From Roseicyclus mahoneyensis (GTDB lineage Bacteria; Pseudomonadota; Alphaproteobacteria; Rhodobacterales; Rhodobacteraceae), in contig NZ_QGGW01000004.1 in the NCBI RefSeq assembly GCF_003148775.1, positions 124,001 through 188,000 of the forward strand: DNA of 64,000 nt, written 5' to 3'. Under the pieces are notes generated by a model. It was not told where the DNA came from, did not search any database, and saw nothing but the letters and a program-made list of their open reading frames with translations. Positions 1-64,000 of this stretch are shown here, one piece after another. The translations under genes were made by a program, and so were the position numbers. Positions within the stretch are counted from its first letter, which is position 1; the number at the start of each line of letters is the position of its first letter.

Positions 1-801
1 ACCGAGGCGCGGCTGGTGGGCGGTGCTGTCAAGGGCTTCACGCTGGTCTGGCCGCCCGAGCGCGATGATCAGATCGCCCGCGTCCTGCCGATGATGCAGC
101 AAAGCTTCACCGCGCTCGATGGCGCGTTGGACCCCGGCGCGATCCCCGCGGGCCTCGAGGAGAATATCGACATGGTCTCGGGTCTCGAGGTGCGCCAGCC
201 CGATCTGGTGCGCTCGGGCTTTTACATCGACGCCCAAGGCTCGGTCCTGACCACGACCGAGGCGGTTGCGGGCCAATGCGCGCAGGTGCTGATCGACAAT
301 GCCTACGAGGCCGAGGTGTCCTATCGCGATGACGCTTTGGGACTGGCCGTGCTGCGCCCGCGCCAGCGGCTGGCGCCGATGGCCTTCGCCGAGATGGCGT
401 CAAGCCCCGGGCGCCTGCGGTCCGATGTGGGCGTGGCGGGCTTTCCCTTTGACGGTGCGCTGTCCTCGGCCTCGATGGCCTTCGGCACGCTGGCCGATCT
501 GCGCGGGATGAACGGCGAGGAAACCATCCAGCGCCTTGCGCTCGACACCGCCGACAGCGAGGCGGGCGGGCCGGTGTTCGACCTGACCGGCACGGTTGTG
601 GGAATGGTCCTGCCCGGCGCCACCGAGGCGCGCGCCTTGCCCGCCGATGTGACGCTGGCGTTGCGCGCGGACCAGTTGGGGGCTGCCTTGGCGGCGGCAG
701 GGCTGACGCCCACCATCTCCACCCGCACCACCACCATGAGCCGCGAGCGGCTGGCCCGGCTGGGGGCCGACATGACGGTGACGGTCACCTGCTGGAACTG
801 A
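1..801 (+). CDS. Trypsin-like (S1C) domain protein, 5' end outside window, catalytic residues degenerate
   Basis: The reading frame is open from the first base, so the N-terminus lies outside the window; 266 residues are visible. The fold resembles a DegP/trypsin-like domain: a strand GFYIDAQGSVLTT at the His position, a YRDDALGLAVLRP segment at the Asp position and DSEAGGPVFDLTG at the Ser position. In active relatives these read T-N-x-H-V, ...D-L-A-V-L and G-N-S-G-G-P. Here His, Asp and Ser appear replaced (TTTEAV, LGLAVL, SEAGGP), so the domain is probably a non-catalytic scaffold or binding module. A GTG at base 16 could be mistaken for a start, but the frame continues upstream of it. It ends convergently 23 bp from msrB. 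Confidence 0.6.
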   Translation, partial: TEARLVGGAVKGFTLVWPPERDDQIARVLPMMQQSFTALDGALDPGAIPAGLEENIDMVSGLEVRQPDLVRSGFYIDAQGSVLTTTEAVAGQCAQVLIDNAYEAEVSYRDDALGLAVLRPRQRLAPMAFAEMASSPGRLRSDVGVAGFPFDGALSSASMAFGTLADLRGMNGEETIQRLALDTADSEAGGPVFDLTGTVVGMVLPGATEARALPADVTLALRADQLGAALAAAGLTPTISTRTTTMSRERLARLGADMTVTVTCWN

Positions 802-823
802 ATGTTCCACCCCCTAGGCCATC

Positions 824-1309
824 TCAGGCCGGGCGGAACACCAGCGACACCCCGTTGAGACAATGCCTCAGCCCGGTGGGCTGGGGGCCGTCGTCGAAGA
901 TATGCCCCAGATGGCTGCCGCAGCGGCGGCAATGGCATTCCGTGCGGGTGGTGAAGAAGCTGCGGTCTTCCATCGTGCCGATGGCACCCGGCAGCACGTC
1001 CCAGAAGCTGGGCCAGCCGGTGCCGCTGTCGTATTTCGCCTCCGAAGAATAGAGCGGCAGATCGCAGCCCCGGCACTGATAGAGCCCCGCCCGCGTCTCG
1101 GCGTCGAGGGGGCTGGTGCCTGCCCGTTCCGTCGCACCTTGCCGCATCACAGCATATTCATCGGCGCTCAGCATCGCACGCCATTCGGCATCCGTGCGCG
1201 TGAACTCGAACGGGCCTTGGGCGATGGCGGCATCGGCGCGGCGCGCGGCCAGCGGCAAGGCGGCCATCACGGCAAGCGCGGCTGTCAGGGTCTGGCGGCG
1301 GGTGGGCAT
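824..1309 (-). CDS. msrB: Peptide-methionine (R)-S-oxide reductase, Tat-exported
   Basis: Reduces methionine-R-sulfoxide in oxidised proteins. The 161-residue product has the MsrB domain with two zinc CxxC pairs (Cys79/Cys82 and Cys127/Cys130), the KYDSGTGWPSFW segment and the catalytic Cys150 in RHCLNG. The N-terminus carries a twin-arginine-type signal (TRRQTLT followed by a hydrophobic stretch and an Ala-rich cleavage region near residue 27), so it should act in the periplasm rather than the cytosol. It lies downstream of a fasciclin gene and an ECF sigma/anti-sigma pair on the same strand, which suggests an envelope oxidative-damage role; that link is inference. Confidence 0.93.
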   Translation of the reverse strand: MPTRRQTLTAALAVMAALPLAARRADAAIAQGPFEFTRTDAEWRAMLSADEYAVMRQGATERAGTSPLDAETRAGLYQCRGCDLPLYSSEAKYDSGTGWPSFWDVLPGAIGTMEDRSFFTTRTECHCRRCGSHLGHIFDDGPQPTGLRHCLNGVSLVFRPA

Positions 1310-1476
1310 GGGTGGGATCCTTTCTGAGGGGCACGCTCAAGGCGGAAAAGAGGCCGGGCGGTCGGATCGACAGGCGGGGGGATGGGGACCCCTGTTGCCC
1401 GGGGCGCAGGGAAATGCACCCCCGCCCGGCAGATGCGGCCGGCCCCTGATCTGGGATGGGGCGGGGCCGACCGCGC

Positions 1477-1509
1477 ACCACGGGCAGGGCGCAAGAGCCT
1501 GCCCGTGGT
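1477..1509 (-). terminator. Hairpin downstream of the fasciclin gene
   Basis: A perfect 12-bp inverted repeat (ACCACGGGCAGG / CCTGCCCGTGGT) with a 9-nt loop starts 12 bases after the fasciclin stop codon. No T-tract follows on the minus strand, so it may be a 3'-end stabiliser or a weak terminator between the fasciclin gene and msrB. Confidence 0.5.
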
Positions 1510-1520
1510 ATCGTTTGGGG

Positions 1521-2075
1521 TTACATTGCGTCGGGCAAAAGCACCGTGTCGATCACATGGATCACGCCGTTCGACTGGTCGACATCGGCAATGGTCACGG
1601 TCGCCATGCGGCCCTGTTCATCCTCGATCATCACCCGACCGTTCACCATGCGCGCGGTAAAGGTGCAGCCGCCGACGGTCTCGATGGGATGCGCGCCACC
1701 CGAGGCGCGGATCATGCCGACGATATCGCTCGAGAACGCCTCGGCGGCGACAACATGGCAGGTCAGGATCTCGACCAAACGGTCGCGGTTGCGCGGCTCG
1801 AGCAGGGCCGCGACCTGATCTTGCGGCAGAGCGGCAAAGGCGTCGTTGACCGGCGCGAAAACGGTGAAGGGGCCTTCGCCCGCCAGCGTGTCGACAAGGC
1901 CCGCGGCCTGCACGGCGGCCACCAGCGTGGTGTGATCGGCGGAATTGACCGCGTTCTCGACGATGTTGCGCTCGGGGAACATCGGCGCGCCGCCCACCAT
2001 GGGCACGTTTTGCGCGATGGCCGCGCCTGCGATCAGCGTGGCGAGGGCTGCGGCGGTCAGTTTGGTCTTGGTCAT
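1521..2075 (-). CDS. Secreted fasciclin (FAS1) domain protein
   Basis: 184 residues with a cleavable signal peptide (MTKTKLTAAALATLIAGAAIA, cleavage near residue 21-22) followed by one FAS1 domain. The family H1 and H2 boxes are recognisable as GPFTVFAPVNDAFAALP and the C-terminal IADVDQSNGVIHVIDTVLLP. FAS1 domains mediate adhesion or binding to surfaces and proteins and act outside the cytoplasm. GGAG stands upstream of the ATG. The gene is downstream of the ECF sigma factor and RskA-like anti-sigma genes, the same partner set as MPT70/MPT83 with SigK-RskA in Mycobacterium tuberculosis, so it is a likely regulon member (inference). Confidence 0.9.
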   Translation of the reverse strand: MTKTKLTAAALATLIAGAAIAQNVPMVGGAPMFPERNIVENAVNSADHTTLVAAVQAAGLVDTLAGEGPFTVFAPVNDAFAALPQDQVAALLEPRNRDRLVEILTCHVVAAEAFSSDIVGMIRASGGAHPIETVGGCTFTARMVNGRVMIEDEQGRMATVTIADVDQSNGVIHVIDTVLLPDAM

Positions 2076-2207
2076 GGGATAGCTCCGTCTGTTGGTGTCT
2101 GCGTCCCGTCCCCCTGTGTCGGGGGAGGATGCAGACAGCCACGCAAGCCGGGCGGCAGGGGTTTCAGCGCAACACGAAAAATCCGGTCACAGCTTCGTGA
2201 GCGGTGT

Positions 2208-2960
2208 TCACAGCGCAACCAGCGCGCCGAGCGCAAGGATCGCGCCCGTCGGCTGGCCCGTGGGCGACCCACCCGGCGGCTCGTCCGAGATCGCGATGGC
2301 CGCCCCCACGCCAAACAGCGCCGCGACATCGGCCTCGGGCGTCAGCGTGGTCAACGGCTCTTCGCCAAGCACCCCCAGCGAGATCGGCGGCGTGGCCTCG
2401 TCGAGCACCAGCCAGACCTCCTGCGCCCGGCCCTCGCTCGGCCCGCCGGCCACGCGCAGCACCTGCAAAGCGCCACCGGGCTCGCGGGTGATAGCAAGGC
2501 CAAGGCCCGATCCCTCGACAGGCAAAAGATGCGTCATCAAGATCGTGCCGGGCGGAATGCCCTCGGCGGGCTTGTCCACCTCGGGTCGCTCGCCGGGCCG
2601 CTCGACCATGGGCAGCACGGCAACGCCCACCGCCACAGCGGCCACAGCCCCGCTCAACGCGGAAACCCCGCGCCAAAACGCCACCCGGTCCCACAGCGGC
2701 GCGCGGGCGGGGGCGGGTGTGCCCGACAGCCGGTCCATGATGGCCGCCTCCAGCCGGGCGGGCGGGGTCACGGGGGCAACCTCGGCGTCGGCCATGCTGG
2801 CAAACCGCGCCTGCCAATCCGTCACCAGCCGCGCCAGCACCGGGTCGTCCCGCAACTGCGCCTCGAAGGCCGCGCGCTCGGACGCCTCAAGCAGACCCAG
2901 CGCGTATTCCGCCGCGCGGGCCTCCAACTCGGGCATCTGGTCATCAGGCCGGTCGGTCAT
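2208..2960 (-). CDS. RskA-family anti-sigma factor
   Basis: 250 residues from the ATG at 2960, which overlaps the sigma-factor stop codon as ATGA; a longer reading from 3005 would run into the sigma gene and is unlikely. The N-terminal ~80 residues (AAEYALGLLEASERAAFEAQL...) match the cytoplasmic sigma-binding domain of RskA-type anti-sigmas and lack the zinc HxxxCxxC motif. One membrane segment lies near residues 94-117, followed by a periplasmic RskA C-terminal domain with the usual EVWLVLDE, PxGxPTGAILALG ending. It should hold the adjacent ECF sigma factor at the membrane until an envelope signal triggers release. Confidence 0.88.
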   Translation of the reverse strand: MTDRPDDQMPELEARAAEYALGLLEASERAAFEAQLRDDPVLARLVTDWQARFASMADAEVAPVTPPARLEAAIMDRLSGTPAPARAPLWDRVAFWRGVSALSGAVAAVAVGVAVLPMVERPGERPEVDKPAEGIPPGTILMTHLLPVEGSGLGLAITREPGGALQVLRVAGGPSEGRAQEVWLVLDEATPPISLGVLGEEPLTTLTPEADVAALFGVGAAIAISDEPPGGSPTGQPTGAILALGALVAL

Positions 2961-3499
2961 CGCGACAGGCACTCCTTCAGGGTCAAGAGGCTGCGGCGCA
3001 GCCATGTCTTCATCGTGTTGAGCGGCACCGCATGCCGCGTGGCCAGATCCTGATAGGACTGGCCCTCCAGATAGGCGCCCCTGACCGCATCGGCGCGGTC
3101 GGCGGGCAATTCGTCAAGACAGGCCGTGATGCGCCGCGCCTCGCTGGCCGCGATGGCGCTGGCCTCGGGCGTCGGTCCGGGGGCGGCCATCGGAGCAACA
3201 TCCTCAAGCGCCGCCGTCGCGGGCCCCGCCGCGCGCAGCCGGTCGATGGCATGATTGCGCGCCACCGTGATCAACCATGTCATCGGGCTATGGCCGGTCA
3301 CGCGGTATCGGTCGGCACGGTTCCAGATCTTGACATACACCTCCTGCAACGCCTCCTCGGCCCGGGCCCGGTCTACCAAGACACGCAGGCAGATGCCGAA
3401 GAGTTTCGCGGAGGTTGCACGGTAGAGGGCGGAAAACGCCTCACGATCGCGCAGCGCGACGCGGGCGATCAGGGTCTCGAGATGATCGCGATCAGACAT
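2957..3499 (-). CDS. ECF sigma factor (SigK/ECF19-like)
   Basis: 180 residues from the ATG reading MSDRDHLETL; an upstream start at 3514 is possible. Region 2 contains DREAFSALYRAT, AEEALQEVYVKIW and the -10 recognition helix WLITVARNHAIDRLR; region 4 contains RADAVRGAYLEGQSYQDLA and the helix-turn-helix PLNTMKTWLRRSLLTLKECL. It directs RNA polymerase to a small stress regulon. It is translationally coupled to the RskA-like anti-sigma (4-bp overlap), with fasciclin and msrB downstream on the same strand. That partner set is why the SigK-like subgroup is preferred, although no phylogeny was possible. Confidence 0.9.
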   Translation of the reverse strand: MSDRDHLETLIARVALRDREAFSALYRATSAKLFGICLRVLVDRARAEEALQEVYVKIWNRADRYRVTGHSPMTWLITVARNHAIDRLRAAGPATAALEDVAPMAAPGPTPEASAIAASEARRITACLDELPADRADAVRGAYLEGQSYQDLATRHAVPLNTMKTWLRRSLLTLKECLSR

Positions 3500-3649
3500 C
3501 GCAGCGCAGCGCATCAGGCATAGGGGTTGATACCGCGCCCCGCGCCGGCTTGGCCAGCCCGGTTTTTATCCCTTCCCCTTGCAGCCTCCGGCGATATGTT
3601 GCATGCCCGGACGCAGCGCGATTACCCCCAAACAGACCCCGAGGATCTC

Positions 3650-4636
3650 ATGGCAGACGGCAGCTTGAGCATGGACGCGAAACCGACAGAAGAGATCTCG
3701 GTGCGCGAGGTGTTCGGCATCGACACCGACATGAAGGTCAAGGGGTTCGCCGACCGCTCCGACCGCGTGCCCGAGGTCGACAGCACCTACAAGTTCGACC
3801 CCGACACCACGATGGCGATCCTGGCGGGCTTTGGCTACAACCGCCGCGTGATGATCCAAGGCTATCACGGCACCGGCAAGTCGACCCATATCGAACAGGT
3901 CGCCGCCCGCCTGAACTGGCCCGCCGTGCGCGTGAACCTCGACAGCCACATCAGCCGGATCGACCTGATCGGCAAGGATGCGATCAAGCTGCGCGACGGC
4001 ATGCAGGTGACCGAATTCCACGAGGGCATCCTGCCCTGGGCTCTGCGCAATCCCGTCGCCATCGTCTTCGACGAATACGATGCAGGCCGCGCCGACGTGA
4101 TGTTCGTGATCCAGCGCGTTCTGGAACATGACGGCAAGCTGACGCTGCTCGATCAAAACGAGATCATCACGCCGCACAAGTATTTCCGCCTGTTCGCCAC
4201 CGCCAACACCGTGGGTCTGGGTGACACGACCGGTCTTTACCACGGCGTGCAGCAGATCAACCAGGCGCAGATGGACCGTTGGTCGCTGGTCGCCACGCTG
4301 AACTACCTCAGCCATGACGCAGAAAGCGCCATCGTTCTCGCCAAGAACCCCCATTACAACACCGAAAAAGGCCGCCGCCACGTCAGCCAGATGGTCACCG
4401 TGGCCGATCTGACGCGCACCGCCTTCATGAACGGGGAACTTTCCACCGTGATGAGCCCGCGCACGGTCATCACATGGGCCCAGAACGCCGAGATTTTCCG
4501 CGACGTGGGCTATGCGTTCAGGCTGTCCTTCCTCAACAAATGCGACGAGCTGGAGCGGCAGACGGTCGCCGAATTCTACCAGCGCTGCTTTGACGAGGAA
4601 TTGCCGGAAAGTGCCGCGAGCATGTCGCTGGGCTGA
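3650..4636 (+). CDS. cobS: Aerobic cobaltochelatase subunit CobS
   Basis: AAA+ ATPase subunit that, with CobT and CobN, inserts cobalt into hydrogenobyrinate a,c-diamide in aerobic cobalamin synthesis. 328 residues from the ATG at 3650, preceded by GAGG; upstream in-frame ATGs give an atypical N-terminus. Walker A is GYHGTGKST (residues 71-79) and Walker B IVFDEYD (138-144), with a sensor region [14 protein letters not shown]. Length and motifs fit the family well. Its partner cobT lies 2.8 kb downstream with four unrelated genes between, and a strong terminator follows cobS, so the two subunits are probably transcribed separately. Confidence 0.95.
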
Positions 4637-4664
4637 TCTTCCTCCATCAGAACCAGACAGAATG

Positions 4665-4698
4665 AAAGCTGCGATCCCGTATGGGACGCGGCTTTTTT
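4665..4698 (+). terminator. Rho-independent terminator of cobS
   Basis: Stem AAGCTGCGATCCC / GGGACGCGGCTT with loop GTAT and a single bulged A, running into TTTTTT, 28 bases after the cobS stop codon. Confidence 0.85.
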
Positions 4699-4744
4699 GA
4701 TTGGTGTCATGCCGCCTGCGACGTAAAAGCGGCGTTAACGAATG

Positions 4745-4759
4745 TTAACCAAAGGTTAA
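4745..4759 (+). promoter_or_regulatory. Candidate CtrA binding site (TTAA-N7-TTAA)
   Basis: TTAACCAAAGGTTAA is a perfect palindrome with two TTAA half-sites separated by seven bases, the alphaproteobacterial CtrA consensus spacing. A third TTAA lies at 4735-4738. The site is 44 bases upstream of the secreted nuclease start. Recognition is by consensus only. Confidence 0.5.
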
Positions 4760-4802
4760 TTTTTGCCTCGACACCCGCTGCACCTGCCGCCATTCAGGGG
4801 GC

Positions 4803-5252
4803 ATGACCTTTGCTGTTTTTCGCCCGATCCCTTCGTTCCTTGCCCTTGTTTTCATGGGTATACTTACCTTTTCTCCCCTGCAGGCCACGGCCAGCAGCGA
4901 CAGCCCGCCCTGCGTTGTGGTGCGCGTGGTCGATGGCGACACGGTCGATATGGACTGTCTCGGCGAAGGCCGCTTTCGCGCTCGGCTGACGGGCTATGAC
5001 ACGCCCGAAACCCATCGCCCCGGTTGCGCCAATGAAGCGCTTTTGGGTCAAGCCGCCACACGGCGATTGCGTGCGCTGGTCGCCGACGCCCGCCAGATCG
5101 AGGCGCGTCTTGGGCGCTGGGACCGCTGCGAGCGGCGGCTGGTGCAGCTATCCATCGACGGGCGCGACGTGGGCGCGCGGTTGATCGCCGAGGGGCTGGC
5201 CCTGCCTTATGACGGCGGCAGGCGGCCCGATTGGTGCGCAAGGCTGCGCTGA
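4803..5252 (+). CDS. Secreted staphylococcal nuclease-like (thermonuclease) protein
   Basis: 149 residues with an N-terminal hydrophobic signal segment (residues ~8-30) and one SNase domain. Family motifs are VVDGDT (42-47), RLTGYDTPE (61-69; these hold the equivalents of the catalytic Arg, Asp and Glu) and the C-terminal DVGARLIAEGLALPYDGG. It should hydrolyse DNA or RNA in the periplasm or outside the cell. The upstream gap holds the cobS terminator and a TTAA-N7-TTAA palindrome, so it probably has its own promoter. Some domain members are not active nucleases, so activity is not assured. Confidence 0.85.
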   Translation: MTFAVFRPIPSFLALVFMGILTFSPLQATASSDSPPCVVVRVVDGDTVDMDCLGEGRFRARLTGYDTPETHRPGCANEALLGQAATRRLRALVADARQIEARLGRWDRCERRLVQLSIDGRDVGARLIAEGLALPYDGGRRPDWCARLR

Positions 5253-5297
5253 GCGCCCGTTGACCCCGCCACGGCGCCGGTCCATCGTCGCGCCATC

Positions 5298-6248
5298 ATG
5301 ACATATCCTACCCCTGACGACATCACCGCCGCCGCCGCCCTGATCACAGGCCGTGTGCGGCACACCCCAATCCTCAAGGTCGAGGGCGCGGCGCTTGGCC
5401 TGCCTTGCCCCGTCACGTTCAAGCTGGAACACACGCAGGTCACGGGCAGCTTCAAGGTGCGCGGCGCCTTCAACACCATGCTGTCCAAGGGCGTGCCGCC
5501 TGCGGGCGTCGTCGCGGCCTCGGGTGGCAACCACGGCGCGGCGGTGGCCTATGCGGCGACCGAACTGGGGCACCGCTCTGTCATCTTCGTGCCCAAGGCC
5601 ATCGCCAAGGAGGAAAAACTCCGCCGGATGCGGATGTTCGGGGGCGAGGTGATCCTGACCGACGGCGCGGTCGAGGACTGCATGGCCGCCTATGCCGATC
5701 ATGCGACCAAGACCGGCGCGCTGTCGGTCCACCCCTACGACACCTTTCCGACGCTGGCGGGACAAGGCACCGTGGCGCGCGAGATCGAGGACCAGATGGC
5801 CCAATCCGATCTGGGCGGCATCGACACCATCCTTGTGTCCACCGGAGGCGGCGGGCTGATCGCGGGCGTCGCCGCATGGTTCCGCGACCGCGTCCGCGTC
5901 ATCTCGGTGGAAACCGAGGGGACAAACACGTTGGCGCGGTCCTTGCGCGAGGGCCCGGATATCAGCGTGCAGGCCACGGGTATTGCCGCCAGTTCGCTCG
6001 GTGGCCCGCGACTGGGCGTGATGTCCTACGAGGTAGCGAAGGCGCATGTGGACCAAGCCATCGTGCTGCCCGACGCGGCGGTGTTCGACGCCGCGAAGCG
6101 CCTGTGGGAGGGCACCCGCCTTGTGGGTGAGCCGGGCAGCGCGGTGGCCTTGGCGGCCCTGACCTCGGGCGCCTATGTCCCCGGAAAGGACGAACGCGTC
6201 TGCGTCTTGCTGTGCGGCGGCAATGCGGAACCGGATTGGTTCGTCTGA
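5298..6248 (+). CDS. Threonine/serine dehydratase-like PLP enzyme
   Basis: 316-residue fold-type II PLP enzyme. The Schiff-base lysine is Lys53 in TGSFKVRGAF, a substrate-loop SGGNHGAAVA follows, and the glycine-rich phosphate-binding loop is STGGGGLIAG near residue 180. There is no C-terminal ACT-like regulatory domain, which matches catabolic threonine dehydratase or serine dehydratase/racemase rather than full-length IlvA. It converts threonine or serine to the 2-oxo acid plus ammonia. Its stop overlaps the next start (TGATG), so it is coupled to two small secreted proteins of unknown role. Confidence 0.88.
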   Translation: MTYPTPDDITAAAALITGRVRHTPILKVEGAALGLPCPVTFKLEHTQVTGSFKVRGAFNTMLSKGVPPAGVVAASGGNHGAAVAYAATELGHRSVIFVPKAIAKEEKLRRMRMFGGEVILTDGAVEDCMAAYADHATKTGALSVHPYDTFPTLAGQGTVAREIEDQMAQSDLGGIDTILVSTGGGGLIAGVAAWFRDRVRVISVETEGTNTLARSLREGPDISVQATGIAASSLGGPRLGVMSYEVAKAHVDQAIVLPDAAVFDAAKRLWEGTRLVGEPGSAVALAALTSGAYVPGKDERVCVLLCGGNAEPDWFV

Positions 6249-6694
6249 TGAGGCGGGCCGCACCCCTTGTCGCGCTGATGCTGCTGGCAAGCCCGGGGCA
6301 GGCACAGGATGACGCCTTCACACGCCAGATGGACGCGGCGCTTGCCCCCGCGGGCGACAGCGCGCCCTTCCTGCGCTGTACCGGCTTTTTCCAGGCGTTC
6401 CGGGTTCTTGCCGGTGTCGAGTCCGAGCCGGGCGCGGCGGCGCTGGAGCGGGAACTGGACCTTGCCGTGATGTCCACCCTCCTGCGCCAGCAAGAGACCG
6501 GCGCCGAGGAGACGGCGGTGATGGACGAGATCCGCCCCCTGATCGAGGCGGCATCGGCGCTCTATGTCGACCGGATCGTCGCCAATGAAGCGGCCACCGG
6601 TATGGTGATGGATGACGGGCTGATGGACACGCTGGAGGCCTGCTCGGAGCTGCGGTTGCAATTCCTTGATGCCATGGAAAGTTTGTCCGAATGA
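6248..6694 (+). CDS. Small secreted protein of unknown function
   Basis: 148 residues, ATG at 6248 sharing its A with the TGA of the preceding dehydratase gene. Residues 1-19 form a signal peptide ending in GQAQ; the remainder is acidic and predicted helical, with two cysteines (RCTGFF near residue 43 and EACSEL near 132) that could form a disulfide in the periplasm. No family was recognised. The 4-bp overlap with the next gene places both in one operon with the dehydratase. Confidence 0.7.
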   Translation: MRRAAPLVALMLLASPGQAQDDAFTRQMDAALAPAGDSAPFLRCTGFFQAFRVLAGVESEPGAAALERELDLAVMSTLLRQQETGAEETAVMDEIRPLIEAASALYVDRIVANEAATGMVMDDGLMDTLEACSELRLQFLDAMESLSE

Positions 6695-7338
6695 TCCGCG
6701 CCACGGGTGCCCTCTTTGCCCTTACCCTGCCCGCCGCTGCCCAGACGTTGAGTGGACCGGAATCCGACACCCTGCCCCGGCTGATCGCAAGCGCCTGTTT
6801 TGACCTTATAGAGGACAGCAATGGCTGCGAGACCGTGATCTTGCTCGCCTCCGAGACGGAACCGGACACCGCCGACCTGCTCGTTCTGACCGACAGGCGC
6901 ACGGACCCGGCCGGCGCGCCCCTGCTGGTCGCGCGCGGAATCGTGTTCAACGGCCCGCTCTGGGGCATGTCGCCCTGGCTCGAACAGGCCGAGAATGGAT
7001 CGCTGCTGGTCCAGTCCGAACAGACCGGCATCGGGCGATTTCCGTGGACCCAGACCCTGACTTTGGCGTGGCGCGACGGGGAATTTGTCGTCGCGGGCTA
7101 CACGAGATCAGCCTATGACCGGATCACGGCCTCAAGCGCCGGGTGTGACGTGAACCTGTTGACGGGCGACTATGTCATCGAGGCACTGGGCGGTGGCGTG
7201 GACAACCAGCCCGAGTCGGTGCTTGTCGACCGGACCGGACGCGGCGCGCCCATGGTGCTGCCTGCAACCGCCTGGACCATCGAAACGCCCTCACCCGCCG
7301 CCTGCGAAGAGGCCTTTACGGTGCTCTACGGAGGCTGA
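6691..7338 (+). CDS. Secreted protein of unknown function
   Basis: 215 residues starting in an ATGA overlap with the preceding gene. A short signal peptide (through PAAAQ near residue 18) is followed by a beta-rich sequence with four cysteines, including [13 protein letters not shown] and [15 protein letters not shown]. It has no recognised domain. The preceding small secreted protein and this one are probably co-expressed periplasmic partners, judged only by coupling and signal peptides. Confidence 0.7.
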
Positions 7339-7393
7339 TGCCGCGCGGCGACAGCCCCTTGCCCTCCCCCGCCCTTCGCGCCACATTCCGCCC

Positions 7394-9268
7394 ATGGCAA
7401 AGCACCCCACTGACAACCCGGCCGACCCGTTCAAGAAGGCGCTCGCGGATGCGACGCGCGTGCTGGCGGATGATCCTGACCTCGCGGTGACCTATACGGT
7501 CGATCCGCCCGGCATTTCCGGCGACAGCGTTCGGCTGCCCCAGATCAGCCGCCGCATGACCCGCGACGAGGTGCTGCTGGCGCGCGGCACGGCCGACGCG
7601 CTGGCGCTGCGCCACCGCTACCACGACACCGGTACGGCGGCGCGCTATGCGCCTCCCGGCGCGATGGCGCGCGACCTGATGGACGCGATGGAGATCGCGC
7701 GCTGCGAAGCGGTCGGCGCGCGCTACATGCCGGGGACCGCGGGCAACATCGACGCCAAGATCGGGCATGAGGCGCGGCGCAAGGGCTATGGCGAGATCCG
7801 CGATCCGGCCGATGCGCCGCTGGCGACGGCTGCGGGCTACCTGATCCGGCATCTGGCCACGGGCCGTGCCCTGCCGCCCGAGGCCGCCAACGTGATGGAG
7901 TTGTGGCGCGGCTTCATCGAAGACCGCTGCGACGGCACGCTGGAGGATCTGGGCCGCGTCCTGACCGATCAGGCGGCCTTTGCCCGTTTCGCACGGCGCA
8001 TGATCGACGATCTGGGCTATGGCGACCAATTGGGCGACGACCCCGACCAGATGGACGAAGACGGCGAGGACGAGGCGTCTGAGGATCAAGACGATCAGCC
8101 TGACAGCACCGGCGAGGATGACAGCGAGGACGAGGACGCCGAGGCCAATCCCGAACGCAGCCAGGACCAGCAGCAAGACCAATCCCAGGCCCAGGTCCAG
8201 ATGGACGACCAAGGCGACATGGAAGAGGCCGAGGAACAGGAGATGCCCGACGGCGACGCGCCGCAGGAGCCGCCGCCCATCCCGCCCCATTCCGATGCCG
8301 ACCCGGCCTATGTGGTCTTCACCACCGCCCATGACGAAGAAATCGCCGCCGAAGATCTGGCCGAGGCGCAGGAATTGGAACGGCTGCGCGCCTATCTCGA
8401 CCAGCAGCTTGAGCCGCTGAAGGGTGCTGTGTCGCGTCTGGCCAACAAGCTTCAGCGCCGGTTGCAGGCGCAGCAGAACCGGGCGTGGGAGTTCGATCTG
8501 GAGGAAGGCACGCTGGATGCCGGACGGCTGGCGCGCGTGGTGGCAAACCCGACCACGCCCCTGTCCTTCAAGATCGAGAAGGACACCGAGTTCCGCGACA
8601 CGGTGGTGACGCTTTTGCTGGACAATTCCGGCTCGATGCGCGGGCGCCCGATCTCCATCGCCGCGATCTGCGCCGATGTACTGGCGCGCACGCTGGAACG
8701 CTGCGGGGTCAAGGTCGAGATCCTTGGCTTCACCACGCGGGCCTGGAAAGGCGGCAAGGCGCGCGAGGAATGGCTGGCGCAGGGAAGGCCCACCGGGCCG
8801 GGGCGGCTGAACGACCTGCGCCACATCGTCTACAAGAGCGCCGATGCGCCCTGGCGGCGGGTGCGCGACAATCTGGGCCTGATGATGAAAGAAGGGCTCT
8901 TGAAGGAAAACATCGACGGCGAGGCGCTGGAATGGGCGCATCGGCGGATGGTGAACCGACGCGAGGCGCGCAAGATCTTGATGGTCATCTCGGATGGCGC
9001 GCCGGTGGATGACAGCACGCTGAGCGTGAACCCGGCCAATTACCTTGAGAAACACCTGCGCGACGTCATCGCCATGGTCGAGCGGCGGCGCGCGGTGGAA
9101 TTGCTCGCCATCGGCATCGGCCATGACGTGACGCGCTATTACAGCCGCGCGGTGACCATCACCGATGCCGAGCAATTGGCGGGCGCCATCACCGAGCAAT
9201 TGGCGAGCCTGTTCGACAGCGATCCGCGGGCGCGGGCGCGGGTGATGGGGATGCGGCGGGCGGGTTGA
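7394..9268 (+). CDS. cobT: Aerobic cobaltochelatase subunit CobT
   Basis: 624 residues from the ATG at 7394 (MAKHPTDN), the usual length of CobT. A helical N-terminal domain is followed by a very acidic linker (residues ~215-300, rich in Asp, Glu and Gln) and a C-terminal von Willebrand A domain with a MIDAS DNSGS near residue 410. With CobS it forms the chaperone-like ATPase complex that drives cobalt insertion by CobN. Longer in-frame starts up to 7172 overlap the preceding gene and give an atypical N-terminus. A hairpin follows the stop codon. Confidence 0.94.
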
Positions 9269-9297
9269 GGCGTTTTGCCGCCTGCGCGGCAACCGGC

Positions 9298-9318
9298 CGG
9301 AAAACGCAACGTTTTCCG
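9298..9318 (+). terminator. Hairpin after cobT
   Basis: Perfect 9-bp inverted repeat CGGAAAACG / CGTTTTCCG with a CAA loop, 30 bases after the cobT stop; a second small stem (TTGCCGC / GCGGCAA) lies just before it. The T-rich arm is inside the stem, so termination is plausible but not classical. Confidence 0.45.
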
Positions 9319-9361
9319 CGCGCGTCATGCCAGCGCCGCGCCTCTGGAAGTGCGCCCGCAG

Positions 9362-9386
9362 TGCATATTTGTGAAAGATGAAGGGG
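9362..9386 (+). repeat. Dispersed motif TGCATATTT-N3-AAAGATGAAGGGG, copy 1
   Basis: One of four copies in this window of TGCATATTT, 3-4 variable bases, then AAAGATGA. This copy immediately precedes the aminopeptidase P gene, and its AAGGGG end would act as the ribosome binding site. Confidence 0.65.
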
Positions 9387-9392
9387 AAAGCG

Positions 9393-11201
9393 GTGTTCCA
9401 GGATTTCGAGGTCAGGACACACCCCGGTGACGGGGTGCCGCGGCTGGCGGCGCTGCGCGATGTGATGGCACAGGCCGCGCTGGACGGGTTTCTGGTGCCG
9501 CGCGCCGACCGGTTCCAGGGGGAATACGTGGCGCCTTGTGACGATCGGCTGTCGTGGCTGACGGGGTTTACCGGCTCGGCGGGGTTTGCGGCGGTGCTGG
9601 AGGAGCGCGCGGGCGTCTTCGTCGACGGGCGCTACCGGGTGCAGGTCAAGACGCAGGTGGACCTTGCGGCCTATACTCCCGTGGATTGGCCGGAGACCAA
9701 GCTGGCCGATTGGCTGCGCGCAGCCTTGCCGGAGGGCGGGAGGGTCGGTTTCGATGCTTGGCTGCACACGGTCGAAGAGGTCGCGGCCCTGCGCACCGCG
9801 CTGGAGGGATCGGAGGTGGCGCTTGAGCAAAGTGCGAACCTCGTCGACCGGATCTGGACGGACCGGCCCGGCCCGCCCACGGGACCTGTCGAGATCTTTC
9901 CCGATGCCATCGCAGGGCGCAGCGCCGCGCAAAAGCGTACGGTTTGCGCCGAGGCGTTGCGCAAGGCAAGGCACGGGGCGGCGGTGCTGACCCTTCCTGA
10001 CGGGATCAACTGGCTGCTCAACATCCGCGGCCGTGACATTCCCCGCAATCCCGTCGTTCAGGCCACTGCGATCCTTTACGATGATGGTGTCGTGCTTCTG
10101 TTCTTGGATGAGGCGCGGGTCGGCCCCGAGATCAAGGCGCATCTGGGGCCCGAAGTGCAGGTCGAGGACCCCGCGAGCTTTTCGGCGGCGCTGGCCGGGC
10201 TGACGGGCCGGGTGCGGGTCGATCGCGCCTCGGCCCCTCAGGCGGTGCTGGATATCCTCGAGGCGGCGGGCACGGAGATTGTCTTTGACCGCGACCCCAC
10301 GGTGATGCCCAAGGCGCGCAAGACCGGGGCAGAGATCGCCGCCACACGCGCGGCCCATCTGCGCGACGGGGCTGCGATGGTGCGCTTTCTGGCATGGCTC
10401 GACGCCGAGGCGCCGAAGGGCGGGTTGACCGAGATCGACGTGGTGACGCGTCTGGAGGGGTTTCGCCGCGACACCAACCAGCTGCGCGACATCTCCTTCG
10501 AGACGATCTGCGGCGCGGGGCCGAACGGGGCCATCGTGCATTACCGCGTGAGCGAAGAGACCAACCGCCCCGTGCGTCCGGGCGAGCTGCTGCTGGTGGA
10601 CAGTGGCGGGCAATATGGCGACGGGACCACCGACGTCACCCGGACCATCGCGGTGGGGGATGTGAGCCAGGACGCGCGCGAGGCCTTTACCCAGGTGTTG
10701 CAGGGTATGATCGCCATCCATCGCGCGCGCTTTCCGAAGGGGGTGGCGGGCGCGCATCTGGACGCGCTTGCGCGCGCGCCGCTTTGGGCCGCAGGGCGGG
10801 ATTTCGACCATGGCACCGGGCATGGCGTGGGCGTCTACCTGTCAGTCCACGAGGGGCCGCAACGGCTCAGCCGGGTGTCGACCGTGGCGCTGGAGCCCGG
10901 CATGATCTTGTCGAACGAGCCGGGCTATTACCGCGAGGGTGCGTTTGGCATCCGCATCGAGAACCTGATCGTGGTGCGCGAGGCCGAGGCCCTGCCGGGC
11001 GGCGACGCACATCGCGCGCAGCTGGATTTCGAGACGCTGACCTTCGTGCCGATCGACCGGCGGCTGGTGCTGTCCGCGCTGCTGGCCCCATGGGAGCGCG
11101 ACTGGCTGAACGCCTATCATGCGCAGGTGCTGGAACGGATCGGCCCGCTTGTGGAGGGCGCAGACCTCGCGTGGTTGACCGCCGCCTGCGCGCCAATCTG
11201 A
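9393..11201 (+). CDS. Aminopeptidase P family protein (Xaa-Pro aminopeptidase)
   Basis: 602 residues. Removes N-terminal residues preceding proline. The GTG at 9393 (reading VFQDFEV) is preferred because AAGGGG lies 6 bases upstream; the ATG at 9378 lies inside that ribosome site. Two creatinase-like N-terminal domains lead to an M24B pita-bread domain with the metal ligands in VDSGGQY, TTDVTRT, HGTGHGVG, SNEPGYY and IRIENL, and a C-terminal extension (APWERDWLNAYH) typical of the ~600-residue class. Cytosolic; no partner in the neighbourhood. Confidence 0.92.
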   Translation: MFQDFEVRTHPGDGVPRLAALRDVMAQAALDGFLVPRADRFQGEYVAPCDDRLSWLTGFTGSAGFAAVLEERAGVFVDGRYRVQVKTQVDLAAYTPVDWPETKLADWLRAALPEGGRVGFDAWLHTVEEVAALRTALEGSEVALEQSANLVDRIWTDRPGPPTGPVEIFPDAIAGRSAAQKRTVCAEALRKARHGAAVLTLPDGINWLLNIRGRDIPRNPVVQATAILYDDGVVLLFLDEARVGPEIKAHLGPEVQVEDPASFSAALAGLTGRVRVDRASAPQAVLDILEAAGTEIVFDRDPTVMPKARKTGAEIAATRAAHLRDGAAMVRFLAWLDAEAPKGGLTEIDVVTRLEGFRRDTNQLRDISFETICGAGPNGAIVHYRVSEETNRPVRPGELLLVDSGGQYGDGTTDVTRTIAVGDVSQDAREAFTQVLQGMIAIHRARFPKGVAGAHLDALARAPLWAAGRDFDHGTGHGVGVYLSVHEGPQRLSRVSTVALEPGMILSNEPGYYREGAFGIRIENLIVVREAEALPGGDAHRAQLDFETLTFVPIDRRLVLSALLAPWERDWLNAYHAQVLERIGPLVEGADLAWLTAACAPI

Positions 11202-11279
11202 CATCAACATGTCACATGCCCTTGGCAACCGGGACAGGGCACCCCTAGAAGGGGCAACAGGAAAAGGGAGGGACCGTGC

Positions 11280-11621
11280 ATGGCCGACCATATCAAGATC
11301 CGAAAGGCGCCCGGAACATGGGTGGTTCGCGCCGGTGGCGCGGTGCTGGGCGAAAGCGCCAATGCGCTGGAACTGACAGAGGGCGACTATCGCCCGGCGA
11401 TCTATTTCCCGCGCGAAGACATCGGCATGGCCTTTCTCGAGCGGACGGCAAGCTCGACCAAATGCCCGTGGAAGGGCACGGCCACCTATTTTACGGTCTC
11501 AACAGCGGCGGGCGATCTGCCCGATGCAGCCTGGTCCTATGAGAACCCAACCGAGGGCGTGGCGGCGATCAAGGATCACATTTCCTTCTACACCGACCGG
11601 GTGACGGTCGAGCAGCTCTAG
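11280..11621 (+). CDS. DUF427 domain protein
   Basis: 113 residues, preceded by a GGGAGGG ribosome binding site. The sequence has the DUF427 pattern: VVRAGGAVLGES, PAIYFPREDI, KCPWKGTATYF and the final AAWSYENPTEGVAAIKDHISFY. The family is common in bacteria and its biochemical role is not established. It faces the following minus-strand gene, with stop codons two bases apart. Confidence 0.9.
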   Translation: MADHIKIRKAPGTWVVRAGGAVLGESANALELTEGDYRPAIYFPREDIGMAFLERTASSTKCPWKGTATYFTVSTAAGDLPDAAWSYENPTEGVAAIKDHISFYTDRVTVEQL

Positions 11622-11623
11622 CC

Positions 11624-12712
11624 TTACGGGGCCAGCAGCGCCGACAGATCGCCCATCAGAAGGAGCCTTTGGAAGCTTTCGACGGGGCGGTTGCGAAACA
11701 CCTGTTCGGCAAAGTCGCGCGGCTGGCTGCGCCTGAGGGTGACGCTCGCGGGCGCGCCGGGATGGGCTGTGATCGTGACCGGCCCGTCGAACAGGGCCGC
11801 AAGGGGCTGGCCCGTGATCGGGCTGTTGACGGAGTGCCATCTGTCTGACAGGCGCATGGCAAGCCTCTCGGCCGTGACGGTATCGGCCACGCCGATCACC
11901 AGAAGTCCGGTTTCCTCCGCGCCCTGCGCAAGATCGGCCACCAAAAGGTCGCGCCCGTTGACACCCAGCAGGGCGAGGGCATGGACAAGCCCGCCCGCCC
12001 CATCGGCCGCGGCATCCAGACCGTTCAGCAGCGCGTCAAGGCCGGGATGCTCGGCCAGCATCGGCCCCACAGCTGAAATGGCCGCCTCGAGGATCGGTGT
12101 GGCGGGGGCATGGAGGACCAGCCCTTCGGATACGAGAAACCGCGTCGACTGGCCAAGGGGGCCGCCGAACGGGTTTGCAGGCTCGCGCCTTGCAAGGTCG
12201 ATGGAGAAATCCGCACCGCGCGCGAGCCTTACGGCATCGCCTTGCCGACCGGTGATGTCATGGCCGTTGGCGACAAGCGTCGTCACCATCCGCGCGGCCG
12301 CACCCGGCGCGATCCATAGACGCGTCAACCGCTCGGGTGACCGGCTGACGGTCAGGATCGGGCCAAGATCCCCCAGCACAAGCCCGGTCGCGGCCGCGAA
12401 GGCGTCGGGCGCGCTCAGGAGCGTTGCCGTGGCCATCTCGCCCGGCAGGCTGCGCGACAGGGCCAAGGCCTCCGGCGGTGCCGACACGGCACCATGCAGC
12501 GCCTGAAGGGCGACGACCGCCCCCAACGCGCCGGGATCGCCGAATTCGATTTGCAAGGGCACCGGACCTTCGAGCGCGATCGCGCCCTGCGGCACCGCGC
12601 CAAGCGCCGCGCGCATCCCGGCGGATGGCGTGTCAGCCCCGGCGATCCCCGGCCAGAGCAGAAGGCACAAGGCAAACGGGATCATCACCCGGCGGTGCAA
12701 AGCGACTGTCAT
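11624..12712 (-). CDS. Secreted protein of unknown function, 362 aa
   Basis: An N-terminal signal segment (IPFALCLLLWPGIAGAD, residues ~11-27) precedes a ~330-residue Ala/Leu/Gly-rich mature domain without cysteines. No family was recognised; the alternating strands and helices, with phrases such as GLLVIGVADTVTAERLAMRL, look like a globular periplasmic protein. An internal ATG at 12685 could also be the start. It lies convergent to the DUF427 gene and just downstream of the ClC channel gene on the same strand (50 bp). Confidence 0.7.
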   Translation of the reverse strand: MTVALHRRVMIPFALCLLLWPGIAGADTPSAGMRAALGAVPQGAIALEGPVPLQIEFGDPGALGAVVALQALHGAVSAPPEALALSRSLPGEMATATLLSAPDAFAAATGLVLGDLGPILTVSRSPERLTRLWIAPGAAARMVTTLVANGHDITGRQGDAVRLARGADFSIDLARREPANPFGGPLGQSTRFLVSEGLVLHAPATPILEAAISAVGPMLAEHPGLDALLNGLDAAADGAGGLVHALALLGVNGRDLLVADLAQGAEETGLLVIGVADTVTAERLAMRLSDRWHSVNSPITGQPLAALFDGPVTITAHPGAPASVTLRRSQPRDFAEQVFRNRPVESFQRLLLMGDLSALLAP

Positions 12713-12762
12713 GAGAGCAGCATGGTGTCTTCGCGCCGCCCGGGCAAGCGCGTTGCGGGCAT

Positions 12763-14427
12763 TCAGCTGTGTTCCTCGGCCGCGGTGGCCGCGAGCGCGC
12801 GGTTGTAGGCCTTGAGCGCATCGACATGGAACAGCGCGCCCTCCAGCGCGGGTGGGCCATCGCCCGGCGCCAGTTGCACCACCGGCACGAAATCAAGGCC
12901 CGTGCGCTCGAAGATCGGCAGGGCGCGTTCGAGCGTGGCGTTGGTATCGGTGTAGATCCCCTGCTCGATCAGCGTCAGCAAACGGTCATGGGGCGCGGCA
13001 TTCTCGTGATCCATCGGCCGCATCACCTTGCCGACCCGGAACATCGCCAGCAAATAGGCCTGCGGACCGGCCGCCAGATGGATGTTGCGCCGTTCCAGTT
13101 GCGTCAGGAAGAAGGAGCGGTCAACCAGCCGCGAGGACAGCGCGGTCGACATCGACACAGCGACCATCACGGCAAGACCCGTCTGCCAGTCGCCCGTCAG
13201 CTCGAACACGATCAGCGTGGTGGAGATCGGCGCGCCCAGCACCGCGGCCGCGACCGCCCCCATGCCCGCCAGAGCGTAAAGCGTCCCCTCGCCCGAATTG
13301 TCGGGGAAAACGCTCGTGGCGACGATCCCGAAGGCGAGCCCCGTCATCGCCCCGATCATCAGCGAAGGCGAAAAGATGCCGCCCCCCATGCGCCCGCCGA
13401 TAGTGATGGCGACGGCGATGACCTTGAGGATGGTAAAGACCACCGCCTCCCACAACAAGAGCTCGCCGGTCAGCGCGGCCTCGGTCGTCTGGTAGCCGAC
13501 GCCAATGATATGGGGAAACCAGATCGCCAGCGCCCCCAGCAACAGCCCCGCAAAGGCCGGGCGCAGCCAACGCGGCAGGCCGGTCAGGCGTTGCACCAGA
13601 TTGCCCATATCCTCGGCCCAGAACACGGTGCGCATGAAGACCGTGGCGACCAGCCCGCACAAGAGCCCGAGGATCAGGAACGCGGGCAATTCGGCGTAGA
13701 ATTGCAACGCCCCGTCCCCGCCAAGGGTGTATTCCGTGACCCCCCCGAACTCGAGCCGATTGATGACCGTGCCCGCGACACTGGCGATGGCGATCGGCGC
13801 AAAGGCATGGACCGCGGAATGGCGCAGCACCACCTCGAGCGCGAAGAGCGCGCCGGCAATGGGCGCGTTGAAACTGGCCGAGACGGCAGCGGCGACCGCG
13901 CAGCCCATCAGGTCGCGCGCTGTGATGCCATCGGCCTTGATCTTGCCGCTGACCCAGCTTGAGATCACGGCGGCAAGGTGCACCACCGGCCCCTCCCGCC
14001 CCGAGGATCCGCCCGATCCCAGCGTGATCATCGACGCCAGCGCCGAGGCAAGTCCCGCCCTGTGCTCCACCCGCCCATCGGCGAGCGCCGCGCCCTCGAT
14101 CACATCGGCCACCGACCGGGCCCGGCCATCGGGCGTGAACCAGTGCAGGATCAAACCCACGACCAGCCCGCCGCAAACCGGGATGAGCAAGATCAGATAC
14201 CAAGGCAGGCTCTCGGCAAAGGAATGCAACAGCCGCACATCCTCCACGCCGTACAAAGTCTCCTGCAGCCAGTTGATCCCCTTGCGGAAGAAGAGTGCGG
14301 CAAAGCCCGCGGCAATCCCGATCAGAAGGGCGATCAGCCAGAACTGGATCTGTGTCGGCCCTTTGTGGCGCAGCACGTCCAAGCCGCGGCGCAGGCTCTG
14401 CGACGCCTCGGTCGTCAGATCCTTCAT
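12763..14427 (-). CDS. ClC-family chloride channel/antiporter with CBS-like tail
   Basis: 554 residues from the ATG at 14427 (MKDLTTEASQ); an upstream start at 14550 gives a low-complexity N-terminus and is less likely. The transmembrane core has the ClC signatures GSGGSSGREGP, GGGIFSPSL and MGAVAAAVLGAPI. The last ~100 residues (RVGKVMRPMDHENAAPHDRLLTLIE as the start) resemble CBS regulatory domains. It moves chloride, or exchanges chloride for protons, across the inner membrane. Ion selectivity was not resolved. Confidence 0.92.
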   Translation of the reverse strand: MKDLTTEASQSLRRGLDVLRHKGPTQIQFWLIALLIGIAAGFAALFFRKGINWLQETLYGVEDVRLLHSFAESLPWYLILLIPVCGGLVVGLILHWFTPDGRARSVADVIEGAALADGRVEHRAGLASALASMITLGSGGSSGREGPVVHLAAVISSWVSGKIKADGITARDLMGCAVAAAVSASFNAPIAGALFALEVVLRHSAVHAFAPIAIASVAGTVINRLEFGGVTEYTLGGDGALQFYAELPAFLILGLLCGLVATVFMRTVFWAEDMGNLVQRLTGLPRWLRPAFAGLLLGALAIWFPHIIGVGYQTTEAALTGELLLWEAVVFTILKVIAVAITIGGRMGGGIFSPSLMIGAMTGLAFGIVATSVFPDNSGEGTLYALAGMGAVAAAVLGAPISTTLIVFELTGDWQTGLAVMVAVSMSTALSSRLVDRSFFLTQLERRNIHLAAGPQAYLLAMFRVGKVMRPMDHENAAPHDRLLTLIEQGIYTDTNATLERALPIFERTGLDFVPVVQLAPGDGPPALEGALFHVDALKAYNRALAATAAEEHS

Positions 14428-14672
14428 AAGTCCGCGCCCAAAGTTGATCACACCCACACCTCTCGCCACGAAGCCGCCGCGCCCTGCTGCACGCGGTCCC
14501 GACCGGGGTGTCCCCGGTGTAGGCGCTAGCTTGGCCTTAGAAAAGCCCAACCGGGATCACGAAAGACACCTGCAACCTGCAAGCCTTGCAAGCTTGCGGG
14601 ATCCTCAGACCTTTTCTTGTTTCGGAAGATGCCTCAGCCGGGGGCTGCATTTACGCCGTTTCACCCGCAGGC

Positions 14673-16322
14673 TTAGCCCGCCAAAAGGGCGCGCGCCGCC
14701 TCGCGGGCGGCTTCGGTCACGGTGTCGCCCGCCAGCATGCGGGCCACCTCGTCGACGCGCGCGCCCGCGTCCAGCGGCACCACTCGGCTCAGCGTCAGGC
14801 CATCCTCGACCTGCTTGGCCACGCGCCAGTGATGCGCGCCGAGCGCCGCGACCTGTGGGGAATGGGTGACGACCAGAACCTGCCCGCCTTCGGCCAGCGC
14901 CTTGAGCCTGCGCCCCACCGCATCCGCCGTGGCCCCGCCCACACCGCGGTCGATCTCGTCGAAGATCATTGTCAGCCCGCTGTCATCGCCCGTCAGGCAG
15001 ACCTTGAGCGCAAGCAAAAACCGCGACAATTCCCCGCCCGAGGCGATCTTGTTGAGCGGTCCCGCGGGCGCGCCGGGGTTGGTGGCGACGGTGAAGGTGA
15101 CGGTATCGGCGCCGTCAGGTCCCGGCGGGGCGTCCTCGAACACGGTGGAGAACACGGCGCGTTCCATCTTGAGCGGGGCAAGTTCGGCCGCCATGGCCGC
15201 ATCCAGCCGCTGTGCTGCCACCCGCCGTGCCGCGCGCAGCGCCAGCGCCGCAGCATCATAGGTGGCGGCCGCCGCATCGGCGGTGGCCTTCAGCCCCGCA
15301 ATCTCGCCCGCGCCGCCATCGAGCCGCGCCAACCGCCCGCGCAGATCCTCGGCCAGACCGGCCAGATCATCAGGCTGGACCGCATGCTTGCGCGCCAGTC
15401 CGCGCAGGGCGAAAAGGCGATCCTCGGTCTCTTCGAGCTCGGCCGGGTTGAAGGCCAGCGCCTCGGCGAAGCGCTCCACGCCCGATTGCGCCTCGCCCAG
15501 TTCCACCAGAGCGCGTTCCAGCGCCGAAAGGGCGGCATCCAGCCCACCCTCCGCCCGGTCGGCCACACCGTCGAGCCAGCGCCGCGCATCGCCCATCGCG
15601 CCCTCGGCCCCGTCGAGCCCCAGCGCTGCAGCGGCGCGCGCCACATCCTCGCGCATCCGGGCCGCGCCTTGCATCAGGCGACGCCGGATATCGAGTGCAT
15701 CCTCCTCGCCCGGTTGCGGGTCGAGTTTGTCGAGTTCGGCGACGGCGTGGCGCAAGAAATCCTCTTCGGCGCGCATCTCGGCCAGCCGCGCCTCGGCGGA
15801 TTCCAGCGCCCTGAGCGCTGCGCGCCGTTCGGACCAGGCCGCCCGGGTCGCCGCCACCAGATCCCCGAGCGCGCCGAACTGATCCAGCATGGCCCGGTGT
15901 TGCCGGGGATCGAGAAGGCCACGGTCGTCTTGCTGCCCGTGCAGTTCCACCAGCGTATCGGACAGCGCGCGCAGCACCTCTCCACTGGCGCGGCGGTCGT
16001 TGACCCAAGCCGTCTTTCGCCCCTCGGGCGTGTTCACGCGGCGCAAGATCAATTCATCTTCGACTGGAAAGCCGGCCTCGGCCAACACGGCGCGGGCGGG
16101 ATGGCCGGGCGACAGGTGGAACTCAGCCACCACCTCGCCCTGATCGGCACCGCTGCGCACGAGATCGGCGCGCCCGCGCCAGCCCAGCACGAAGCCGAGC
16201 GCATCGAGCAGGATCGACTTGCCCGCCCCGGTCTCGCCTGTCAGCACGTTGAGGCCCGGCTGGAAGGCAAGCTCCAGCCGGTCGATGATGAGCATGTTCC
16301 GGATGTCGAGATGACGCAGCAT
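14673..16322 (-). CDS. recN: DNA repair protein RecN
   Basis: SMC-like ATPase that acts on double-strand breaks. 549 residues: Walker A GETGAGKSILLDAL near the N-terminus, a long central coiled coil rich in Ala, Arg and Glu, a signature ASGGELSRFLLALKV and a Walker B MIFDEIDRGVGG. It starts with MLRHLDIRNMLIIDRLEL, typical for the family. It sits downstream of bamD and lpxC on the same strand, the common Rhodobacterales order. No GTTC-N7-GTTC SOS box was seen in the short gap upstream. Confidence 0.95.
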   Translation of the reverse strand: MLRHLDIRNMLIIDRLELAFQPGLNVLTGETGAGKSILLDALGFVLGWRGRADLVRSGADQGEVVAEFHLSPGHPARAVLAEAGFPVEDELILRRVNTPEGRKTAWVNDRRASGEVLRALSDTLVELHGQQDDRGLLDPRQHRAMLDQFGALGDLVAATRAAWSERRAALRALESAEARLAEMRAEEDFLRHAVAELDKLDPQPGEEDALDIRRRLMQGAARMREDVARAAAALGLDGAEGAMGDARRWLDGVADRAEGGLDAALSALERALVELGEAQSGVERFAEALAFNPAELEETEDRLFALRGLARKHAVQPDDLAGLAEDLRGRLARLDGGAGEIAGLKATADAAAATYDAAALALRAARRVAAQRLDAAMAAELAPLKMERAVFSTVFEDAPPGPDGADTVTFTVATNPGAPAGPLNKIASGGELSRFLLALKVCLTGDDSGLTMIFDEIDRGVGGATADAVGRRLKALAEGGQVLVVTHSPQVAALGAHHWRVAKQVEDGLTLSRVVPLDAGARVDEVARMLAGDTVTEAAREAARALLAG

Positions 16323-16371
16323 GGCGCCGGTGTCCCTCAGGCCCCGCGCCCCGTCAAGGGCGCGCGAGGGA

Positions 16372-17241
16372 TCACAGCCAGTCGCCCCGCACGGTCTGGC
16401 GCCAGATGTCGCGCAGCCAGCTTTCGCCCTGCGCCTCCATCGACAGATTTTGCCCGGTCAATTGACGGAAGGCGTCGTCGTAGAAGGGCGAGGACTGGAA
16501 GTTGTAGCCGAGGATGGCGCCAGCCGTCTGCGCCTCGTTGGTCAGACCCAGCGCAATATAGGCCTCGACCAGACGCATCAATGCCTCGGGCGTATAGCTG
16601 GTGGTCTGGAACTGCTCGACCACGACGCGGAAGCGGTTGATCGCGGCGGTATAATGCTGGCGGCGCAGATAGTAGCGCCCGATCTCCATCTCCTTGCCGG
16701 CGAGATGGTCGAAGGCCACCTCGAAGCGCAGGATCGCATCTTGGGTATAGTCACTGTCGGGATACCGCTCGATCACTTCGCGCAGCGCCTGCAGCGCCTG
16801 AAAGGTCAGTCCCTGGTCACGGCCGACCTGGTCGATCTGATCGTAATAGCTGAGTGCCAGAAGATACTGCGCATAGGCGGCATCCTCCTCGCCGGGGTAG
16901 AAGTCGAGGTAGCGTTGTGCCGCGATCCGGGTGCTCTCGTAATCCCGGTCGGCATGATAGGCGAAGGCGGCCATGATCAGGCCACGACTGGCCCATTCCG
17001 AATAGGGATGCAGGCGTTCGACCTCGATGAACAGCGCGGCGGCACGGTCGGGGCTGCCATTCTCCAGTTCCGCCTCGCCCTGCTGGAAGATCGTGGCGGC
17101 ATCTTGCTCCTCGAGCGGGACCGTCGCGTTTCGGCTGGCGAACAGACCGCCACCGCCGCCACCGAAAAGACCGCCGCCACCGCAGGCCGACAGCGTCATC
17201 ACCAGAACCAGCCCGGTGCCGAGGCCCAGTTTCCGGATCAT
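16372..17241 (-). CDS. bamD: Outer membrane assembly lipoprotein BamD (ComL)
   Basis: 289 residues from the ATG at 17241. The lipobox is LSAC with the lipidated Cys20, followed by an unusual glycine tract (GGGGLFGGGGGGLF) before the folded part. The TPR-like repeats are visible in the patterns EWASRGLIMAAFAYHADRDY, YAQYLLALSYYDQ and YYLRRQHYTAAINRFRVVVE. BamD is the essential lipoprotein of the BAM complex that inserts beta-barrel proteins into the outer membrane. It lies between lpxC and recN, as in related genomes. Confidence 0.94.
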   Translation of the reverse strand: MIRKLGLGTGLVLVMTLSACGGGGLFGGGGGGLFASRNATVPLEEQDAATIFQQGEAELENGSPDRAAALFIEVERLHPYSEWASRGLIMAAFAYHADRDYESTRIAAQRYLDFYPGEEDAAYAQYLLALSYYDQIDQVGRDQGLTFQALQALREVIERYPDSDYTQDAILRFEVAFDHLAGKEMEIGRYYLRRQHYTAAINRFRVVVEQFQTTSYTPEALMRLVEAYIALGLTNEAQTAGAILGYNFQSSPFYDDAFRQLTGQNLSMEAQGESWLRDIWRQTVRGDWL

Positions 17242-17394
17242 CGCGCCACCGCTCGCGTGCATGCTCGAAACCCCAATATTTTCAGCACGGTCCTGCCGCA
17301 GTGAACCGCTATGCCGTCGGTCTAGCATATTCTTTCTGGGGGCAAAACGTCTGAAATCGACTTTCGGCGTCCGCAGCCTGCGCGGCCCCTCCGC

Positions 17395-18312
17395 TCAGGC
17401 GACATGCGCCAGATCAGCCGTCTTGACGCCCATGCCTGGAAGGCGCGCGGCCTGTTCGGGGGTGCATTCCACAAAGCGCCACGCGCCCGGCCGTGCAAAA
17501 AGCGCACGCAAAAGCTGATTGGTCAGCATGTGACCGGCCCGGACGCCCGTATAGCGGCCCAGAATGGGTGCCCCAGCCAAGGCCAGATCGCCCAGAGCAT
17601 CGAGCATCTTGTGGCGCACGGCTTCGTCTGCGTGGCGCAGCCCACCGGGGCTGAGGACCGTGCCGCCGTCGACGACGACAGCATTGTCATAGGTGCCCCC
17701 CAGCGCCAGACCGGCGGCATGCATCGCATCGACATCTGCCTTTCGGCAAAAGGTGCGGCTGTCACACAATTCTCGCACGAAGTGACCATTGGCGAGCGAT
17801 GCGACGCGGCGTTGGCGGCCGATGGCGGCATCCTCGAAATCGATGGTGAAATCCATCTCCAGCCCGCGTGCAGGCGACAGCGCGGCCAAGGCTTCACCCT
17901 CGGTCACGCTGACTTCGCGCAGGATCTCGATGGCATGGATCGGGGCGGATTGCCGCACGATCCCGGCGTCCAGAAAGGCACGCACGAAGGGCGCAGCAGA
18001 GCCGTCCAGAATCGGCAGTTCGGGGCCATCAACCTCGACCAGCGCGTTGTGGATGCCGCAGCCGGCAAGTGCCGCCATCACATGTTCCACAGTCGAGACC
18101 TCGGCCCCGTCATCACCTTGCAGCTTGGTGCAAAGCCGGCTCATCGGAACAGTGTCGTAGCGGGCCGGGATCAAGGCGGCAGCGGGCGTGTCGCTGCGTG
18201 CAAACCACAGGCCCATGTTTGCAGCCTGCGGGCGCACCGTCATCCGGACAAGACGTCCGGTGTGAAGCCCCACGCCCGTGAAGCTCACCGATTGCCTGAG
18301 AGTTGCCTGCAT
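17395..18312 (-). CDS. lpxC: UDP-3-O-acyl-N-acetylglucosamine deacetylase
   Basis: Zinc enzyme of the committed step of lipid A synthesis. 305 residues from the ATG at 18312 (MQATLRQSVSFTGVGLHTGR), preceded by GGAGAG. Zinc ligands are recognisable in TVEHVMAALAGCGIHN and in HKMLDALGDLALAG, with the catalytic-site segment ELPILDGSA between. A longer reading from 18402 adds a basic N-terminus not typical of the family. It follows ftsZ after a strong terminator, so it likely has its own promoter in the 276-bp gap. Confidence 0.96.
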   Translation of the reverse strand: MQATLRQSVSFTGVGLHTGRLVRMTVRPQAANMGLWFARSDTPAAALIPARYDTVPMSRLCTKLQGDDGAEVSTVEHVMAALAGCGIHNALVEVDGPELPILDGSAAPFVRAFLDAGIVRQSAPIHAIEILREVSVTEGEALAALSPARGLEMDFTIDFEDAAIGRQRRVASLANGHFVRELCDSRTFCRKADVDAMHAAGLALGGTYDNAVVVDGGTVLSPGGLRHADEAVRHKMLDALGDLALAGAPILGRYTGVRAGHMLTNQLLRALFARPGAWRFVECTPEQAARLPGMGVKTADLAHVA

Positions 18313-18540
18313 GATCTCTCCGAGGTCCTGTTCCTTGGGTGCGCCGGTTGTGGCATCCGGCGGCGTTCTTGTGCGGAACAGGGTCGAAGCCCGACGCCGC
18401 ATGCCGCAAACTTGGAGATAAAGGCCCGATGAAAAAGGAACAATTCAAGCTTTATGACGGCTTGCAATAAAGCGCATCAGCATCGGCAAAAGTTTGCCTA
18501 TCCAGACAAGAGACCATGCCAAATAGTTGAAATTTCAAAG

Positions 18541-18564
18541 AAAAAGGCCGGCGCTAGGCCGGCC
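18541..18564 (-). terminator. Rho-independent terminator of ftsZ / dcw operon
   Basis: On the minus strand GGCCGGC / GCCGGCC with a CTAGC loop runs into TTTTTCTTTG, 25 bases after the ftsZ stop codon. It should end dcw transcription before lpxC. Confidence 0.85.
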
Positions 18565-18588
18565 ATTGTGACAATTTTGTGACCGCGC

Positions 18589-20220
18589 TCAGTTCGCCTG
18601 ACGCCGCAGGAAGGCGGGGATTTCGATCCGCTCCTGATCGGGGTCCACAATACCGTCATCGACGGCGTGATGCGGCGCGGGGGCCCGGTGCTGGGGCTGG
18701 ACGCCCGACATCGGAGGTTGACGGCGTTCGGCAGGGGCGGCGGCCTCTTCCGTATGCCCGGTCATGCGGTTGATCAGCGACCCGATGCCAAGGCGGCCAC
18801 GATGTGCGGTTTCCACGGGCGCGTCCTGCGGGACGGGGGCTCCGGCGCGCGGTGTGTCCTTCTGGATGGCGGCCCGCAGACGCGCCAGCGCCTCGGGCGT
18901 CGGTTTGCCAGCGGCAGGCGGACGAGGCGCGACGAATTCAGGCTGCGCCGAGACCATCACCCGCGGCTCCGGGCGGGGCGCGGTCTGGACCGCGGGACGG
19001 TAGGCCGGGGGCGGCACGGCGTCATCGGCGTAATCATCCTCGGCCTCGTCCATGCCGAGGTTCGAGAACAGCGTCGCTTCGGGCATGTGCCCGGCCTCGT
19101 CCTCTTCCATCTCGTAATCTGCTTCGGTCAGGACGGCCGGTGCCTGTGCAACGGGGGCCTGCGGGGCCGCGGGCTGGGCGGCAGCGGCCTGCCGGGGCGC
19201 AATCGCGGCCGAGGCAAAGCTGCGGCTGGGGGCCACATAGGCCTTGCCCTCGCCCACATCGATTCCGGTGGCCACGACGCTGACGCGCATCTTGCCTTCC
19301 ATGTCGGGGTCGAGGGTGGAGCCGACGATGATGTTCGCCTCGGGGTCGACTTCCTCGCGGATGCGGTTTGCAGCTTCGTCCAGCTCGAACAGCGTCAGGT
19401 CATAGCCGCCGGTGACATTGATCAGAACGCCGCGTGCGCCCTTGAGACTGATCTCGTCGAGCAGCGGATTGGCGATGGCCTTTTCGGCGGCCTGCAGCGC
19501 GCGGCTGTCGCCCTCGGCCTCGCCGGTGCCCATCATCGCTTTGCCCATTTCGTTCATCACGGCGCGGACATCGGCGAAATCGAGGTTGATGAGGCCCGGC
19601 CGCACCATCAGGTCGGTCACGCCCTTCACGCCCTGATACAGCACGTCATCGGCCATGGCGAAGGCTTCGGTGAAAGTGGTCTTTTCGTTGGCCAGCCGGA
19701 ACAGGTTCTGGTTGGGAATGATGATCAGCGTGTCGACGACCTTTTGCAGCGCCTCGATGCCCTCATCGGCCTGACGCATCCTCTTGGTGCCTTCGAACTG
19801 GAAGGGCTTGGTCACGACACCCACGGTCAGCACGCCCAGTTCGCGCGCGGCCTGCGCGATGATCGGCGCGGCGCCCGTACCGGTGCCGCCGCCCATGCCC
19901 GCAGTGATGAACGCCATGTGCGCGCCGGCCAGATGGTCGACGATATCCTCGATGCTTTCCTCGGCGGCAGAGGCGCCTACGGCGGGCCGCGCGCCCGCGC
20001 CCAACCCTTCGGTCACCCGCGCGCCCATCTGGATCTTGGCCGTGGCCCGCGATTGCGCCAAGGCCTGCGCATCGGTGTTGGCGACCACGAATTCACAGCC
20101 GTCAAGCTGCTGGTCGATCATGTTGTTGACCGCGTTCCCACCTGCCCCACCGACGCCGAACACGGTGATCCTCGGCTTCAGGTCGGGCTGGTTGTTCGGC
20201 ATCATCAGGTTGAGTGTCAT
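18589..20220 (-). CDS. ftsZ: Cell division protein FtsZ
   Basis: Tubulin-like GTPase that forms the division ring. 543 residues, longer than the ~380 of E. coli because of a ~200-residue disordered linker typical of Alphaproteobacteria (Pro/Ala/Gln-rich from residue ~335). The GTP-binding GGGTGTG motif is at 110-116, T7 loop [11 protein letters not shown] is present, and the protein ends with the conserved peptide [10 protein letters not shown] that binds FtsA. It is the last gene of the dcw cluster. A candidate promoter and palindromic repeats in the 197-bp gap to ftsA suggest independent expression as well as read-through. Confidence 0.97.
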
Positions 20221-20303
20221 GGGTCTGTCCGCCTGTTCTTCGATCTCGTTGATGCGGCCGCGGTCTTGTCGCCGACTGGCCGCTTCTGCCTCAGATTGCA
20301 GAA

Positions 20304-20332
20304 ATCCTACCTGTTTCCACAGGGCACGTCAC
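20304..20332 (-). promoter_or_regulatory. Candidate sigma-70 promoter of ftsZ
   Basis: Minus-strand -35 GTGACG, 17-bp spacer, -10 TAGGAT, 84 bases upstream of the ftsZ start. Three GGAA(A)TTC palindromes lie just upstream of the -35 element. Confidence 0.45.
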
Positions 20333-20334
20333 GC

Positions 20335-20377
20335 GGAAATTCAAGGAATTCCACGAAATATGGGGCGGAATTCCGCC
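20335..20377 (-). repeat. GGAAATTC / GGAATTCC / GGCGGAATTCCGCC palindromes upstream of ftsZ
   Basis: GGAAATTC at 20335-20342, GGAATTCC at 20345-20352 and GGAATTCC at 20367-20374; the last is the centre of a perfect 14-bp palindrome, GGCGGAATTCCGCC (20364-20377). The two GGAATTCC centres are 22 bp apart, about two helical turns, which suggests a paired operator on one DNA face. Confidence 0.5.
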
Positions 20378-20417
20378 GAAATGCCCCGGTTTTGCGGTGA
20401 CACACCAGATCAGGGGG

Positions 20418-21752
20418 TTACCAGTTGTCACGGAACCATCTGACGGCCCGTTTGAGGCTGCGCGCGGGCAGCCGGTCGGCGGAGTTTTCGAAATCCCACC
20501 ATTCGTCCTGCGGATAGGCCGCAAACAGCGCCAGCCCCACACAGGCCGAAAACGCCGGCCCGCAGGTGGATTGCGGCAGGCCCTGCACCCTGAGCGGGCG
20601 ACCCAGACGCACCTGATTGCCCAAGATGCGACTGGCCAACCCGTCAAGCCCGGGGATCTGGCTGGCACCGCCTGTCAGCACGATGCGCTGGCTGGGCAAA
20701 TGGTCAAAGCCTGCTGCGGCCAATCTCGCCTGCACCTCCTCTAGGATTTCCTCCACGCGGGGGCGCATCACCCCGATCAGCTCGGCGCGCGTCACGGTGC
20801 GGCGGTCGTGGTGCCAATCGCCAGTCTCGGACTCCAGCTCGATGATCTCGCGGTCATCCATGCCGGTGGCGATGACACCACCGAAACGGGTCTTGATCTT
20901 TTCGGCATGCGCCATCGGAATGTGCAGGCCCTGGCTGATGTCGCCGGTCACATGGTCGCCGCCCATCCGCACGGTATCGGCGTAGATCATGTGTTTCTTC
21001 ATGAAGATCGACAGGCTGGTCGTGCCGCCCCCCATGTCGATGCAGGCCGCCCCCAATTCCTGTTCATCCTCCACCAGACTTGAGACGGCTGAGACGTAAG
21101 GGGCGCTGGCCAGACCGGCCAGTTCCAGATCGCAGCGCTTGACGCAATGCAGAAGCGTCTCGATCGCATGCGCCTCGATCGTCAGCAGGTGCATGTCGAC
21201 CGACAGGCGATTGCCCACATGGCCGCGCGGATCGGCCAGCCCCGTGCGATGATCTAGCGAAAAGTTCACCGGCTGGGCATGCAGCACCTCGCGGCCGTGC
21301 CCCAGATCGGGAACGTCGCAGGCCGACAAGACCTGCGCCACGTCCAGATCGCCGACCGTGCCAGCCGTCAACGTCATCTCGCCATCAAGGCCATAGCTGC
21401 GCGGCCGCCCACCGGCCAGCGCGACGATGACGTGATCGACGCGGATCTGCGCCATCTTCTGGGCCGCCTGCACCACCGTCCGGATCGCGCGCTCGGTTTC
21501 CTGAACGCTGTCGATCTCGCCAAAGCGCACACCACGCGACCGGGTGGTGTTTGCCCCGATGATGCGGAAATTCGCCTGCCCCGCCATCGCCCCGATCCCT
21601 TCGGCAGGGGCCGAGACATTGGTCTGGTCGAATTTCAGGATCAGGCACGACAGTTTGTGGGTCCCGATGTCGAGCACCGCGATCACACCGCGGCGCATCG
21701 CCTCCTGACGCTTGGCCCGCATGCCGCGCTGCGCTTGATAAAGCATGTTCAT
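20418..21752 (-). CDS. ftsA: Cell division protein FtsA
   Basis: Actin-like ATPase that tethers FtsZ to the membrane and recruits later division proteins. 444 residues with the nucleotide-binding strands AVLDIGTHKLSCLIL, ACIDMGGGTTSLSIF and RIVLTGGASQIPGL, plus a C-terminal RWFRDNW that resembles the amphipathic membrane-targeting helix. The start overlaps the ftsQ stop codon (ATGA). It sits between ftsQ and ftsZ as in most Gram-negative dcw clusters. Confidence 0.96.
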   Translation of the reverse strand: MNMLYQAQRGMRAKRQEAMRRGVIAVLDIGTHKLSCLILKFDQTNVSAPAEGIGAMAGQANFRIIGANTTRSRGVRFGEIDSVQETERAIRTVVQAAQKMAQIRVDHVIVALAGGRPRSYGLDGEMTLTAGTVGDLDVAQVLSACDVPDLGHGREVLHAQPVNFSLDHRTGLADPRGHVGNRLSVDMHLLTIEAHAIETLLHCVKRCDLELAGLASAPYVSAVSSLVEDEQELGAACIDMGGGTTSLSIFMKKHMIYADTVRMGGDHVTGDISQGLHIPMAHAEKIKTRFGGVIATGMDDREIIELESETGDWHHDRRTVTRAELIGVMRPRVEEILEEVQARLAAAGFDHLPSQRIVLTGGASQIPGLDGLASRILGNQVRLGRPLRVQGLPQSTCGPAFSACVGLALFAAYPQDEWWDFENSADRLPARSLKRAVRWFRDNW

Positions 21753-22738
21753 CCGCTTCGCTCTCCGGTCTGAGTGTCCCGCTCCAGCGCGCGCAGGCGG
21801 CGCAGCTCTTCCAGCGCGGGGTCGGTCAATTGCACGGTCAGTCGGTCGGGATTGCGCAGGTCGATCCTGAGCACGTCCCGCGCCAGAATGTCGGTCACGT
21901 CATCAAGCGCCAACGCCCGATCGAGCGCCTGCACCGGGCGGTCGGCCGGCAGCAAGATGCGCCGCCCGTCGTTCAGCACGACATCCCAGCGCCGTTCGCC
22001 CACCCGCACGAAACCGCGCAGTGCCTCGCCAAGGGGGGCGGCGGCGGCGTACAGGGCCAGCGCCTCGTCGACCACACCATCCGCCCCCTCGCCCGCCACG
22101 GCGGGCAACGGCGCCTCGAGCTGACGATCCGCCAACGCGGCCACGAAATGACCCTCGGCATCGATCAGCACGATGTCGTCGCGGGTCTGCCAGATCAGGG
22201 CAGGCACCCGTTCGGTGATCCGCACCGCCAGATAACCGCCCGTCTGGATGCGCAGCTCGGCCGCGGCCACGGCGGGCAGCGCCTCGACGCGTGCGCGAAG
22301 GTCGGTCAGGTCGAGATCGAAGGAGGACATCGGCAGATCCAGCGCCAGCGCAGCCCGGATCTCGGCGATGACGGGATCGCTTGCGCCCTCCACGCCGATG
22401 ACGTTGACGCGGAATTCGGGGCGGTTCTCGATCTCGCGGCGGATTTCCATCCCCGCGTCCCAGATCGCGGCGCGCCGCCCCTCGTCACCGAAATAGGCCA
22501 GCCCGCAAAACGCGATGACAAAGGTCGGCAGACCGACGCGCAGAAGCTTGCGAAACAGCGGCGTCAGCCACAGCCGCTGCACCCTGTAGGACCAGATCGA
22601 GGGCGCAGGGTCGCGCGAAGGCTCGGACAGGGCGACGGGCTGGGCAGTGGGCGCAGGCGCCGACAACGGGCCACGCTGCGCCATCAGGGCGGGGGTCGAG
22701 AGCCTTGGTCCGGAGCGGCTGGCGGTCAACGGTCGCAT
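21749..22738 (-). CDS. ftsQ: Cell division protein FtsQ
   Basis: Bitopic divisome protein linking early and late division proteins. 329 residues from the ATG at 22738 (MRPLTASRSG), which lies 13 bases inside the 3' end of ddl. A long basic cytoplasmic N-terminus precedes one membrane helix (residues ~76-92, LLRVGLPTFVIAFCGLAYF) and a POTRA domain beginning FRVNVIGVEGASDPVIAEI, then the beta domain ending RLTVQLTDPALEELRRL. It is coupled to ftsA by ATGA. Confidence 0.93.
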   Translation of the reverse strand: MRPLTASRSGPRLSTPALMAQRGPLSAPAPTAQPVALSEPSRDPAPSIWSYRVQRLWLTPLFRKLLRVGLPTFVIAFCGLAYFGDEGRRAAIWDAGMEIRREIENRPEFRVNVIGVEGASDPVIAEIRAALALDLPMSSFDLDLTDLRARVEALPAVAAAELRIQTGGYLAVRITERVPALIWQTRDDIVLIDAEGHFVAALADRQLEAPLPAVAGEGADGVVDEALALYAAAAPLGEALRGFVRVGERRWDVVLNDGRRILLPADRPVQALDRALALDDVTDILARDVLRIDLRNPDRLTVQLTDPALEELRRLRALERDTQTGERSG

Positions 22739-23661
22739 GAGGCATCCTCCACCAGCCAGCGGCACAGCGCGCCGAAGGAAATCCCGCAGGCCGCCGCCTG
22801 TTCCGGCGTCAGCGAGGTCGGCGTCATGCCGGGCTGGGTGTTGGTTTCCAGCAAGATCAGACCGTCGAACCCTCGGCTGTCATCCCATCGGAAATCGGTG
22901 CGGCTGACGCCCCGGCAGCCCAGCGCGCGATGCGCGGTCGTGGCCATGTCCATGCAGGCGTCGAATATGGCGGGGGGTATCTCGGCGGGGACCACATGGC
23001 GCGAGCCGCCTTCGACGTATTTGGCGTCGTAGTCGTACCAGCCGTCGGTCAAGATGTCGGTGACGGTCAGCGCGCCCGGGTCGCCCGCAGCGCCCCCCAT
23101 GACCGAGCAGGTCAGTTCGCGGCCGCGCACGAAGGCCTCCACCATGACATGGTCGGGCATCGTGTCGGCCAGCAGCGGCGGCCTGTTGGCGCCTTCGGCG
23201 ACAAGATAAACCCCAACGGACGATCCTTCGTTGTTGGGCTTGACCACATAGGGCGGGGCCATGACATGCGCGGCCATCGCCTGCGCCTTGGGCACGATCA
23301 CGCTGTCCACCACAGGCAGGCCATGGGCGCGGTAGACGTCTTTGGTCCGCGCCTTGTCCATCGCCAGCGCCGAAGCCAGAACGCCCGAATGGGTATAGGG
23401 AATGCGCATCCATTCAAGGATGCCCTGCACGCAGCCATCCTCGCCCCAGCGGCCATGGAGCGCGTTGAAACAGACGTCTGGCTTGATGTCGGACAGGCGC
23501 GCGGGCAGGTCGGGGCCGGCATCGACCTCGATCACCTCATAGCCTTCGTCCCGCAGCGCCTGCGCGCAGCCACGACCCGTAGACAGGGACACTTCGCGCT
23601 CGGACGAAGGGCCACCCATCAGAATCGCAACACGGGGGGTTTTACCGCTCGAACCCGCCAC
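22726..23661 (-). CDS. ddl: D-alanine--D-alanine ligase
   Basis: ATP-grasp enzyme making the D-Ala-D-Ala dipeptide for the MurF step. 311 residues; signatures include MGGPSSEREVSLSTG near the N-terminus, FNALHGRWGEDGCVQG, PYVVKPNNEGSSVGV and the C-terminal DFRWDD...LETNTQPGMTPTSL metal-binding stretch. The 3' end overlaps ftsQ by 13 bases. It is separated from murB by 79 bases. Confidence 0.96.
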   Translation of the reverse strand: MAGSSGKTPRVAILMGGPSSEREVSLSTGRGCAQALRDEGYEVIEVDAGPDLPARLSDIKPDVCFNALHGRWGEDGCVQGILEWMRIPYTHSGVLASALAMDKARTKDVYRAHGLPVVDSVIVPKAQAMAAHVMAPPYVVKPNNEGSSVGVYLVAEGANRPPLLADTMPDHVMVEAFVRGRELTCSVMGGAAGDPGALTVTDILTDGWYDYDAKYVEGGSRHVVPAEIPPAIFDACMDMATTAHRALGCRGVSRTDFRWDDSRGFDGLILLETNTQPGMTPTSLTPEQAAACGISFGALCRWLVEDASCDR

Positions 23662-23740
23662 CTGTGCCTCATGTCGCCGCCGGGTTCTGGTGCCCGGTCA
23701 GCCTTTTGTTTTCCGCCCGGTATTCCGGGTCAATCGCCTG

Positions 23741-24673
23741 TCACGCGCGTGTCGCTCGCCCGACGCGCATGATTTCCCATTCTAGCGCTATTCCTTGGGT
23801 TTCTAAAACCCTTTTTCGCACCTCTTCGCCCAGTTCCTCCAGATCGGCCGCCGTGGCGGTGCCGGTATTGATGAGAAAGTTGGAATGCATCTGCGACATC
23901 TGCGCCCCGCCGCGCATGGCACCCCGCAAGCCCGCGTCATCGATCACCTTCCACGCCTTCATCTCATGGGTATCATCGGCCCGTCCGGTCGAGGAAAAGC
24001 CTGCCGGGTTGCGAAAGGTGCTGCCCGCGCTGCGGTCCTTGGTGGGTTGGGTCGCATCGCGTTTGGCAAGCTGGTCGGCCATCGTGCCCGCCAGCGCCTG
24101 CGGATCACCAGTAGCGGCGCGAAACGTCACCTCGGTGATAACGGCGCCCTCGGGCAGGTCGGTCTGGCGGTAGGCAAAGGCGACGTCGGAAGACGCCAGC
24201 GTCACGACGCGCCCGTCGCGCAGGACCGCGCGCGCGGCGTGGAAATGATCGGCGACATAGCGCCCATAGCAGCCCGCATTCATCCGCAAAGCGCCGCCGA
24301 TGGAACCGGGGATGGTGCGCAAAAAGGTCAGGTCGCGCCCCGCCTCGGCCGCGCCGATCGCCACATGCGCATCGAGCGCAGCCGCCCCCGCCGTCACCAG
24401 ATCCCCCTCGATCCGGATGCCGTTGAAGCCGCGCCCCAGCCGGATCACCACCCCTGCGATCCCGCCGTCGCGCACGATCAGGTTCGACCCGACACCCATA
24501 GGAAAGACCGGCACATCTTGCGGCAGGGCGGCCAGGAAATTGCTCAGGTCGGCCTCGTCGGCGGGCTGGAACAGCCAGTCGGCGGGACCGCCCACGCGCA
24601 GCCATGTCAGACCGGCCAGCGGACGGTCTGCGGTCAGGCGACCGCGCACGGGGATGTCAGGGATGGCGCTCAC
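23741..24673 (-). CDS. murB: UDP-N-acetylenolpyruvoylglucosamine reductase
   Basis: FAD enzyme that reduces UDP-GlcNAc-enolpyruvate to UDP-MurNAc. 310 residues from a GTG whose first base is the last base of the preceding TAG stop. The FAD-binding segments are [12 protein letters not shown] and [39 protein letters not shown] and the active-site [11 protein letters not shown] follow. This is the type I/short family form. The 1-base overlap with the DUF2484 gene indicates coupling. Confidence 0.96.
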
Positions 24674-24945
24674 TATTCCCCCGGGTGTTCACGCTCGTCC
24701 GCGGGTGCCAAGAGGCCCGCCAGACGCTGCCCCGCGCGCAGGATCGGCCAGCGCAGGATCGACACGCCGGCGGCCAGCGCGATCAGCCCCCAGACCGGGC
24801 CCATGCTGAGCGTGAGAAGCCCCAGAAGCGGAATGCCCGTGCCGATGAGCACCCATGCCGCAGGCCAATGATAGCGCTGGGGCGTCATGCCCGCGATGCA
24901 GGCCGCAATCACCCACAGGCACAGCAGGACAATGGCAAAAGGCAT
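24673..24945 (-). CDS. DUF2484 membrane protein, second copy (murB-proximal)
   Basis: 90 residues with two or three hydrophobic helices ([38 protein letters not shown] and [14 protein letters not shown]) and a charged C-terminus. It matches the small membrane family annotated as DUF2484 in Rhodobacterales, always next to mur genes and sometimes mislabelled as MurC. Start and stop overlap both neighbours by one base. It resembles the adjacent upstream gene along its whole length, so the pair arose by tandem duplication. The role is unknown; the location suggests cell-wall synthesis. Confidence 0.8.
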
Positions 24946-25196
24946 CACGCGGCCCCCCCGACCCTTGCCCGCAGATGGCGCGCGAGCGCGCCGAGCGGGC
25001 GGCGATACATCGAAATAATGGCGAAGGCGACCGCACAGACCCAGAGCCAGCCGACCTCGCGCCCCACCATGACGCACAGCGGCAGGGCGAGGATCAAGAG
25101 CGTCATCCCGGGGGCATATTGCCATCGCATCGGCAGCATCGCCACGCAGGCGGCGGCAACGACCCAGAGCGCGCTCAGCGTCAACGACAATGGCAT
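24945..25196 (-). CDS. DUF2484 membrane protein, first copy (murC-proximal)
   Basis: 83 residues from the ATG at 25196 (MPLSLTLSALWVVAAAC); a start 10 codons upstream is possible. It shares with its downstream copy the pattern L-W-V-x-A-A-C, a P-x-R segment, a central I-x-L-P-L and a final S-x-x-R-x-P-L. Two to three hydrophobic helices make it an inner-membrane protein. Its stop shares one base with the next start. It lies between murC (30 bp away) and the second copy. Confidence 0.78.
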   Translation of the reverse strand: MPLSLTLSALWVVAAACVAMLPMRWQYAPGMTLLILALPLCVMVGREVGWLWVCAVAFAIISMYRRPLGALARHLRARVGGAA

Positions 25197-25226
25197 GTCC
25201 GCGTCCTTTCCTGCCTTGCGCGCCAT

Positions 25227-26663
25227 TCAGCCAGTGGCCGCGCGCGTCTCCATGTCCTTCAGTCGCGCGGGCAACCCGTGCGCCCAAGCCGAAATCGTGC
25301 CCGCCCCAAGACAGACCACCATGTCGCCCGGTCGCGCCTGTTCGCGCACCAACCGTTCAAGGTCGTCCTCGGACAATATGGCGCGTGCATGCCGGTGCCC
25401 GTGCCGGATCAGACCCGCCACCAGATCGTCGCGGCTGGCACCCGGAATCGGGTCCTCGCCTGCGGCATAGACCTCGGCGATGGCGACCACGTCGGCGTCG
25501 TTGAAACAGCCGCAGAAATCCTCGAACAGCGACGACAGGCGCGAATAGCGGTGCGGCTGGTGCACCGCGATCACGCGGCCGCCCGCGTCCGATCCGATGG
25601 CCTGCCGGGCCGCGCGCAGGACGGCGGCAATCTCGACCGGGTGATGACCGTAATCGTCGATGATCGTCACGCCGCCGACCTCGCCCACCTTGGTGAAGCG
25701 GCGGTTGACGCCCTTGAAGCCCGCAAGCGCCGCGCGGATCTCGTCGGCCTTCATGCCCAGATGGCGCGCAACCGCCACGGCCGCCAAGGCGTTCGAGACA
25801 TTGTGATCGCCCGGCATAGGCAAGGTGCAGCCCTCGATAACCTGCCCTTCGGCCTGAAGGGCGATGTCGAAGTGGGCCACGCCCGCCTTGTAGGTCAGGT
25901 TGATCGCGCGCACATCGGCCTGCGCGTTGAAGCCGAAGGTCACGATCCGCCGGTCGGTGATGCGGCCCACCAGCGCCCGCACCTCGGGGTGATCGGTGCA
26001 GCAGACCGCGATCCCGTAGAACGGGATGTTCGACACGAAATCGGTAAAGCCCTGCCGCAGGTTCTCGATCGTGCCCCAATGTTCCATGTGCTCGGGGTCG
26101 ATGTTGGTCACGATGGCGATGGTCGCGGGCAGGCGGTTGAAGGTGCCGTCGCTCTCGTCGGCCTCGACCACCATCCAGTCACCCTGCCCCACCCGCGCGT
26201 TTGAGCCATAGGCGTGGATCACACCGCCGTTGATGACCGTCGGATCGACACCACCGGCATCAAGCAGCGTGGCAACCAGCGTCGTCGTCGTCGTCTTGCC
26301 ATGCGTGCCCGCCACCGCGATGTTCGAACGCAGGCGCATCAATTCGGCCAGCATCTCGGCGCGCCGCACCACCGGCAACCCGCGCGCACGCGCCGCGTCC
26401 AGTTCCGGGTTGCCGGACTTGATCGCGGAGGAGATCACCACGACCTCGGCCGCCTCGAGGTTCTCGGCCTTTTGCCCGATGAAGACGCGCGCGCCCAACC
26501 CCTCCAGCCGCTCGGTGATCTTGGAGGCCTTCAGGTCGGACCCCTGCACAGTGTAGCCGTGGTTCAGCAGCACCTCGGCAATGCCCGACATGCCGATGCC
26601 GCCGATGCCGACGAAATGGATCGCGCCCAGTTGCGTGGGCAGTTTGGTGACAGCAGGGCTCAT
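25227..26663 (-). CDS. murC: UDP-N-acetylmuramate--L-alanine ligase
   Basis: Adds L-Ala to UDP-MurNAc. 478 residues from the ATG at 26663, which overlaps the murG stop codon as ATGA. Motifs: N-terminal Rossmann [20 protein letters not shown]-binding [13 protein letters not shown], the catalytic EADESDGTF and [11 protein letters not shown], and the C-terminal [14 protein letters not shown]. All are the expected Mur ligase signatures with MurC-specific residues. Confidence 0.97.
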
Positions 26664-27763
26664 GACGCTCCTTTCCGGGCCAGTTCCTCGACCAGGGCTG
26701 CCAGCCGTGTCGCGGCATCGGGGACACCGACCGACAAGGCGGCCTGCGCCATGGCATCGGCGGCGGCGGGTTGGGTGAGAATGGAGTGAATGGCCTCGGC
26801 CAGCGTGTCGGGCGACAGCCGCGCCTCGGGGATCACGATGGCGGCCTGTGCTTCGACCAAAGCGCGGGCGTTCGCGGTCTGATGGTCGGCGGTTGCCGCC
26901 GCATAAGGGATCAAGATTGCGGGGCGACCCACCACGGCGATATCGGCAACGGAAGACGCGCCCGAGCGGCTGATGACCAGCTGCGCCTCGGACAATCTTC
27001 GGGGGATGTCGCGGAAGAACGGCTCTACCTCGGCGCGGATGCCGATGCGGGCATAGGCCTCGGTCACGCGCTCGAAATCTTCGGGGCGGGCCTGTTGGGC
27101 CACCCGCAGATGACCGCGCAGCCCCTCGGGCAGGCGCGCCAGCGCTTCGGGCACGGTGTCGGCCAGAACGCGCGCCCCCTGACTGCCGCCAAAGACCAGC
27201 AGCATCATCGGCCAGTCGCCGGGCGGCATGTAGGGCGCGCCCGCCCGCTCCAGCACCGCGGCGCGCACCGGGTTGCCGGTCTGCGCCCCCTCGACACCTT
27301 CGGGCAGGGTCGTGGGCCATGTGCCGCAGGCCACGACATCGACGCGCCGCGCAAAGGCGCGGTTGACCCGGCCCAGAACGCCGTTTTGTTCATGTATCAT
27401 GCACGGCGTGCGCGTCAGCCAGGCGGCCGCCAGCGCCGGAATCGTGGGATAGCCGCCAAAGCCCACCACGACATCGGGACGCTCGCGCCACATCTTGAGG
27501 GTCGCGCCAAGGATGCCGCCAAGGATGCGGAAAGGCGCGAGAAGTTTCGCGGCGATCCCGCCCCGCGCGAAAGTGGCCGAGGCCACCTGCCGCACCGCGA
27601 CCGCATGGGAAAACCCGTCAGTGTAGCGCGCGCCCCGCGCGTCCGTGCTGAGCGTCACCCGCCAGCCGCGCCGGATCATGACCTCGGACAGCGCCTGCGC
27701 GGGGAACATGTGCCCCCCGGTGCCGCCGGCGGCGATGATGAGATGGGGGTTGGCGGGCGTCAT
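26660..27763 (-). CDS. murG: Lipid II synthase MurG
   Basis: GT28-family N-acetylglucosaminyltransferase that converts lipid I to lipid II at the cytoplasmic face of the inner membrane. 367 residues; the N-terminal glycine loop [14 protein letters not shown], the second loop [13 protein letters not shown] and the UDP-GlcNAc-binding region [23 protein letters not shown] are clear. Coupled by ATGA overlaps to ftsW upstream and murC downstream. Confidence 0.97.
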
Positions 27764-28938
27764 CTGCCGCGCCCTGCGTGACGCGACAACAAGATGTCGC
27801 CGATCTCACCCTGAGGCCGCGACCGCGTGAAGGCCAAGAGCATCCCCACCGCAATGCCGGTGGCGATCAGCGAGGACCCCCCGTAGCTCACGAAGGGCAG
27901 CGTCATGCCCTTGGCAGGCAAAAGGCGCGCGGCCACACCCAGATTGATGAAGGCCTGCAGCGCCAGAAGGCTCGCAAGCCCTGTGCCCGCCAGCCGGATG
28001 AACGGGTCGCGTTCGCGGATCAGCCGCAAAAAGGCGCGGATCGTGATGGTGGCAAAAAGCGCGATGATCACGAAAACCAGCATCACGCCATATTCCTCGG
28101 CCGCGACCGCGATGATGAAATCGGTGTGGGCGTCAGGCAGGGTCCAGCGCACCGTCCCCTCTCCCAGCCCCGCACCGAACAGCCCGCCATTGCGGATCGC
28201 GTCCGTGGCATAGCCGATCTGCGTCGTGGGGTCGATCTCGGCCGACAAGAACCCGTCGATCCGGCGCGCGACATGCTCGGAATTGCTGTAGGCGATGGCA
28301 CCGCCCACCGCGACGATCCCCATCACCGCAAACAGCATCAGCATCGGCGCGCCCGCCACGAAATAGATCACGGACCAGGCGAAGATGATCAACGCGCCCT
28401 GCCCGAAATCGGGCTGCGTCACCAAAAATCCCACGATCACGCAGGTGGCAAACAACGACACGCTCTTGCCCGGCGGGCCCGCGACCTCCTGACTTGCGGC
28501 GATCATCCAGGCGGTGAAGATGACGAAGACAGGTTTCAGGAATTCGGCCGGCTGCACCGAGGCAAAACCGAGCGAATACCAGCGTGTCGCGCCCTGTCCG
28601 AAATCCGTGCCGAAGGCGGGCAGCATTGCGAGCGCCAGCATCGCGCCGAAAAACCCGATCACACCCAGCCTGCGGATGGTGACCGGCGCGATCATCGACA
28701 CGAGGATCATCGCCGTCAGCGCCATCCCGCCAAAGGCCAGTTGCCGGATCATGTAGTGAAACGGATCAAGTCCGTTGCGCTGCGCCAGCGGCGTCGAGGC
28801 CGCAAGGCCCAGCAAGATGCCGATAGCAAACAGCGCCAGAACGCAAAAGATCGTGACCCGGTCCACCGTCCGCCACCAGCGTGGAAGAACGGCTTCGCCC
28901 GATTGCACGATCACCGTGCCATGCGCGATTTCCGTCAT
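27760..28938 (-). CDS. ftsW: Peptidoglycan glycosyltransferase FtsW
   Basis: SEDS-family polymerase of the divisome. 392 residues from the ATG at 28938 ([11 protein letters not shown]). About ten membrane helices; recognisable motifs include [32 protein letters not shown], the glycine-rich loop [24 protein letters not shown] and the C-terminal [22 protein letters not shown]. It works with FtsI, encoded in the same cluster. It overlaps murG by ATGA and follows murD after a 127-bp gap. Confidence 0.95.
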
Positions 28939-29065
28939 GGGGACTGCCCGCCCGTTTCTTGTTGTTGCCTGCCTCAGGACCGCCCGGTTTTCCGGGTCGT
29001 GATACACAGCCTAACCTGAAATTCCGCGCAGGGCCAGCCTTTCGCTTGACCGTGACCGATTTGCG

Positions 29066-30460
29066 TCAGGTCAGCTTGGCGACCTGCTCCATGAAATCCC
29101 GCCCGCGATGCTCGAAACTGTCGTACTGGTCGAAACTCGCCGCGGCGGGCGCGAGCAGCACCGTATCGCCCGGCTCCGCCTCAGCCGCGGCGCGGGCCAC
29201 GGCGGTCGCCATGTCGCCGCAGATCTCGTGCCGCACTGCGCCGAGATGCAGCGCGAAAGCCGCGGCCTCGCGCCCGATGACATAGGCCTTCACCACCTCG
29301 CCCGCCGCAGGGGCAAGCGCGGCCATCCCCCCCTCCTTCTCCAGCCCGCCGCAGATCCAGCGGATGCGCCTGAAGGCCGCCAGCGCCTTGACCGCCGCAT
29401 CCACATTCGTGGCCTTCGAATCATTCACAAAGGACACGCCGCCGATATCCGCCACCCGCTGCGAGCGGTGCGGCAGGCCTTCGAAGGAATGGAACCCCGC
29501 CTCGATTTCCTTCGGCGACAGACCCAGCGCGCGCGCCACGCCGTAGGCACAGGCCGCGTTTTGGTGATTGTGTGCACCCGGCAGGCCCGCGACGCCGCGC
29601 AGGTCGATGGAGGCCACCTGCCGCCCCTTGCGCATCTCCGACAGCCAGCCCTTGCGTGCCACCAGATCCCAGCCGATGCCCTCCAGCTTGCCCGCCGACA
29701 CCCGGATCAAACGCAGATCGCCCGGCCCCTCGGCCAGCTGATTGGCCAGATATCGCCCCTCGGGTTCATCCACACCGACGATGGCGCGATCCGGCCCGCC
29801 CTCGGCGAAGAGCCGCCGCTTGGCCGCGAAATAGCCGCCCATCCCGCCATGCCGGTCCAGATGATCGGGCGAAAGATTGGTGAAAACCGCGATGTCGGGC
29901 GTCAGCGCACGCGCCAGATCGGTCTGGTAGGAGGACAGTTCCAGCACGACCACCCCGCCATTCTCTGGCGGCTCGATATCCAGCACCCCGCGCCCGATGT
30001 TGCCCGCCAGTTGCACCGAGCGCCCCGCCACGGTCAGGATATGGGCGATCAGGGCCGAGGTGGTGGACTTGCCGTTCGACCCGGTGACTGCCACGACCTT
30101 GGGCGGCTCCTCCATCCCGTCCCATTCGCCCAAGCCAAGCGAGCGGAAGAAGAGCCCGATGTCATTGTCCACCGGCACACCCAAAGCCATCGCCGCCGCG
30201 ATGGCCCGGTGCGGCGCAGGGTAAAGATGCGCGATGCCAGGCGATGTGACCAGGCAGGCCACGTCGGCAAAGGCGCCGGCCGCCATCGGGTCCCGGATCT
30301 CGAACCCCTCGACCTCCGCCGCCGCGCGCGCGGCCGCGCCATCATCCCAGCACAGCGCCACGGCGCCCCCCGCACGCAAGGCCCGCGCCGTGGCAAGACC
30401 CGAGCGCCCAAGCCCGAGCACCGCCACACGTTGCCCCTCAAACCCCTGAACCGGTATCAT
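29066..30460 (-). CDS. murD: UDP-N-acetylmuramoyl-L-alanine--D-glutamate ligase
   Basis: Adds D-Glu to UDP-MurNAc-L-Ala. 464 residues from the ATG at 30460, with GAGAGGTGG upstream. Motifs: [20 protein letters not shown]-binding [41 protein letters not shown] and the C-terminal [14 protein letters not shown] / [17 protein letters not shown]. In most Rhodobacterales murD follows mraY directly; here two extra genes and a double hairpin separate them. Confidence 0.96.
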
Positions 30461-30479
30461 CGCCCCACCTCTCGTCGCC

Positions 30480-30887
30480 TTACACACCCGGCGGCCCGAT
30501 GCGCGCCATGATCCATGCCACGCGCTCGGCCACGGGGACCTTTGGCATGATCTCTATCGCATATCTTGCCGCAAGAAAGACCTGCGACAGCCGCCCGTAT
30601 TCCGCGACGACTTCACCCAGAGCGTCCAGCCCCGAAACCGCATCGATGGCGCATCGGTCGAAGATCACCGGCCCCGCCACGGCATGGGCCCGGGCATGAT
30701 CTTCCAGCGCAAGCGCGAGACAGGCCGAAAGAAAAGCCCCCATATCTTTCCTTGGCGCGGGCTTGCCCGCGCGCAACACGCGGCGCCCCGGCTCCGGCAC
30801 GGTCTTGATGCCCGCCGCCGCCAGTGCCGCGAGCAGCGTCGATTTCCCGCCCCCCGAACAGCCCGACAAGACGAAGAAACGCTCCAT
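30480..30887 (-). CDS. AAA_28-type small P-loop ATPase, probably shortened
   Basis: 135 residues starting [23 protein letters not shown], a textbook Walker A at residues ~9-16, followed by PEPGRRVLR and [10 protein letters not shown] (Walker B-like). From family memory, relatives are about 170-190 residues and carry an additional segment between the FDR helix and the final [14 protein letters not shown]; here the two join directly through [10 protein letters not shown], which looks like an in-frame internal deletion. It may bind nucleotide without full activity. It lies 20 bp upstream of murD and is inserted into the dcw cluster with the SDR gene. Confidence 0.75.
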
Positions 30888-30900
30888 CACCGCGCCCTTG

Positions 30901-30923
30901 TTTCATCTTTCGGGAAATATGCA
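30901..30923 (-). repeat. Dispersed motif TGCATATTT-N4-AAAGATGAAA, copy 2
   Basis: Same orientation as the downstream AAA gene, beginning 14 bases upstream of its ATG. Variable centre CCCG. Confidence 0.6.
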
Positions 30924-30965
30924 CGGCCAGACGACCGCCAGACGATGAGACCTCGGGGCAGCGCC

Positions 30966-31011
30966 CGATTTTTCGCATGAAAAATCGCACCCGCCGGCGG
31001 CGCAGCCGGCG
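30966..31011 (-). terminator. Tandem hairpins between SDR gene and AAA gene
   Basis: After the SDR stop the minus strand reads CGCCGGC / GCCGGCG (6-nt loop), then CGATTTTTC / GAAAAATCG (9-bp stem, 4-nt loop). The ATTTTT tract follows the GC stem, so it can act as a terminator or attenuator within the dcw cluster. Confidence 0.55.
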
Positions 31012-31017
31012 CAAAAC

Positions 31018-31692
31018 CTACCAGCGCACCGAAAGCTTGTCGCGAAAGAAGCGGCCCGTGGGCCCGTCCTCGGGCAGGTCGGCCAACCACAGCGCCGTCT
31101 CGGCGCCTTGTTCGGGGCTGCGCTGCGCCGTCGCGCCGCCCATCCGGGTCCGCACCCAGCCCGGATCGACCGCGTTGATCTTGACCCCCTCGGGCAGATC
31201 GCGCGGCAGTGCCTTGGTCAGCGCGTTCAGCGCCGCCTTGGCCACGCCATAGCCGCCGGGGCCCTCAAGGCCTTCGCCGAAACTTCCCCAGCTTGACGAT
31301 ACGTTGACGATCCGTCCCCACCCCTGCGCCCCCATATGCGGCACGCAGGCCCGGATCAGCTCGAAAGGTCCGCGAAACATCACGTCGACCGACATGTGGA
31401 ACCCGCCCGGGTCCTCCAGCATGCTCGAGTCAATCAGGACGCCTGCGTTGTTCACCAAAACGTCGACGCCGCCGATCTTGTCGACTGCGGCCCCGATGCT
31501 GTCGAGCCGCGCCACATCGATCCGCACCGCCTGCGCGCCGATCTCGTCGGCCGCCATGCGCCCGGCCTCCAGATCGCGCACCCCGATCACCACGCGAAAC
31601 CCGCGCGCCACAAGGCCCGTAGCGATGGCGCGTCCGATGCCGCGATTTCCGCCGGTCACAAGGGCGTTCGGTCTGTCGGGACGGCCCGTCAT
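31018..31692 (-). CDS. Short-chain dehydrogenase/reductase
   Basis: 224 residues from the ATG at 31692, coupled to mraY by an ATGA overlap; a longer frame to 32010 is antisense-like extension into mraY. Classical SDR signatures: cofactor loop [18 protein letters not shown], the catalytic Ser in NVSSSWG and Tyr/Lys in YGVAKAALN. Substrate is unknown. It is unusual to find an SDR translationally coupled inside the mur operon, between mraY and murD, so a role linked to envelope precursors or a co-regulated reductase is possible but unproven. Confidence 0.88.
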
Positions 31693-32774
31693 CTGAGCTT
31701 CAACGTGGCAAGGCCGATCAGCGCAAGGATCAGCGAGATGATCCAGAACCGGATCACCACCTGCGGCTCGGCCCAGCCCTTCTTCTCGAAATGATGGTGG
31801 ATCGGTGCCATCAGGAAGACGCGCTTGCCCGTTGCCTTGAAATAACCGACCTGCACGATCACGCTCACGGCCTCGGCGACAAACAGCCCGCCCACGATCG
31901 CCAACACGATCTCGTGCTTCGTCGACACCGCGATGGCCCCCAGCGCGCCGCCCAGGGCCAGCGACCCGGTGTCGCCCATGAAGACCGCGGCGGGCGGGGC
32001 GTTGTACCACAAGAAGCCCAGGCCCCCACCGATCAGGCCCGCGACGAAGACCAGCAATTCGCCCGTGCCGGGCACGTAATGGACGTCGAGATACTCGGTG
32101 AAATCGACCCGGCCGACCGCATAGGCGATGACGCCCAGCGTCGCGGCCGCGATCATCACCGGCATGATGGCGAGGCCATCCAGACCATCGGTCAGGTTCA
32201 CCGCATTGGCCGATCCGACGATGACGAACATGGCAAAGGGAATGAACATCCAGCCCATGTTGAACAGCACATCCTTGAACACCGGCACGGCCAGTTGCGC
32301 CGACAGCCCGGGCGGGTGGATGTAGACGGCGGCGACGGCGGCGACGGCGGCGATGGCGAATCCGATCAAGAGCCGCAAGCGCCCCGACACGCCCTTGCTC
32401 GTCTGGCGGCTGACCTTGGCCCAGTCATCGGCAAAGCCGACCAGCCCGAAGGCGACCGTCGTGCCCAGCACGATCCAGACATAGGGGTTATCGAGCCGTG
32501 CCCACAAAATCGTCGAGAGCGTCAGAGCGGCAAGGATCAACAGCCCCCCCATGGTCGGCGTGCCCGCCTTGGTGGCGATGTGATGGGCCGGGCCATCCTC
32601 GCGGATCGGTTGACCTTGCGCGTATTTGCGGCGCAGCGCGTTGATCAGCGGGCGGCCGAACATGAAGCCGAAGATCAGCGCGGTGAAAAACGCCGCTCCG
32701 GCCCGAAAGGTGATGTACCGGAACAGGTTGAACACGTCGCCACCGTCGGACAGATCGCTCAGCCAATACAACAT
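31689..32774 (-). CDS. mraY: Phospho-N-acetylmuramoyl-pentapeptide transferase
   Basis: Transfers phospho-MurNAc-pentapeptide to undecaprenyl phosphate, giving lipid I. 361 residues, about ten membrane helices. Family motifs: [13 protein letters not shown], the Asp pair in [22 protein letters not shown], the metal-binding [19 protein letters not shown] and the [19 protein letters not shown] loop. It directly abuts murF and is coupled to the SDR gene. Confidence 0.97.
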
Positions 32775-34199
32775 CTAGCGGGGTCCTTGTCCCTGATACG
32801 CTGCGGATTGCCCCAGTTTGCGCAAGGCGTCAACCACACGGGCAACCTTGATCCCCTTGCTGCCCTTAATCAGCAACACATCCCCCGACCGCAGGGTTTG
32901 CGGCAGGTTTGCTGCCATCTCCTCGGCGCTGCTTGCGTGCTGGCCGCGCAAAGCGCCCGGCAGGGCGGCGTACAGATGTTCCATCAACGGGCCGACAGTG
33001 TGGACGGTGGCGATGCGCGCCATGGCCGGATGCTCGGCGATGGCGGCGTGCAATGCGGGACCGGTCGGCCCCAGTTCCAGCATGTCGCCCAAGACCGCGA
33101 TACGCCTCCCGCGGCCCTGCGGCTCGGACGCGGCCAGCATGTCGAGCGCTGCGGCGATGGATGCAGGGTTGGCGTTGAACGCGTCGTCGATCATCTCGAT
33201 CACCAGATCATCTGCGGCGCTGAGCGTGATCTTTTCACGCGTGCCCCGACCCTGAAACGGCGTCCAACCGGACAGCGCCAGTGCCGCCTGCGTCGCATCC
33301 GCGCCCGCGACCTTGGCGGCGGTCAGCGCGATCAGCGCGTTCATCGCGTAATGCCGCCCCGGCGCGCCGATCCTGAGCAGGCGGTCGGTGCCCAGAATCT
33401 CGGCCCGGATCACGGTTGCGGCCTCGGCGACCTGCGCCTCGACCAACCGCGCCTCGACGCCTTCGGTCACCCCGAAGCGGATCAGCGTCGCGCCGCAAGC
33501 CTTTGCCTTGTCGAACAGAATGGCCGCCGTGCCGATATCGGCATGGGCAAGCGCCGTGCCCCCCGGCTCCAGCCCCTCGAAGATGGCCGCTTTTTCATGG
33601 GCGATGCCCTCGATCACGCCGAAGGCTTCCAGATGCGCGGGGGCCACGGTGGTCACGATGGCCACATGGGGCCGGGCCAGCCGGGCCAGCGGCGCGATCT
33701 CGCCGGGGTGGTTCATGCCGATCTCGATCACCGCATATTCGGTATCGGCGGGCATCCGCGCCAAGGTGATCGGAACGCCCCAATGGTTGTTGAAGCTCGC
33801 CTCGGCCGCATGGGTGCGGCCCTGCGGCGACAGCGCCGCGCGCAGCATTTCCTTGACGGTGGTCTTGCCGACCGATCCCGTCACCGCGATGACGCGGGCT
33901 TGCGTTCGCGCCCGCCCCGCGGCGCCCAGCGCGCGCAGGCCATCCATCACGTCGGCCACGATCAGAAGGCGGGCGGGGTCCACGCCCTCGGGGATGCGGG
34001 CCACCAGCGCCGCCACCGCGCCGCGCGCCAGCGCATCGGCCACGAAGTCATGCCCGTCGCGCGCGGCCGACAGGGCCACGAACAGATCGCCCTTGGCCAC
34101 GCTGCGGCTGTCGATGCAAATGCCCTTGGCCTGCCAGTAGCCCGCGATCTGACCACCCGTGGCGGCTGCGGCATCCGCCGCTGTCCAAAGCACCGTCAT
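32775..34199 (-). CDS. murF: UDP-N-acetylmuramoyl-tripeptide--D-alanyl-D-alanine ligase
   Basis: Adds D-Ala-D-Ala to the tripeptide precursor. 474 residues with the Mur ligase ATP loop VTGSVGKTTVKEMLRAAL, the motif NNHWGVPITLARM, EIGMNHPGEIAPLARL and the C-terminal DDAFNANPASIAAALDML. Start overlaps the murE stop (ATGA); the stop directly precedes the mraY start. Confidence 0.96.
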   Translation of the reverse strand: MTVLWTAADAAAATGGQIAGYWQAKGICIDSRSVAKGDLFVALSAARDGHDFVADALARGAVAALVARIPEGVDPARLLIVADVMDGLRALGAAGRARTQARVIAVTGSVGKTTVKEMLRAALSPQGRTHAAEASFNNHWGVPITLARMPADTEYAVIEIGMNHPGEIAPLARLARPHVAIVTTVAPAHLEAFGVIEGIAHEKAAIFEGLEPGGTALAHADIGTAAILFDKAKACGATLIRFGVTEGVEARLVEAQVAEAATVIRAEILGTDRLLRIGAPGRHYAMNALIALTAAKVAGADATQAALALSGWTPFQGRGTREKITLSAADDLVIEMIDDAFNANPASIAAALDMLAASEPQGRGRRIAVLGDMLELGPTGPALHAAIAEHPAMARIATVHTVGPLMEHLYAALPGALRGQHASSAEEMAANLPQTLRSGDVLLIKGSKGIKVARVVDALRKLGQSAAYQGQGPR

Positions 34200-35680
34200 G
34201 CGCGACCCTCCAGCGCGGCGACGGCGACGCTGGCCTGTTCCACATCGTCGAAGGGATAGACCACATCGCCCACCGTCTGCCCGGTCTCGTGCCCCTTGCC
34301 CGCGATCAACAGCGCATCGCCCGGTTCCAGCGCATCGACGCCCCGCAAGATCGCCTCGGCGCGGTCGCCGACCTCGATCGCCTCGGGGCAGCCTTGCAGG
34401 ATCTCGGCACGGATGGCCGCCGGAACCTCGGACCGGGGATTGTCGTCGGTCACGAACACCACATCGGCATGGGCAGCGGCGGCTTGCCCCATCAGGGGCC
34501 GCTTGCCCCGGTCGCGGTCGCCGCCCGCGCCGAAGACCACGATCAGGCGGCCCAGCACATGCGGGCGCAGCGCCTTGAGAGCGGTTTCCAGCGCGTCGGG
34601 CGTATGGGCGTAATCCACGAAAACCGGCGCACCGTTCGCGCGCCGCCCCGCCAGCTGCATCCGCCCGCGCACGCCCGTCAGGCGCGGCAGGACAGAAAAC
34701 ACCGCGTCGGGGTCCTCGCCAGCGGCGATCACAAGCCCCGCAGCGGTCAGCACGTTCATCGCCTGAAACGCCCCGATCAAGGGCAGGCGGGTCTGCACCG
34801 GCTGGCCCTGCCAGCGGAACAGCACATCTTGCCCGGTCTCGTCCAGCCGCCGCCCGGTGACCTTGAGGCTGGCATCCTCGGCATATTGGCCCACGCCGAT
34901 CACCTCGATCTCGCGCCGGTCGCAGGCTTCGGCGACGCGACGGCCATAGGCGTCATCGAGGTTGACCACCGCCACGCCATCCTCGTCCAAAAGTTCGGTG
35001 AACATGCGCAGCTTGGCCTCGAAATAGGTCTCCATGTCGCCGTGATAGTCGAGATGGTCCTGCGTCAGGTTGGTGAAGCCGCAGGCCGCAAGCCCCACCG
35101 CCTCCATCCGCCGCTGGTCAAGGCCATGCGACGACGCCTCCATCGCCGCGTGGCTCACGCCCGCCTCCGCCATCTCGGCCAGCACACGGTGCAGCGTAAG
35201 GGGTTCGGGCGTGGTGTGGATACCGGGCGCGGCAAAGGCGCCCTCGACCCCGGTGGTGCCGATATTGACCGCCTCAAGCCCTAGAAGGGTCCAGATCTGC
35301 CGGGTGAAACTGGCCACCGATGTCTTGCCGTTGGTGCCCGTGACCGCCACGACCGTGGTGGGCTGCGCGCCAAACCACAGGGCAGCGGCATGGGCAAGTG
35401 CAGCGCGCGCATCCTCGACCACCACCAGTGCGGCCTTGGCCCCGGCCAGATCGGCGGCGGCGATCTCGGCGCCCGCCCGGTCGGTCAGGATGGCGCCCGC
35501 GCCCATGCGCAGCGCATATGGGATGAACTCAGCCCCATGCACCCGCGTGCCGGGCAAGGCCGCGAAGAGCGTGCCCCGTTCCACCTTGCGACTGTCCAGC
35601 GCCAGCCCCGTCACCGCCACATCGCCGCCCGTCCGCGCGGTCAGGCCGAGGTCGGACAAATGCCGTGTCTGTTGCGCCAT
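34196..35680 (-). CDS. murE: UDP-MurNAc-L-Ala-D-Glu:meso-diaminopimelate ligase
   Basis: Adds meso-diaminopimelate. 494 residues: ATP loop TGTNGKTSVASFTRQIW, EASSHGLDQRRMEAV, LTQDHLDYHGDMETY, and the DNPR motif in VTDDNPRSEVP that marks specificity for diaminopimelate rather than lysine. It is coupled by ATGA to murF and lies 28 bp after ftsI. Confidence 0.96.
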   Translation of the reverse strand: MAQQTRHLSDLGLTARTGGDVAVTGLALDSRKVERGTLFAALPGTRVHGAEFIPYALRMGAGAILTDRAGAEIAAADLAGAKAALVVVEDARAALAHAAALWFGAQPTTVVAVTGTNGKTSVASFTRQIWTLLGLEAVNIGTTGVEGAFAAPGIHTTPEPLTLHRVLAEMAEAGVSHAAMEASSHGLDQRRMEAVGLAACGFTNLTQDHLDYHGDMETYFEAKLRMFTELLDEDGVAVVNLDDAYGRRVAEACDRREIEVIGVGQYAEDASLKVTGRRLDETGQDVLFRWQGQPVQTRLPLIGAFQAMNVLTAAGLVIAAGEDPDAVFSVLPRLTGVRGRMQLAGRRANGAPVFVDYAHTPDALETALKALRPHVLGRLIVVFGAGGDRDRGKRPLMGQAAAAHADVVFVTDDNPRSEVPAAIRAEILQGCPEAIEVGDRAEAILRGVDALEPGDALLIAGKGHETGQTVGDVVYPFDDVEQASVAVAALEGRA

Positions 35681-35708
35681 GCCCCACCCCTTTCGACCGC
35701 GTCAGCGG

Positions 35709-37487
35709 TCATCTCGAGGCGCTGGATAGCGCATAGGCATCCAAAGGTTCAATCTCTGGTCTGAGGCCCATCAGCGGGGCCGTGCGGCGAATGATCTCGG
35801 CCGCGACAGGCACGGCTGTCCAGCCTGCGGTGCGGCGCGGCTCCGGCCCGGAGGTTTCCACCGGTTCCTGCAGCGTCGTGATCAGCACATAGCGCGGGTC
35901 ATGCATCGGAAAGGCCGAAGCAAAGGTGACAAGGTTGCGGTCGCTGTAATAGCCGCCCGTAGGGCGCGGCATGTCGGCGGTGCCGGTCTTGCCGCCCACG
36001 GCATAGCCTTCGACCTCGCCGAAACTGGCGGTGCCTTCGGTCACGGTGGCGCGCATCAACCCGCGCATGGCCTGACTGGTCGCCTCGGAAATCACCCGCT
36101 CGCCCGCTTGCGGCTCGTCTTGACGCAACAGGGTCGGGCGGATCCGCGTGCCGCCATTGACCATGGTGGCATAGGCCGCAGCCAGATGCAGTTGCGAGGT
36201 CGACAAGCCATGGCCGTAGGAAATCGTCATCGACGACAACTCGCCCCAGCGCGGCGGCAACAGCGGGCGGGCGTTCGTCGCCTCGACCAGTTCCACCGGG
36301 GTGGGTTCCAGCAGGCCAAGTGCGGCGAGAAATTCCCGCTGGCGTTCGCCGCCGATCACCTGCGCGATGCGCGCGGTGCCGATGTTGGAGGAATGGGTAA
36401 AGACGTCATGGACCGATTGCGACGGACCATAGCTGCGGAAATCGCTGATCGCAAACCGCCCGACCCTGAGCGGCCCGCGCGTGTCGATCATGTCATCGGT
36501 GTTGTAAAGCCCGAGATCGAGCGCCTGCGCGATGGTGAAGGCCTTGAACACGCTGCCCAATTCATAAACGCCCTGCACCGCGCGGTTGAACAGCGGGCTG
36601 TCGGCCGGATCGCCCTCGAGCGCGGGACGCGGACGGGCGTTGGGGTCGAAATCGGGCAGGCTGGCCATGGCGATGATCTCACCGGTATGCACATCCAGCA
36701 AGACGGCGGCCGCCCCTTGCGCATTGAGCAGCGCCATGCCGCCCGCCAGCACTTCTTCGATCGTGGCCTGAACGGTCAGGTCGATGGACAGTGTCAGCGG
36801 CCCGGTCTGGCCCGGATCGCGCAGCTGCTCGTCAAAGCGCGCCTCGATGCCCGCCACCCCGATCACCTCGGCGGCGTTCACCGCTTCTTGGCCGAAGCCC
36901 GCACCGCCCAGAACATGCGCGGCAATCGCGCCATTGGGGTAAAGCCGCATCTCGCGCGGGCCGAAAAGCAGGCCCGGATCGCCAAGATCATGCACCTGCT
37001 GTTCCTGTTCCGGGCTGAGATAGCGCCGCAACCACAAGAACCGGCGTTCCGAGGTAAAGCGGGTGTAAAGCGTGTCGGCATCCATCTCGGGAAAGATCTC
37101 GGCCAGACCATCGGCGGCGGCGCGGGCGTCGACGATCTCGTGGGGATGGGCGTAAAGCGCGTTGGTGGCGAAATTCGTCGCCAGAACGCGGCCATGCCGG
37201 TCGACAATATCGGCACGCGTTGCGTGGATCGACGCGGAGCGCGCGACGCGCGGTTCGACCGCTTCGGTGGTGGCCAAGGCCGCCATGCGCACGCCGACCG
37301 ACCCGAAGGCCAGCAAAAAGACCAGCGACAGGAGCAGCAACCGGCTTTCGGCGCGCTGACGCAGGCGGTCGCGCACGGCCTCATGGCGCAGTCGCAGGTT
37401 CTCGCGTTCGATCGCATCGGGGTTTTCGCCCCGCGCGCGCGCCTCGAGGATGCGGGCAAGCGGGCGAAGCGGCGTGCGCGGGGTCAT
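35709..37487 (-). CDS. ftsI: Division-specific penicillin-binding protein FtsI (PBP3)
   Basis: Septal DD-transpeptidase that cross-links new peptidoglycan with FtsW. 592 residues: cytoplasmic N-terminus, one membrane helix (~50-68), a PBP dimerisation domain, then the transpeptidase domain with SVFK near residue 310, SSN near 367 and KTGT near 500. Ends with a short Pro/Leu tail. Start overlaps the ftsL stop (ATGA). Confidence 0.96.
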   Translation of the reverse strand: MTPRTPLRPLARILEARARGENPDAIERENLRLRHEAVRDRLRQRAESRLLLLSLVFLLAFGSVGVRMAALATTEAVEPRVARSASIHATRADIVDRHGRVLATNFATNALYAHPHEIVDARAAADGLAEIFPEMDADTLYTRFTSERRFLWLRRYLSPEQEQQVHDLGDPGLLFGPREMRLYPNGAIAAHVLGGAGFGQEAVNAAEVIGVAGIEARFDEQLRDPGQTGPLTLSIDLTVQATIEEVLAGGMALLNAQGAAAVLLDVHTGEIIAMASLPDFDPNARPRPALEGDPADSPLFNRAVQGVYELGSVFKAFTIAQALDLGLYNTDDMIDTRGPLRVGRFAISDFRSYGPSQSVHDVFTHSSNIGTARIAQVIGGERQREFLAALGLLEPTPVELVEATNARPLLPPRWGELSSMTISYGHGLSTSQLHLAAAYATMVNGGTRIRPTLLRQDEPQAGERVISEATSQAMRGLMRATVTEGTASFGEVEGYAVGGKTGTADMPRPTGGYYSDRNLVTFASAFPMHDPRYVLITTLQEPVETSGPEPRRTAGWTAVPVAAEIIRRTAPLMGLRPEIEPLDAYALSSASR

Positions 37488-37852
37488 GGGATCCGTTCCT
37501 CTCTCTCAGAGCCGGAGGCATTGCCCAGCAGGGTTTCTTCAAACTCGGGCTCAGGTTCGGGCGGCAGTGGATAGGGGATCTGCGTCGCGCGGCCGAATTG
37601 TTCGGGCGCAAGCGGCAGAAGCTGCAGCCGCTCGAAGTTGAAATCGGCCAGTTCACGCAGGCGGTCGGGCCGGTTGAGATAGGCCCATTCGGCGCGCAGG
37701 ATGGCAAGGCGATCGCGTTCTGCACCGATCTGGCGCTGCAATTGGTCTACGCGGCGCTCGGCCTGCTGGGTGAGGATGGTCTGACCGTAGGCCCAGTAGC
37801 CAAGCGCGATCACGGCAAGCAAGAAGACGACGCTGGACATGCCACGCATCAA
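37484..37852 (-). CDS. ftsL: Cell division protein FtsL
   Basis: 122-residue bitopic protein: one N-terminal membrane helix ([16 protein letters not shown], residues ~7-22) followed by a coiled-coil leucine-zipper-like stretch ([21 protein letters not shown], split by family convention) and a Pro/Glu-rich tail. Sequence conservation of FtsL is low; identity rests on size, topology and its position between rsmH and ftsI with ATGA overlaps to both. In the cell it bridges FtsQ/FtsB and FtsW/FtsI. Confidence 0.88.
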
Positions 37853-38847
37853 AACACCTCGGTCAGCTGCGGCAGGCCCAGCTGCGCCCGGTCGACGGGC
37901 GAGGCGGGAGCCGTGGTGCGGGTCGCCACGCGCAGCCGGGCCGAACGCGCGCGCGGGTTCACGGCCAGTTCGGCCTCATCGGGGGCGATGGCCTTTTTCG
38001 GCGTCAGATCAAAGGTTGGCACCCGCGCCCCGGGTTCGGGCGCATGCCGCGAGCCACCGCCGCCGGTGCTGGACCGGTCGGCCATGTAGCGTTTGACCAC
38101 CCGGTCCTCGAGCGAATGAAAGGTCACGACAGCGAGCTTGCCGCCCGGCCTCAAGGCGCGTTCGGCCGCATCTAGCCCCTCGGCCAATTGGCGGAATTCG
38201 TCATTCACCGCGATGCGGATCGCCTGAAAGCTGCGGGTTGCGGGATGGCTTTGCCCCGGTTTCTTGCGCGGCAGGCACCCCTCGACGATGCCCGCCAGCC
38301 GCAAGGTGGTGGTGATGCGCGCCTGCGCGCGGGCCGTGACGATGGATTTGGCGATGCGGCGCGCCGCGCGTTCCTCGCCGTAATGGTAGAGCACGTCGGC
38401 GATGACCTCTTCGGGGGCGTCGTTGACCAGATCCTCGGCCGAGGGACCGCTCTGACCCATCCGCATGTCGAGCGGCCCGTCCGACATGAAGGAAAACCCC
38501 CGCTCCGCCCGGTCAAGCTGCATCGAGGACACGCCCAGATCGAGGGCGACACCGTCCAGCGCTTCACCCGCCAGCCTATCAAGGTTTGAAAACGTGCCGG
38601 CGACCAGCCGCAGCCTGTCGCCATACCCGCCCGCCCAATCCGCCGCCATCTGAAAGGCCAAGGGGTCGCGGTCGATGCCGATCACCCGCGCTGCCCCCGC
38701 CTCCAGCAGGCCGCGACTGTAACCCCCCGCGCCGAAGGTGCCATCGACCCAGACGCCAGCCACGGGGGCCACGGCCTCGAGAAGCGCGCGCAAAAGAACC
38801 GGGACATGCGGCGCGCGCGCCGGACCTGCGGGGCGTCGGGCACTCAT
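37849..38847 (-). CDS. rsmH: 16S rRNA (cytosine1402-N4)-methyltransferase
   Basis: SAM-dependent methyltransferase for 16S C1402, formerly MraW. 332 residues with the family signature [15 protein letters not shown], the SAM loop [35 protein letters not shown] and the C-terminal [15 protein letters not shown]. Coupled by ATGA overlaps to mraZ and ftsL, the standard dcw order. Confidence 0.97.
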
Positions 38848-39365
38848 TCCGATACGGCGGCCGCACCGCCCACGACGGCCAGCGACAGCGGATCGAAATG
38901 CGGGTCATTGCCGCCCAGTTCCGCCAGCAACGCAATGAGGTCTTGATCCTCCACCGCGCCCTGCTCCGGGTTCATGATATGGAACTTCTCGCCATTGCCC
39001 TCGAACAGCGCCTCTTCGCCCAGCCCGATCTTGTCGCGCGCGGCCTGTGGCAAGACCATACGCCCGGTCTCGTCGAGGTTCATCTCGTCGCATTTGGCGT
39101 AGTAGAGCTTGCTCAGCGCAAGACGCAGCTTCGATCCCGGCTGCAGCGACTGGATCAGCTTGTCTATCGCGTCATAGGCATCGCCCGTGAGGCATTCGAG
39201 GTAATTCTTGTTGGGGTCGCCATAGGCGAGATAAAGCCGTGCTGCCCCACCGGGCGCAAATTGGCTGTCGCAGTTTTGCAAGACACGACGAAACTTGACC
39301 GGGATAGACACCCGACCCTTTCCATCCACCTTGTTCAGGCTTTCGCCTTGAAACCTGCGATCCAC
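38844..39365 (-). CDS. mraZ: Transcriptional regulator MraZ
   Basis: AbrB-like double-domain regulator, first gene of the dcw cluster and usually an autorepressor. 173 residues from a GTG at 39365, with AAGGG about 9 bases upstream. The two SpoVT/AbrB repeats read [21 protein letters not shown] and [20 protein letters not shown] (each within family length). It ends with an extra ~30-residue tail. The 550-bp upstream gap contains a 10-bp-phased array of TGGGA/TCCCA pentamers that could be its operator. Confidence 0.95.
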
Positions 39366-39422
39366 GGGCTTTGCCCTTTTTATGCCTCAATCCGGCCGCA
39401 TTCTGGCCGCCGAAACGAAAGC

Positions 39423-39457
39423 GGCGGATCGAGCAAGCTGCCACTGCTCAATCCGCC
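39423..39457 (-). other. Leader hairpin upstream of mraZ
   Basis: On the minus strand GGCGGATtGAGCA / TGCTCgATCCGCC form a 12-bp stem with one mismatch and a 9-nt loop, followed by GCTTTCGTTTC. It lies 58 bases upstream of the mraZ start and could be an attenuator, an mRNA stabiliser or the end of an upstream transcript. Confidence 0.4.
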
Positions 39458-39649
39458 GTCCTCGTCCCATTGCTGGGTGTCCGACTGCGCAGGCCACCTG
39501 GGGGGATGTCTGCTCGCTTGCGCGCCGGATCTCTTTTTTCTGGCGTTGGAGATGCCTGTATGAACCTGCCGTTTTTTGTTTTTGTTCAGACCGTTGCGGC
39601 CTGTCGTTTATCTCGTCTGCCGATGACCTAGTGATGCCATGGAGAGAAT

Positions 39650-39704
39650 TCCCATGCAAATCCTTTTTTTGGGAAAAACTCCCAAGATGTGGGATTTCAG
39701 GGGT
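39650..39704. promoter_or_regulatory. Candidate MraZ operator: pentamers phased at 10 bp
   Basis: Pentamers begin at 39650 (TCCCA), 39660 (ATCCT, degenerate), 39670 (TGGGA), 39680 (TCCCA), 39690 (TGGGA) and 39700 (GGGGT). The exact 10-bp step matches the known MraZ recognition of TGGGN repeats spaced by 5 nt. Within it TTGGGA / TCCCAA (39669-39685) is a perfect inverted repeat. It lies ~290 bp upstream of mraZ. Confidence 0.5.
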
Positions 39705-39915
39705 CGCCGGAACAGGATGTGGGGGTGCTAAGGCCCACCATAAGACCATGGGTTGTGCTGTCAGGATGACAAAGCCCCATATATAGCGGCGCCATGGCTC
39801 ATGGGACGCCATGGGACAGAAACCCAAAAAAATCGGATCAAGGCGGGAAAACCGGCTCTTCTGGCGCTGATCGTGCCGAATGGGCCGCGAATCACCCTCT
39901 TTGTGGGGGCAACGA

Positions 39916-41007
39916 TCAGACGATTCCGGCGTCGATGAACCGCTTGGCCAGCGCCGCATAGGCCTGCGCCATCGGGCTGTCGCCCGCCGCGATTGGCGTG
40001 CCCGCGTCGCCTGCCAGCCGCGTGTCGAGGTCGATGGGAAGCGAGCCCAGAAACGGCAGGCCCAGCCGGGCGGCCTCGGCCTTCACACCGCCCTCGCCAA
40101 AGATATGCGCTTCGTGCCCGCAATTCGGGCAATGGTAGACGCCCATGTTCTCGATCAGGCCAAGGATCGGCGTCTTGAGGACATCGAACATGTTGAGCGC
40201 CTTGCGCGCATCCAGAAGCGCCACATCCTGCGGGGTCGAGACCACGATGGCGCCGGTCACCTCGGATTTCTGGCACAGCGTCATCGCCACATCGCCGGTG
40301 CCCGGCGGCAGATCGACCAAAAGCACATCCAGCTCGCCCCATTCCACCTGCGTCAGCATCTGTTGCAGCGCCCCCATCAGCATCGGCCCGCGCCAGACCA
40401 CGGCCTTGTCCTCGGGCAGCATGAAGCCGATGGACATCAGCGTGACGCCATGGCCGTGCAGCGGAATGATCGTCTTGCCGTCGGGCGAGGACGGGCGCTT
40501 GTTCACGCCCATCATGCGCGGCTGGGACGGCCCGTAGATATCCGCATCCAGCAGCCCCACCCGTTTGCCCGCCCGCGCCAGCGCCACGGCGAGGTTCGAG
40601 GACACGGTGGATTTTCCCACGCCCCCCTTGCCAGAGCCGATGGCGATGATGCGTTTCACGCCCGTGGGCCGCATCGGTCCGGCCTGCGGCGTCGGGTGAC
40701 CGCCGATCTTGAGGCTGGGCGGCTCGGCCCCGGCGGGGCGCGCCATGGCCTTGGCCGCCGGGCCATGTGCGGTCAGCGCAACACTGACCTGTTCGACGCC
40801 GGGAAGCTTGCGCACCAGACCTTCACAGGCCAACCGCACCGGCTCCATCCTTGCAGCGAGCTCCGGGCTTTCGGCCTCGAGAACGAAACTGACCTTTCCG
40901 CCGTCCACCCGCAGCGCGCGCACCATGTCGCGGCTGACCACATCGCCGCCATCGGGAAGCGTCAGGCCGCGCAGCGCGTCAAGGATGGTTTCGCGGGTCT
41001 GTGTCAT
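39916..41007 (-). CDS. Mrp/ApbC family iron-sulfur cluster carrier ATPase
   Basis: 363 residues from the ATG at 41007. An N-terminal MIP18/DUF59 domain (residues 1-~85) precedes a deviant P-loop ATPase, [17 protein letters not shown] near residue 125, and a CPNCG cluster-binding motif near residue 292. It assembles or transfers Fe-S clusters to apo-proteins in the cytosol. The frame is open far upstream (to 42129), but that part is antisense to the MFS gene. It lies upstream of mraZ on the same strand with a 550-bp gap. Confidence 0.94.
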
Positions 41008-41045
41008 CTTGGGCCTCCTGCCGGTGTTGCCGCAGACATAGGCCG

Positions 41046-42272
41046 TCAGCCGCGCCTCTGCATCCCCAGAATGATCGCCAGTTGGGCCAGCGCGCCGACC
41101 ATGCCAGCCACGACCAGCGCCCAGGAAATTCCCATCCATTCGGCCAGTCCGCCCACCGCAAAGGCCCCCAAGGCGACGCTGCCAAAGCCCATCACGATCC
41201 ACAGGCTCATGACGCGGCCACGGTAGCCGTCGGGCAGGTCGGTCTGGATCGCCGCCTGCATGCTCACGCCGACCCATGTTGAACAGAACCCCGCGACCGC
41301 GACCGAGGCGATGGCCAGGGGCCAGACCGGCGACAGGCCCATGGCGATCACCGCGCCCTGCCCCGCCATCGCGGCCCACAAGACGGCGGGCGCGATCCGC
41401 GCGCCGAACGCCCCGAGGCCCACCGCCTTGAGAAGGGCCGAGGAAATCGCGCCCGCCCCCGCCGCCGCCGTCAGCATGCCCAAGCCCGCCGCCCCCCGGC
41501 CAAAGGCGCCATCGGCCAGCACCGGCAACACCTCGAGCGCGCCGCGCACCGCCATGGCGAATGCCAGCGTCAAAAGCAGCGCATTGCGCACCAGCGGATC
41601 GGTCAGCGCATAGCGCATACCGTCCAGCAGATCGGCAAGAACCGAGGCGGGCGGGCGCGGCGGCAAGGCGCGGGGGACAAGACGGGGCAGCACCATCAGC
41701 ATCGGCATGTAGCACAGGACCGAAACCCAAAGCGCCACCTCGGCCCCTGCGGTGGCGATGACCCAACCGGCGATGACCGGGGCGACGAGGCGCGCAAGGT
41801 TGAAGTTGAGTGCCTGCACGGTGACCACATGCTGCACCAGTTCGGTGGGAACCAGACGTGGCCCCAGCGACATCCGCACCGGATGATGCGCCGAAGAAAT
41901 CACCCCGATGGCCAATGCCGCCACGATCAGCGCCACAGAACCCGTCCAAGGCAATGCCAGCGCCAGCGCCGCCAGAACCAGAGCCATGGACCCATTGGTG
42001 GCGAAAGAGGCGCGGCGAATGTCGACCCGGTCGGTCATCACTCCGAAAAACGGCCCCAGCACCAATGCGGGCGCAAGGCTCAGGCCCGCGACCAGCCCCA
42101 CGAAACCTGCCGATCCGGTGCGCTCCCACGCCAGCCAGCCCAGAGTGACCCGCTGGACCCAGATCGCCTGCACTGCAAAGAAGATGCCCAGAAAGAAGAG
42201 GCGGAACTGGCCGTCCGTAAACGCACCGCCGGCAAGGGTATTCCTGTCAAGATGCAGGTGCCGCAACGTCAT
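41046..42272 (-). CDS. MFS transporter (EntS/MFS_3-like)
   Basis: 408 residues from the ATG at 42272 ([11 protein letters not shown]). Twelve hydrophobic segments and the A-type motif [14 protein letters not shown] after helix 2 identify a major facilitator; helix 1 begins [24 protein letters not shown]. It resembles the EntS/MFS_3 subgroup of putative exporters. Substrate unknown. It is 38 bp upstream of mrp on the same strand and divergent from the DUF1127 gene. Confidence 0.88.
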
Positions 42273-42317
42273 CCCCAGCCATGCATTTGCTGCAAAGCAG
42301 CATTGAGGCATGCGCTA

Positions 42318-42345
42318 TTGTGCATTCGCAGCATTCGCTTATCTT
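42318..42345 (+). promoter_or_regulatory. Candidate promoter of the DUF1127-CcsR transcript
   Basis: TTGTGC, 16-bp spacer, TATCTT, 94 bases upstream of the DUF1127 start. In Rhodobacter sphaeroides the equivalent operon is driven by RpoHI/RpoHII heat-shock-type sigma factors; this site was read as sigma-70-like and could be of either class. Confidence 0.35.
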
Positions 42346-42438
42346 CGTTTTCAACAGGGGCGAACAAGACCGCGCCCCACGGGGTCAGATGTTAGCGCAA
42401 TCCGGCGCATCCCCGATGAAAGAGGAAAGAAAAACGAT

Positions 42439-42663
42439 ATGGCATATGTTTCGAGCAACCGTACCACCGCCGCGCTGAGCCTTGGCGACCGCTTTGCCGA
42501 TATCCGCAAGGATCTGGCAGCGGCCTGGCGCGCGCACAGCATCTATCGGCAGACGCTGCGCGAATTGCAAGGGTTGTCGGCCCGCGAGTTGAACGACCTT
42601 GGCCTGAATCCGACCATGTTGCGCTCGATCGCACTGGAAGCGGCCTACGGCAAGAAGGGCTGA
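42439..42663 (+). CDS. DUF1127 small protein (CcaF1-like)
   Basis: 74 residues from the ATG at 42439, preceded by AGAGGAAAG. The C-terminal half has the DUF1127 pattern HSIYRQTLRELQGLSARELNDLGL (motif LSxRELxDLGL), and the protein is basic overall. In R. sphaeroides the homologous small protein (RSP_6037/CcaF1, 71 aa) is an RNA-binding protein co-transcribed with the CcsR sRNAs and involved in their maturation. Here a run of CCTCCTCCC-loop hairpins begins 25 bases after the stop, which supports the same function. Confidence 0.92.
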   Translation: MAYVSSNRTTAALSLGDRFADIRKDLAAAWRAHSIYRQTLRELQGLSARELNDLGLNPTMLRSIALEAAYGKKG

Positions 42664-42685
42664 GCCCGACGAATTTCGAAACAGC

Positions 42686-42760
42686 GCGGCGATCCTCCTC
42701 CTCCCTTGGATCGCCCCGCTCGCGGGTCCGCCTCCTCCTCCCTCTTGGGTGGGTCCGCAA
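42686..42760 (+). ncRNA. CcsR/cuckoo-type sRNA unit 1 (two CCUCCUCCC-loop hairpins)
   Basis: Hairpin a: GGCGATCC / GGATCGCC (42688-42715), perfect 8-bp stem with loop TCCTCCTCCCTT. Hairpin b: GCGGGTCCGCC / GGTGGGTCCGC (42722-42758), an 11-bp stem with three wobble pairs and loop TCCTCCTCCCTCTTG. The C-rich loops are anti-Shine-Dalgarno. They match the CcsR/cuckoo RNA plan (as recalled, two stem-loops with CUCCUCCC in the loops) found downstream of DUF1127 genes and processed from the shared transcript. Confidence 0.85.
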
Positions 42761-42788
42761 ATACCCGGTCCGGCAACGGACCACACGG

Positions 42789-42865
42789 ATCGGTTCCTTC
42801 CTCCTCCCTTGGGAACCGTGACGACCGGCGGCGGGGTTCTTCTCCTCCCTTGGCCCCGCCGCCAC
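42789..42865 (+). ncRNA. CcsR/cuckoo-type sRNA unit 2 (two CCUCCUCCC-loop hairpins)
   Basis: Hairpin a: CGGTTCC / GGAACCG (42791-42818) with loop TTCCTCCTCCCTTG. Hairpin b: GGCGGCGGGG / CCCCGCCGCC (42827-42863), perfect 10-bp stem with loop TTCTTCTCCTCCCTTGG. The stem sequences differ from unit 1 but the pairing is kept (compensatory change) while the loop motif is constant, which is strong evidence of selected RNA structure. Unit 1 and 2 are separated by a spacer with a small GCAA-loop hairpin (GGTCCG / CGGACC, 42767-42782). Confidence 0.85.
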
Positions 42866-42898
42866 GACATTCCGCCCCGGCCACGGCCCGGGCACCGC

Positions 42899-42975
42899 AG
42901 ATCGGCGCCTCCTCCTCCCTTGGCGCTTGATGCTGGCGGCGGGCCCTCCTCCTCCCTTGGGTCCGCCGCCTTTTT
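42899..42975 (+). ncRNA. CcsR/cuckoo-type sRNA unit 3 with terminator
   Basis: Hairpin a: ATCGGCGCC / GGCGCtTGAT (42901-42931), 9 bp with one bulged T and loop TCCTCCTCCCTT. Hairpin b: GGCGGCGGGCCC / GGGTCCGCCGCC (42935-42970), a 12-bp stem with one wobble and loop TCCTCCTCCCTT, followed directly by TTTTT. The last hairpin therefore serves both as a CcsR-type element and as the rho-independent terminator of the DUF1127 transcript, 19 bases from the convergent Lrp gene. Confidence 0.87.
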
Positions 42976-42993
42976 CATGTCAGGAGGCAGCCT

Positions 42994-43446
42994 TCAGCCG
43001 CGGTCATCCTTGGGCGAGCCCATCACCACATAGGTCGTGATCGTGGCCACCTGCGGCAGCGCGCCCAAGATGTCGGTATGAAACCGCTTGTAGGCGCGCA
43101 GATCCGATACCTCGACGCGCAGCAGATATTCCACCGCACCGGTGATGTTGTGGCATTCGCGCACTTCGGGGGCGGCGCGCATGGCGCGCTCGAACGCCTC
43201 TTGCACGCGCTTGGTGTGTTCGGACAGACCGACCGTCAGATAGGCGGTAAAGCCCACCCCCAAACGCTCGGGCGAGAGGACAGCCCGATACCCCGCGATC
43301 ACGCCTGAGGCCTCAAGCGCCTGCACCCGCCGCGAACAGGCCGAGGGGCTCAGCGCCACGCGCTCGGCCAGTTCAAGGTTGCTGATCCGCCCCTCACGGG
43401 CCAAGATGCGCAATATCTGGCGGTCCTTTTCGTCGATTTCCGTCAT
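42994..43446 (-). CDS. Lrp/AsnC family transcriptional regulator
   Basis: 150 residues from the ATG at 43446 (MTEIDEKDRQILRIL). The N-terminal winged helix-turn-helix reads RISNLELAERVALSPSACSRRVQAL, followed by the RAM/AsnC effector domain with HNITGAVEYLLRVEV. Lrp members sense amino acids or related metabolites. The gene is divergent from a LysE-type exporter with only 73 bp between the starts, so that exporter is the likely target. Confidence 0.93.
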   Translation of the reverse strand: MTEIDEKDRQILRILAREGRISNLELAERVALSPSACSRRVQALEASGVIAGYRAVLSPERLGVGFTAYLTVGLSEHTKRVQEAFERAMRAAPEVRECHNITGAVEYLLRVEVSDLRAYKRFHTDILGALPQVATITTYVVMGSPKDDRG

Positions 43447-43519
43447 TCGTTGCACCGATGGGCCGTTTTTCTCACGAATAGCGGTTTCATTGCGGGCCGT
43501 CGCGCGCAATCTGGCCGGC

Positions 43520-44116
43520 ATGACCACAGACCTGATCCTTGCCCTGATCGTGTTCGCCTTCGCCTCGTCCATCACGCCGGGGCCGAACAACATCATGCTT
43601 CTGGCCTCGGGCGCGAATTTCGGGCTGAGGCGCACGGTGCCGCATATGCTGGGCATTTCCGTCGGCCATGCGGTCATGGTGGCGCTGATCGGGCTGGGCT
43701 TGCTGCAGGTGTTCGAGGCGCTGCCCGGGCTTCGGTCTGCGCTGATGGCGGTTTGTGCGGGCTACCTGCTGTATCTGGCGTGGAAGATCGCTCATGCGGC
43801 AGCCCCCGATGCCGCCCGAACCGATACCCAACCCTTTGGCTTCCTGCAGGCCGCAGCCTTTCAGTGGGTGAACCCCAAGGCATGGTACATGGCAATCTAC
43901 GCCCAGACCCATTTCGCGCCCGAGACCTCTGCCTGGACCGGCGCGCTGGTCGTGCCGGTGGTCTTTGCAATGGTCAACCTGCCCTCGGTCACCGTCTGGG
44001 CGGCTTTGGGCACGCAGTTGCGGCGCTGGCTCGCGGCGCCGGGGCGGCTGCGCGCCTTCAACATCACGATGGCGCTTTTGCTGGTCGCGTCGCTTTACCC
44101 GATGCTGACGGGGTGA
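43520..44116 (+). CDS. LysE/RhtB family amino-acid exporter
   Basis: 198 residues from the ATG at 43520 (MTTDLILALIVF). Six hydrophobic segments and the N-terminal family signature SSITPGPNNIMLLASGANFGLRRTVPH, then AAFQWVNPKAWYMAI. It should export an amino acid or related metabolite across the inner membrane. Divergent Lrp-type regulator upstream; convergent with uvrD downstream (stops 3 bases apart). Confidence 0.92.
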   Translation: MTTDLILALIVFAFASSITPGPNNIMLLASGANFGLRRTVPHMLGISVGHAVMVALIGLGLLQVFEALPGLRSALMAVCAGYLLYLAWKIAHAAAPDAARTDTQPFGFLQAAAFQWVNPKAWYMAIYAQTHFAPETSAWTGALVVPVVFAMVNLPSVTVWAALGTQLRRWLAAPGRLRAFNITMALLLVASLYPMLTG

Positions 44117-44119
44117 CGC

Positions 44120-46585
44120 CTAGAACGGCACGTCATCGGCCGCGTCGGCGCTGACCAAAAAGCGCGCGACGACATGTTTCTCGCCTGCCTTGTCAAAGGC
44201 GATGCCCAGCTTGTCGCCCTCGACCGAGGTTACCGTGCCATAGCCGAACTTCTGGTGAAACACGCGGTCATCGATGGCAAAGGCGCTGATGGCTTCGGCG
44301 TCGATGGTCATGTGCCGAGCCTCCGACGGTTGGCGCAGACCGGGGCGGGTCTGATTGGTCTGCAGCCGCCGCCAGCCGGGCGAGTTGTAGACATCTGCGC
44401 GCGCCGCTTGCGCATGCAGGTCGCTGCCCGCCATCATGCCCGCCATCGGGCTGGCGCTGGCCCCCATGCCGGAATGGCCATGCAGCCCCGAGGGCGTCAG
44501 CACCTCGACATGATCCTCGGGCAATTCGTCGATGAAGCGCGACGGCATCTGGCTTTGCCACTGGCCATAGACCCGGCGGTTGCCCGCGAAGCTGACGGTG
44601 CAAACCCGTTCGGCGCGCGTGATGCCGACATAGGCAAGACGGCGTTCCTCCTCCAGCCCCTTCACGCCTTCCTCGTCCATCGCGCGCTGGGACGGGAACA
44701 AGCCATCTTCCCATCCGGGCAGGAAGACGGCGGGAAATTCCAGCCCCTTCGCGGCGTGCAGCGTCATCAGCGTGACCTTGGGGTCCTCGCCATCTTGCTC
44801 GTTGTCCATGATCAGGCTGACATGTTCGAGGAAACCTTGCAGGTTCTCGAACCCTTCCAAAGCCTTGACCAGTTCCTTGAGGTTTTCCAGCCGCCCCGGC
44901 GCCTCGGGTGTTTTGTCGTTTTGCCACATCGCGGTGTAGCCCGATTCGTCGAGGATCTTCTCGGCCAGTTCGATATGGCTGATCTTTCGGACGGGCCTGT
45001 CCTCTTCGATCAGGTCGTCGTCGATCAGGTCGGCCCCCGGCCCCACAGGGCGCAGGCCGCCCAGCATCAGGTCGCGCCAGCGCGCCAGCCCATGAACGAA
45101 GCTGCGCAATTCCTTGGCGCCCTTGCCGCCGATCAGGCCCGTCTCGACCGCAAGCCGCGCCCCATCGACAAGGCTGACGCCATTGGCGCGCGCAATTTTC
45201 TGGATGGATTGCTGCGCCTTGTCGCCAAGCCCGCGCTTGGGGGTGTTGACCACCCGCTCGAAGGCCAGATCGTCGTCGGGGCTGACCACGAGGCGGAAAT
45301 AGGCCATCGCGTCGCGGATTTCCAAACGTTCGTAGAAGCGCGGGCCGCCGATCACGCGATAGGGCAGGCCGATGGTCAGGAACCGATCCTCGAAGGCGCG
45401 CATCTGGTGGGAGGCGCGGACAAGGATCGCCATGTGGTCGGGGCTGACGGGGTCCATGCCACGGGTGCCGCGCGCCATCGCCTCGATCTCTTCGCCGACC
45501 CAGCGGGCTTCCTCGTCGCCGTCCCAATGGCCGATCAGCCGGACCTTGTGGCCATCCTCGCCGTCCGTCCAGAGCGTCTTGCCCAAGCGCCCCTTGTTGC
45601 CCGCGATGACGCCGGAAGCGGCGGCAAGAATATGGCCGGTGGAGCGGTAGTTCTGTTCCAGCCGGATCACCTGCGCGCCCGGAAAATCCTTTTCAAACCG
45701 CAAGATATTGCCTACCTCGGCACCGCGCCAGCCGTAGATCGACTGGTCGTCGTCGCCCACCACGCAGATGTTGGAATGGCCCTGCGCCAAGAGCCGCAGC
45801 CAGAGGTATTGGGCGACGTTGGTGTCTTGGTATTCGTCGACGAGGATGTAGCGGAACCAGCGCTGGTATTGGCCGAGCAGGTCCGGGTGGGCCTGAAAGA
45901 TCGTGACCATATGGAGCAGCAGATCACCGAAATCGACGGCGTTCAGATCGCGCAGGCGGCTTTGGTAGTGCGCGTAAAGCTCCGGGCCGCGGCGGTTGAA
46001 GGCCCCCGCATCTGCCGCCGGCACCTTGTCGGGCGTCAGCGCGCGGTTCTTCCAGCCGTCGATGATGCCGGCGAGTTGCCGGGCGGGCCAACGTTTCTCG
46101 TCGATCTCGGCGGCATTGATCAGCTGCTTCATCAGCCGCACCTGATCGTCGGTGTCGAGGATGGTGAAATTCGATTTCAGCCCCGCCAGTTCGGCATGCC
46201 GCCGCAGCAGTTTCACACAGATGGCATGGAAGGTGCCGAGCCACGGCATCCCCTCGACCGGCTGGCCCATCAGGTTGGCCACCCGGGTCTTCATCTCGCG
46301 CGCGGCCTTGTTGGTGAAGGTGACGGCGAGGATTTCATTGGGCCGCGCCGTGCCTGACAGCAGCAGATGCGCGATGCGCGCGGTCAGTGCGCGGGTCTTG
46401 CCCGTACCCGCGCCCGCCAGCATCAGGACCGGCCCATCCAAAGTCTCGACCGCGCGGCGTTGTTCGGGGTTCAAGCCGTCCAGATAGGGCGTGGGCCGCG
46501 CGGCCATGGCGCGGGCGGAAAGGGGGCGGCTTGCGGCGGCCTCGAAGGCGTCCGACTCACCTATGTCGTCATCGAACCGGTTCAT
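44120..46585 (-). CDS. UvrD/PcrA-type superfamily I DNA helicase
   Basis: 821 residues. Walker A AGAGTGKT (57-64) after the Q motif LNPEQRRAVETLDGPVLMLAG; motif II VDEYQDTN, motif III VGDDDQSIYGWRGA, motif IV RLEQNYRSTGHIL, motif V TLMTLHAAKGLEFPAVFLPG and VI RLAYVGITRAERV. The tail ends in the UvrD-like beta segment VFHQKFGYGTVTSVEGDKLGIAF. It unwinds DNA in nucleotide excision and mismatch repair. A perfect GTTC-N7-GTTC SOS box lies 41 bases upstream of the start, so it is probably LexA-controlled. Confidence 0.94.
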   Translation of the reverse strand: MNRFDDDIGESDAFEAAASRPLSARAMAARPTPYLDGLNPEQRRAVETLDGPVLMLAGAGTGKTRALTARIAHLLLSGTARPNEILAVTFTNKAAREMKTRVANLMGQPVEGMPWLGTFHAICVKLLRRHAELAGLKSNFTILDTDDQVRLMKQLINAAEIDEKRWPARQLAGIIDGWKNRALTPDKVPAADAGAFNRRGPELYAHYQSRLRDLNAVDFGDLLLHMVTIFQAHPDLLGQYQRWFRYILVDEYQDTNVAQYLWLRLLAQGHSNICVVGDDDQSIYGWRGAEVGNILRFEKDFPGAQVIRLEQNYRSTGHILAAASGVIAGNKGRLGKTLWTDGEDGHKVRLIGHWDGDEEARWVGEEIEAMARGTRGMDPVSPDHMAILVRASHQMRAFEDRFLTIGLPYRVIGGPRFYERLEIRDAMAYFRLVVSPDDDLAFERVVNTPKRGLGDKAQQSIQKIARANGVSLVDGARLAVETGLIGGKGAKELRSFVHGLARWRDLMLGGLRPVGPGADLIDDDLIEEDRPVRKISHIELAEKILDESGYTAMWQNDKTPEAPGRLENLKELVKALEGFENLQGFLEHVSLIMDNEQDGEDPKVTLMTLHAAKGLEFPAVFLPGWEDGLFPSQRAMDEEGVKGLEEERRLAYVGITRAERVCTVSFAGNRRVYGQWQSQMPSRFIDELPEDHVEVLTPSGLHGHSGMGASASPMAGMMAGSDLHAQAARADVYNSPGWRRLQTNQTRPGLRQPSEARHMTIDAEAISAFAIDDRVFHQKFGYGTVTSVEGDKLGIAFDKAGEKHVVARFLVSADAADDVPF

Positions 46586-46625
46586 GATTGCAGGATATAG
46601 CGGTCGGGCGCGTCTTTAAAGGTTT

Positions 46626-46640
46626 GTTCTCATATTGTTC
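46626..46640 (-). promoter_or_regulatory. LexA-type SOS box upstream of the UvrD-family helicase
   Basis: GTTCTCATATTGTTC: an exact match to the alphaproteobacterial LexA consensus GTTC-N7-GTTC (GAAC-N7-GAAC on the gene strand), 41 bases upstream of the helicase start. Confidence 0.75.
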
Positions 46641-46668
46641 CTGATTTGCCTTTAGAGGCACCTGAGCT

Positions 46669-46693
46669 CGCATATTTGTGGAAAGATGAGGGG
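46669..46693 (+). repeat. Dispersed motif CGCATATTT-N4-AAAGATGAGGGG, copy 3
   Basis: Same family as the copies at 9362, 30901 and 59881; variable centre GTGG. It lies ~85 bases upstream of the alpha-hydroxy-acid dehydrogenase gene in the same orientation. Confidence 0.65.
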
Positions 46694-46776
46694 CAAAGCA
46701 GGCGTCAGGATGGCGGCGGGCCCAAGCTGTCCGGCGGGGCTGGACAATTCCCGCGCGGCGGGATGTCTTGCGCGTC

Positions 46777-47922
46777 ATGGACCTGCATGCCCGATACCCC
46801 GCCCTTTCCGACCTCAAGGCCCGCGCGCGCCGTCGTATCCCACATTTCGTGTGGGAATATCTCGACAGCGCGACCGGCTCCGAGACCATCACCACCCGCA
46901 ACCGCGCTGCACTGGATGCCGTGCTGTTCCGGCCCGCCGCGCTGAGGGGCGAGATCAAGCCCGATCTGGCGACGCAGCTGATGGGCCGCGACCACCCCGT
47001 GCCCTTCGGGATCGCGCCGCTTGGCATGTCGGGCCTGATCTGGCCCGAGGCCGAGCGCCTTCTGGCGCGTCATGCGGCGCGCGCGGGCATTCCCTACACA
47101 TTGTCGACCGTGGCCACCCGCACCCCCGAAGAGGTGGCGCGCGACATCGGCGATCAGGGCTGGTTCCAGATGTATCCGCCCCGCGCGGCCGAGATGCGCG
47201 ACGACATGTTGAAGCGCGCGCGCGAGGCGGGGTTTCATACGCTGGTGCTGACCGTCGATGTGCCCGCCGCCTCGCGCCGCGAGAGGCAGACCCGCGGCGG
47301 GCTGGTGCAGCCGCCCCGCCTGACGCCGCGCTTGCTGGCGCAGGTGGCGATGTGCCCGGCCTGGGCCTTGGGGATAAAGGCAACCGGCATGCCGCGGATG
47401 CGGCTGATGGACAGCTATGCCGACCAGACCAAGACCGGGCCTCTGCCCTCGACTGCGCATGTGGGCTATCTGCTGCGCGCGGCCCCCGATTGGGATTATG
47501 TCCGCGCCTTGCGCGAGCGCTGGCAAGGCAAGCTGGTTCTGAAAGGTGTGATGGAGGCCGAGGTTGCGGCGCAGGCGGCGGGCGAAGGCGTCGATGCCGT
47601 CTGGGTGTCGAACCATGCCGGGCGGCAGTTCGACGGGTCGACGGCAAGCCTTGATGCGGTGCGCGACATCAGGGGCGCGACCACCCTGCCGCTGATCTTC
47701 GACAGCGGCGTGACGGGCGGTCTCGACGTGATGCGGGCGCTGGCGCTGGGGGCGGATTTCGTGATGATGGGCCGACCGTGGCATTATGCGTTGGGCGCGC
47801 TGGGGCGCGAGGGGCCTGCGCATTGGCATGACGTGCTGGTCAAGGACATGACCAGCAACATGGCGCAGATCGGGGCAAGCCGCCTGTCGGATCTAGCCGG
47901 TCGGCTGGTCTCGCCCACCTGA
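46777..47922 (+). CDS. FMN-dependent alpha-hydroxy-acid dehydrogenase (L-lactate dehydrogenase-like)
   Basis: 381 residues from the ATG at 46777 (MDLHARYPALSDLKARAR). FMN-dependent TIM barrel: N-terminal RRRIPHFVWEYLDSATGSE, PFGIAPLGMSGLIWPEAE, TLVLTVDVPAASRRERQTRGG, and the catalytic His with the active-site loop VWVSNHAGRQFDGS near residue 279, then DSGVTGGLDVMRALALGADFVMMG. It oxidises L-lactate or a similar 2-hydroxy acid to the 2-oxo acid; pyruvate so formed would feed the pyruvate carboxylase encoded next. The exact substrate is not resolved. Confidence 0.9.
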   Translation: MDLHARYPALSDLKARARRRIPHFVWEYLDSATGSETITTRNRAALDAVLFRPAALRGEIKPDLATQLMGRDHPVPFGIAPLGMSGLIWPEAERLLARHAARAGIPYTLSTVATRTPEEVARDIGDQGWFQMYPPRAAEMRDDMLKRAREAGFHTLVLTVDVPAASRRERQTRGGLVQPPRLTPRLLAQVAMCPAWALGIKATGMPRMRLMDSYADQTKTGPLPSTAHVGYLLRAAPDWDYVRALRERWQGKLVLKGVMEAEVAAQAAGEGVDAVWVSNHAGRQFDGSTASLDAVRDIRGATTLPLIFDSGVTGGLDVMRALALGADFVMMGRPWHYALGALGREGPAHWHDVLVKDMTSNMAQIGASRLSDLAGRLVSPT

Positions 47923-48072
47923 GGGTGCCCGGGTGCGCCGGTGCACCACGGCATGCAATTTTCACATGAAAACAAGGGGCCTGCGCGCAGGGCCGCGACG
48001 TCTATTCTGTTGCCGGACCGGGGAACGCCCCTTACACATTCTGCAACCGCAAGAAGAAGGGCGCGTGTCCAG

Positions 48073-51000
48073 ATGGCCGAATTCCGGAAAATCCTCATCG
48101 CCAACCGCGGCGAGATCGCCATCCGCGTGATGCGCGCGGCCAACGAGTTGGGCAAGCGCACCGTCGCTGTCTACGCCGAGGAGGACAAGCTGTCGCTGCA
48201 CCGCTTCAAGGCGGACGAGGCCTACAAGATCGGCGAGGGGCTGGGGCCGGTGGCGGCCTATCTCTCGATCCCCGAAATCATCCGGGTGGCGCGCGCCTGC
48301 GGGGCGGATGCGATCCATCCGGGCTATGGGTTGCTGTCGGAGAACCCCGATTTCGTCGATGCCTGCGACGCGGCGGGCATCACCTTCATCGGGCCCAAGG
48401 CACTGACAATGCGGCAGTTGGGCGACAAGGCCAGCGCACGGCGGGTGGCGATCGAGGCGGGCGTGCCCGTCATCCCCGCGACCGAGGTGCTGGGCGAGGA
48501 CATGGCCGCCATCCGCAAGGAGGCGGCGGCGGTCGGCTATCCGCTGATGCTCAAGGCGTCCTGGGGCGGCGGTGGGCGCGGGATGCGCCCGATCGCCAGC
48601 GAGGGTGAGCTTGAGGAAAAGGTCCGCGAGGGCCGGCGCGAGGCCGAGGCGGCCTTTGGCAATGGCGAGGGGTATCTAGAAAAGATGATCCTGCGCGCCC
48701 GCCATGTCGAGGTGCAGATCCTGGGCGACAGCCATGGCAACATCTACCACCTCTATGAGCGCGACTGTTCGGTCCAGCGCCGCAACCAGAAGGTCGTGGA
48801 ACGCGCGCCCGCCCCTTACCTCTCCGAGGCACAGCGCGAGGAAATCTGCGGGCTGGGCAAGAAGATCTGCGAGCATGTGAATTACGAATGCGCAGGAACC
48901 GTCGAATTCCTGATGGATATGGAGACGGGGAAATTCTACTTCATCGAGGTGAACCCCCGCGTGCAGGTCGAACATACCGTGACCGAAGAGGTGACGGGCA
49001 TCGACATCGTGCGCGCCCAGATCCTGATCGCCGAGGGCAAGACCCTGACCGAGGCGACGGGCACGGCCAGCCAATATGACGTCAAGCTTGACGGTCACGC
49101 GATCCAGTGCCGGATCACGACCGAGGACCCGACCAACAATTTCATTCCCGACTATGGCCGCATCACGGCCTATCGGGGTGCCACGGGCATGGGCATCCGG
49201 CTCGATGGCGGCACGGCCTATTCGGGGGCGGTCATCACGCGCTACTATGATTCGCTTCTGGAAAAGGTCACCGCCTGGGCGCCGACGCCCGAAGCGGCCA
49301 TCGCGCGAATGGACCGCGCCCTGCGCGAGTTCCGCATCCGGGGTGTCTCGACCAACATCGCCTTTGTCGAGAACCTGCTGAAGCACCCGACATTCCTGAG
49401 CTACCAGTACCACACGAAATTCATCGACGAGACGCCCGAGCTGTTCGATTTCAAGCCGCGCCGCGACCGGGCCACGCGCATCTTGACCTATATCGCGGAC
49501 ATCACCGTGAACGGGCACCCCGAGACCGAGGGGCGGCCGAAGCCGCGGGCGGACGTCAAGGACCCGAGGCCCCCGGCCCTGCGTGCCGAGGTGCCGCCCT
49601 CGGGCACGCGCAACATGCTCGAACAAGACGGGCCCGCGGCAGTCGCCAAATGGATGCAGGATCAGACACAGCTTCTGATCACCGACACCACGATGCGTGA
49701 CGGACACCAGTCGCTGCTCGCCACGAGGATGCGGTCGATCGACATGATCAAGGTGGCCCCTGCCTATGCCGCCAACCTGCCGCAGCTGTTCAGCGTGGAA
49801 TGCTGGGGCGGCGCGACCTTCGACGTGGCCTACCGCTTCTTGCAGGAATGCCCGTGGCAAAGGTTGCGCGACATCCGTGCGGCCATGCCCAACATCATGA
49901 CACAGATGCTTTTGCGCGGCGCCAACGGGGTAGGCTATACGAACTACCCCGACAATGTGGTGCAGGGGTTCGTCAAACAGGCGGCCGAGAGCGGCGTCGA
50001 CATATTCCGCGTCTTCGACAGTCTCAACTGGGTCGAGAACATGCGCACAGCCATGGACGCGGTGCAGGAGACGGGCAAGATCTGCGAAGGCACGATCTGC
50101 TACACCGGCAATATCCTCGACCCCGACCGGGCGAAGTATGACCTCAAATACTATGTGAAAATGGCCAAGGAGCTTGAGGCGGCCGGCGCCCATGTTCTGG
50201 GTCTCAAGGACATGGCGGGGCTTTTGAAGCCCGCCGCCGCCGCGGTGCTGATCCCCGCACTCAAGGATGCGGTGGATCTGCCGATTCATTTCCACACCCA
50301 TGACACCGCGGGCATTGCTTGCGGCACCATCCTTGCGGCCAGTGCGGCGGGCGTCGATGCCGTCGATTGCGCGATGGATGCGCTGTCGGGCAACACCTCT
50401 CAGGCGACGCTCGGCACCATCGTCGAGGCTTTGCAGCACACAGACCGCGACACGGGCCTCGACATCGGGGCGATCCGCGAGATCTCGGACTACTGGGAGG
50501 CCGTACGCGCGCATTACGCGGCCTTCGAGACCGGCATGCAGGCCCCCGCCTCCGAGGTCTACCTGCACGAGATGCCGGGCGGGCAGTTCACCAATCTCAA
50601 GGCGCAGGCCCGCTCCATGGGGCTGGAGGATCGCTGGCACGAGGTCGCGCAGACCTATGCCGATGTGAACCGGATGTTCGGCGATATCGTCAAGGTCACG
50701 CCGTCGTCCAAGGTGGTGGGCGACATGGCGCTGATGATGGTGAGCCAGGGCCTGAGCCGCGCCGATGTGGAGGACCCCGACAAGGACGTGGCCTTCCCCG
50801 ACAGCGTGATCGACATGATGCGCGGCAATCTGGGCCAGCCTCCGGGCGGATTTCCCCCCGGCATTGTGAAAAAGATCCTCAAGGATGAACAGCCCGTGCT
50901 CGAGCGCCCCGGCCTGAATGTGCCGCCTGTCGATCTCGAGGCGACGCGCGCGGATCTGGCCGAGAAGCTGGAGGTCGCCGTCGATGACGAGGATCTGATG

Positions 51001-51513
51001 GGCTACCTGATGTATCCCAAGGTGTTCACCGACTATGCCGCGCGTCACAAGATCTACGGCCCTGTCCGCACGCTGCCCACGCGCACCTTCTTTTACGGGA
51101 TGGAACCCGGCGAACAGATCGAGGCAGACATCGACCCCGGCGTGACGCTGGTGGTCCAGTTGCAGGCCGTGGGCGAGACGACGGATGATGGCGAGGTCAA
51201 GGTGTTCTTCGAACTCAACGGCCAGCCCCGCACCATCCGCGTGCCCAACCGCAAGGCGGCCGCCACAAGCGTGAAACGCGCCAAGGCCGAGCCGGGCAAC
51301 CCCAACCATATCGGCGCGCCGATGCCCGGTGTGGTGGCCTCGGTGGGGGTCGGTGCGGGCACGAAGATCAAGACGGGCGATCTGCTGCTGACCATCGAGG
51401 CGATGAAGATGGAAACCGGCCTGCACGCCGAGCGTGACGCGACGGTCAAGGCCGTCCACGTCGCGCCCGGCGGCCAGATCGACGCCAAGGACCTGCTGAT
51501 CGAGCTGGAATAG
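48073..51513 (+). CDS. pyc: Pyruvate carboxylase
   Basis: Biotin-dependent anaplerotic enzyme, pyruvate + bicarbonate + ATP to oxaloacetate. 1146 residues from the ATG at 48073 (MAEFRKILIANRGEIAIR), a full-length single-chain form. Order: biotin carboxylase (1-~460, with LLSENPDFVDAC, KASWGGGGRGMR and FIEVNPRVQVEHTVTEEVTG), carboxyltransferase (~540-~1010, starting TDTTMRDGHQSLLATRMR, with ECWGGATFDVAYRFL) and the biotinyl domain with EAMKMET, biotinylated Lys1112. Cytosolic. The preceding 150-bp gap ends in an AAGAAGAAGG stretch that could bind ribosomes weakly. Confidence 0.97.
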   Translation: MAEFRKILIANRGEIAIRVMRAANELGKRTVAVYAEEDKLSLHRFKADEAYKIGEGLGPVAAYLSIPEIIRVARACGADAIHPGYGLLSENPDFVDACDAAGITFIGPKALTMRQLGDKASARRVAIEAGVPVIPATEVLGEDMAAIRKEAAAVGYPLMLKASWGGGGRGMRPIASEGELEEKVREGRREAEAAFGNGEGYLEKMILRARHVEVQILGDSHGNIYHLYERDCSVQRRNQKVVERAPAPYLSEAQREEICGLGKKICEHVNYECAGTVEFLMDMETGKFYFIEVNPRVQVEHTVTEEVTGIDIVRAQILIAEGKTLTEATGTASQYDVKLDGHAIQCRITTEDPTNNFIPDYGRITAYRGATGMGIRLDGGTAYSGAVITRYYDSLLEKVTAWAPTPEAAIARMDRALREFRIRGVSTNIAFVENLLKHPTFLSYQYHTKFIDETPELFDFKPRRDRATRILTYIADITVNGHPETEGRPKPRADVKDPRPPALRAEVPPSGTRNMLEQDGPAAVAKWMQDQTQLLITDTTMRDGHQSLLATRMRSIDMIKVAPAYAANLPQLFSVECWGGATFDVAYRFLQECPWQRLRDIRAAMPNIMTQMLLRGANGVGYTNYPDNVVQGFVKQAAESGVDIFRVFDSLNWVENMRTAMDAVQETGKICEGTICYTGNILDPDRAKYDLKYYVKMAKELEAAGAHVLGLKDMAGLLKPAAAAVLIPALKDAVDLPIHFHTHDTAGIACGTILAASAAGVDAVDCAMDALSGNTSQATLGTIVEALQHTDRDTGLDIGAIREISDYWEAVRAHYAAFETGMQAPASEVYLHEMPGGQFTNLKAQARSMGLEDRWHEVAQTYADVNRMFGDIVKVTPSSKVVGDMALMMVSQGLSRADVEDPDKDVAFPDSVIDMMRGNLGQPPGGFPPGIVKKILKDEQPVLERPGLNVPPVDLEATRADLAEKLEVAVDDEDLMGYLMYPKVFTDYAARHKIYGPVRTLPTRTFFYGMEPGEQIEADIDPGVTLVVQLQAVGETTDDGEVKVFFELNGQPRTIRVPNRKAAATSVKRAKAEPGNPNHIGAPMPGVVASVGVGAGTKIKTGDLLLTIEAMKMETGLHAERDATVKAVHVAPGGQIDAKDLLIELE

Positions 51514-51529
51514 GGCGGTCGCGCGCCTG

Positions 51530-52459
51530 ACCTTTTGCAAGGTGAACTGCGCCACCGGGTCTTGCAGGAGGTGGAGCGTGCAGCTCCCCGCCGTCGGCGC
51601 CCCGAGGAAACAGAGCGCGGCCACCTCGGGCGGGGCGGGCTCGCCTCTGTCCAAGTCCATGGAATTCGACCACTTCGGCTGCAGCCCCGCAAAACGGCCT
51701 GCCCCAGCGACAACATCGGCACGCCATCCGGGGCGACCGACATGACCTGCCGGACTGGCAAGCCATAGCCTTCGCGCCCCACCGCAAGCGGTGTGTCGTC
51801 CGAGGCAAGCGGCGTGACGCTCAGATCAAGCTGCACGATCTGGCCCACCGCCGGCGTCCAGCGACGCTGTGGCCTCGGAACCTGTCACGACCAACTGCGC
51901 CAGACTGCCGGGCGCGACCGGCGGGCAGACCCCGAGGCAGAGGTCAAGCGGATCTCCAGCGTCTCGTTGCCTTCTCCAAGCCTGAGGGTGGCGGATGTTG
52001 CGGTCTGGGGCACCGTCCAGACCGAATCGAGCGCGGTCTGGACTGTAGTGGCCGGCCGGTCGCGCGGGCGATATGCGCGGACAAGGGTGTGACTGCATCC
52101 TCGAACGCACCGCGAAGCCTGTCGTAGCCGAAGGAATCCAGCCCCTCGGGCACCTCCGGGGTGACCCGCACAATGTCGCTGGAGTGCACTGAAACGCGGT
52201 CCAGCATGTCGCTGAAGGCCAAGTTGAACACGACGCGGACATGGATGAAATCGAAGTCGGACCCGCTGGCGTAAATCCGGGGCGCGCAGCATGATGCGCG
52301 GTTGGAACGGCTTGCCGCGAGGACCTCATCATAGCGATGCACCTCCATCGACACGGGCACGAGGGGCGATTGCGCCGCCATGAGCGCCGAAAGGTCGAAC
52401 AGGGCGGCCGCGGATAGGACTGCAGCCCGGGACAACCGGGAAAGGACCAGATGAAACAC
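51530..52459 (-). pseudogene. Frameshifted gene for a secreted protein (unknown family)
   Basis: A GTG at 52459 opens a frame with a signal peptide and a coherent protein (MEVHRYDEVLAASRS, ASGSDFDFIHVRVVFNL, VTPEVPEGLDSFGYDRL) that loses sense near 52060. Protein-like text resumes in another frame (VQTALDSVWTVPQTATSATL, to 51950), again in a third (VAPGSLAQLVVTGSEATAS, to 51860), in a fourth (GQIVQLDLSVTPLASDD to LGQAVLRGCS, to 51690) and in a fifth (PPEVAALCFLGAPTAGSC, QDPVAQFTLQKV, to 51530). At least four frame changes, no single intact product. Either a decayed gene or clustered sequencing errors; its original function was not recognised. Confidence 0.7.
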
Positions 52460-52545
52460 GCAAGCTCCGGAAACTTGTTTTCTTCAATGCAACGAGGCTT
52501 GCCCACGTTGACCGCCCGGTCAGGGAAAAACGTCGAAATTCCCCC

Positions 52546-52574
52546 TTGCACCCCCCCGCGCTTGGCAGTAATCA
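52546..52574 (+). promoter_or_regulatory. Promoter of tRNA-Gly
   Basis: TTGCAC, 17-bp spacer, TAATCA; the -10 element ends 13 bases before the tRNA 5' end. Confidence 0.6.
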
Positions 52575-52587
52575 CCGCCTCCACAGA

Positions 52588-52662
52588 GCGGGTGTAGCTC
52601 AGGGGTAGAGCATTACCTTGCCAAGGTAAGGGTCGTGAGTTCGAATCTCATCACCCGCTCCA
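52588..52662 (+). tRNA. tRNA-Gly (GCC)
   Basis: 75-nt cloverleaf including encoded CCA: acceptor GCGGGTG / CACCCGC, D-arm GCTCAGGGGTAGAGC, anticodon arm with loop CTTGCCAAG context giving anticodon GCC, T-arm GTGAGTTCGAATCTCAT. A strong terminator follows within six bases. Confidence 0.97.
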
Positions 52663-52667
52663 GTCGT

Positions 52668-52699
52668 AAAAGCCCGGGTCGGATCGACCCGGGCTTTTT
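52668..52699 (+). terminator. Rho-independent terminator of tRNA-Gly
   Basis: AAAAGCCCGGGTC / GACCCGGGCTTTT with loop GGATC, then further T residues; perfect 13-bp stem. Symmetric enough to work on either strand. Confidence 0.9.
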
Positions 52700-52794
52700 C
52701 GTTTGCGATCGTTGCCATGGCGTAGTCCCGACCGTGACACGATTGCATCGAAGCAGGGAAATCCGAAAATCGTACAGGTCGGATATGGCTAACG

Positions 52795-52822
52795 TTGCGC
52801 CGAATCCGCTTAACGATACAAC
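52795..52822 (+). promoter_or_regulatory. Candidate promoter of the yjbH-yjbF operon
   Basis: TTGCGC, 16-bp spacer, TACAAC, 59 bases upstream of the yjbH-like start. Weak match, chosen as the best pair in the 181-bp gap. Confidence 0.35.
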
Positions 52823-52880
52823 ATGACCATTCGCTGCGGATCCTGACCCGCCAAGACCGAGCCTGCCGAGGACCTGGACC

Positions 52881-55046
52881 ATGCTGCGCCCCCTTGCTCT
52901 TGCGTCGATCACCCTCGTCGTTGTCGGCACACATCCGGCCGTGGCCCAGACCAACGAGACCCGGACGCTCGCCAGCCACCCGACGTTGAACTACTACGGC
53001 ATGCCCGGCCTGATCGACATGCCGACCGCAGACGTCATGCCGGACGGCACGCTTGGGGTCACCGCATCGTATTTCGCAAACCAGACCCGGGGAACGCTCA
53101 GCTTTCAGCTCCTGCCGCGCGTCACCGGCTCGTTCCGGTATGCCGGGATGGACGGGTTCCGCCCCGGGCCGGATAACCCGCGTCCGGGTGTTTTCTACTA
53201 CGACCGCAGTTTCGACATTCACTGGCTCGCGATCGAAGAAGAAAGCTGGTGGCCCGCCGTCGCCATCGGCATCCGCGATCTTGCCGGCACCGGGGTCTAT
53301 GGTGGCGAATATGTGGTTGCCACCCGCCACTTCGGCGCGCAGGACCAGCTTGCAATGTCGCTCGGCATCGGCTGGGGTCGGCTGGGTCAGCGCAGCGGCT
53401 TCACCAACCCGCTCGGCGTTCTGGACAGCCGTTTTGAAACCCGCCCAACTCTCGATTTCGGCGTCGGGGGCACTTTCAGCTTCGACCAGTTCTTCCGCGG
53501 CGATGCGGCCTTTTTCGGCGGCATCGAATGGCAGGCCACCGACCGGCTCAGATTTCAGGTGGAATACTCCTCGGACCTCTATCTGGAAGAGGTCGCGGAC
53601 GACGTGCTGACCGTGGAAAGCCCGCTGAACTTCGGCGCCACCTATCAGTTGAGCGACTCCGCGACCTTGGGGGCCTCGTATCTCTACGGGAATACCTTCG
53701 GCATCAGCCTTTCGCTGACGCTTGATCCACGCCGGCCCTCGACCAATTCCTTCATCGACGCCGCCCCACAGCCTGTCGTGGTGCGCCCGCCGCAAACCGC
53801 CGCCTATGACACCACTTGGGTCTCGCAACCCGACGCCCCGGTCATCTTGCGCGACAACATCAATCGGCTCTTTGATGAGAACGACCTGCGGCTGGTCAGT
53901 CTTGCCCTCGACAGCCGCCGGGCGGTGATCCGGGTGCAGAACACGCGCTTCGATGCCGAGTCCATGGCGCTTGGCCGGGCGATGCGCGTGCTGACGGCCA
54001 CCATGCCCAATTCCGTGGACGTGTTCGAGGTGGTCTTCGTGGTCGAGGGGATGGATGTCAGCCGCGTCCGCATGACCCGCAGCGACATCGAGGCGCTTGA
54101 GCAGGATGTGGATGGGGCCGCTCTGGCCCTCGAGCGCGCGGTGATCGAGGATCCGTTGGCCTCCGACGACCCCGAGTTGATCCAGATCCTGAACCCCACG
54201 CAGCGCCTGACCTGGGATATCGGCCCCTACATCCGGAGCAGCCTGTTCGATCCGAGTTCGCCCTTCCGGGGGGAATTGGGCGTGCAGGCCAGTGCCAGAT
54301 ATGCCTTCGGCGGGGGCTTCGTGGCCGAGGGCCGCCTCCGCGCGCCCCTGATCGGCAACCTGGACGAGCCCCGGTCGATCGGGTTCACCGCCCTGCCGCC
54401 GGTGCGCACGGACGGCTATCTCTACGATCGTGAGAACGACATCTACCTCGATTATGGGACCGTCTCGCATTACGGCAGACCAGCCCGCAATTTGTACAGC
54501 CGACTGACGCTGGGCTATCTGGAGCGGATGTATGCCGGCGTTTCGGGCGAGTTGCTGTGGCAGCCGGTCAATTCGGACATCGGCGTCGGCCTTGAGGTGA
54601 ACCACGTCTGGCAAAGGGCCTTCGAGGATGGCGGTCTCGGCCTGCAGGACTACAACATCACCACCGGTCACGCCTCGCTCTACTTCGATCTCGGCAACAG
54701 GTTCGAGGCGCAGGTCGATGCCGGGCGCTATCTGGCCGGCGACTGGGGCGCGACCTTCAGCCTTGAGCGCGTGTTCGACAACGGTTGGCGCGTCGGTGCC
54801 TTCGCCACCTTCACCGACGTGTCCTTCGAGGATTTCGGCGAAGGCTCGTTCGACAAGGGCATCACGCTGGACGTGCCGCTGTCATGGTTCACCGGCAATT
54901 CCGGTCGTACGGTCCAATCCGCCACGGTGCGGCCCGTCCAACGCGATGGCGGCGCGCGCCTGTCGGTCAACGGACGGCTGCATGGCCTTGTGACCGACTA
55001 CACACGGCCGGAACTGGAAGACACGCAGGGGCTGATATGGCGGTGA
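52881..55046 (+). CDS. YjbH-family outer-membrane exopolysaccharide protein
   Basis: 721 residues with a signal peptide (cleavage near AVAQ, residue 23). The mature part begins with the YjbH signature NYYGMPGLIDMPTADVMPDG and is rich in alternating aromatic beta strands (FRYAGMDGF, RLGQRSGFTNPLG, FQVEYSSDLYLEE, RMYAGVSGELLWQ), consistent with an outer-membrane beta barrel. YjbH/GfcD proteins belong to loci for surface or secreted polysaccharide. The 3' end overlaps the YjbF-like lipoprotein gene by 10 bases. Confidence 0.9.
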   Translation: MLRPLALASITLVVVGTHPAVAQTNETRTLASHPTLNYYGMPGLIDMPTADVMPDGTLGVTASYFANQTRGTLSFQLLPRVTGSFRYAGMDGFRPGPDNPRPGVFYYDRSFDIHWLAIEEESWWPAVAIGIRDLAGTGVYGGEYVVATRHFGAQDQLAMSLGIGWGRLGQRSGFTNPLGVLDSRFETRPTLDFGVGGTFSFDQFFRGDAAFFGGIEWQATDRLRFQVEYSSDLYLEEVADDVLTVESPLNFGATYQLSDSATLGASYLYGNTFGISLSLTLDPRRPSTNSFIDAAPQPVVVRPPQTAAYDTTWVSQPDAPVILRDNINRLFDENDLRLVSLALDSRRAVIRVQNTRFDAESMALGRAMRVLTATMPNSVDVFEVVFVVEGMDVSRVRMTRSDIEALEQDVDGAALALERAVIEDPLASDDPELIQILNPTQRLTWDIGPYIRSSLFDPSSPFRGELGVQASARYAFGGGFVAEGRLRAPLIGNLDEPRSIGFTALPPVRTDGYLYDRENDIYLDYGTVSHYGRPARNLYSRLTLGYLERMYAGVSGELLWQPVNSDIGVGLEVNHVWQRAFEDGGLGLQDYNITTGHASLYFDLGNRFEAQVDAGRYLAGDWGATFSLERVFDNGWRVGAFATFTDVSFEDFGEGSFDKGITLDVPLSWFTGNSGRTVQSATVRPVQRDGGARLSVNGRLHGLVTDYTRPELEDTQGLIWR

Positions 55047-55723
55047 ACTTGAACATGCGCGGAACGCTTGGCGCGCTGATGCTGGGCGTCGCGGGGCTTT
55101 TGGCCGGCTGCGGCAGCGAGCAGCAGGATAACGCCCTGACACTTGTGGCGGACCTTGCCCTCGATGCAGTGCGCGGCGGCGAGGATACCCCCCCCGCAGC
55201 GCCGGTGGTCACGCGCGCGCTGGTCGAACAGGTGAACCAGCCGCTCATGCTGGCTGTGCCGACGCAACTGGGCGGCGCGACCCTGTTCACCCGTGTCGGG
55301 CGCAATGGCGGTACAGAAACCTGGCGCAGTCCGGAGCAGATCGGGCTGACGCTGGACGCGAATGGGGTGTTGCTGTCGACGCGCGGCCTCGGGTTCGACC
55401 TGATGGCCTCCGACGTTCAGGCAACCGCGACGGCACTGGGCGCGCGCAGGGACGCGGACACACTTCGCAGGCTCGTTCATCTTGATGGCGATCGTCAGGA
55501 GGTTTTCGAGAATCACGTCTGCAGCTTGCGTTTCGAAGGACGTGAGACCGTCGTCATCGCGGAACGTCCGACCACGCTGACACGCGCGACCGAGACATGC
55601 CGCGCCGGCACAATTGCCTACGATAACGTCTACTGGATTGATCAAGGCGGCTTTGCCGTTCGGTCGGTGCAATGGGTCAGCCCGCAGATCGGCACGTTGG
55701 ATGTCACCTATCTGGCGCGCTGA
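55037..55723 (+). CDS. YjbF/GfcB-family lipoprotein
   Basis: 228 residues from the ATG at 55037, overlapping the yjbH stop by 10 bases. Lipobox LLAGC with lipidated Cys25. The mature sequence has the YjbF-like pattern: TRVGRNGGTETWRSPEQIGLTLDANGVLLSTRGLGFDLMASD and a final YWIDQGGFAVRSVQWVSPQIGTLDVTYL (shown in part by motif). Partner of YjbH in polysaccharide export; location predicted at the inner leaflet of the outer membrane. Confidence 0.88.
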   Translation: MAVNLNMRGTLGALMLGVAGLLAGCGSEQQDNALTLVADLALDAVRGGEDTPPAAPVVTRALVEQVNQPLMLAVPTQLGGATLFTRVGRNGGTETWRSPEQIGLTLDANGVLLSTRGLGFDLMASDVQATATALGARRDADTLRRLVHLDGDRQEVFENHVCSLRFEGRETVVIAERPTTLTRATETCRAGTIAYDNVYWIDQGGFAVRSVQWVSPQIGTLDVTYLAR

Positions 55724-55816
55724 CGGTTCTCAACGCGCTGAAATTTTTGCCATCCCTCGATACTTTCACACTTTAGATGCCGCACATCCCGAAAAAGACA
55801 CGAAACCGCTCAACCG

Positions 55817-55845
55817 TTGTTGATCGACAAGGCGGTTCATACTAG
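55817..55845 (+). promoter_or_regulatory. Promoter of the YjbE-like gene
   Basis: TTGTTG, 17-bp spacer, TACTAG, 31 bases upstream of the start codon. An imperfect inverted repeat (AACCG-TTGT...ACAA-gg-CGGTT, 55812-55837) covers the -35 element and spacer and may be an operator. Confidence 0.6.
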
Positions 55846-55875
55846 AAGATCTCAAATTCATCAGGAGGCTTTGCC

Positions 55876-56121
55876 ATGAAAAAGATCGCTGCGCTGTCCA
55901 TCGTGGCCGCCGTTTTGGCCGCGAACGTCGCCTACGCTGAGCAGGTTCAACCGCTGACCAGCACCGCCGCAACCCAGGGCGATGGCCTTGCAGGTCTGCT
56001 GGGCACCACGTTCGGGGGCGGCACGATCATCGCAGCCACCCTCGTCGCCGGTATCATCATCGTGACAATCCTTGGCGACAGCGGCACCACCTCCACGACC
56101 GTGTTCACTGGCGAAGTCTGA
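55876..56121 (+). CDS. YjbE-like small secreted protein
   Basis: 81 residues with a strong CAGGAGG ribosome site. A signal peptide (residues 1-21, ending AYAE) is followed by a Ser/Thr/Gly-rich stretch, a hydrophobic segment (IIAATLVAGIIIVTIL, ~50-65) and a Thr-rich tail (SGTTSTTVFTGEV). Size, composition and position beside yjbH and yjbF match YjbE/GfcA, the small Thr-rich members of these operons. It has its own promoter and a very strong terminator, so it is probably highly expressed. Confidence 0.7.
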   Translation: MKKIAALSIVAAVLAANVAYAEQVQPLTSTAATQGDGLAGLLGTTFGGGTIIAATLVAGIIIVTILGDSGTTSTTVFTGEV

Positions 56122-56128
56122 CGACATG

Positions 56129-56169
56129 ACACATGCCCCTCGCAGGATGGCCCTGCGAGGGGCATGTGT
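56129..56169 (+). terminator. Strong terminator after the YjbE-like gene
   Basis: Perfect 18-bp stem (ACACATGCCCCTCGCAGG and its complement) with a 5-nt loop and a following TTTC, eight bases after the stop. Its 3' arm contains the ATG at 56164 that could be taken for the start of the next gene. Confidence 0.85.
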
Positions 56170-56187
56170 TTCAGCATACCCGCACAG

Positions 56188-57285
56188 GTGACGGTCACAC
56201 AGATCGCGATTCTTGGCACCGTTGGGCTGCCGGCGCGCTATGGGGGCTTTGAGACCCTTGCAGACGAGCTTGTGCGCGCAGCTTCCATGCGTGCGCAGTC
56301 GCACTGCCTGACCGTCTGGTGCAGCGCCCCGCAAGCTGGCGCAAATCGCCTCGACAAGTTCCAAGGGGCTCGCCTGCGCTACCTGCCCTTGCGGGCCAAT
56401 GGCGCACAATCCATCCCCTATGATGCCCTGTCGCTCTGGCAGGCGGCGCGCAGTGGCCACGCGACGGCGCTGCTTCTGGGCGTCTCAGGTGCAAGCGCCC
56501 TGCCTCTGATCCGCGCCACGTCGCGCATGCGCATCATCACCCATCTCGACGGCCTCGAATGGCGGCGTCCGAAATGGGGCCGCGTGGCGCGGAGGATCCT
56601 CGAGCGCTCCGAGGCGATGGCCGTGCGCTGGTCGCATGCCGTGATCGCCGACAACCCCGAGATCGCCGCCCATGTCCGCGCCCGCTACGGCGTCGAGGCG
56701 GTCCAGATCGCCTATGGCCATGAACGCGCGCAGGCCGTGCCGCCCGCCGATATTTGCGACCTTGCCCTGCCACCATCCTACGCGCTGGCCCTTGCGCGGG
56801 CCGAGCCCGAGAACAACCTCGAGACGATCCTCGCCGCCTTCGCCACCTTGCCGCCGCGCCCCCCGCTGGTGATGATCGCCAATTGGCAGGCCACGCCGCA
56901 TGGCCGCGCCCTGCGCGCCCGCTATGGCGACCACCCGCATATTCGCCTGCTCGATGCCGAATACGATGCCGGCCGCCTGCATGCGATCCGGGCGCGCGCC
57001 ACTCTCTACATTCATGGCCATTCCGCCGGTGGCACCAACCCCTCGCTGGTCGAGATGATGGGGTTCGGCCTGCCCGTTGCCGCCTGGGATTGCGGCTTCA
57101 ACCGCGCCACCACTGACAATGCCGCTGCCTATTTCGACAGTCCGGACGCCCTGCGCGCCCTGATACCGGTGCTGAGCGATCCGCGGCTCGCCCACGGGAT
57201 GGGGGCCGAGATGCGTGCCATCGCGCGGCGCCGCTATCGCTGGGCCGATGTCACGGCCGCCTATTTCGACCTGCTCGGCCTCTAG
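56188..57285 (+). CDS. DUF1972-type glycosyltransferase (GT4-like)
   Basis: 365 residues from the GTG at 56188; the ATG at 56164 lies in the terminator stem of the preceding gene and gives an atypical N-terminus, but is not excluded. The N-terminus [24 protein letters not shown] is the DUF1972 signature of rhamnosyltransferase-like enzymes, followed by a Rossmann C-terminal domain with the nucleotide-sugar Glu motif [24 protein letters not shown]. It probably adds a sugar during exopolysaccharide synthesis together with the adjacent Yjb-like proteins. Donor and acceptor unknown. Confidence 0.85.
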
Positions 57286-57349
57286 CCTGCCCTTCCCCCG
57301 CCATCTTGTCGCGTCTATAGAACCCCCGAACCAGGACGGAGCGGCCGCC

Positions 57350-57937
57350 ATGCGCACAGCCACCATCACCCGCAAGACCACGGAGACCGCGATCGAGGTC
57401 ACGGTCACGCTCGACGGCACGGGCACCTATGACAACCAGACGGGCGTGGGCTTTTTCGACCACATGCTCGACCAGCTGGCCCGGCACGCGCTGATCGACC
57501 TGAGCGTGCGTTGCGCGGGCGACCTGCACATCGACGATCACCACACGGTCGAGGATGTGGGCATCGCCATCGGTCAGGCCCTGACGCAGGCGCTTGGCGA
57601 CAAACGCGGCATCCGGCGCTACGGCAGTTTCCACCTTGCGATGGATGACGCGCTGATCCTGAGCGCGCTCGACCTGTCGGGGCGGCCCTATCTGGTCTGG
57701 GATGTCGATTTCCCCACGCCCAAGATCGGCACATTCGACACCGAACTGGTGCGCGAATTCTTTCAGGCGCTGTCGACCCATGGCGGCATCACGCTGCATG
57801 TGCGCAAACTGGCCGGGATCAACAGCCACCACATCGCCGAGGCGTCGTTCAAATCCGTCGCGCGCAGCCTGCGAGAGGCGTTGGAGCCCGACGCGCGACA
57901 GGCGCAGGCCATTCCCTCCACCAAGGGCAGCCTCTAG
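57350..57937 (+). CDS. hisB: Imidazoleglycerol-phosphate dehydratase
   Basis: Manganese enzyme of histidine synthesis, sixth step. 195 residues from the ATG at 57350 ([13 protein letters not shown]). The two metal-binding His-rich motifs [18 protein letters not shown] and [18 protein letters not shown] are intact, with [18 protein letters not shown]. Monofunctional form, without the phosphatase domain of E. coli HisB. First of five his genes here. Confidence 0.97.
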
Positions 57938-57941
57938 CGCC

Positions 57942-58580
57942 ATGACCACGGTTCTGGTCGATTACGATTCGGGCAACCTGCACTCGGCCGAAAAGGCCTT
58001 TCAGCGCATGGCGGCCGAGACCGGCGCGGGCCCTGTCCTCGTCACCGCAGACCCCGACGCTGTGGCGCGGGCCAGCCGCATCGTCTTGCCGGGCGACGGC
58101 GCCTTTCCATCCTGCCGCCGGGGCTTGCAGGCCATCGACGGTCTGGAAGAGGCCATCGTGGAGGCCGTGCAGACCCGCGCGGTGCCTTTCCTCGGCATTT
58201 GCGTGGGCATGCAGATGCTGACCACATGGGGCCGCGAATACGAGGATATGCGCGGCTTTGGCTGGGTCCCCGGCGAGGTGACGCGGATCACGCCCCGCGA
58301 CCCGGCCCTCAAGGTCCCGCATATGGGCTGGAACGATCTGGTGATCGACAGCCAGCACCCTGTTCTGGCCGGGATCGAAACCGGCGATCACGCCTATTTC
58401 GTCCATTCCTACGCCATGCAGGTGGCAGAACCCGCCCACCTGCTCGCCCATGTCGATTATGGCGGGCCGGTCACGGCCATCGTCGGCACCCGCAACGTGG
58501 TGGGTGCGCAATTCCACCCGGAAAAAAGCCAAGCCGCCGGCCTTCGCCTGATCGCCAATTTCCTGCGCTGGAAACCCTGA
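57942..58580 (+). CDS. hisH: Imidazole glycerol phosphate synthase, glutaminase subunit
   Basis: Class I glutamine amidotransferase that supplies ammonia to HisF. 212 residues from the ATG at 57942, four bases after hisB. Catalytic Cys in FLGICVGMQML and the His/Glu pair in AQFHPEKSQ, with the family start VLVDYDSGNLHSAEKAF. Its partner hisF lies 1.4 kb downstream; hisA and an antisense gene intervene. Confidence 0.97.
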   Translation: MTTVLVDYDSGNLHSAEKAFQRMAAETGAGPVLVTADPDAVARASRIVLPGDGAFPSCRRGLQAIDGLEEAIVEAVQTRAVPFLGICVGMQMLTTWGREYEDMRGFGWVPGEVTRITPRDPALKVPHMGWNDLVIDSQHPVLAGIETGDHAYFVHSYAMQVAEPAHLLAHVDYGGPVTAIVGTRNVVGAQFHPEKSQAAGLRLIANFLRWKP

Positions 58581-58617
58581 GGCGCCCCCGGGCCGTTGCG
58601 GCGCGGGGGCGCAAGGC

Positions 58618-59016
58618 TCAGTTCACCCGTTGCCAGGTGCCGCCTTCACGGCAGACCGCGCCCCCCATGACGCAGCCCGAGACACTCACACCATTGCCCG
58701 TCCGCTGCAGCCGCGAGCGGTATTCGCGGTCGCGGTCGGGTGAATAGAGCATGCCGCGATACTCGCCCGCCGTGCCGGTCGGGTTGGTGTCCCAGATGAT
58801 CTGACGCCCGACATTGGGCGATTGCATCTGCGCTCCCGATGGATCGAAGGCCTGTATCAACGTGCCGCACAGCGACGCGCCGCATTGGGTGATCCGGATC
58901 AGACCGGTGTTGCCATTGTCGTCGGGGGCCGTGCGCCAGTCGCCGATCAGGTCGTCGGCCATCGCCGCACCCGTCATGGCCACCAGAGCCACAACGCCGA
59001 GCATGAGTTTCCGCAT
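58618..59016 (-). CDS. DUF2147 secreted protein, antisense within the his cluster
   Basis: 132 residues from the ATG at 59016, with GGAGGAG upstream. Signal peptide (residues 1-20, ending AMA) and a DUF2147 domain: DDLIGDWRTAPDDNGNTGLIRI, CGASLCGTLIQ and the ending GCVMGGAVCREGGTWQRV, with four cysteines likely in disulfides. Family role is unknown. It sits on the opposite strand between hisH and hisA and splits the histidine operon. Confidence 0.88.
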   Translation of the reverse strand: MRKLMLGVVALVAMTGAAMADDLIGDWRTAPDDNGNTGLIRITQCGASLCGTLIQAFDPSGAQMQSPNVGRQIIWDTNPTGTAGEYRGMLYSPDRDREYRSRLQRTGNGVSVSGCVMGGAVCREGGTWQRVN

Positions 59017-59162
59017 GGTTTCATCTCCTCCCATGAACCCTCTGGAAACGCTGCGGACATGGCTTGCAACTTGTCCAGCGTGACGTTGCGAAACACCCTC
59101 GCCCTTGCCCCCGCGCCGGGGCTTTGCCATAGCCACGCCAAGCAAACCGAAAGGCTGACGCG

Positions 59163-59879
59163 ATGATCCTCTACCCCGCCATCGACCTCAAGGATGGGCA
59201 GGCCGTGCGCCTCGTGCGCGGCGCGATGGATCAGGCGACGGTGTTCAACACCGACCCGGCAGCCCAAGCCCGCGCCTTTCAGGATGCTGGCTGCCAATGG
59301 CTGCATCTGGTCGACCTCAACGGGGCCTTCGCAGGCCAGCCTGTGAACGGGGCGGCGGTCGAGGCGATCCTCGCGGCCACCTCCGTCCCTGCCCAGCTTG
59401 GCGGCGGCATCCGCGACATGGCCACGATCGAGATGTGGCTGGCCCGCGGCATCGCCCGCGTCATCCTCGGCACCGTGGCCGTGGAAAACCCCGATCTGGT
59501 GCGGCAGGCCGCCCGCGCCTTTCCGGGCAGGGTCGCCGTGGGGATCGACGCGCGAAAGGGCCGGGTCGCCACCAAGGGCTGGGCTGAGGAAACCGATGTG
59601 ATGGTGACCGACCTTGCCCGCGCCTTCGAGGATGCGGGCGTGGCCGCCATCATCTACACCGACATCGACCGCGACGGCGCGATGGGTGGCCCGAACGTGC
59701 AGGCCACCGCCGATCTTGCCCGCGCCACTGCCATCCCCGTCATCGCGAGCGGTGGCGTTTCCTCGCTCGCCGATCTCATCGCCCTGCGCGATACCGGCGC
59801 GATCGCAGGCGCCATTTCGGGCCGGGCGCTCTATGACGGCGCGCTCGATCTGGCCGAGGCTTTGGTCGCGCTGGCCTGA
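59163..59879 (+). CDS. hisA: Phosphoribosylformimino-5-aminoimidazole carboxamide ribotide isomerase
   Basis: TIM-barrel isomerase of histidine synthesis. 238 residues; catalytic Asp in [13 protein letters not shown], the phosphate-binding loops [16 protein letters not shown] and [17 protein letters not shown], and [14 protein letters not shown]. It starts after a 146-bp gap shared with the divergent DUF2147 gene, so it probably has its own promoter driving hisA-hisF-hisE. Confidence 0.97.
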
Positions 59880-59880
59880 T

Positions 59881-59905
59881 CCCTTCATCTTTCCCCAAAT
59901 ATGCA
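59881..59905 (-). repeat. Dispersed motif TGCATATTT-N4-AAAGATGAAGGG, copy 4
   Basis: Minus-strand copy in the 75-bp gap between hisA and hisF; variable centre GGGG. Unlike the other copies it does not point at a downstream start codon on its own strand. Confidence 0.65.
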
Positions 59906-59954
59906 CTGCAACGCCCGCCTTCCCTCACCCCCGCCGATCGGCTAGGCACATTCC

Positions 59955-60716
59955 ATGCTCAAGACCCGCATCATCCCCTGTCTCGATGTCGCCGATGGCC
60001 GCGTGGTCAAGGGCGTTAATTTCGTCGACCTGATCGACGCGGGCGACCCGGTGGAACAGGCCCAGGCCTATGACGCGGCGGGCGCGGATGAGCTGTGTTT
60101 CCTCGACATTCACGCCACGCATGAAAACCGGGGCACAATGTATGATCTGGCCACGCGAACGGCGGAACAATGCTTCATGCCGCTCACCATCGGAGGCGGC
60201 GTGCGCACGGTGGACGATGTGCGCAACCTGCTGCTCGCGGGCGCCGACAAGGTCAGCTTCAACTCCGCCGCCGTGGCCGACCCCGATGTGGTGGCGCGCG
60301 CCGCCGACCGCTTCGGGTCGCAATGCATCGTGGTCGCCATCGACGCCAAGACCGTGGCACCGGGCAAATGGGAGATCTTCACCCATGGCGGCCGAAAGCC
60401 CACGGGCATCGACGCTGTCGAATTCGCCCGCACCGTCGTGGCCAAGGGCGCGGGCGAGATCCTTTTGACCTCGATGGATCGCGACGGGACGAAACAGGGC
60501 TTCAACCTGCCCCTCACCCGTGCCGTCGCCGATGCCGTGCCTGTGCCGGTGATCGCGTCGGGCGGTGTCGGCACGCTCGACCATCTGGTCGAAGGCGTGA
60601 CCGAGGGGCACGCCAGCGCAGTTCTCGCCGCCTCGATCTTCCATTTCGGGACCTATTCCATCGCCGAGGCAAAGGCGCATATGCAGGCCGCAGGCATTCC
60701 CATGAGACTGAGTTGA
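59955..60716 (+). CDS. hisF: Imidazole glycerol phosphate synthase, cyclase subunit
   Basis: TIM-barrel cyclase that uses ammonia from HisH. 253 residues with the catalytic Asp in [47 protein letters not shown] and [16 protein letters not shown]. Follows hisA after 75 bp that hold a dispersed repeat; hisE follows after eight bases. Confidence 0.97.
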
Positions 60717-60724
60717 GGCAGACC

Positions 60725-61039
60725 ATGAGCGACGATACCCTCCTCCGCCTTGCCGCCACCATCGAAGCGCGCAAGGGGGCCGACCCCGAAACATCGTGGA
60801 CCGCCAAACTGCTGTCGCGCGGCCCCAAGAAGGCGGCGCAGAAATTCGGCGAGGAAGCCATCGAGGCCGTGATCGAGGCGGCGCGCGGCGACAAGGACAA
60901 GCTGACCGAAGAAGCAGCCGATGTGCTCTACCACTTCCTCGTCATGCTGACCGCGCGCGGCGTGAGCCTGTCGGATGTATACACGGTGCTGGAACGCCGC
61001 GAAGGCCAATCGGGCATCGCGGAAAAAGCCAGCCGCTAA
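60725..61039 (+). CDS. hisE: Phosphoribosyl-ATP pyrophosphatase
   Basis: Second enzyme of histidine synthesis. 104 residues from the ATG at 60725 ([18 protein letters not shown]). The MazG-like metal site is in [36 protein letters not shown] (E-E-A-I-E and E-A-A-D motifs). Stand-alone HisE, so hisI must lie elsewhere. Last gene of this his block. Confidence 0.96.
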
Positions 61040-61060
61040 GGCAAACCCCGCTTCGGGTCA

Positions 61061-61960
61061 TCATGCCCGCCCGGTCCTGTGCACCGCGCAGCCTGTCGCC
61101 GCCCAAAGCCAGATCGCGGCCCCCGCGACGGTGGTCGGCAGCGCCACCCAGATATGCAGAACGTCGAGACCACCCCACCCCGCGACCGCATCGTGAACCA
61201 AGATGGCCAAAGCCGGCACCAGCGCGAAACCCGCATAGCGCCGCAGCGGGATGCGCCCATAGCGCAACGCGGACCCCGCCTCGCCCGAGCGCCGGATCAG
61301 AAGGGCCGCCACCGCGATCAGGGCTGGCACCGCAAGCGACACCGGAAAGAGCGGGACGGCCCAGACCAATCCCCAGACAGTCGCCGCCGCAAGCGCAAGG
61401 GCCGCCAGCACCCCGTCCGGCACCTTGCCGGGTGGCAACAGGTCCAGCAGCCTGTGCCCCAGTGCAAGGCAAGCGGTCGCGGTCACGATCTGCACGGGAA
61501 ATCCCTGCGCGGGCAGGGCATCGCCCATGTCGCGGGCGAAAGCGGGCCAGCTTTGGGCGGCCCACAGACCGGCAAACACCCCCGTGGCGGCCAGCACTGC
61601 GACGCCCGGCCAGACCCGCCGCGCTATCAATCCTTGTCGGATCGCGACCAGACCGATGCCGACCGTGAGCAAGCCGTGCCAGGCAAGCGGCGTCCAGCTG
61701 AGCGAAAAGGGCATGTCCTCGTAGGTCGTGCCGACGATCACGCCTTCGATGAGCCAGCCGAACACGCCCGCCGACAGAACAAGGGGGGCCCAGCCCAAGG
61801 CCCCGGCGCGTTCGACAAGTCCCAGCGCCATAAGGCCCGCGGCGCCATAGACTGCCACGGCCCCTGGCAGGTCGCGTAGATGGACAGGCCAGAACATCAG
61901 CTCCGAGACAGGAACCGCGATGCACCCCAGCGCAACCCAGAGCCAGAGAGCGCGTCTCAT
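61061..61960 (-). CDS. Polytopic inner-membrane protein of unknown function
   Basis: 299 residues with about eight to nine hydrophobic helices and little soluble sequence; beginning MRRALWLWVALGCIAVPVSEL. A glycine in GVFGWLIEGVIVGTTYEDMP (conserved-looking loop) and WTPLAWHGLL suggest a membrane enzyme or carotenoid-type membrane protein, but no family was recognised with confidence. It overlaps the CoA-binding protein gene by 4 bp (ATGA), so they are co-expressed. Confidence 0.75.
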   Translation of the reverse strand: MRRALWLWVALGCIAVPVSELMFWPVHLRDLPGAVAVYGAAGLMALGLVERAGALGWAPLVLSAGVFGWLIEGVIVGTTYEDMPFSLSWTPLAWHGLLTVGIGLVAIRQGLIARRVWPGVAVLAATGVFAGLWAAQSWPAFARDMGDALPAQGFPVQIVTATACLALGHRLLDLLPPGKVPDGVLAALALAAATVWGLVWAVPLFPVSLAVPALIAVAALLIRRSGEAGSALRYGRIPLRRYAGFALVPALAILVHDAVAGWGGLDVLHIWVALPTTVAGAAIWLWAATGCAVHRTGRA

Positions 61961-62430
61961 AACCGGGACGAGATGATGCCGGTGGCGAAGCCGCCCATGC
62001 GCAATTCGCCAAAAAGCCTTTGGTATTCGATCTTGGGGCAGCGATTCTCGATCACGGTCAGCCCGGCTGCGCGGGCTTTGGCCGCGGCCTCCGGGTGGCT
62101 CACGCCGATCTGCATCCAGATCACCGACGGCAATGGCTCCAGCGCCAGCGCCTCCTCCACGATCTCGGGCACCGCCTCGGACTTGCGGAAGATGTCGACC
62201 ACGTCGACCGGCTCGGTCACATCCGACAGCCGCGCCTTGACCTCCCCCCCCCAGAGCGTCGTGCCCGCCCGCCCTGGGTTGACCGGGATCACCCGGTAAC
62301 CCTTGAGCGTCAGGTAGCGGCCTACGTAATGGCTGGGCCGCACCGGGTTGGGCGACACGCCGATGCAGGCAAAGACCTTGGCGCGTTCGAGAATATCGCG
62401 CAGCTGATCGTCAGAGGGTGTTTCCGTCAT
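61957..62430 (-). CDS. CoA-binding (YccU-type) domain protein
   Basis: 157 residues with a Rossmann CoA-binding fold: FACIGVSPNPVRPSHYVGRYLTLKGYRVIPVNP, DVVDIFRKSEAVPEIVEEAL, and the C-terminal GLTVIENRCPKIEYQRLF (described by motif). These stand-alone CoA_binding_2 proteins are widespread; their exact role is not established. Coupled to the downstream membrane-protein gene. Confidence 0.88.
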   Translation of the reverse strand: MTETPSDDQLRDILERAKVFACIGVSPNPVRPSHYVGRYLTLKGYRVIPVNPGRAGTTLWGGEVKARLSDVTEPVDVVDIFRKSEAVPEIVEEALALEPLPSVIWMQIGVSHPEAAAKARAAGLTVIENRCPKIEYQRLFGELRMGGFATGIISSRL

Positions 62431-62637
62431 GGGTTTACCCTGCCACAGCCGCGGCCCAAGAAAAAGCGCCCGCAGCTTGTACAGCGCGGGCGCAAGTCAC
62501 GGAACGAGGGACAGTGAAGAGCGTGCGGTGTTCCGAACCGCAGCGCCATGTGTTGGAAATAGGAAACAACGCACAGGATTAAAGCCGGATTACACAATCG
62601 TGATGCCACAGACATCCAAGACAGCGGCGGGGCGGTC

Positions 62638-62964
62638 TCAATCGAAGATGTCCTCGATCACCTCGAAAACCTCTTCCAATACCTTTTTCCACACGGGCTT
62701 GCGCCGCTTCTTGGGTCGGCGGTTGCGCGGGTCCTCGGCCCGCACCGCGCCCCGGCCGGACCCCGCCAAGGGCACAGGATGCGGCGCGGGGATGCGGGGA
62801 CTGCGTTTCTTGGGATACGCCGGATCGGGGACTTTCAGCCATTTCATCTCGTGCAGCGGTGCACCGCAGGCCCCGCACGCCAGCTCACGCCCGCCGCGCG
62901 CCAGCAACTGAAAGGCCTGCCGCCTGCCGCAATAGCAACAGGTGGCGATCTTTGTATCCGGCAT
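62638..62964 (-). CDS. Small zinc-ribbon protein
   Basis: 108 residues. Two CxxC pairs, CCYCGRR near residue 9 and CGACGAPL near residue 30, form a zinc ribbon; a long basic, Pro/Arg-rich middle (KKRSPRIPAPHP, NRRPKKRRKPVWKK) precedes an acidic helical tail ending VFEVIEDIFD. No named family; the basic stretch suggests nucleic-acid binding. Twelve bases downstream of the methyltransferase gene stop on the same strand. Confidence 0.75.
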   Translation of the reverse strand: MPDTKIATCCYCGRRQAFQLLARGGRELACGACGAPLHEMKWLKVPDPAYPKKRSPRIPAPHPVPLAGSGRGAVRAEDPRNRRPKKRRKPVWKKVLEEVFEVIEDIFD

Positions 62965-62976
62965 CGGTGCGGTCCT

Positions 62977-63759
62977 TCAGGGGCGTGTGACCGCATATAG
63001 GGACACGGCCGCCGCATTCGAGACGTTCAGCGACCCAAAGGCACCTGCGGCCGGGATCCGCACCAGATGGTCGCAAAGCTCGCGCGTGCGGGCCCGCAGC
63101 CCCGGCCCCTCGGCGCCCAGCACGAGGGCCACGGGTCGGTCGCGCAAGGTGGCCGCCAGCGTGCCGATCTCGACCTCGCCATCGCCATCGAGGCCCAGAA
63201 CGGTATAGCCCATTCCTTTCAACGTCTCGATCGCATTTCCGAGGTTCTGCACCCTCAGATAGGGCTGTCGTTCCAACGCGCCGCTGGCCGTCTTGGCCAG
63301 CGCCCCCGTCTCGGGCGCGGCATGGCGGGCAGGCGCGATGACGGCACGCGCGCCGAACACTTCGGCCGAACGCAGGATCGCGCCCACGTTATGCGGGTCG
63401 GTCACCTGATCGAGCAGCAGCAGACGCGGCGCGCCATGACCCTGTGCCAGCGCCACATCCTCGAGCCGCCCCCAGTCGAGCGCCTTGACCTCGAGTGCTG
63501 CGCCTTGATGCACCGATCCGGGGTCGAGAGGTGCGGAAAACTTACGCGGATCGGCAATCTCGGGCGCAAGGCCGCCTGCGACGATCGCGTCTTGCAGCTT
63601 GTCCTCGGCGTTCTTGGTCAGCACGAGACGCAACTTGACCCGGTCGGGGTTCATCAACGCATCGCGCACTGCATGCAGGCCGAAAAGCCACACGGTTTCC
63701 GCTGCGGCCATCCGGCGTGTCCGTTCCTTGTCGACCACCCATGTCGGTTTCTTCGCCAC
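62977..63759 (-). CDS. rlmB: 23S rRNA 2'-O-methyltransferase (TrmH/RlmB family SPOUT)
   Basis: 260 residues from the GTG at 63759 (reading VAKKPTWVVDKE), preferred over the ATG at 63789 because it matches the usual N-terminus; not proven. N-terminal RNA-binding domain (LFGLHAVRDALMNPDRVKL), then the SPOUT knot: LLLDQVTDPHNVGAILRSAEVFGARAV, LVLGAEGPGLRA and IPAAGAFGSLNVSNAAAVSLY. It probably methylates a conserved 23S guanosine. Divergent from tRNA-Tyr. Confidence 0.9.
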   Translation of the reverse strand: MAKKPTWVVDKERTRRMAAAETVWLFGLHAVRDALMNPDRVKLRLVLTKNAEDKLQDAIVAGGLAPEIADPRKFSAPLDPGSVHQGAALEVKALDWGRLEDVALAQGHGAPRLLLLDQVTDPHNVGAILRSAEVFGARAVIAPARHAAPETGALAKTASGALERQPYLRVQNLGNAIETLKGMGYTVLGLDGDGEVEIGTLAATLRDRPVALVLGAEGPGLRARTRELCDHLVRIPAAGAFGSLNVSNAAAVSLYAVTRP

Positions 63760-63844
63760 GCACCCTGCCCCCGGCCCTTGCTGCCCCATCGGGTTACGCC
63801 CGCCACGCTCGCTTGCCAAGGCCGGGTGCGGCGGAGATTTCCGG

Positions 63845-63873
63845 TTGACGCCCCCAGCCCCCCCGACTATCCA
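63845..63873 (+). promoter_or_regulatory. Promoter of tRNA-Tyr
   Basis: TTGACG, 17-bp spacer, TATCCA; the -10 element ends 12 bases before the tRNA 5' end. The closest sigma-70 match in the window. Confidence 0.75.
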
Positions 63874-63885
63874 CCGCTTCGCGTC

Positions 63886-63969
63886 GGGCGACGTGCTGCA
63901 AGGTGCGGCAGCGGACTGTAACTCCGCCGGGGAGACCCATGCCTGGTTCGATTCCAGGGTCGCCCACCA
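63886..63969 (+). tRNA. tRNA-Tyr (GTA)
   Basis: 84-nt class II tRNA with long variable arm: acceptor GGGCGAC / GTCGCCC, anticodon arm CGGA-CTGTAAC-TCCG giving GTA, T-arm CCTGGTTCGATTCCAGG and encoded CCA. Confidence 0.95.
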
Positions 63970-64000
63970 TTCTCCTGAAGTCATTGAATTTCATAGAAAA

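Follow-up and report, generated by a model that had tools for sequence, protein, structure and literature searches.

What kind of RNA is encoded by the six hairpins that follow a DUF1127 gene in the window (the whole 64,000-nucleotide stretch of Roseicyclus mahoneyensis DNA analysed here), and what governs their transcription? The preferred reading, to which we give a probability of roughly three in four, is a PhaR-controlled plus-strand operon with an RpoH-type promoter, composed of the DUF1127 gene and three anti-Shine-Dalgarno sRNAs.

The hairpin array and its family

The array starts 20 nt 3' of the stop codon of a gene on the same strand (42439..42663, plus strand) encoding a ccaF1-like protein of 74 amino acids. 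The assignment of this gene to DUF1127 in the first-pass annotation agrees with Pfam (PF06568, 44 bits, E 1.9e-11). The left neighbour is an MFS-type gene and the right neighbour a gene for an Lrp/AsnC-type regulator, both on the minus strand, the latter being convergent with the array.

The six hairpins reported previously are real. They occupy positions 42683-42970 of the plus strand and are grouped 2+2+2. Hairpins 1 (42683..42720) and 2 (42722..42758) form unit 1, hairpins 3 (42791..42818) and 4 (42827..42863) form unit 2, and hairpins 5 (42904..42927) and 6 (42935..42970) form unit 3. Hairpin 5 has the weakest stem of the array. Hairpin 6 doubles as the stem of an intrinsic terminator, and the T-tract ascribed to it is present as TTTTT at 42971..42975 on the plus strand.

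The gap lengths given earlier are correct for the second pair (8 nt) and the first spacer (32 nt), whereas the others, noted as 6, 3 and 37 nt, differ. The within-pair gaps are 1, 8 and 7 nt and the between-pair gaps 32 and 40 nt, although these lengths hinge on the chosen stem ends and the first gap becomes 6 nt if hairpin 1 is trimmed to its 8 unbroken pairs. The statement that the second stem of each pair is the longer holds for the unbroken stems (8/12, 8/12 and 6/12 bp) and, in terms of energy, for pairs 2 (-11.5 vs -25.8 kcal/mol) and 3 (-11.8 vs -28.7 kcal/mol). In pair 1 the difference is marginal (-15.5 vs -16.6 kcal/mol), and the stem score reverses the order (30 for hairpin 1 vs 28 for hairpin 2). 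The second stem is the stronger one in 204 of 238 close pairs of relatives.

The loop core described as constant is indeed constant as CTCCTCCC, found in 6/6 loops, but the 9-mer CCTCCTCCC is found in only five, the loop of hairpin 4 being TTCTCCTCCC. All five exact copies of CCTCCTCCC in the window lie inside the array; 0.67 copies are expected, and five were reached by 0/100 shuffles. The common element is longer than first noted, as the 12-mer CTCCTCCCTTGG is present in five of the six hairpins and hairpin 2 has CTCCTCCCTCTTGG. The 4.03 Mb genome contains six copies of the 12-mer, five of them in the array. The sixth was set aside, as it sits within another reading frame, which we take to be pyrG. 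The genome's other DUF1127 gene (L008, G000:C8, minus strand, ~1470-1673) has, by reading, no CCTCCTCCC array.

A search of the whole window with Rfam at gathering score returned tRNA only. At a lax threshold, the CcsR1 model (RF02791) matches unit 1 at 42678-42763 (23.6 bits), unit 2 at 42778-42867 (24.8 bits) and unit 3 at 42897-42974 (26.8 bits). Each match extends over model positions 1-83/83 with E values of 0.00025-0.0023 for 751 bases. The model thus covers each of the three proposed two-hairpin units end to end, below its gathering score. Other models score in the same range: ar14 reaches 33.8 bits at 42678-42798, above CcsR1, and 27.7 bits at unit 3, and 6C RNA reaches 29.9 bits at unit 1. 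Such sub-threshold scores are expected, since these models have C-rich loops. The array is called CcsR-type because of its anatomy and context; its CcsR1 scores of 23.6-26.8 bits lie far below the gathering score, which is 65.3.

The context is conserved. Among 75 related DUF1127 loci from named genomes, mostly of Rhodobacterales, a row of CTCCTCC motifs lies downstream of the gene in 73; the loci L102 and L103 have no such array behind the gene. The nearest related locus is that of Roseicyclus marinus, with 90% protein identity. In a wider count over 149 family genomes, a strict two-hairpin pattern was found in 12, being too strict for counting arrays, and a three-motif pattern in at least 81, missing the window's own array owing to its spacing. 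The reversed control of the latter pattern is uninformative because CCTCCTC is contained in the motif.

In R. sphaeroides, four CcsR sRNAs are co-transcribed with ccaF1 and are stress-induced (accessible parts of PMC10253847 and PMC8307010), as the first-pass annotation had stated. The CcsR1-4 system (behind ccaF1, RSP_6037) resembles the present locus in its DUF1127 gene and the downstream row of CCUCCUCCC loops. Its RpoH-type promoter and end terminator have putative counterparts here, in correspondingly placed TTG and TAT elements and in a hairpin with TTTTT at the end. The two systems differ in having four units there and three here, and the model scores here are far under gathering. The cuckoo RNA family (Reinkensmeier and Giegerich 2015, via the available text of PMC4504443 and PMC10253847) is defined by 2-4 adjoining hairpins with variable helices and a constant loop, and is linked to short DUF1127 genes. 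The window has six hairpins with covarying stems, five with the exact CCUCCUCCC loop and one with a single change; the arrangement differs from the family definition in being 3 x 2. The rhizobial RNA ar14/NfeR1 (RF02344) likewise carries CCUCCUCCC in the loops of all three of its hairpins, and its model gives the sub-threshold match across unit 1, but it is a lone three-hairpin RNA with its own promoter and is not situated behind a DUF1127 gene. The Pfam match, the sub-gathering CcsR1 spans and the arrays of the related loci agree with the earlier proposal of CcsR-type sRNAs behind a ccaF1-like gene, and on sequence grounds the array is supported as a further member of the CcsR/cuckoo kind. 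It would extend this known stress-sRNA family to another genus.

A pair of dyads in the putative promoter

Upstream of the DUF1127 gene there are two dyads with a spacing of 30-31 bp. The proximal dyad, TTGTGC-N4-GCAGCA (TTGTGCATTCGCAGCA, 42318..42333, plus strand), overlaps the putative -35 element TTGTGC (42318..42323, plus strand), both being recognised by sequence and conservation. The putative -10 element TATCTT (42340..42345, plus strand) follows 16 nt past the -35 and is also present in Roseicyclus relatives. A TTG/TAT combination has been described as the RpoHI/RpoHII pattern of a different DUF1127 gene, RSP_0557 (PMC10673084, in its accessible part). The distal dyad, TGCTGC-N3-GCAGCA (TGCTGCAAAGCAGCA, 42288..42302, plus strand), matches the R. 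sphaeroides PhaR site 5'-CTGCNNNGCAG-3' published in PMC12542648 (available text) and is one of five exact sites of this palindrome in the genome.

Both dyads are conserved. Among 76 DUF1127 loci (the window and its 75 relatives, 74 of them with an array), the proximal dyad is present in 73, that is, in 73 of the 74 array loci. It is missing at three loci: L102 and L103, which also have no array, and L098, which has one. In 64 of the 73 loci the proximal dyad is accompanied by a distal one scoring at least 9/12, at a distance of exactly 30 bp in 27 loci and 31 bp in 37; the remaining nine score 7 or 8 of 12. Shuffled sequences reach 9 in 2/1460 cases and a control position in 0/73. Across the order, an exact match to the proximal pattern was obtained in 129 of the 149 genomes, compared with about 11 for the reversed control. 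Among the array genomes in the matches listed (32 of at least 81), 23 have the proximal dyad, in exact form and on the array strand, ahead of the array; in the other nine the dyad is present at 13-15 of 16 positions in six and absent in three (G216, G120 and G271). L102 and L103 are DUF1127 genes with neither array nor dyads, so that both features go together there. A second dyad of the proximal type, TTGTGCATCTGCAGCA, is found in the genome at G000:C4:118287-118302 (L138:1088), away from any array.

A single PhaR gene (PF07879) is present in the genome, immediately preceded by a phasin-like gene (Phasin_2, E 7e-5, a little below the curated cut-off), the promoter of which contains two dyads 26 bp apart that flank TTGACA. 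Among 20 other genomes, 12 have a dyad pair with a spacing of 26-28 bp in the stretch before phaR and 8 have no such pair; this survey covered the stretches ahead of phaR as such. The known PhaR (AniA) operators at phaP and mmgR share with the present promoter the pairing of TGC/GCA dyads around the -35, although the spacing is 26-28 bp at the phasin gene as against 30-31 bp here. The S. meliloti gene mmgR is repressed by PhaR via a dyad between -35 and -10, according to the available text; mmgR is thus an sRNA gene under PhaR, although, unlike the present sRNAs, it belongs to the ar8 family.

The dyads might nevertheless serve a regulator other than PhaR, or the proximal block might be a long RpoH/-35 element, a reading that is possible although less favoured. 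The published PhaR sites have a 3-nt spacer and the proximal dyad here has one of 4 nt, and its left arm doubles as the -35. The fixed distance of the distal dyad and the twin pair before the phasin gene argue for PhaR. The distribution of PhaR is of limited help. It is present in 148 of 149 genomes, so that its co-occurrence with the dyad tests little, and site and regulator being both near-universal, there is no natural contrast. PhaR was also found in 14/14 named genomes checked, including those of L098, L102 and L103, which lack the dyads, and is therefore not sufficient for the site.

A few genomes offer contrasts, noticed after the fact. In G216, the one genome that lacks PhaR, an array is present and the proximal dyad is missing (best 11/16), which speaks against another regulator. 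So do G120 and G271, of a single genus, which have the weakest PhaR scores of the 148: their arrays are without the dyad, and their phasin stretch has a changed dyad, TTGTGC-N3-GCACAA. In G229 the proximal dyad has a 3-nt spacer and equals the Bradyrhizobium (B. diazoefficiens) PhaR consensus TGCRNYGCASMA (PMC6201568, accessible part). At three of the five exact distal-type sites of the R. mahoneyensis genome there is no nameable PHB gene nearby, which, like the second proximal-type site and the 8 phaR stretches lacking a dyad pair, counts against PhaR. One exact PhaR-like dyad (G000:C14:29471-29485, L122) lies about 80 bp before an AMP-binding/ACAS_N gene of acyl-CoA synthetase type.

A PhaR-like operator is without mention in the accessible literature on the R. 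sphaeroides system, and a literature search, partly judged by title and the start of the abstract, found no paper linking PhaR with DUF1127 or CcsR. The proposed connection of PhaR to the DUF1127-CcsR promoter, based on sequence, was thus not found in print and may be new. A broader version of the PhaR reading is slightly favoured on balance. According to it, the DUF1127-CcsR operon would be a direct PhaR output throughout Rhodobacterales, PHB would free the two-dyad operator over the -35 in addition to the input from the stress sigma factor, and the number of tandem units would set the dose of anti-Shine-Dalgarno RNA, changing between close relatives.

Expected action of the RNAs

Transcription, processing, targets and PhaR binding are proposed here by analogy with R. 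sphaeroides, NfeR1 and mmgR. Under stress, the RpoH-type promoter (TTG/TAT) would be used to transcribe the operon into a single RNA containing the DUF1127 gene and the three two-hairpin units and ending at hairpin 6 and the T-tract. Cleavage of the 3' part, in which RNase E is probably assisted by the DUF1127 protein as reported in R. sphaeroides, would yield three CcsR-type sRNAs of about 75-90 nt. Each sRNA would expose two C/U-rich loops that mimic the anti-Shine-Dalgarno sequence of 16S rRNA; by pairing with purine-rich ribosome-binding sites, these loops would block the mRNAs concerned or make them less stable. The stems would merely keep the loops open and shield the RNA, which would explain why they drift in a compensated fashion. 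Free PhaR would repress the operon at the promoter operator, and PHB, by drawing PhaR off, would relieve the repression and tie the stress sRNAs to carbon storage. If PhaR binds the operator, the CcaF1/CcsR stress network would be coupled to carbon storage, a counterpart to the PhaR control of mmgR in rhizobia.

Alternatively, the hairpins might have no role beyond the DUF1127 mRNA itself, stabilising its 3' end and terminating it in cis. The loop would then be conserved for binding by a protein such as the DUF1127 protein or Hfq, and there would be no targets in trans. The position of the arrays directly behind DUF1127 in 73/75 loci and the use of the last hairpin as terminator would suit such a role. 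A search of the whole genome for GGGAGGAGG 3-10 nt before an ATG, together with a comparison of one candidate, found no conserved target, which also agrees with it. Five genomic sites were found, of which one resembles a true start. It belongs to a gene (L135 / L148, G000:C8:11198-11215) that is presumably glpK, with a ribosome-binding site fully complementary to the 9-nt loop. This gene was rejected as a conserved target, the 9-mer being kept in 0/10 same-genus copies (L149-L158). A role only in cis is nonetheless unlikely. The CcsR1-4 RNAs of R. sphaeroides are processed, bound by Hfq and act on flhR mRNA and C1 metabolism, and the identical loop of rhizobial NfeR1 silences mRNAs through base-pairing, according to the available parts of the literature. 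Furthermore, the arrays of G120 and G271 stand without a recognised DUF1127 gene. The frame preceding these two arrays (L140 and L141) resembles a substrate-binding protein.

Stems, strand and units in the relatives

The anatomy, strand, paired evolution and conservation of the array, on which the preferred sRNA operon is built, are apparent from the sequences themselves. Arms were compared with their own and with swapped partners over the array loci using a stem detector (501 motifs). The pairing score with the own partner is at least 18 in 75% of the motifs, compared with 21% of 3200 swaps within loci and 22% of swaps between loci. In the window, hairpins 1-6 have own-arm scores of 27, 22, 20, 32, 13 and 31; hairpin 5 shows no gain over the swap (own arm 13 vs other arm 15). 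The terminal stems, aligned across relatives as the first-pass annotation had suggested, are kept as pairs. In 31 distinct terminal hairpins with ten pairs each, 306 of the 310 cells hold standard pairs, 108 cells have both sides changed relative to the commonest pair, and each of the ten pairs lies above the mean of 500 shuffles, although the stem ends were picked for best pairing, which biases toward this result. Arm swaps and two-sided changes together uphold the earlier claim that the stems drift with compensated pairing.

Stems detected with G-U and A-C treated alike contain 275 pairs of the former type and 57 of the latter, and the functional RNA is therefore that of the plus strand. The T-tract and the gene order suit the plus strand as well, so that a functional minus-strand RNA, with GGAGGAG loops soaking up a CsrA-like protein or ribosomes, is very improbable in spite of the GGA in the loop complement. 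A T run of at least four is found behind 34 of the 74 last hairpins, but behind 5 of the 462 inner hairpins. A coding or low-complexity repeat, suggested by the C/T-rich sequence and the overlapping ORFs, can be dismissed almost with certainty, because the motif spacings fall in all three frames (164, 143 and 146) and the arms covary, unless the covariation is a product of biased alignment.

The number of hairpins per locus found by the stem detector varies from 3 to 12, with zero at two loci, some counts being minima as several loci end at contig ends. The three units of the window are 71-78% identical to one another, and each is 85-99% identical to its positional counterparts in seven loci of the Roseicyclus group. 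In Roseicyclus sp. Amp-Y-6 (L031) there are six units, of which units 3-6 are 96-100% identical; units 3-5 of L032 are 93-94% identical. The tandem duplication postulated earlier is thus visible in the relatives, but the three units of the window itself are old. The identities indicate that the unit number shifts by tandem copying of the third unit type while the older units stay in place. Together with the compensated stems, this makes the array a clear example of an RNA evolving through duplication of its units.
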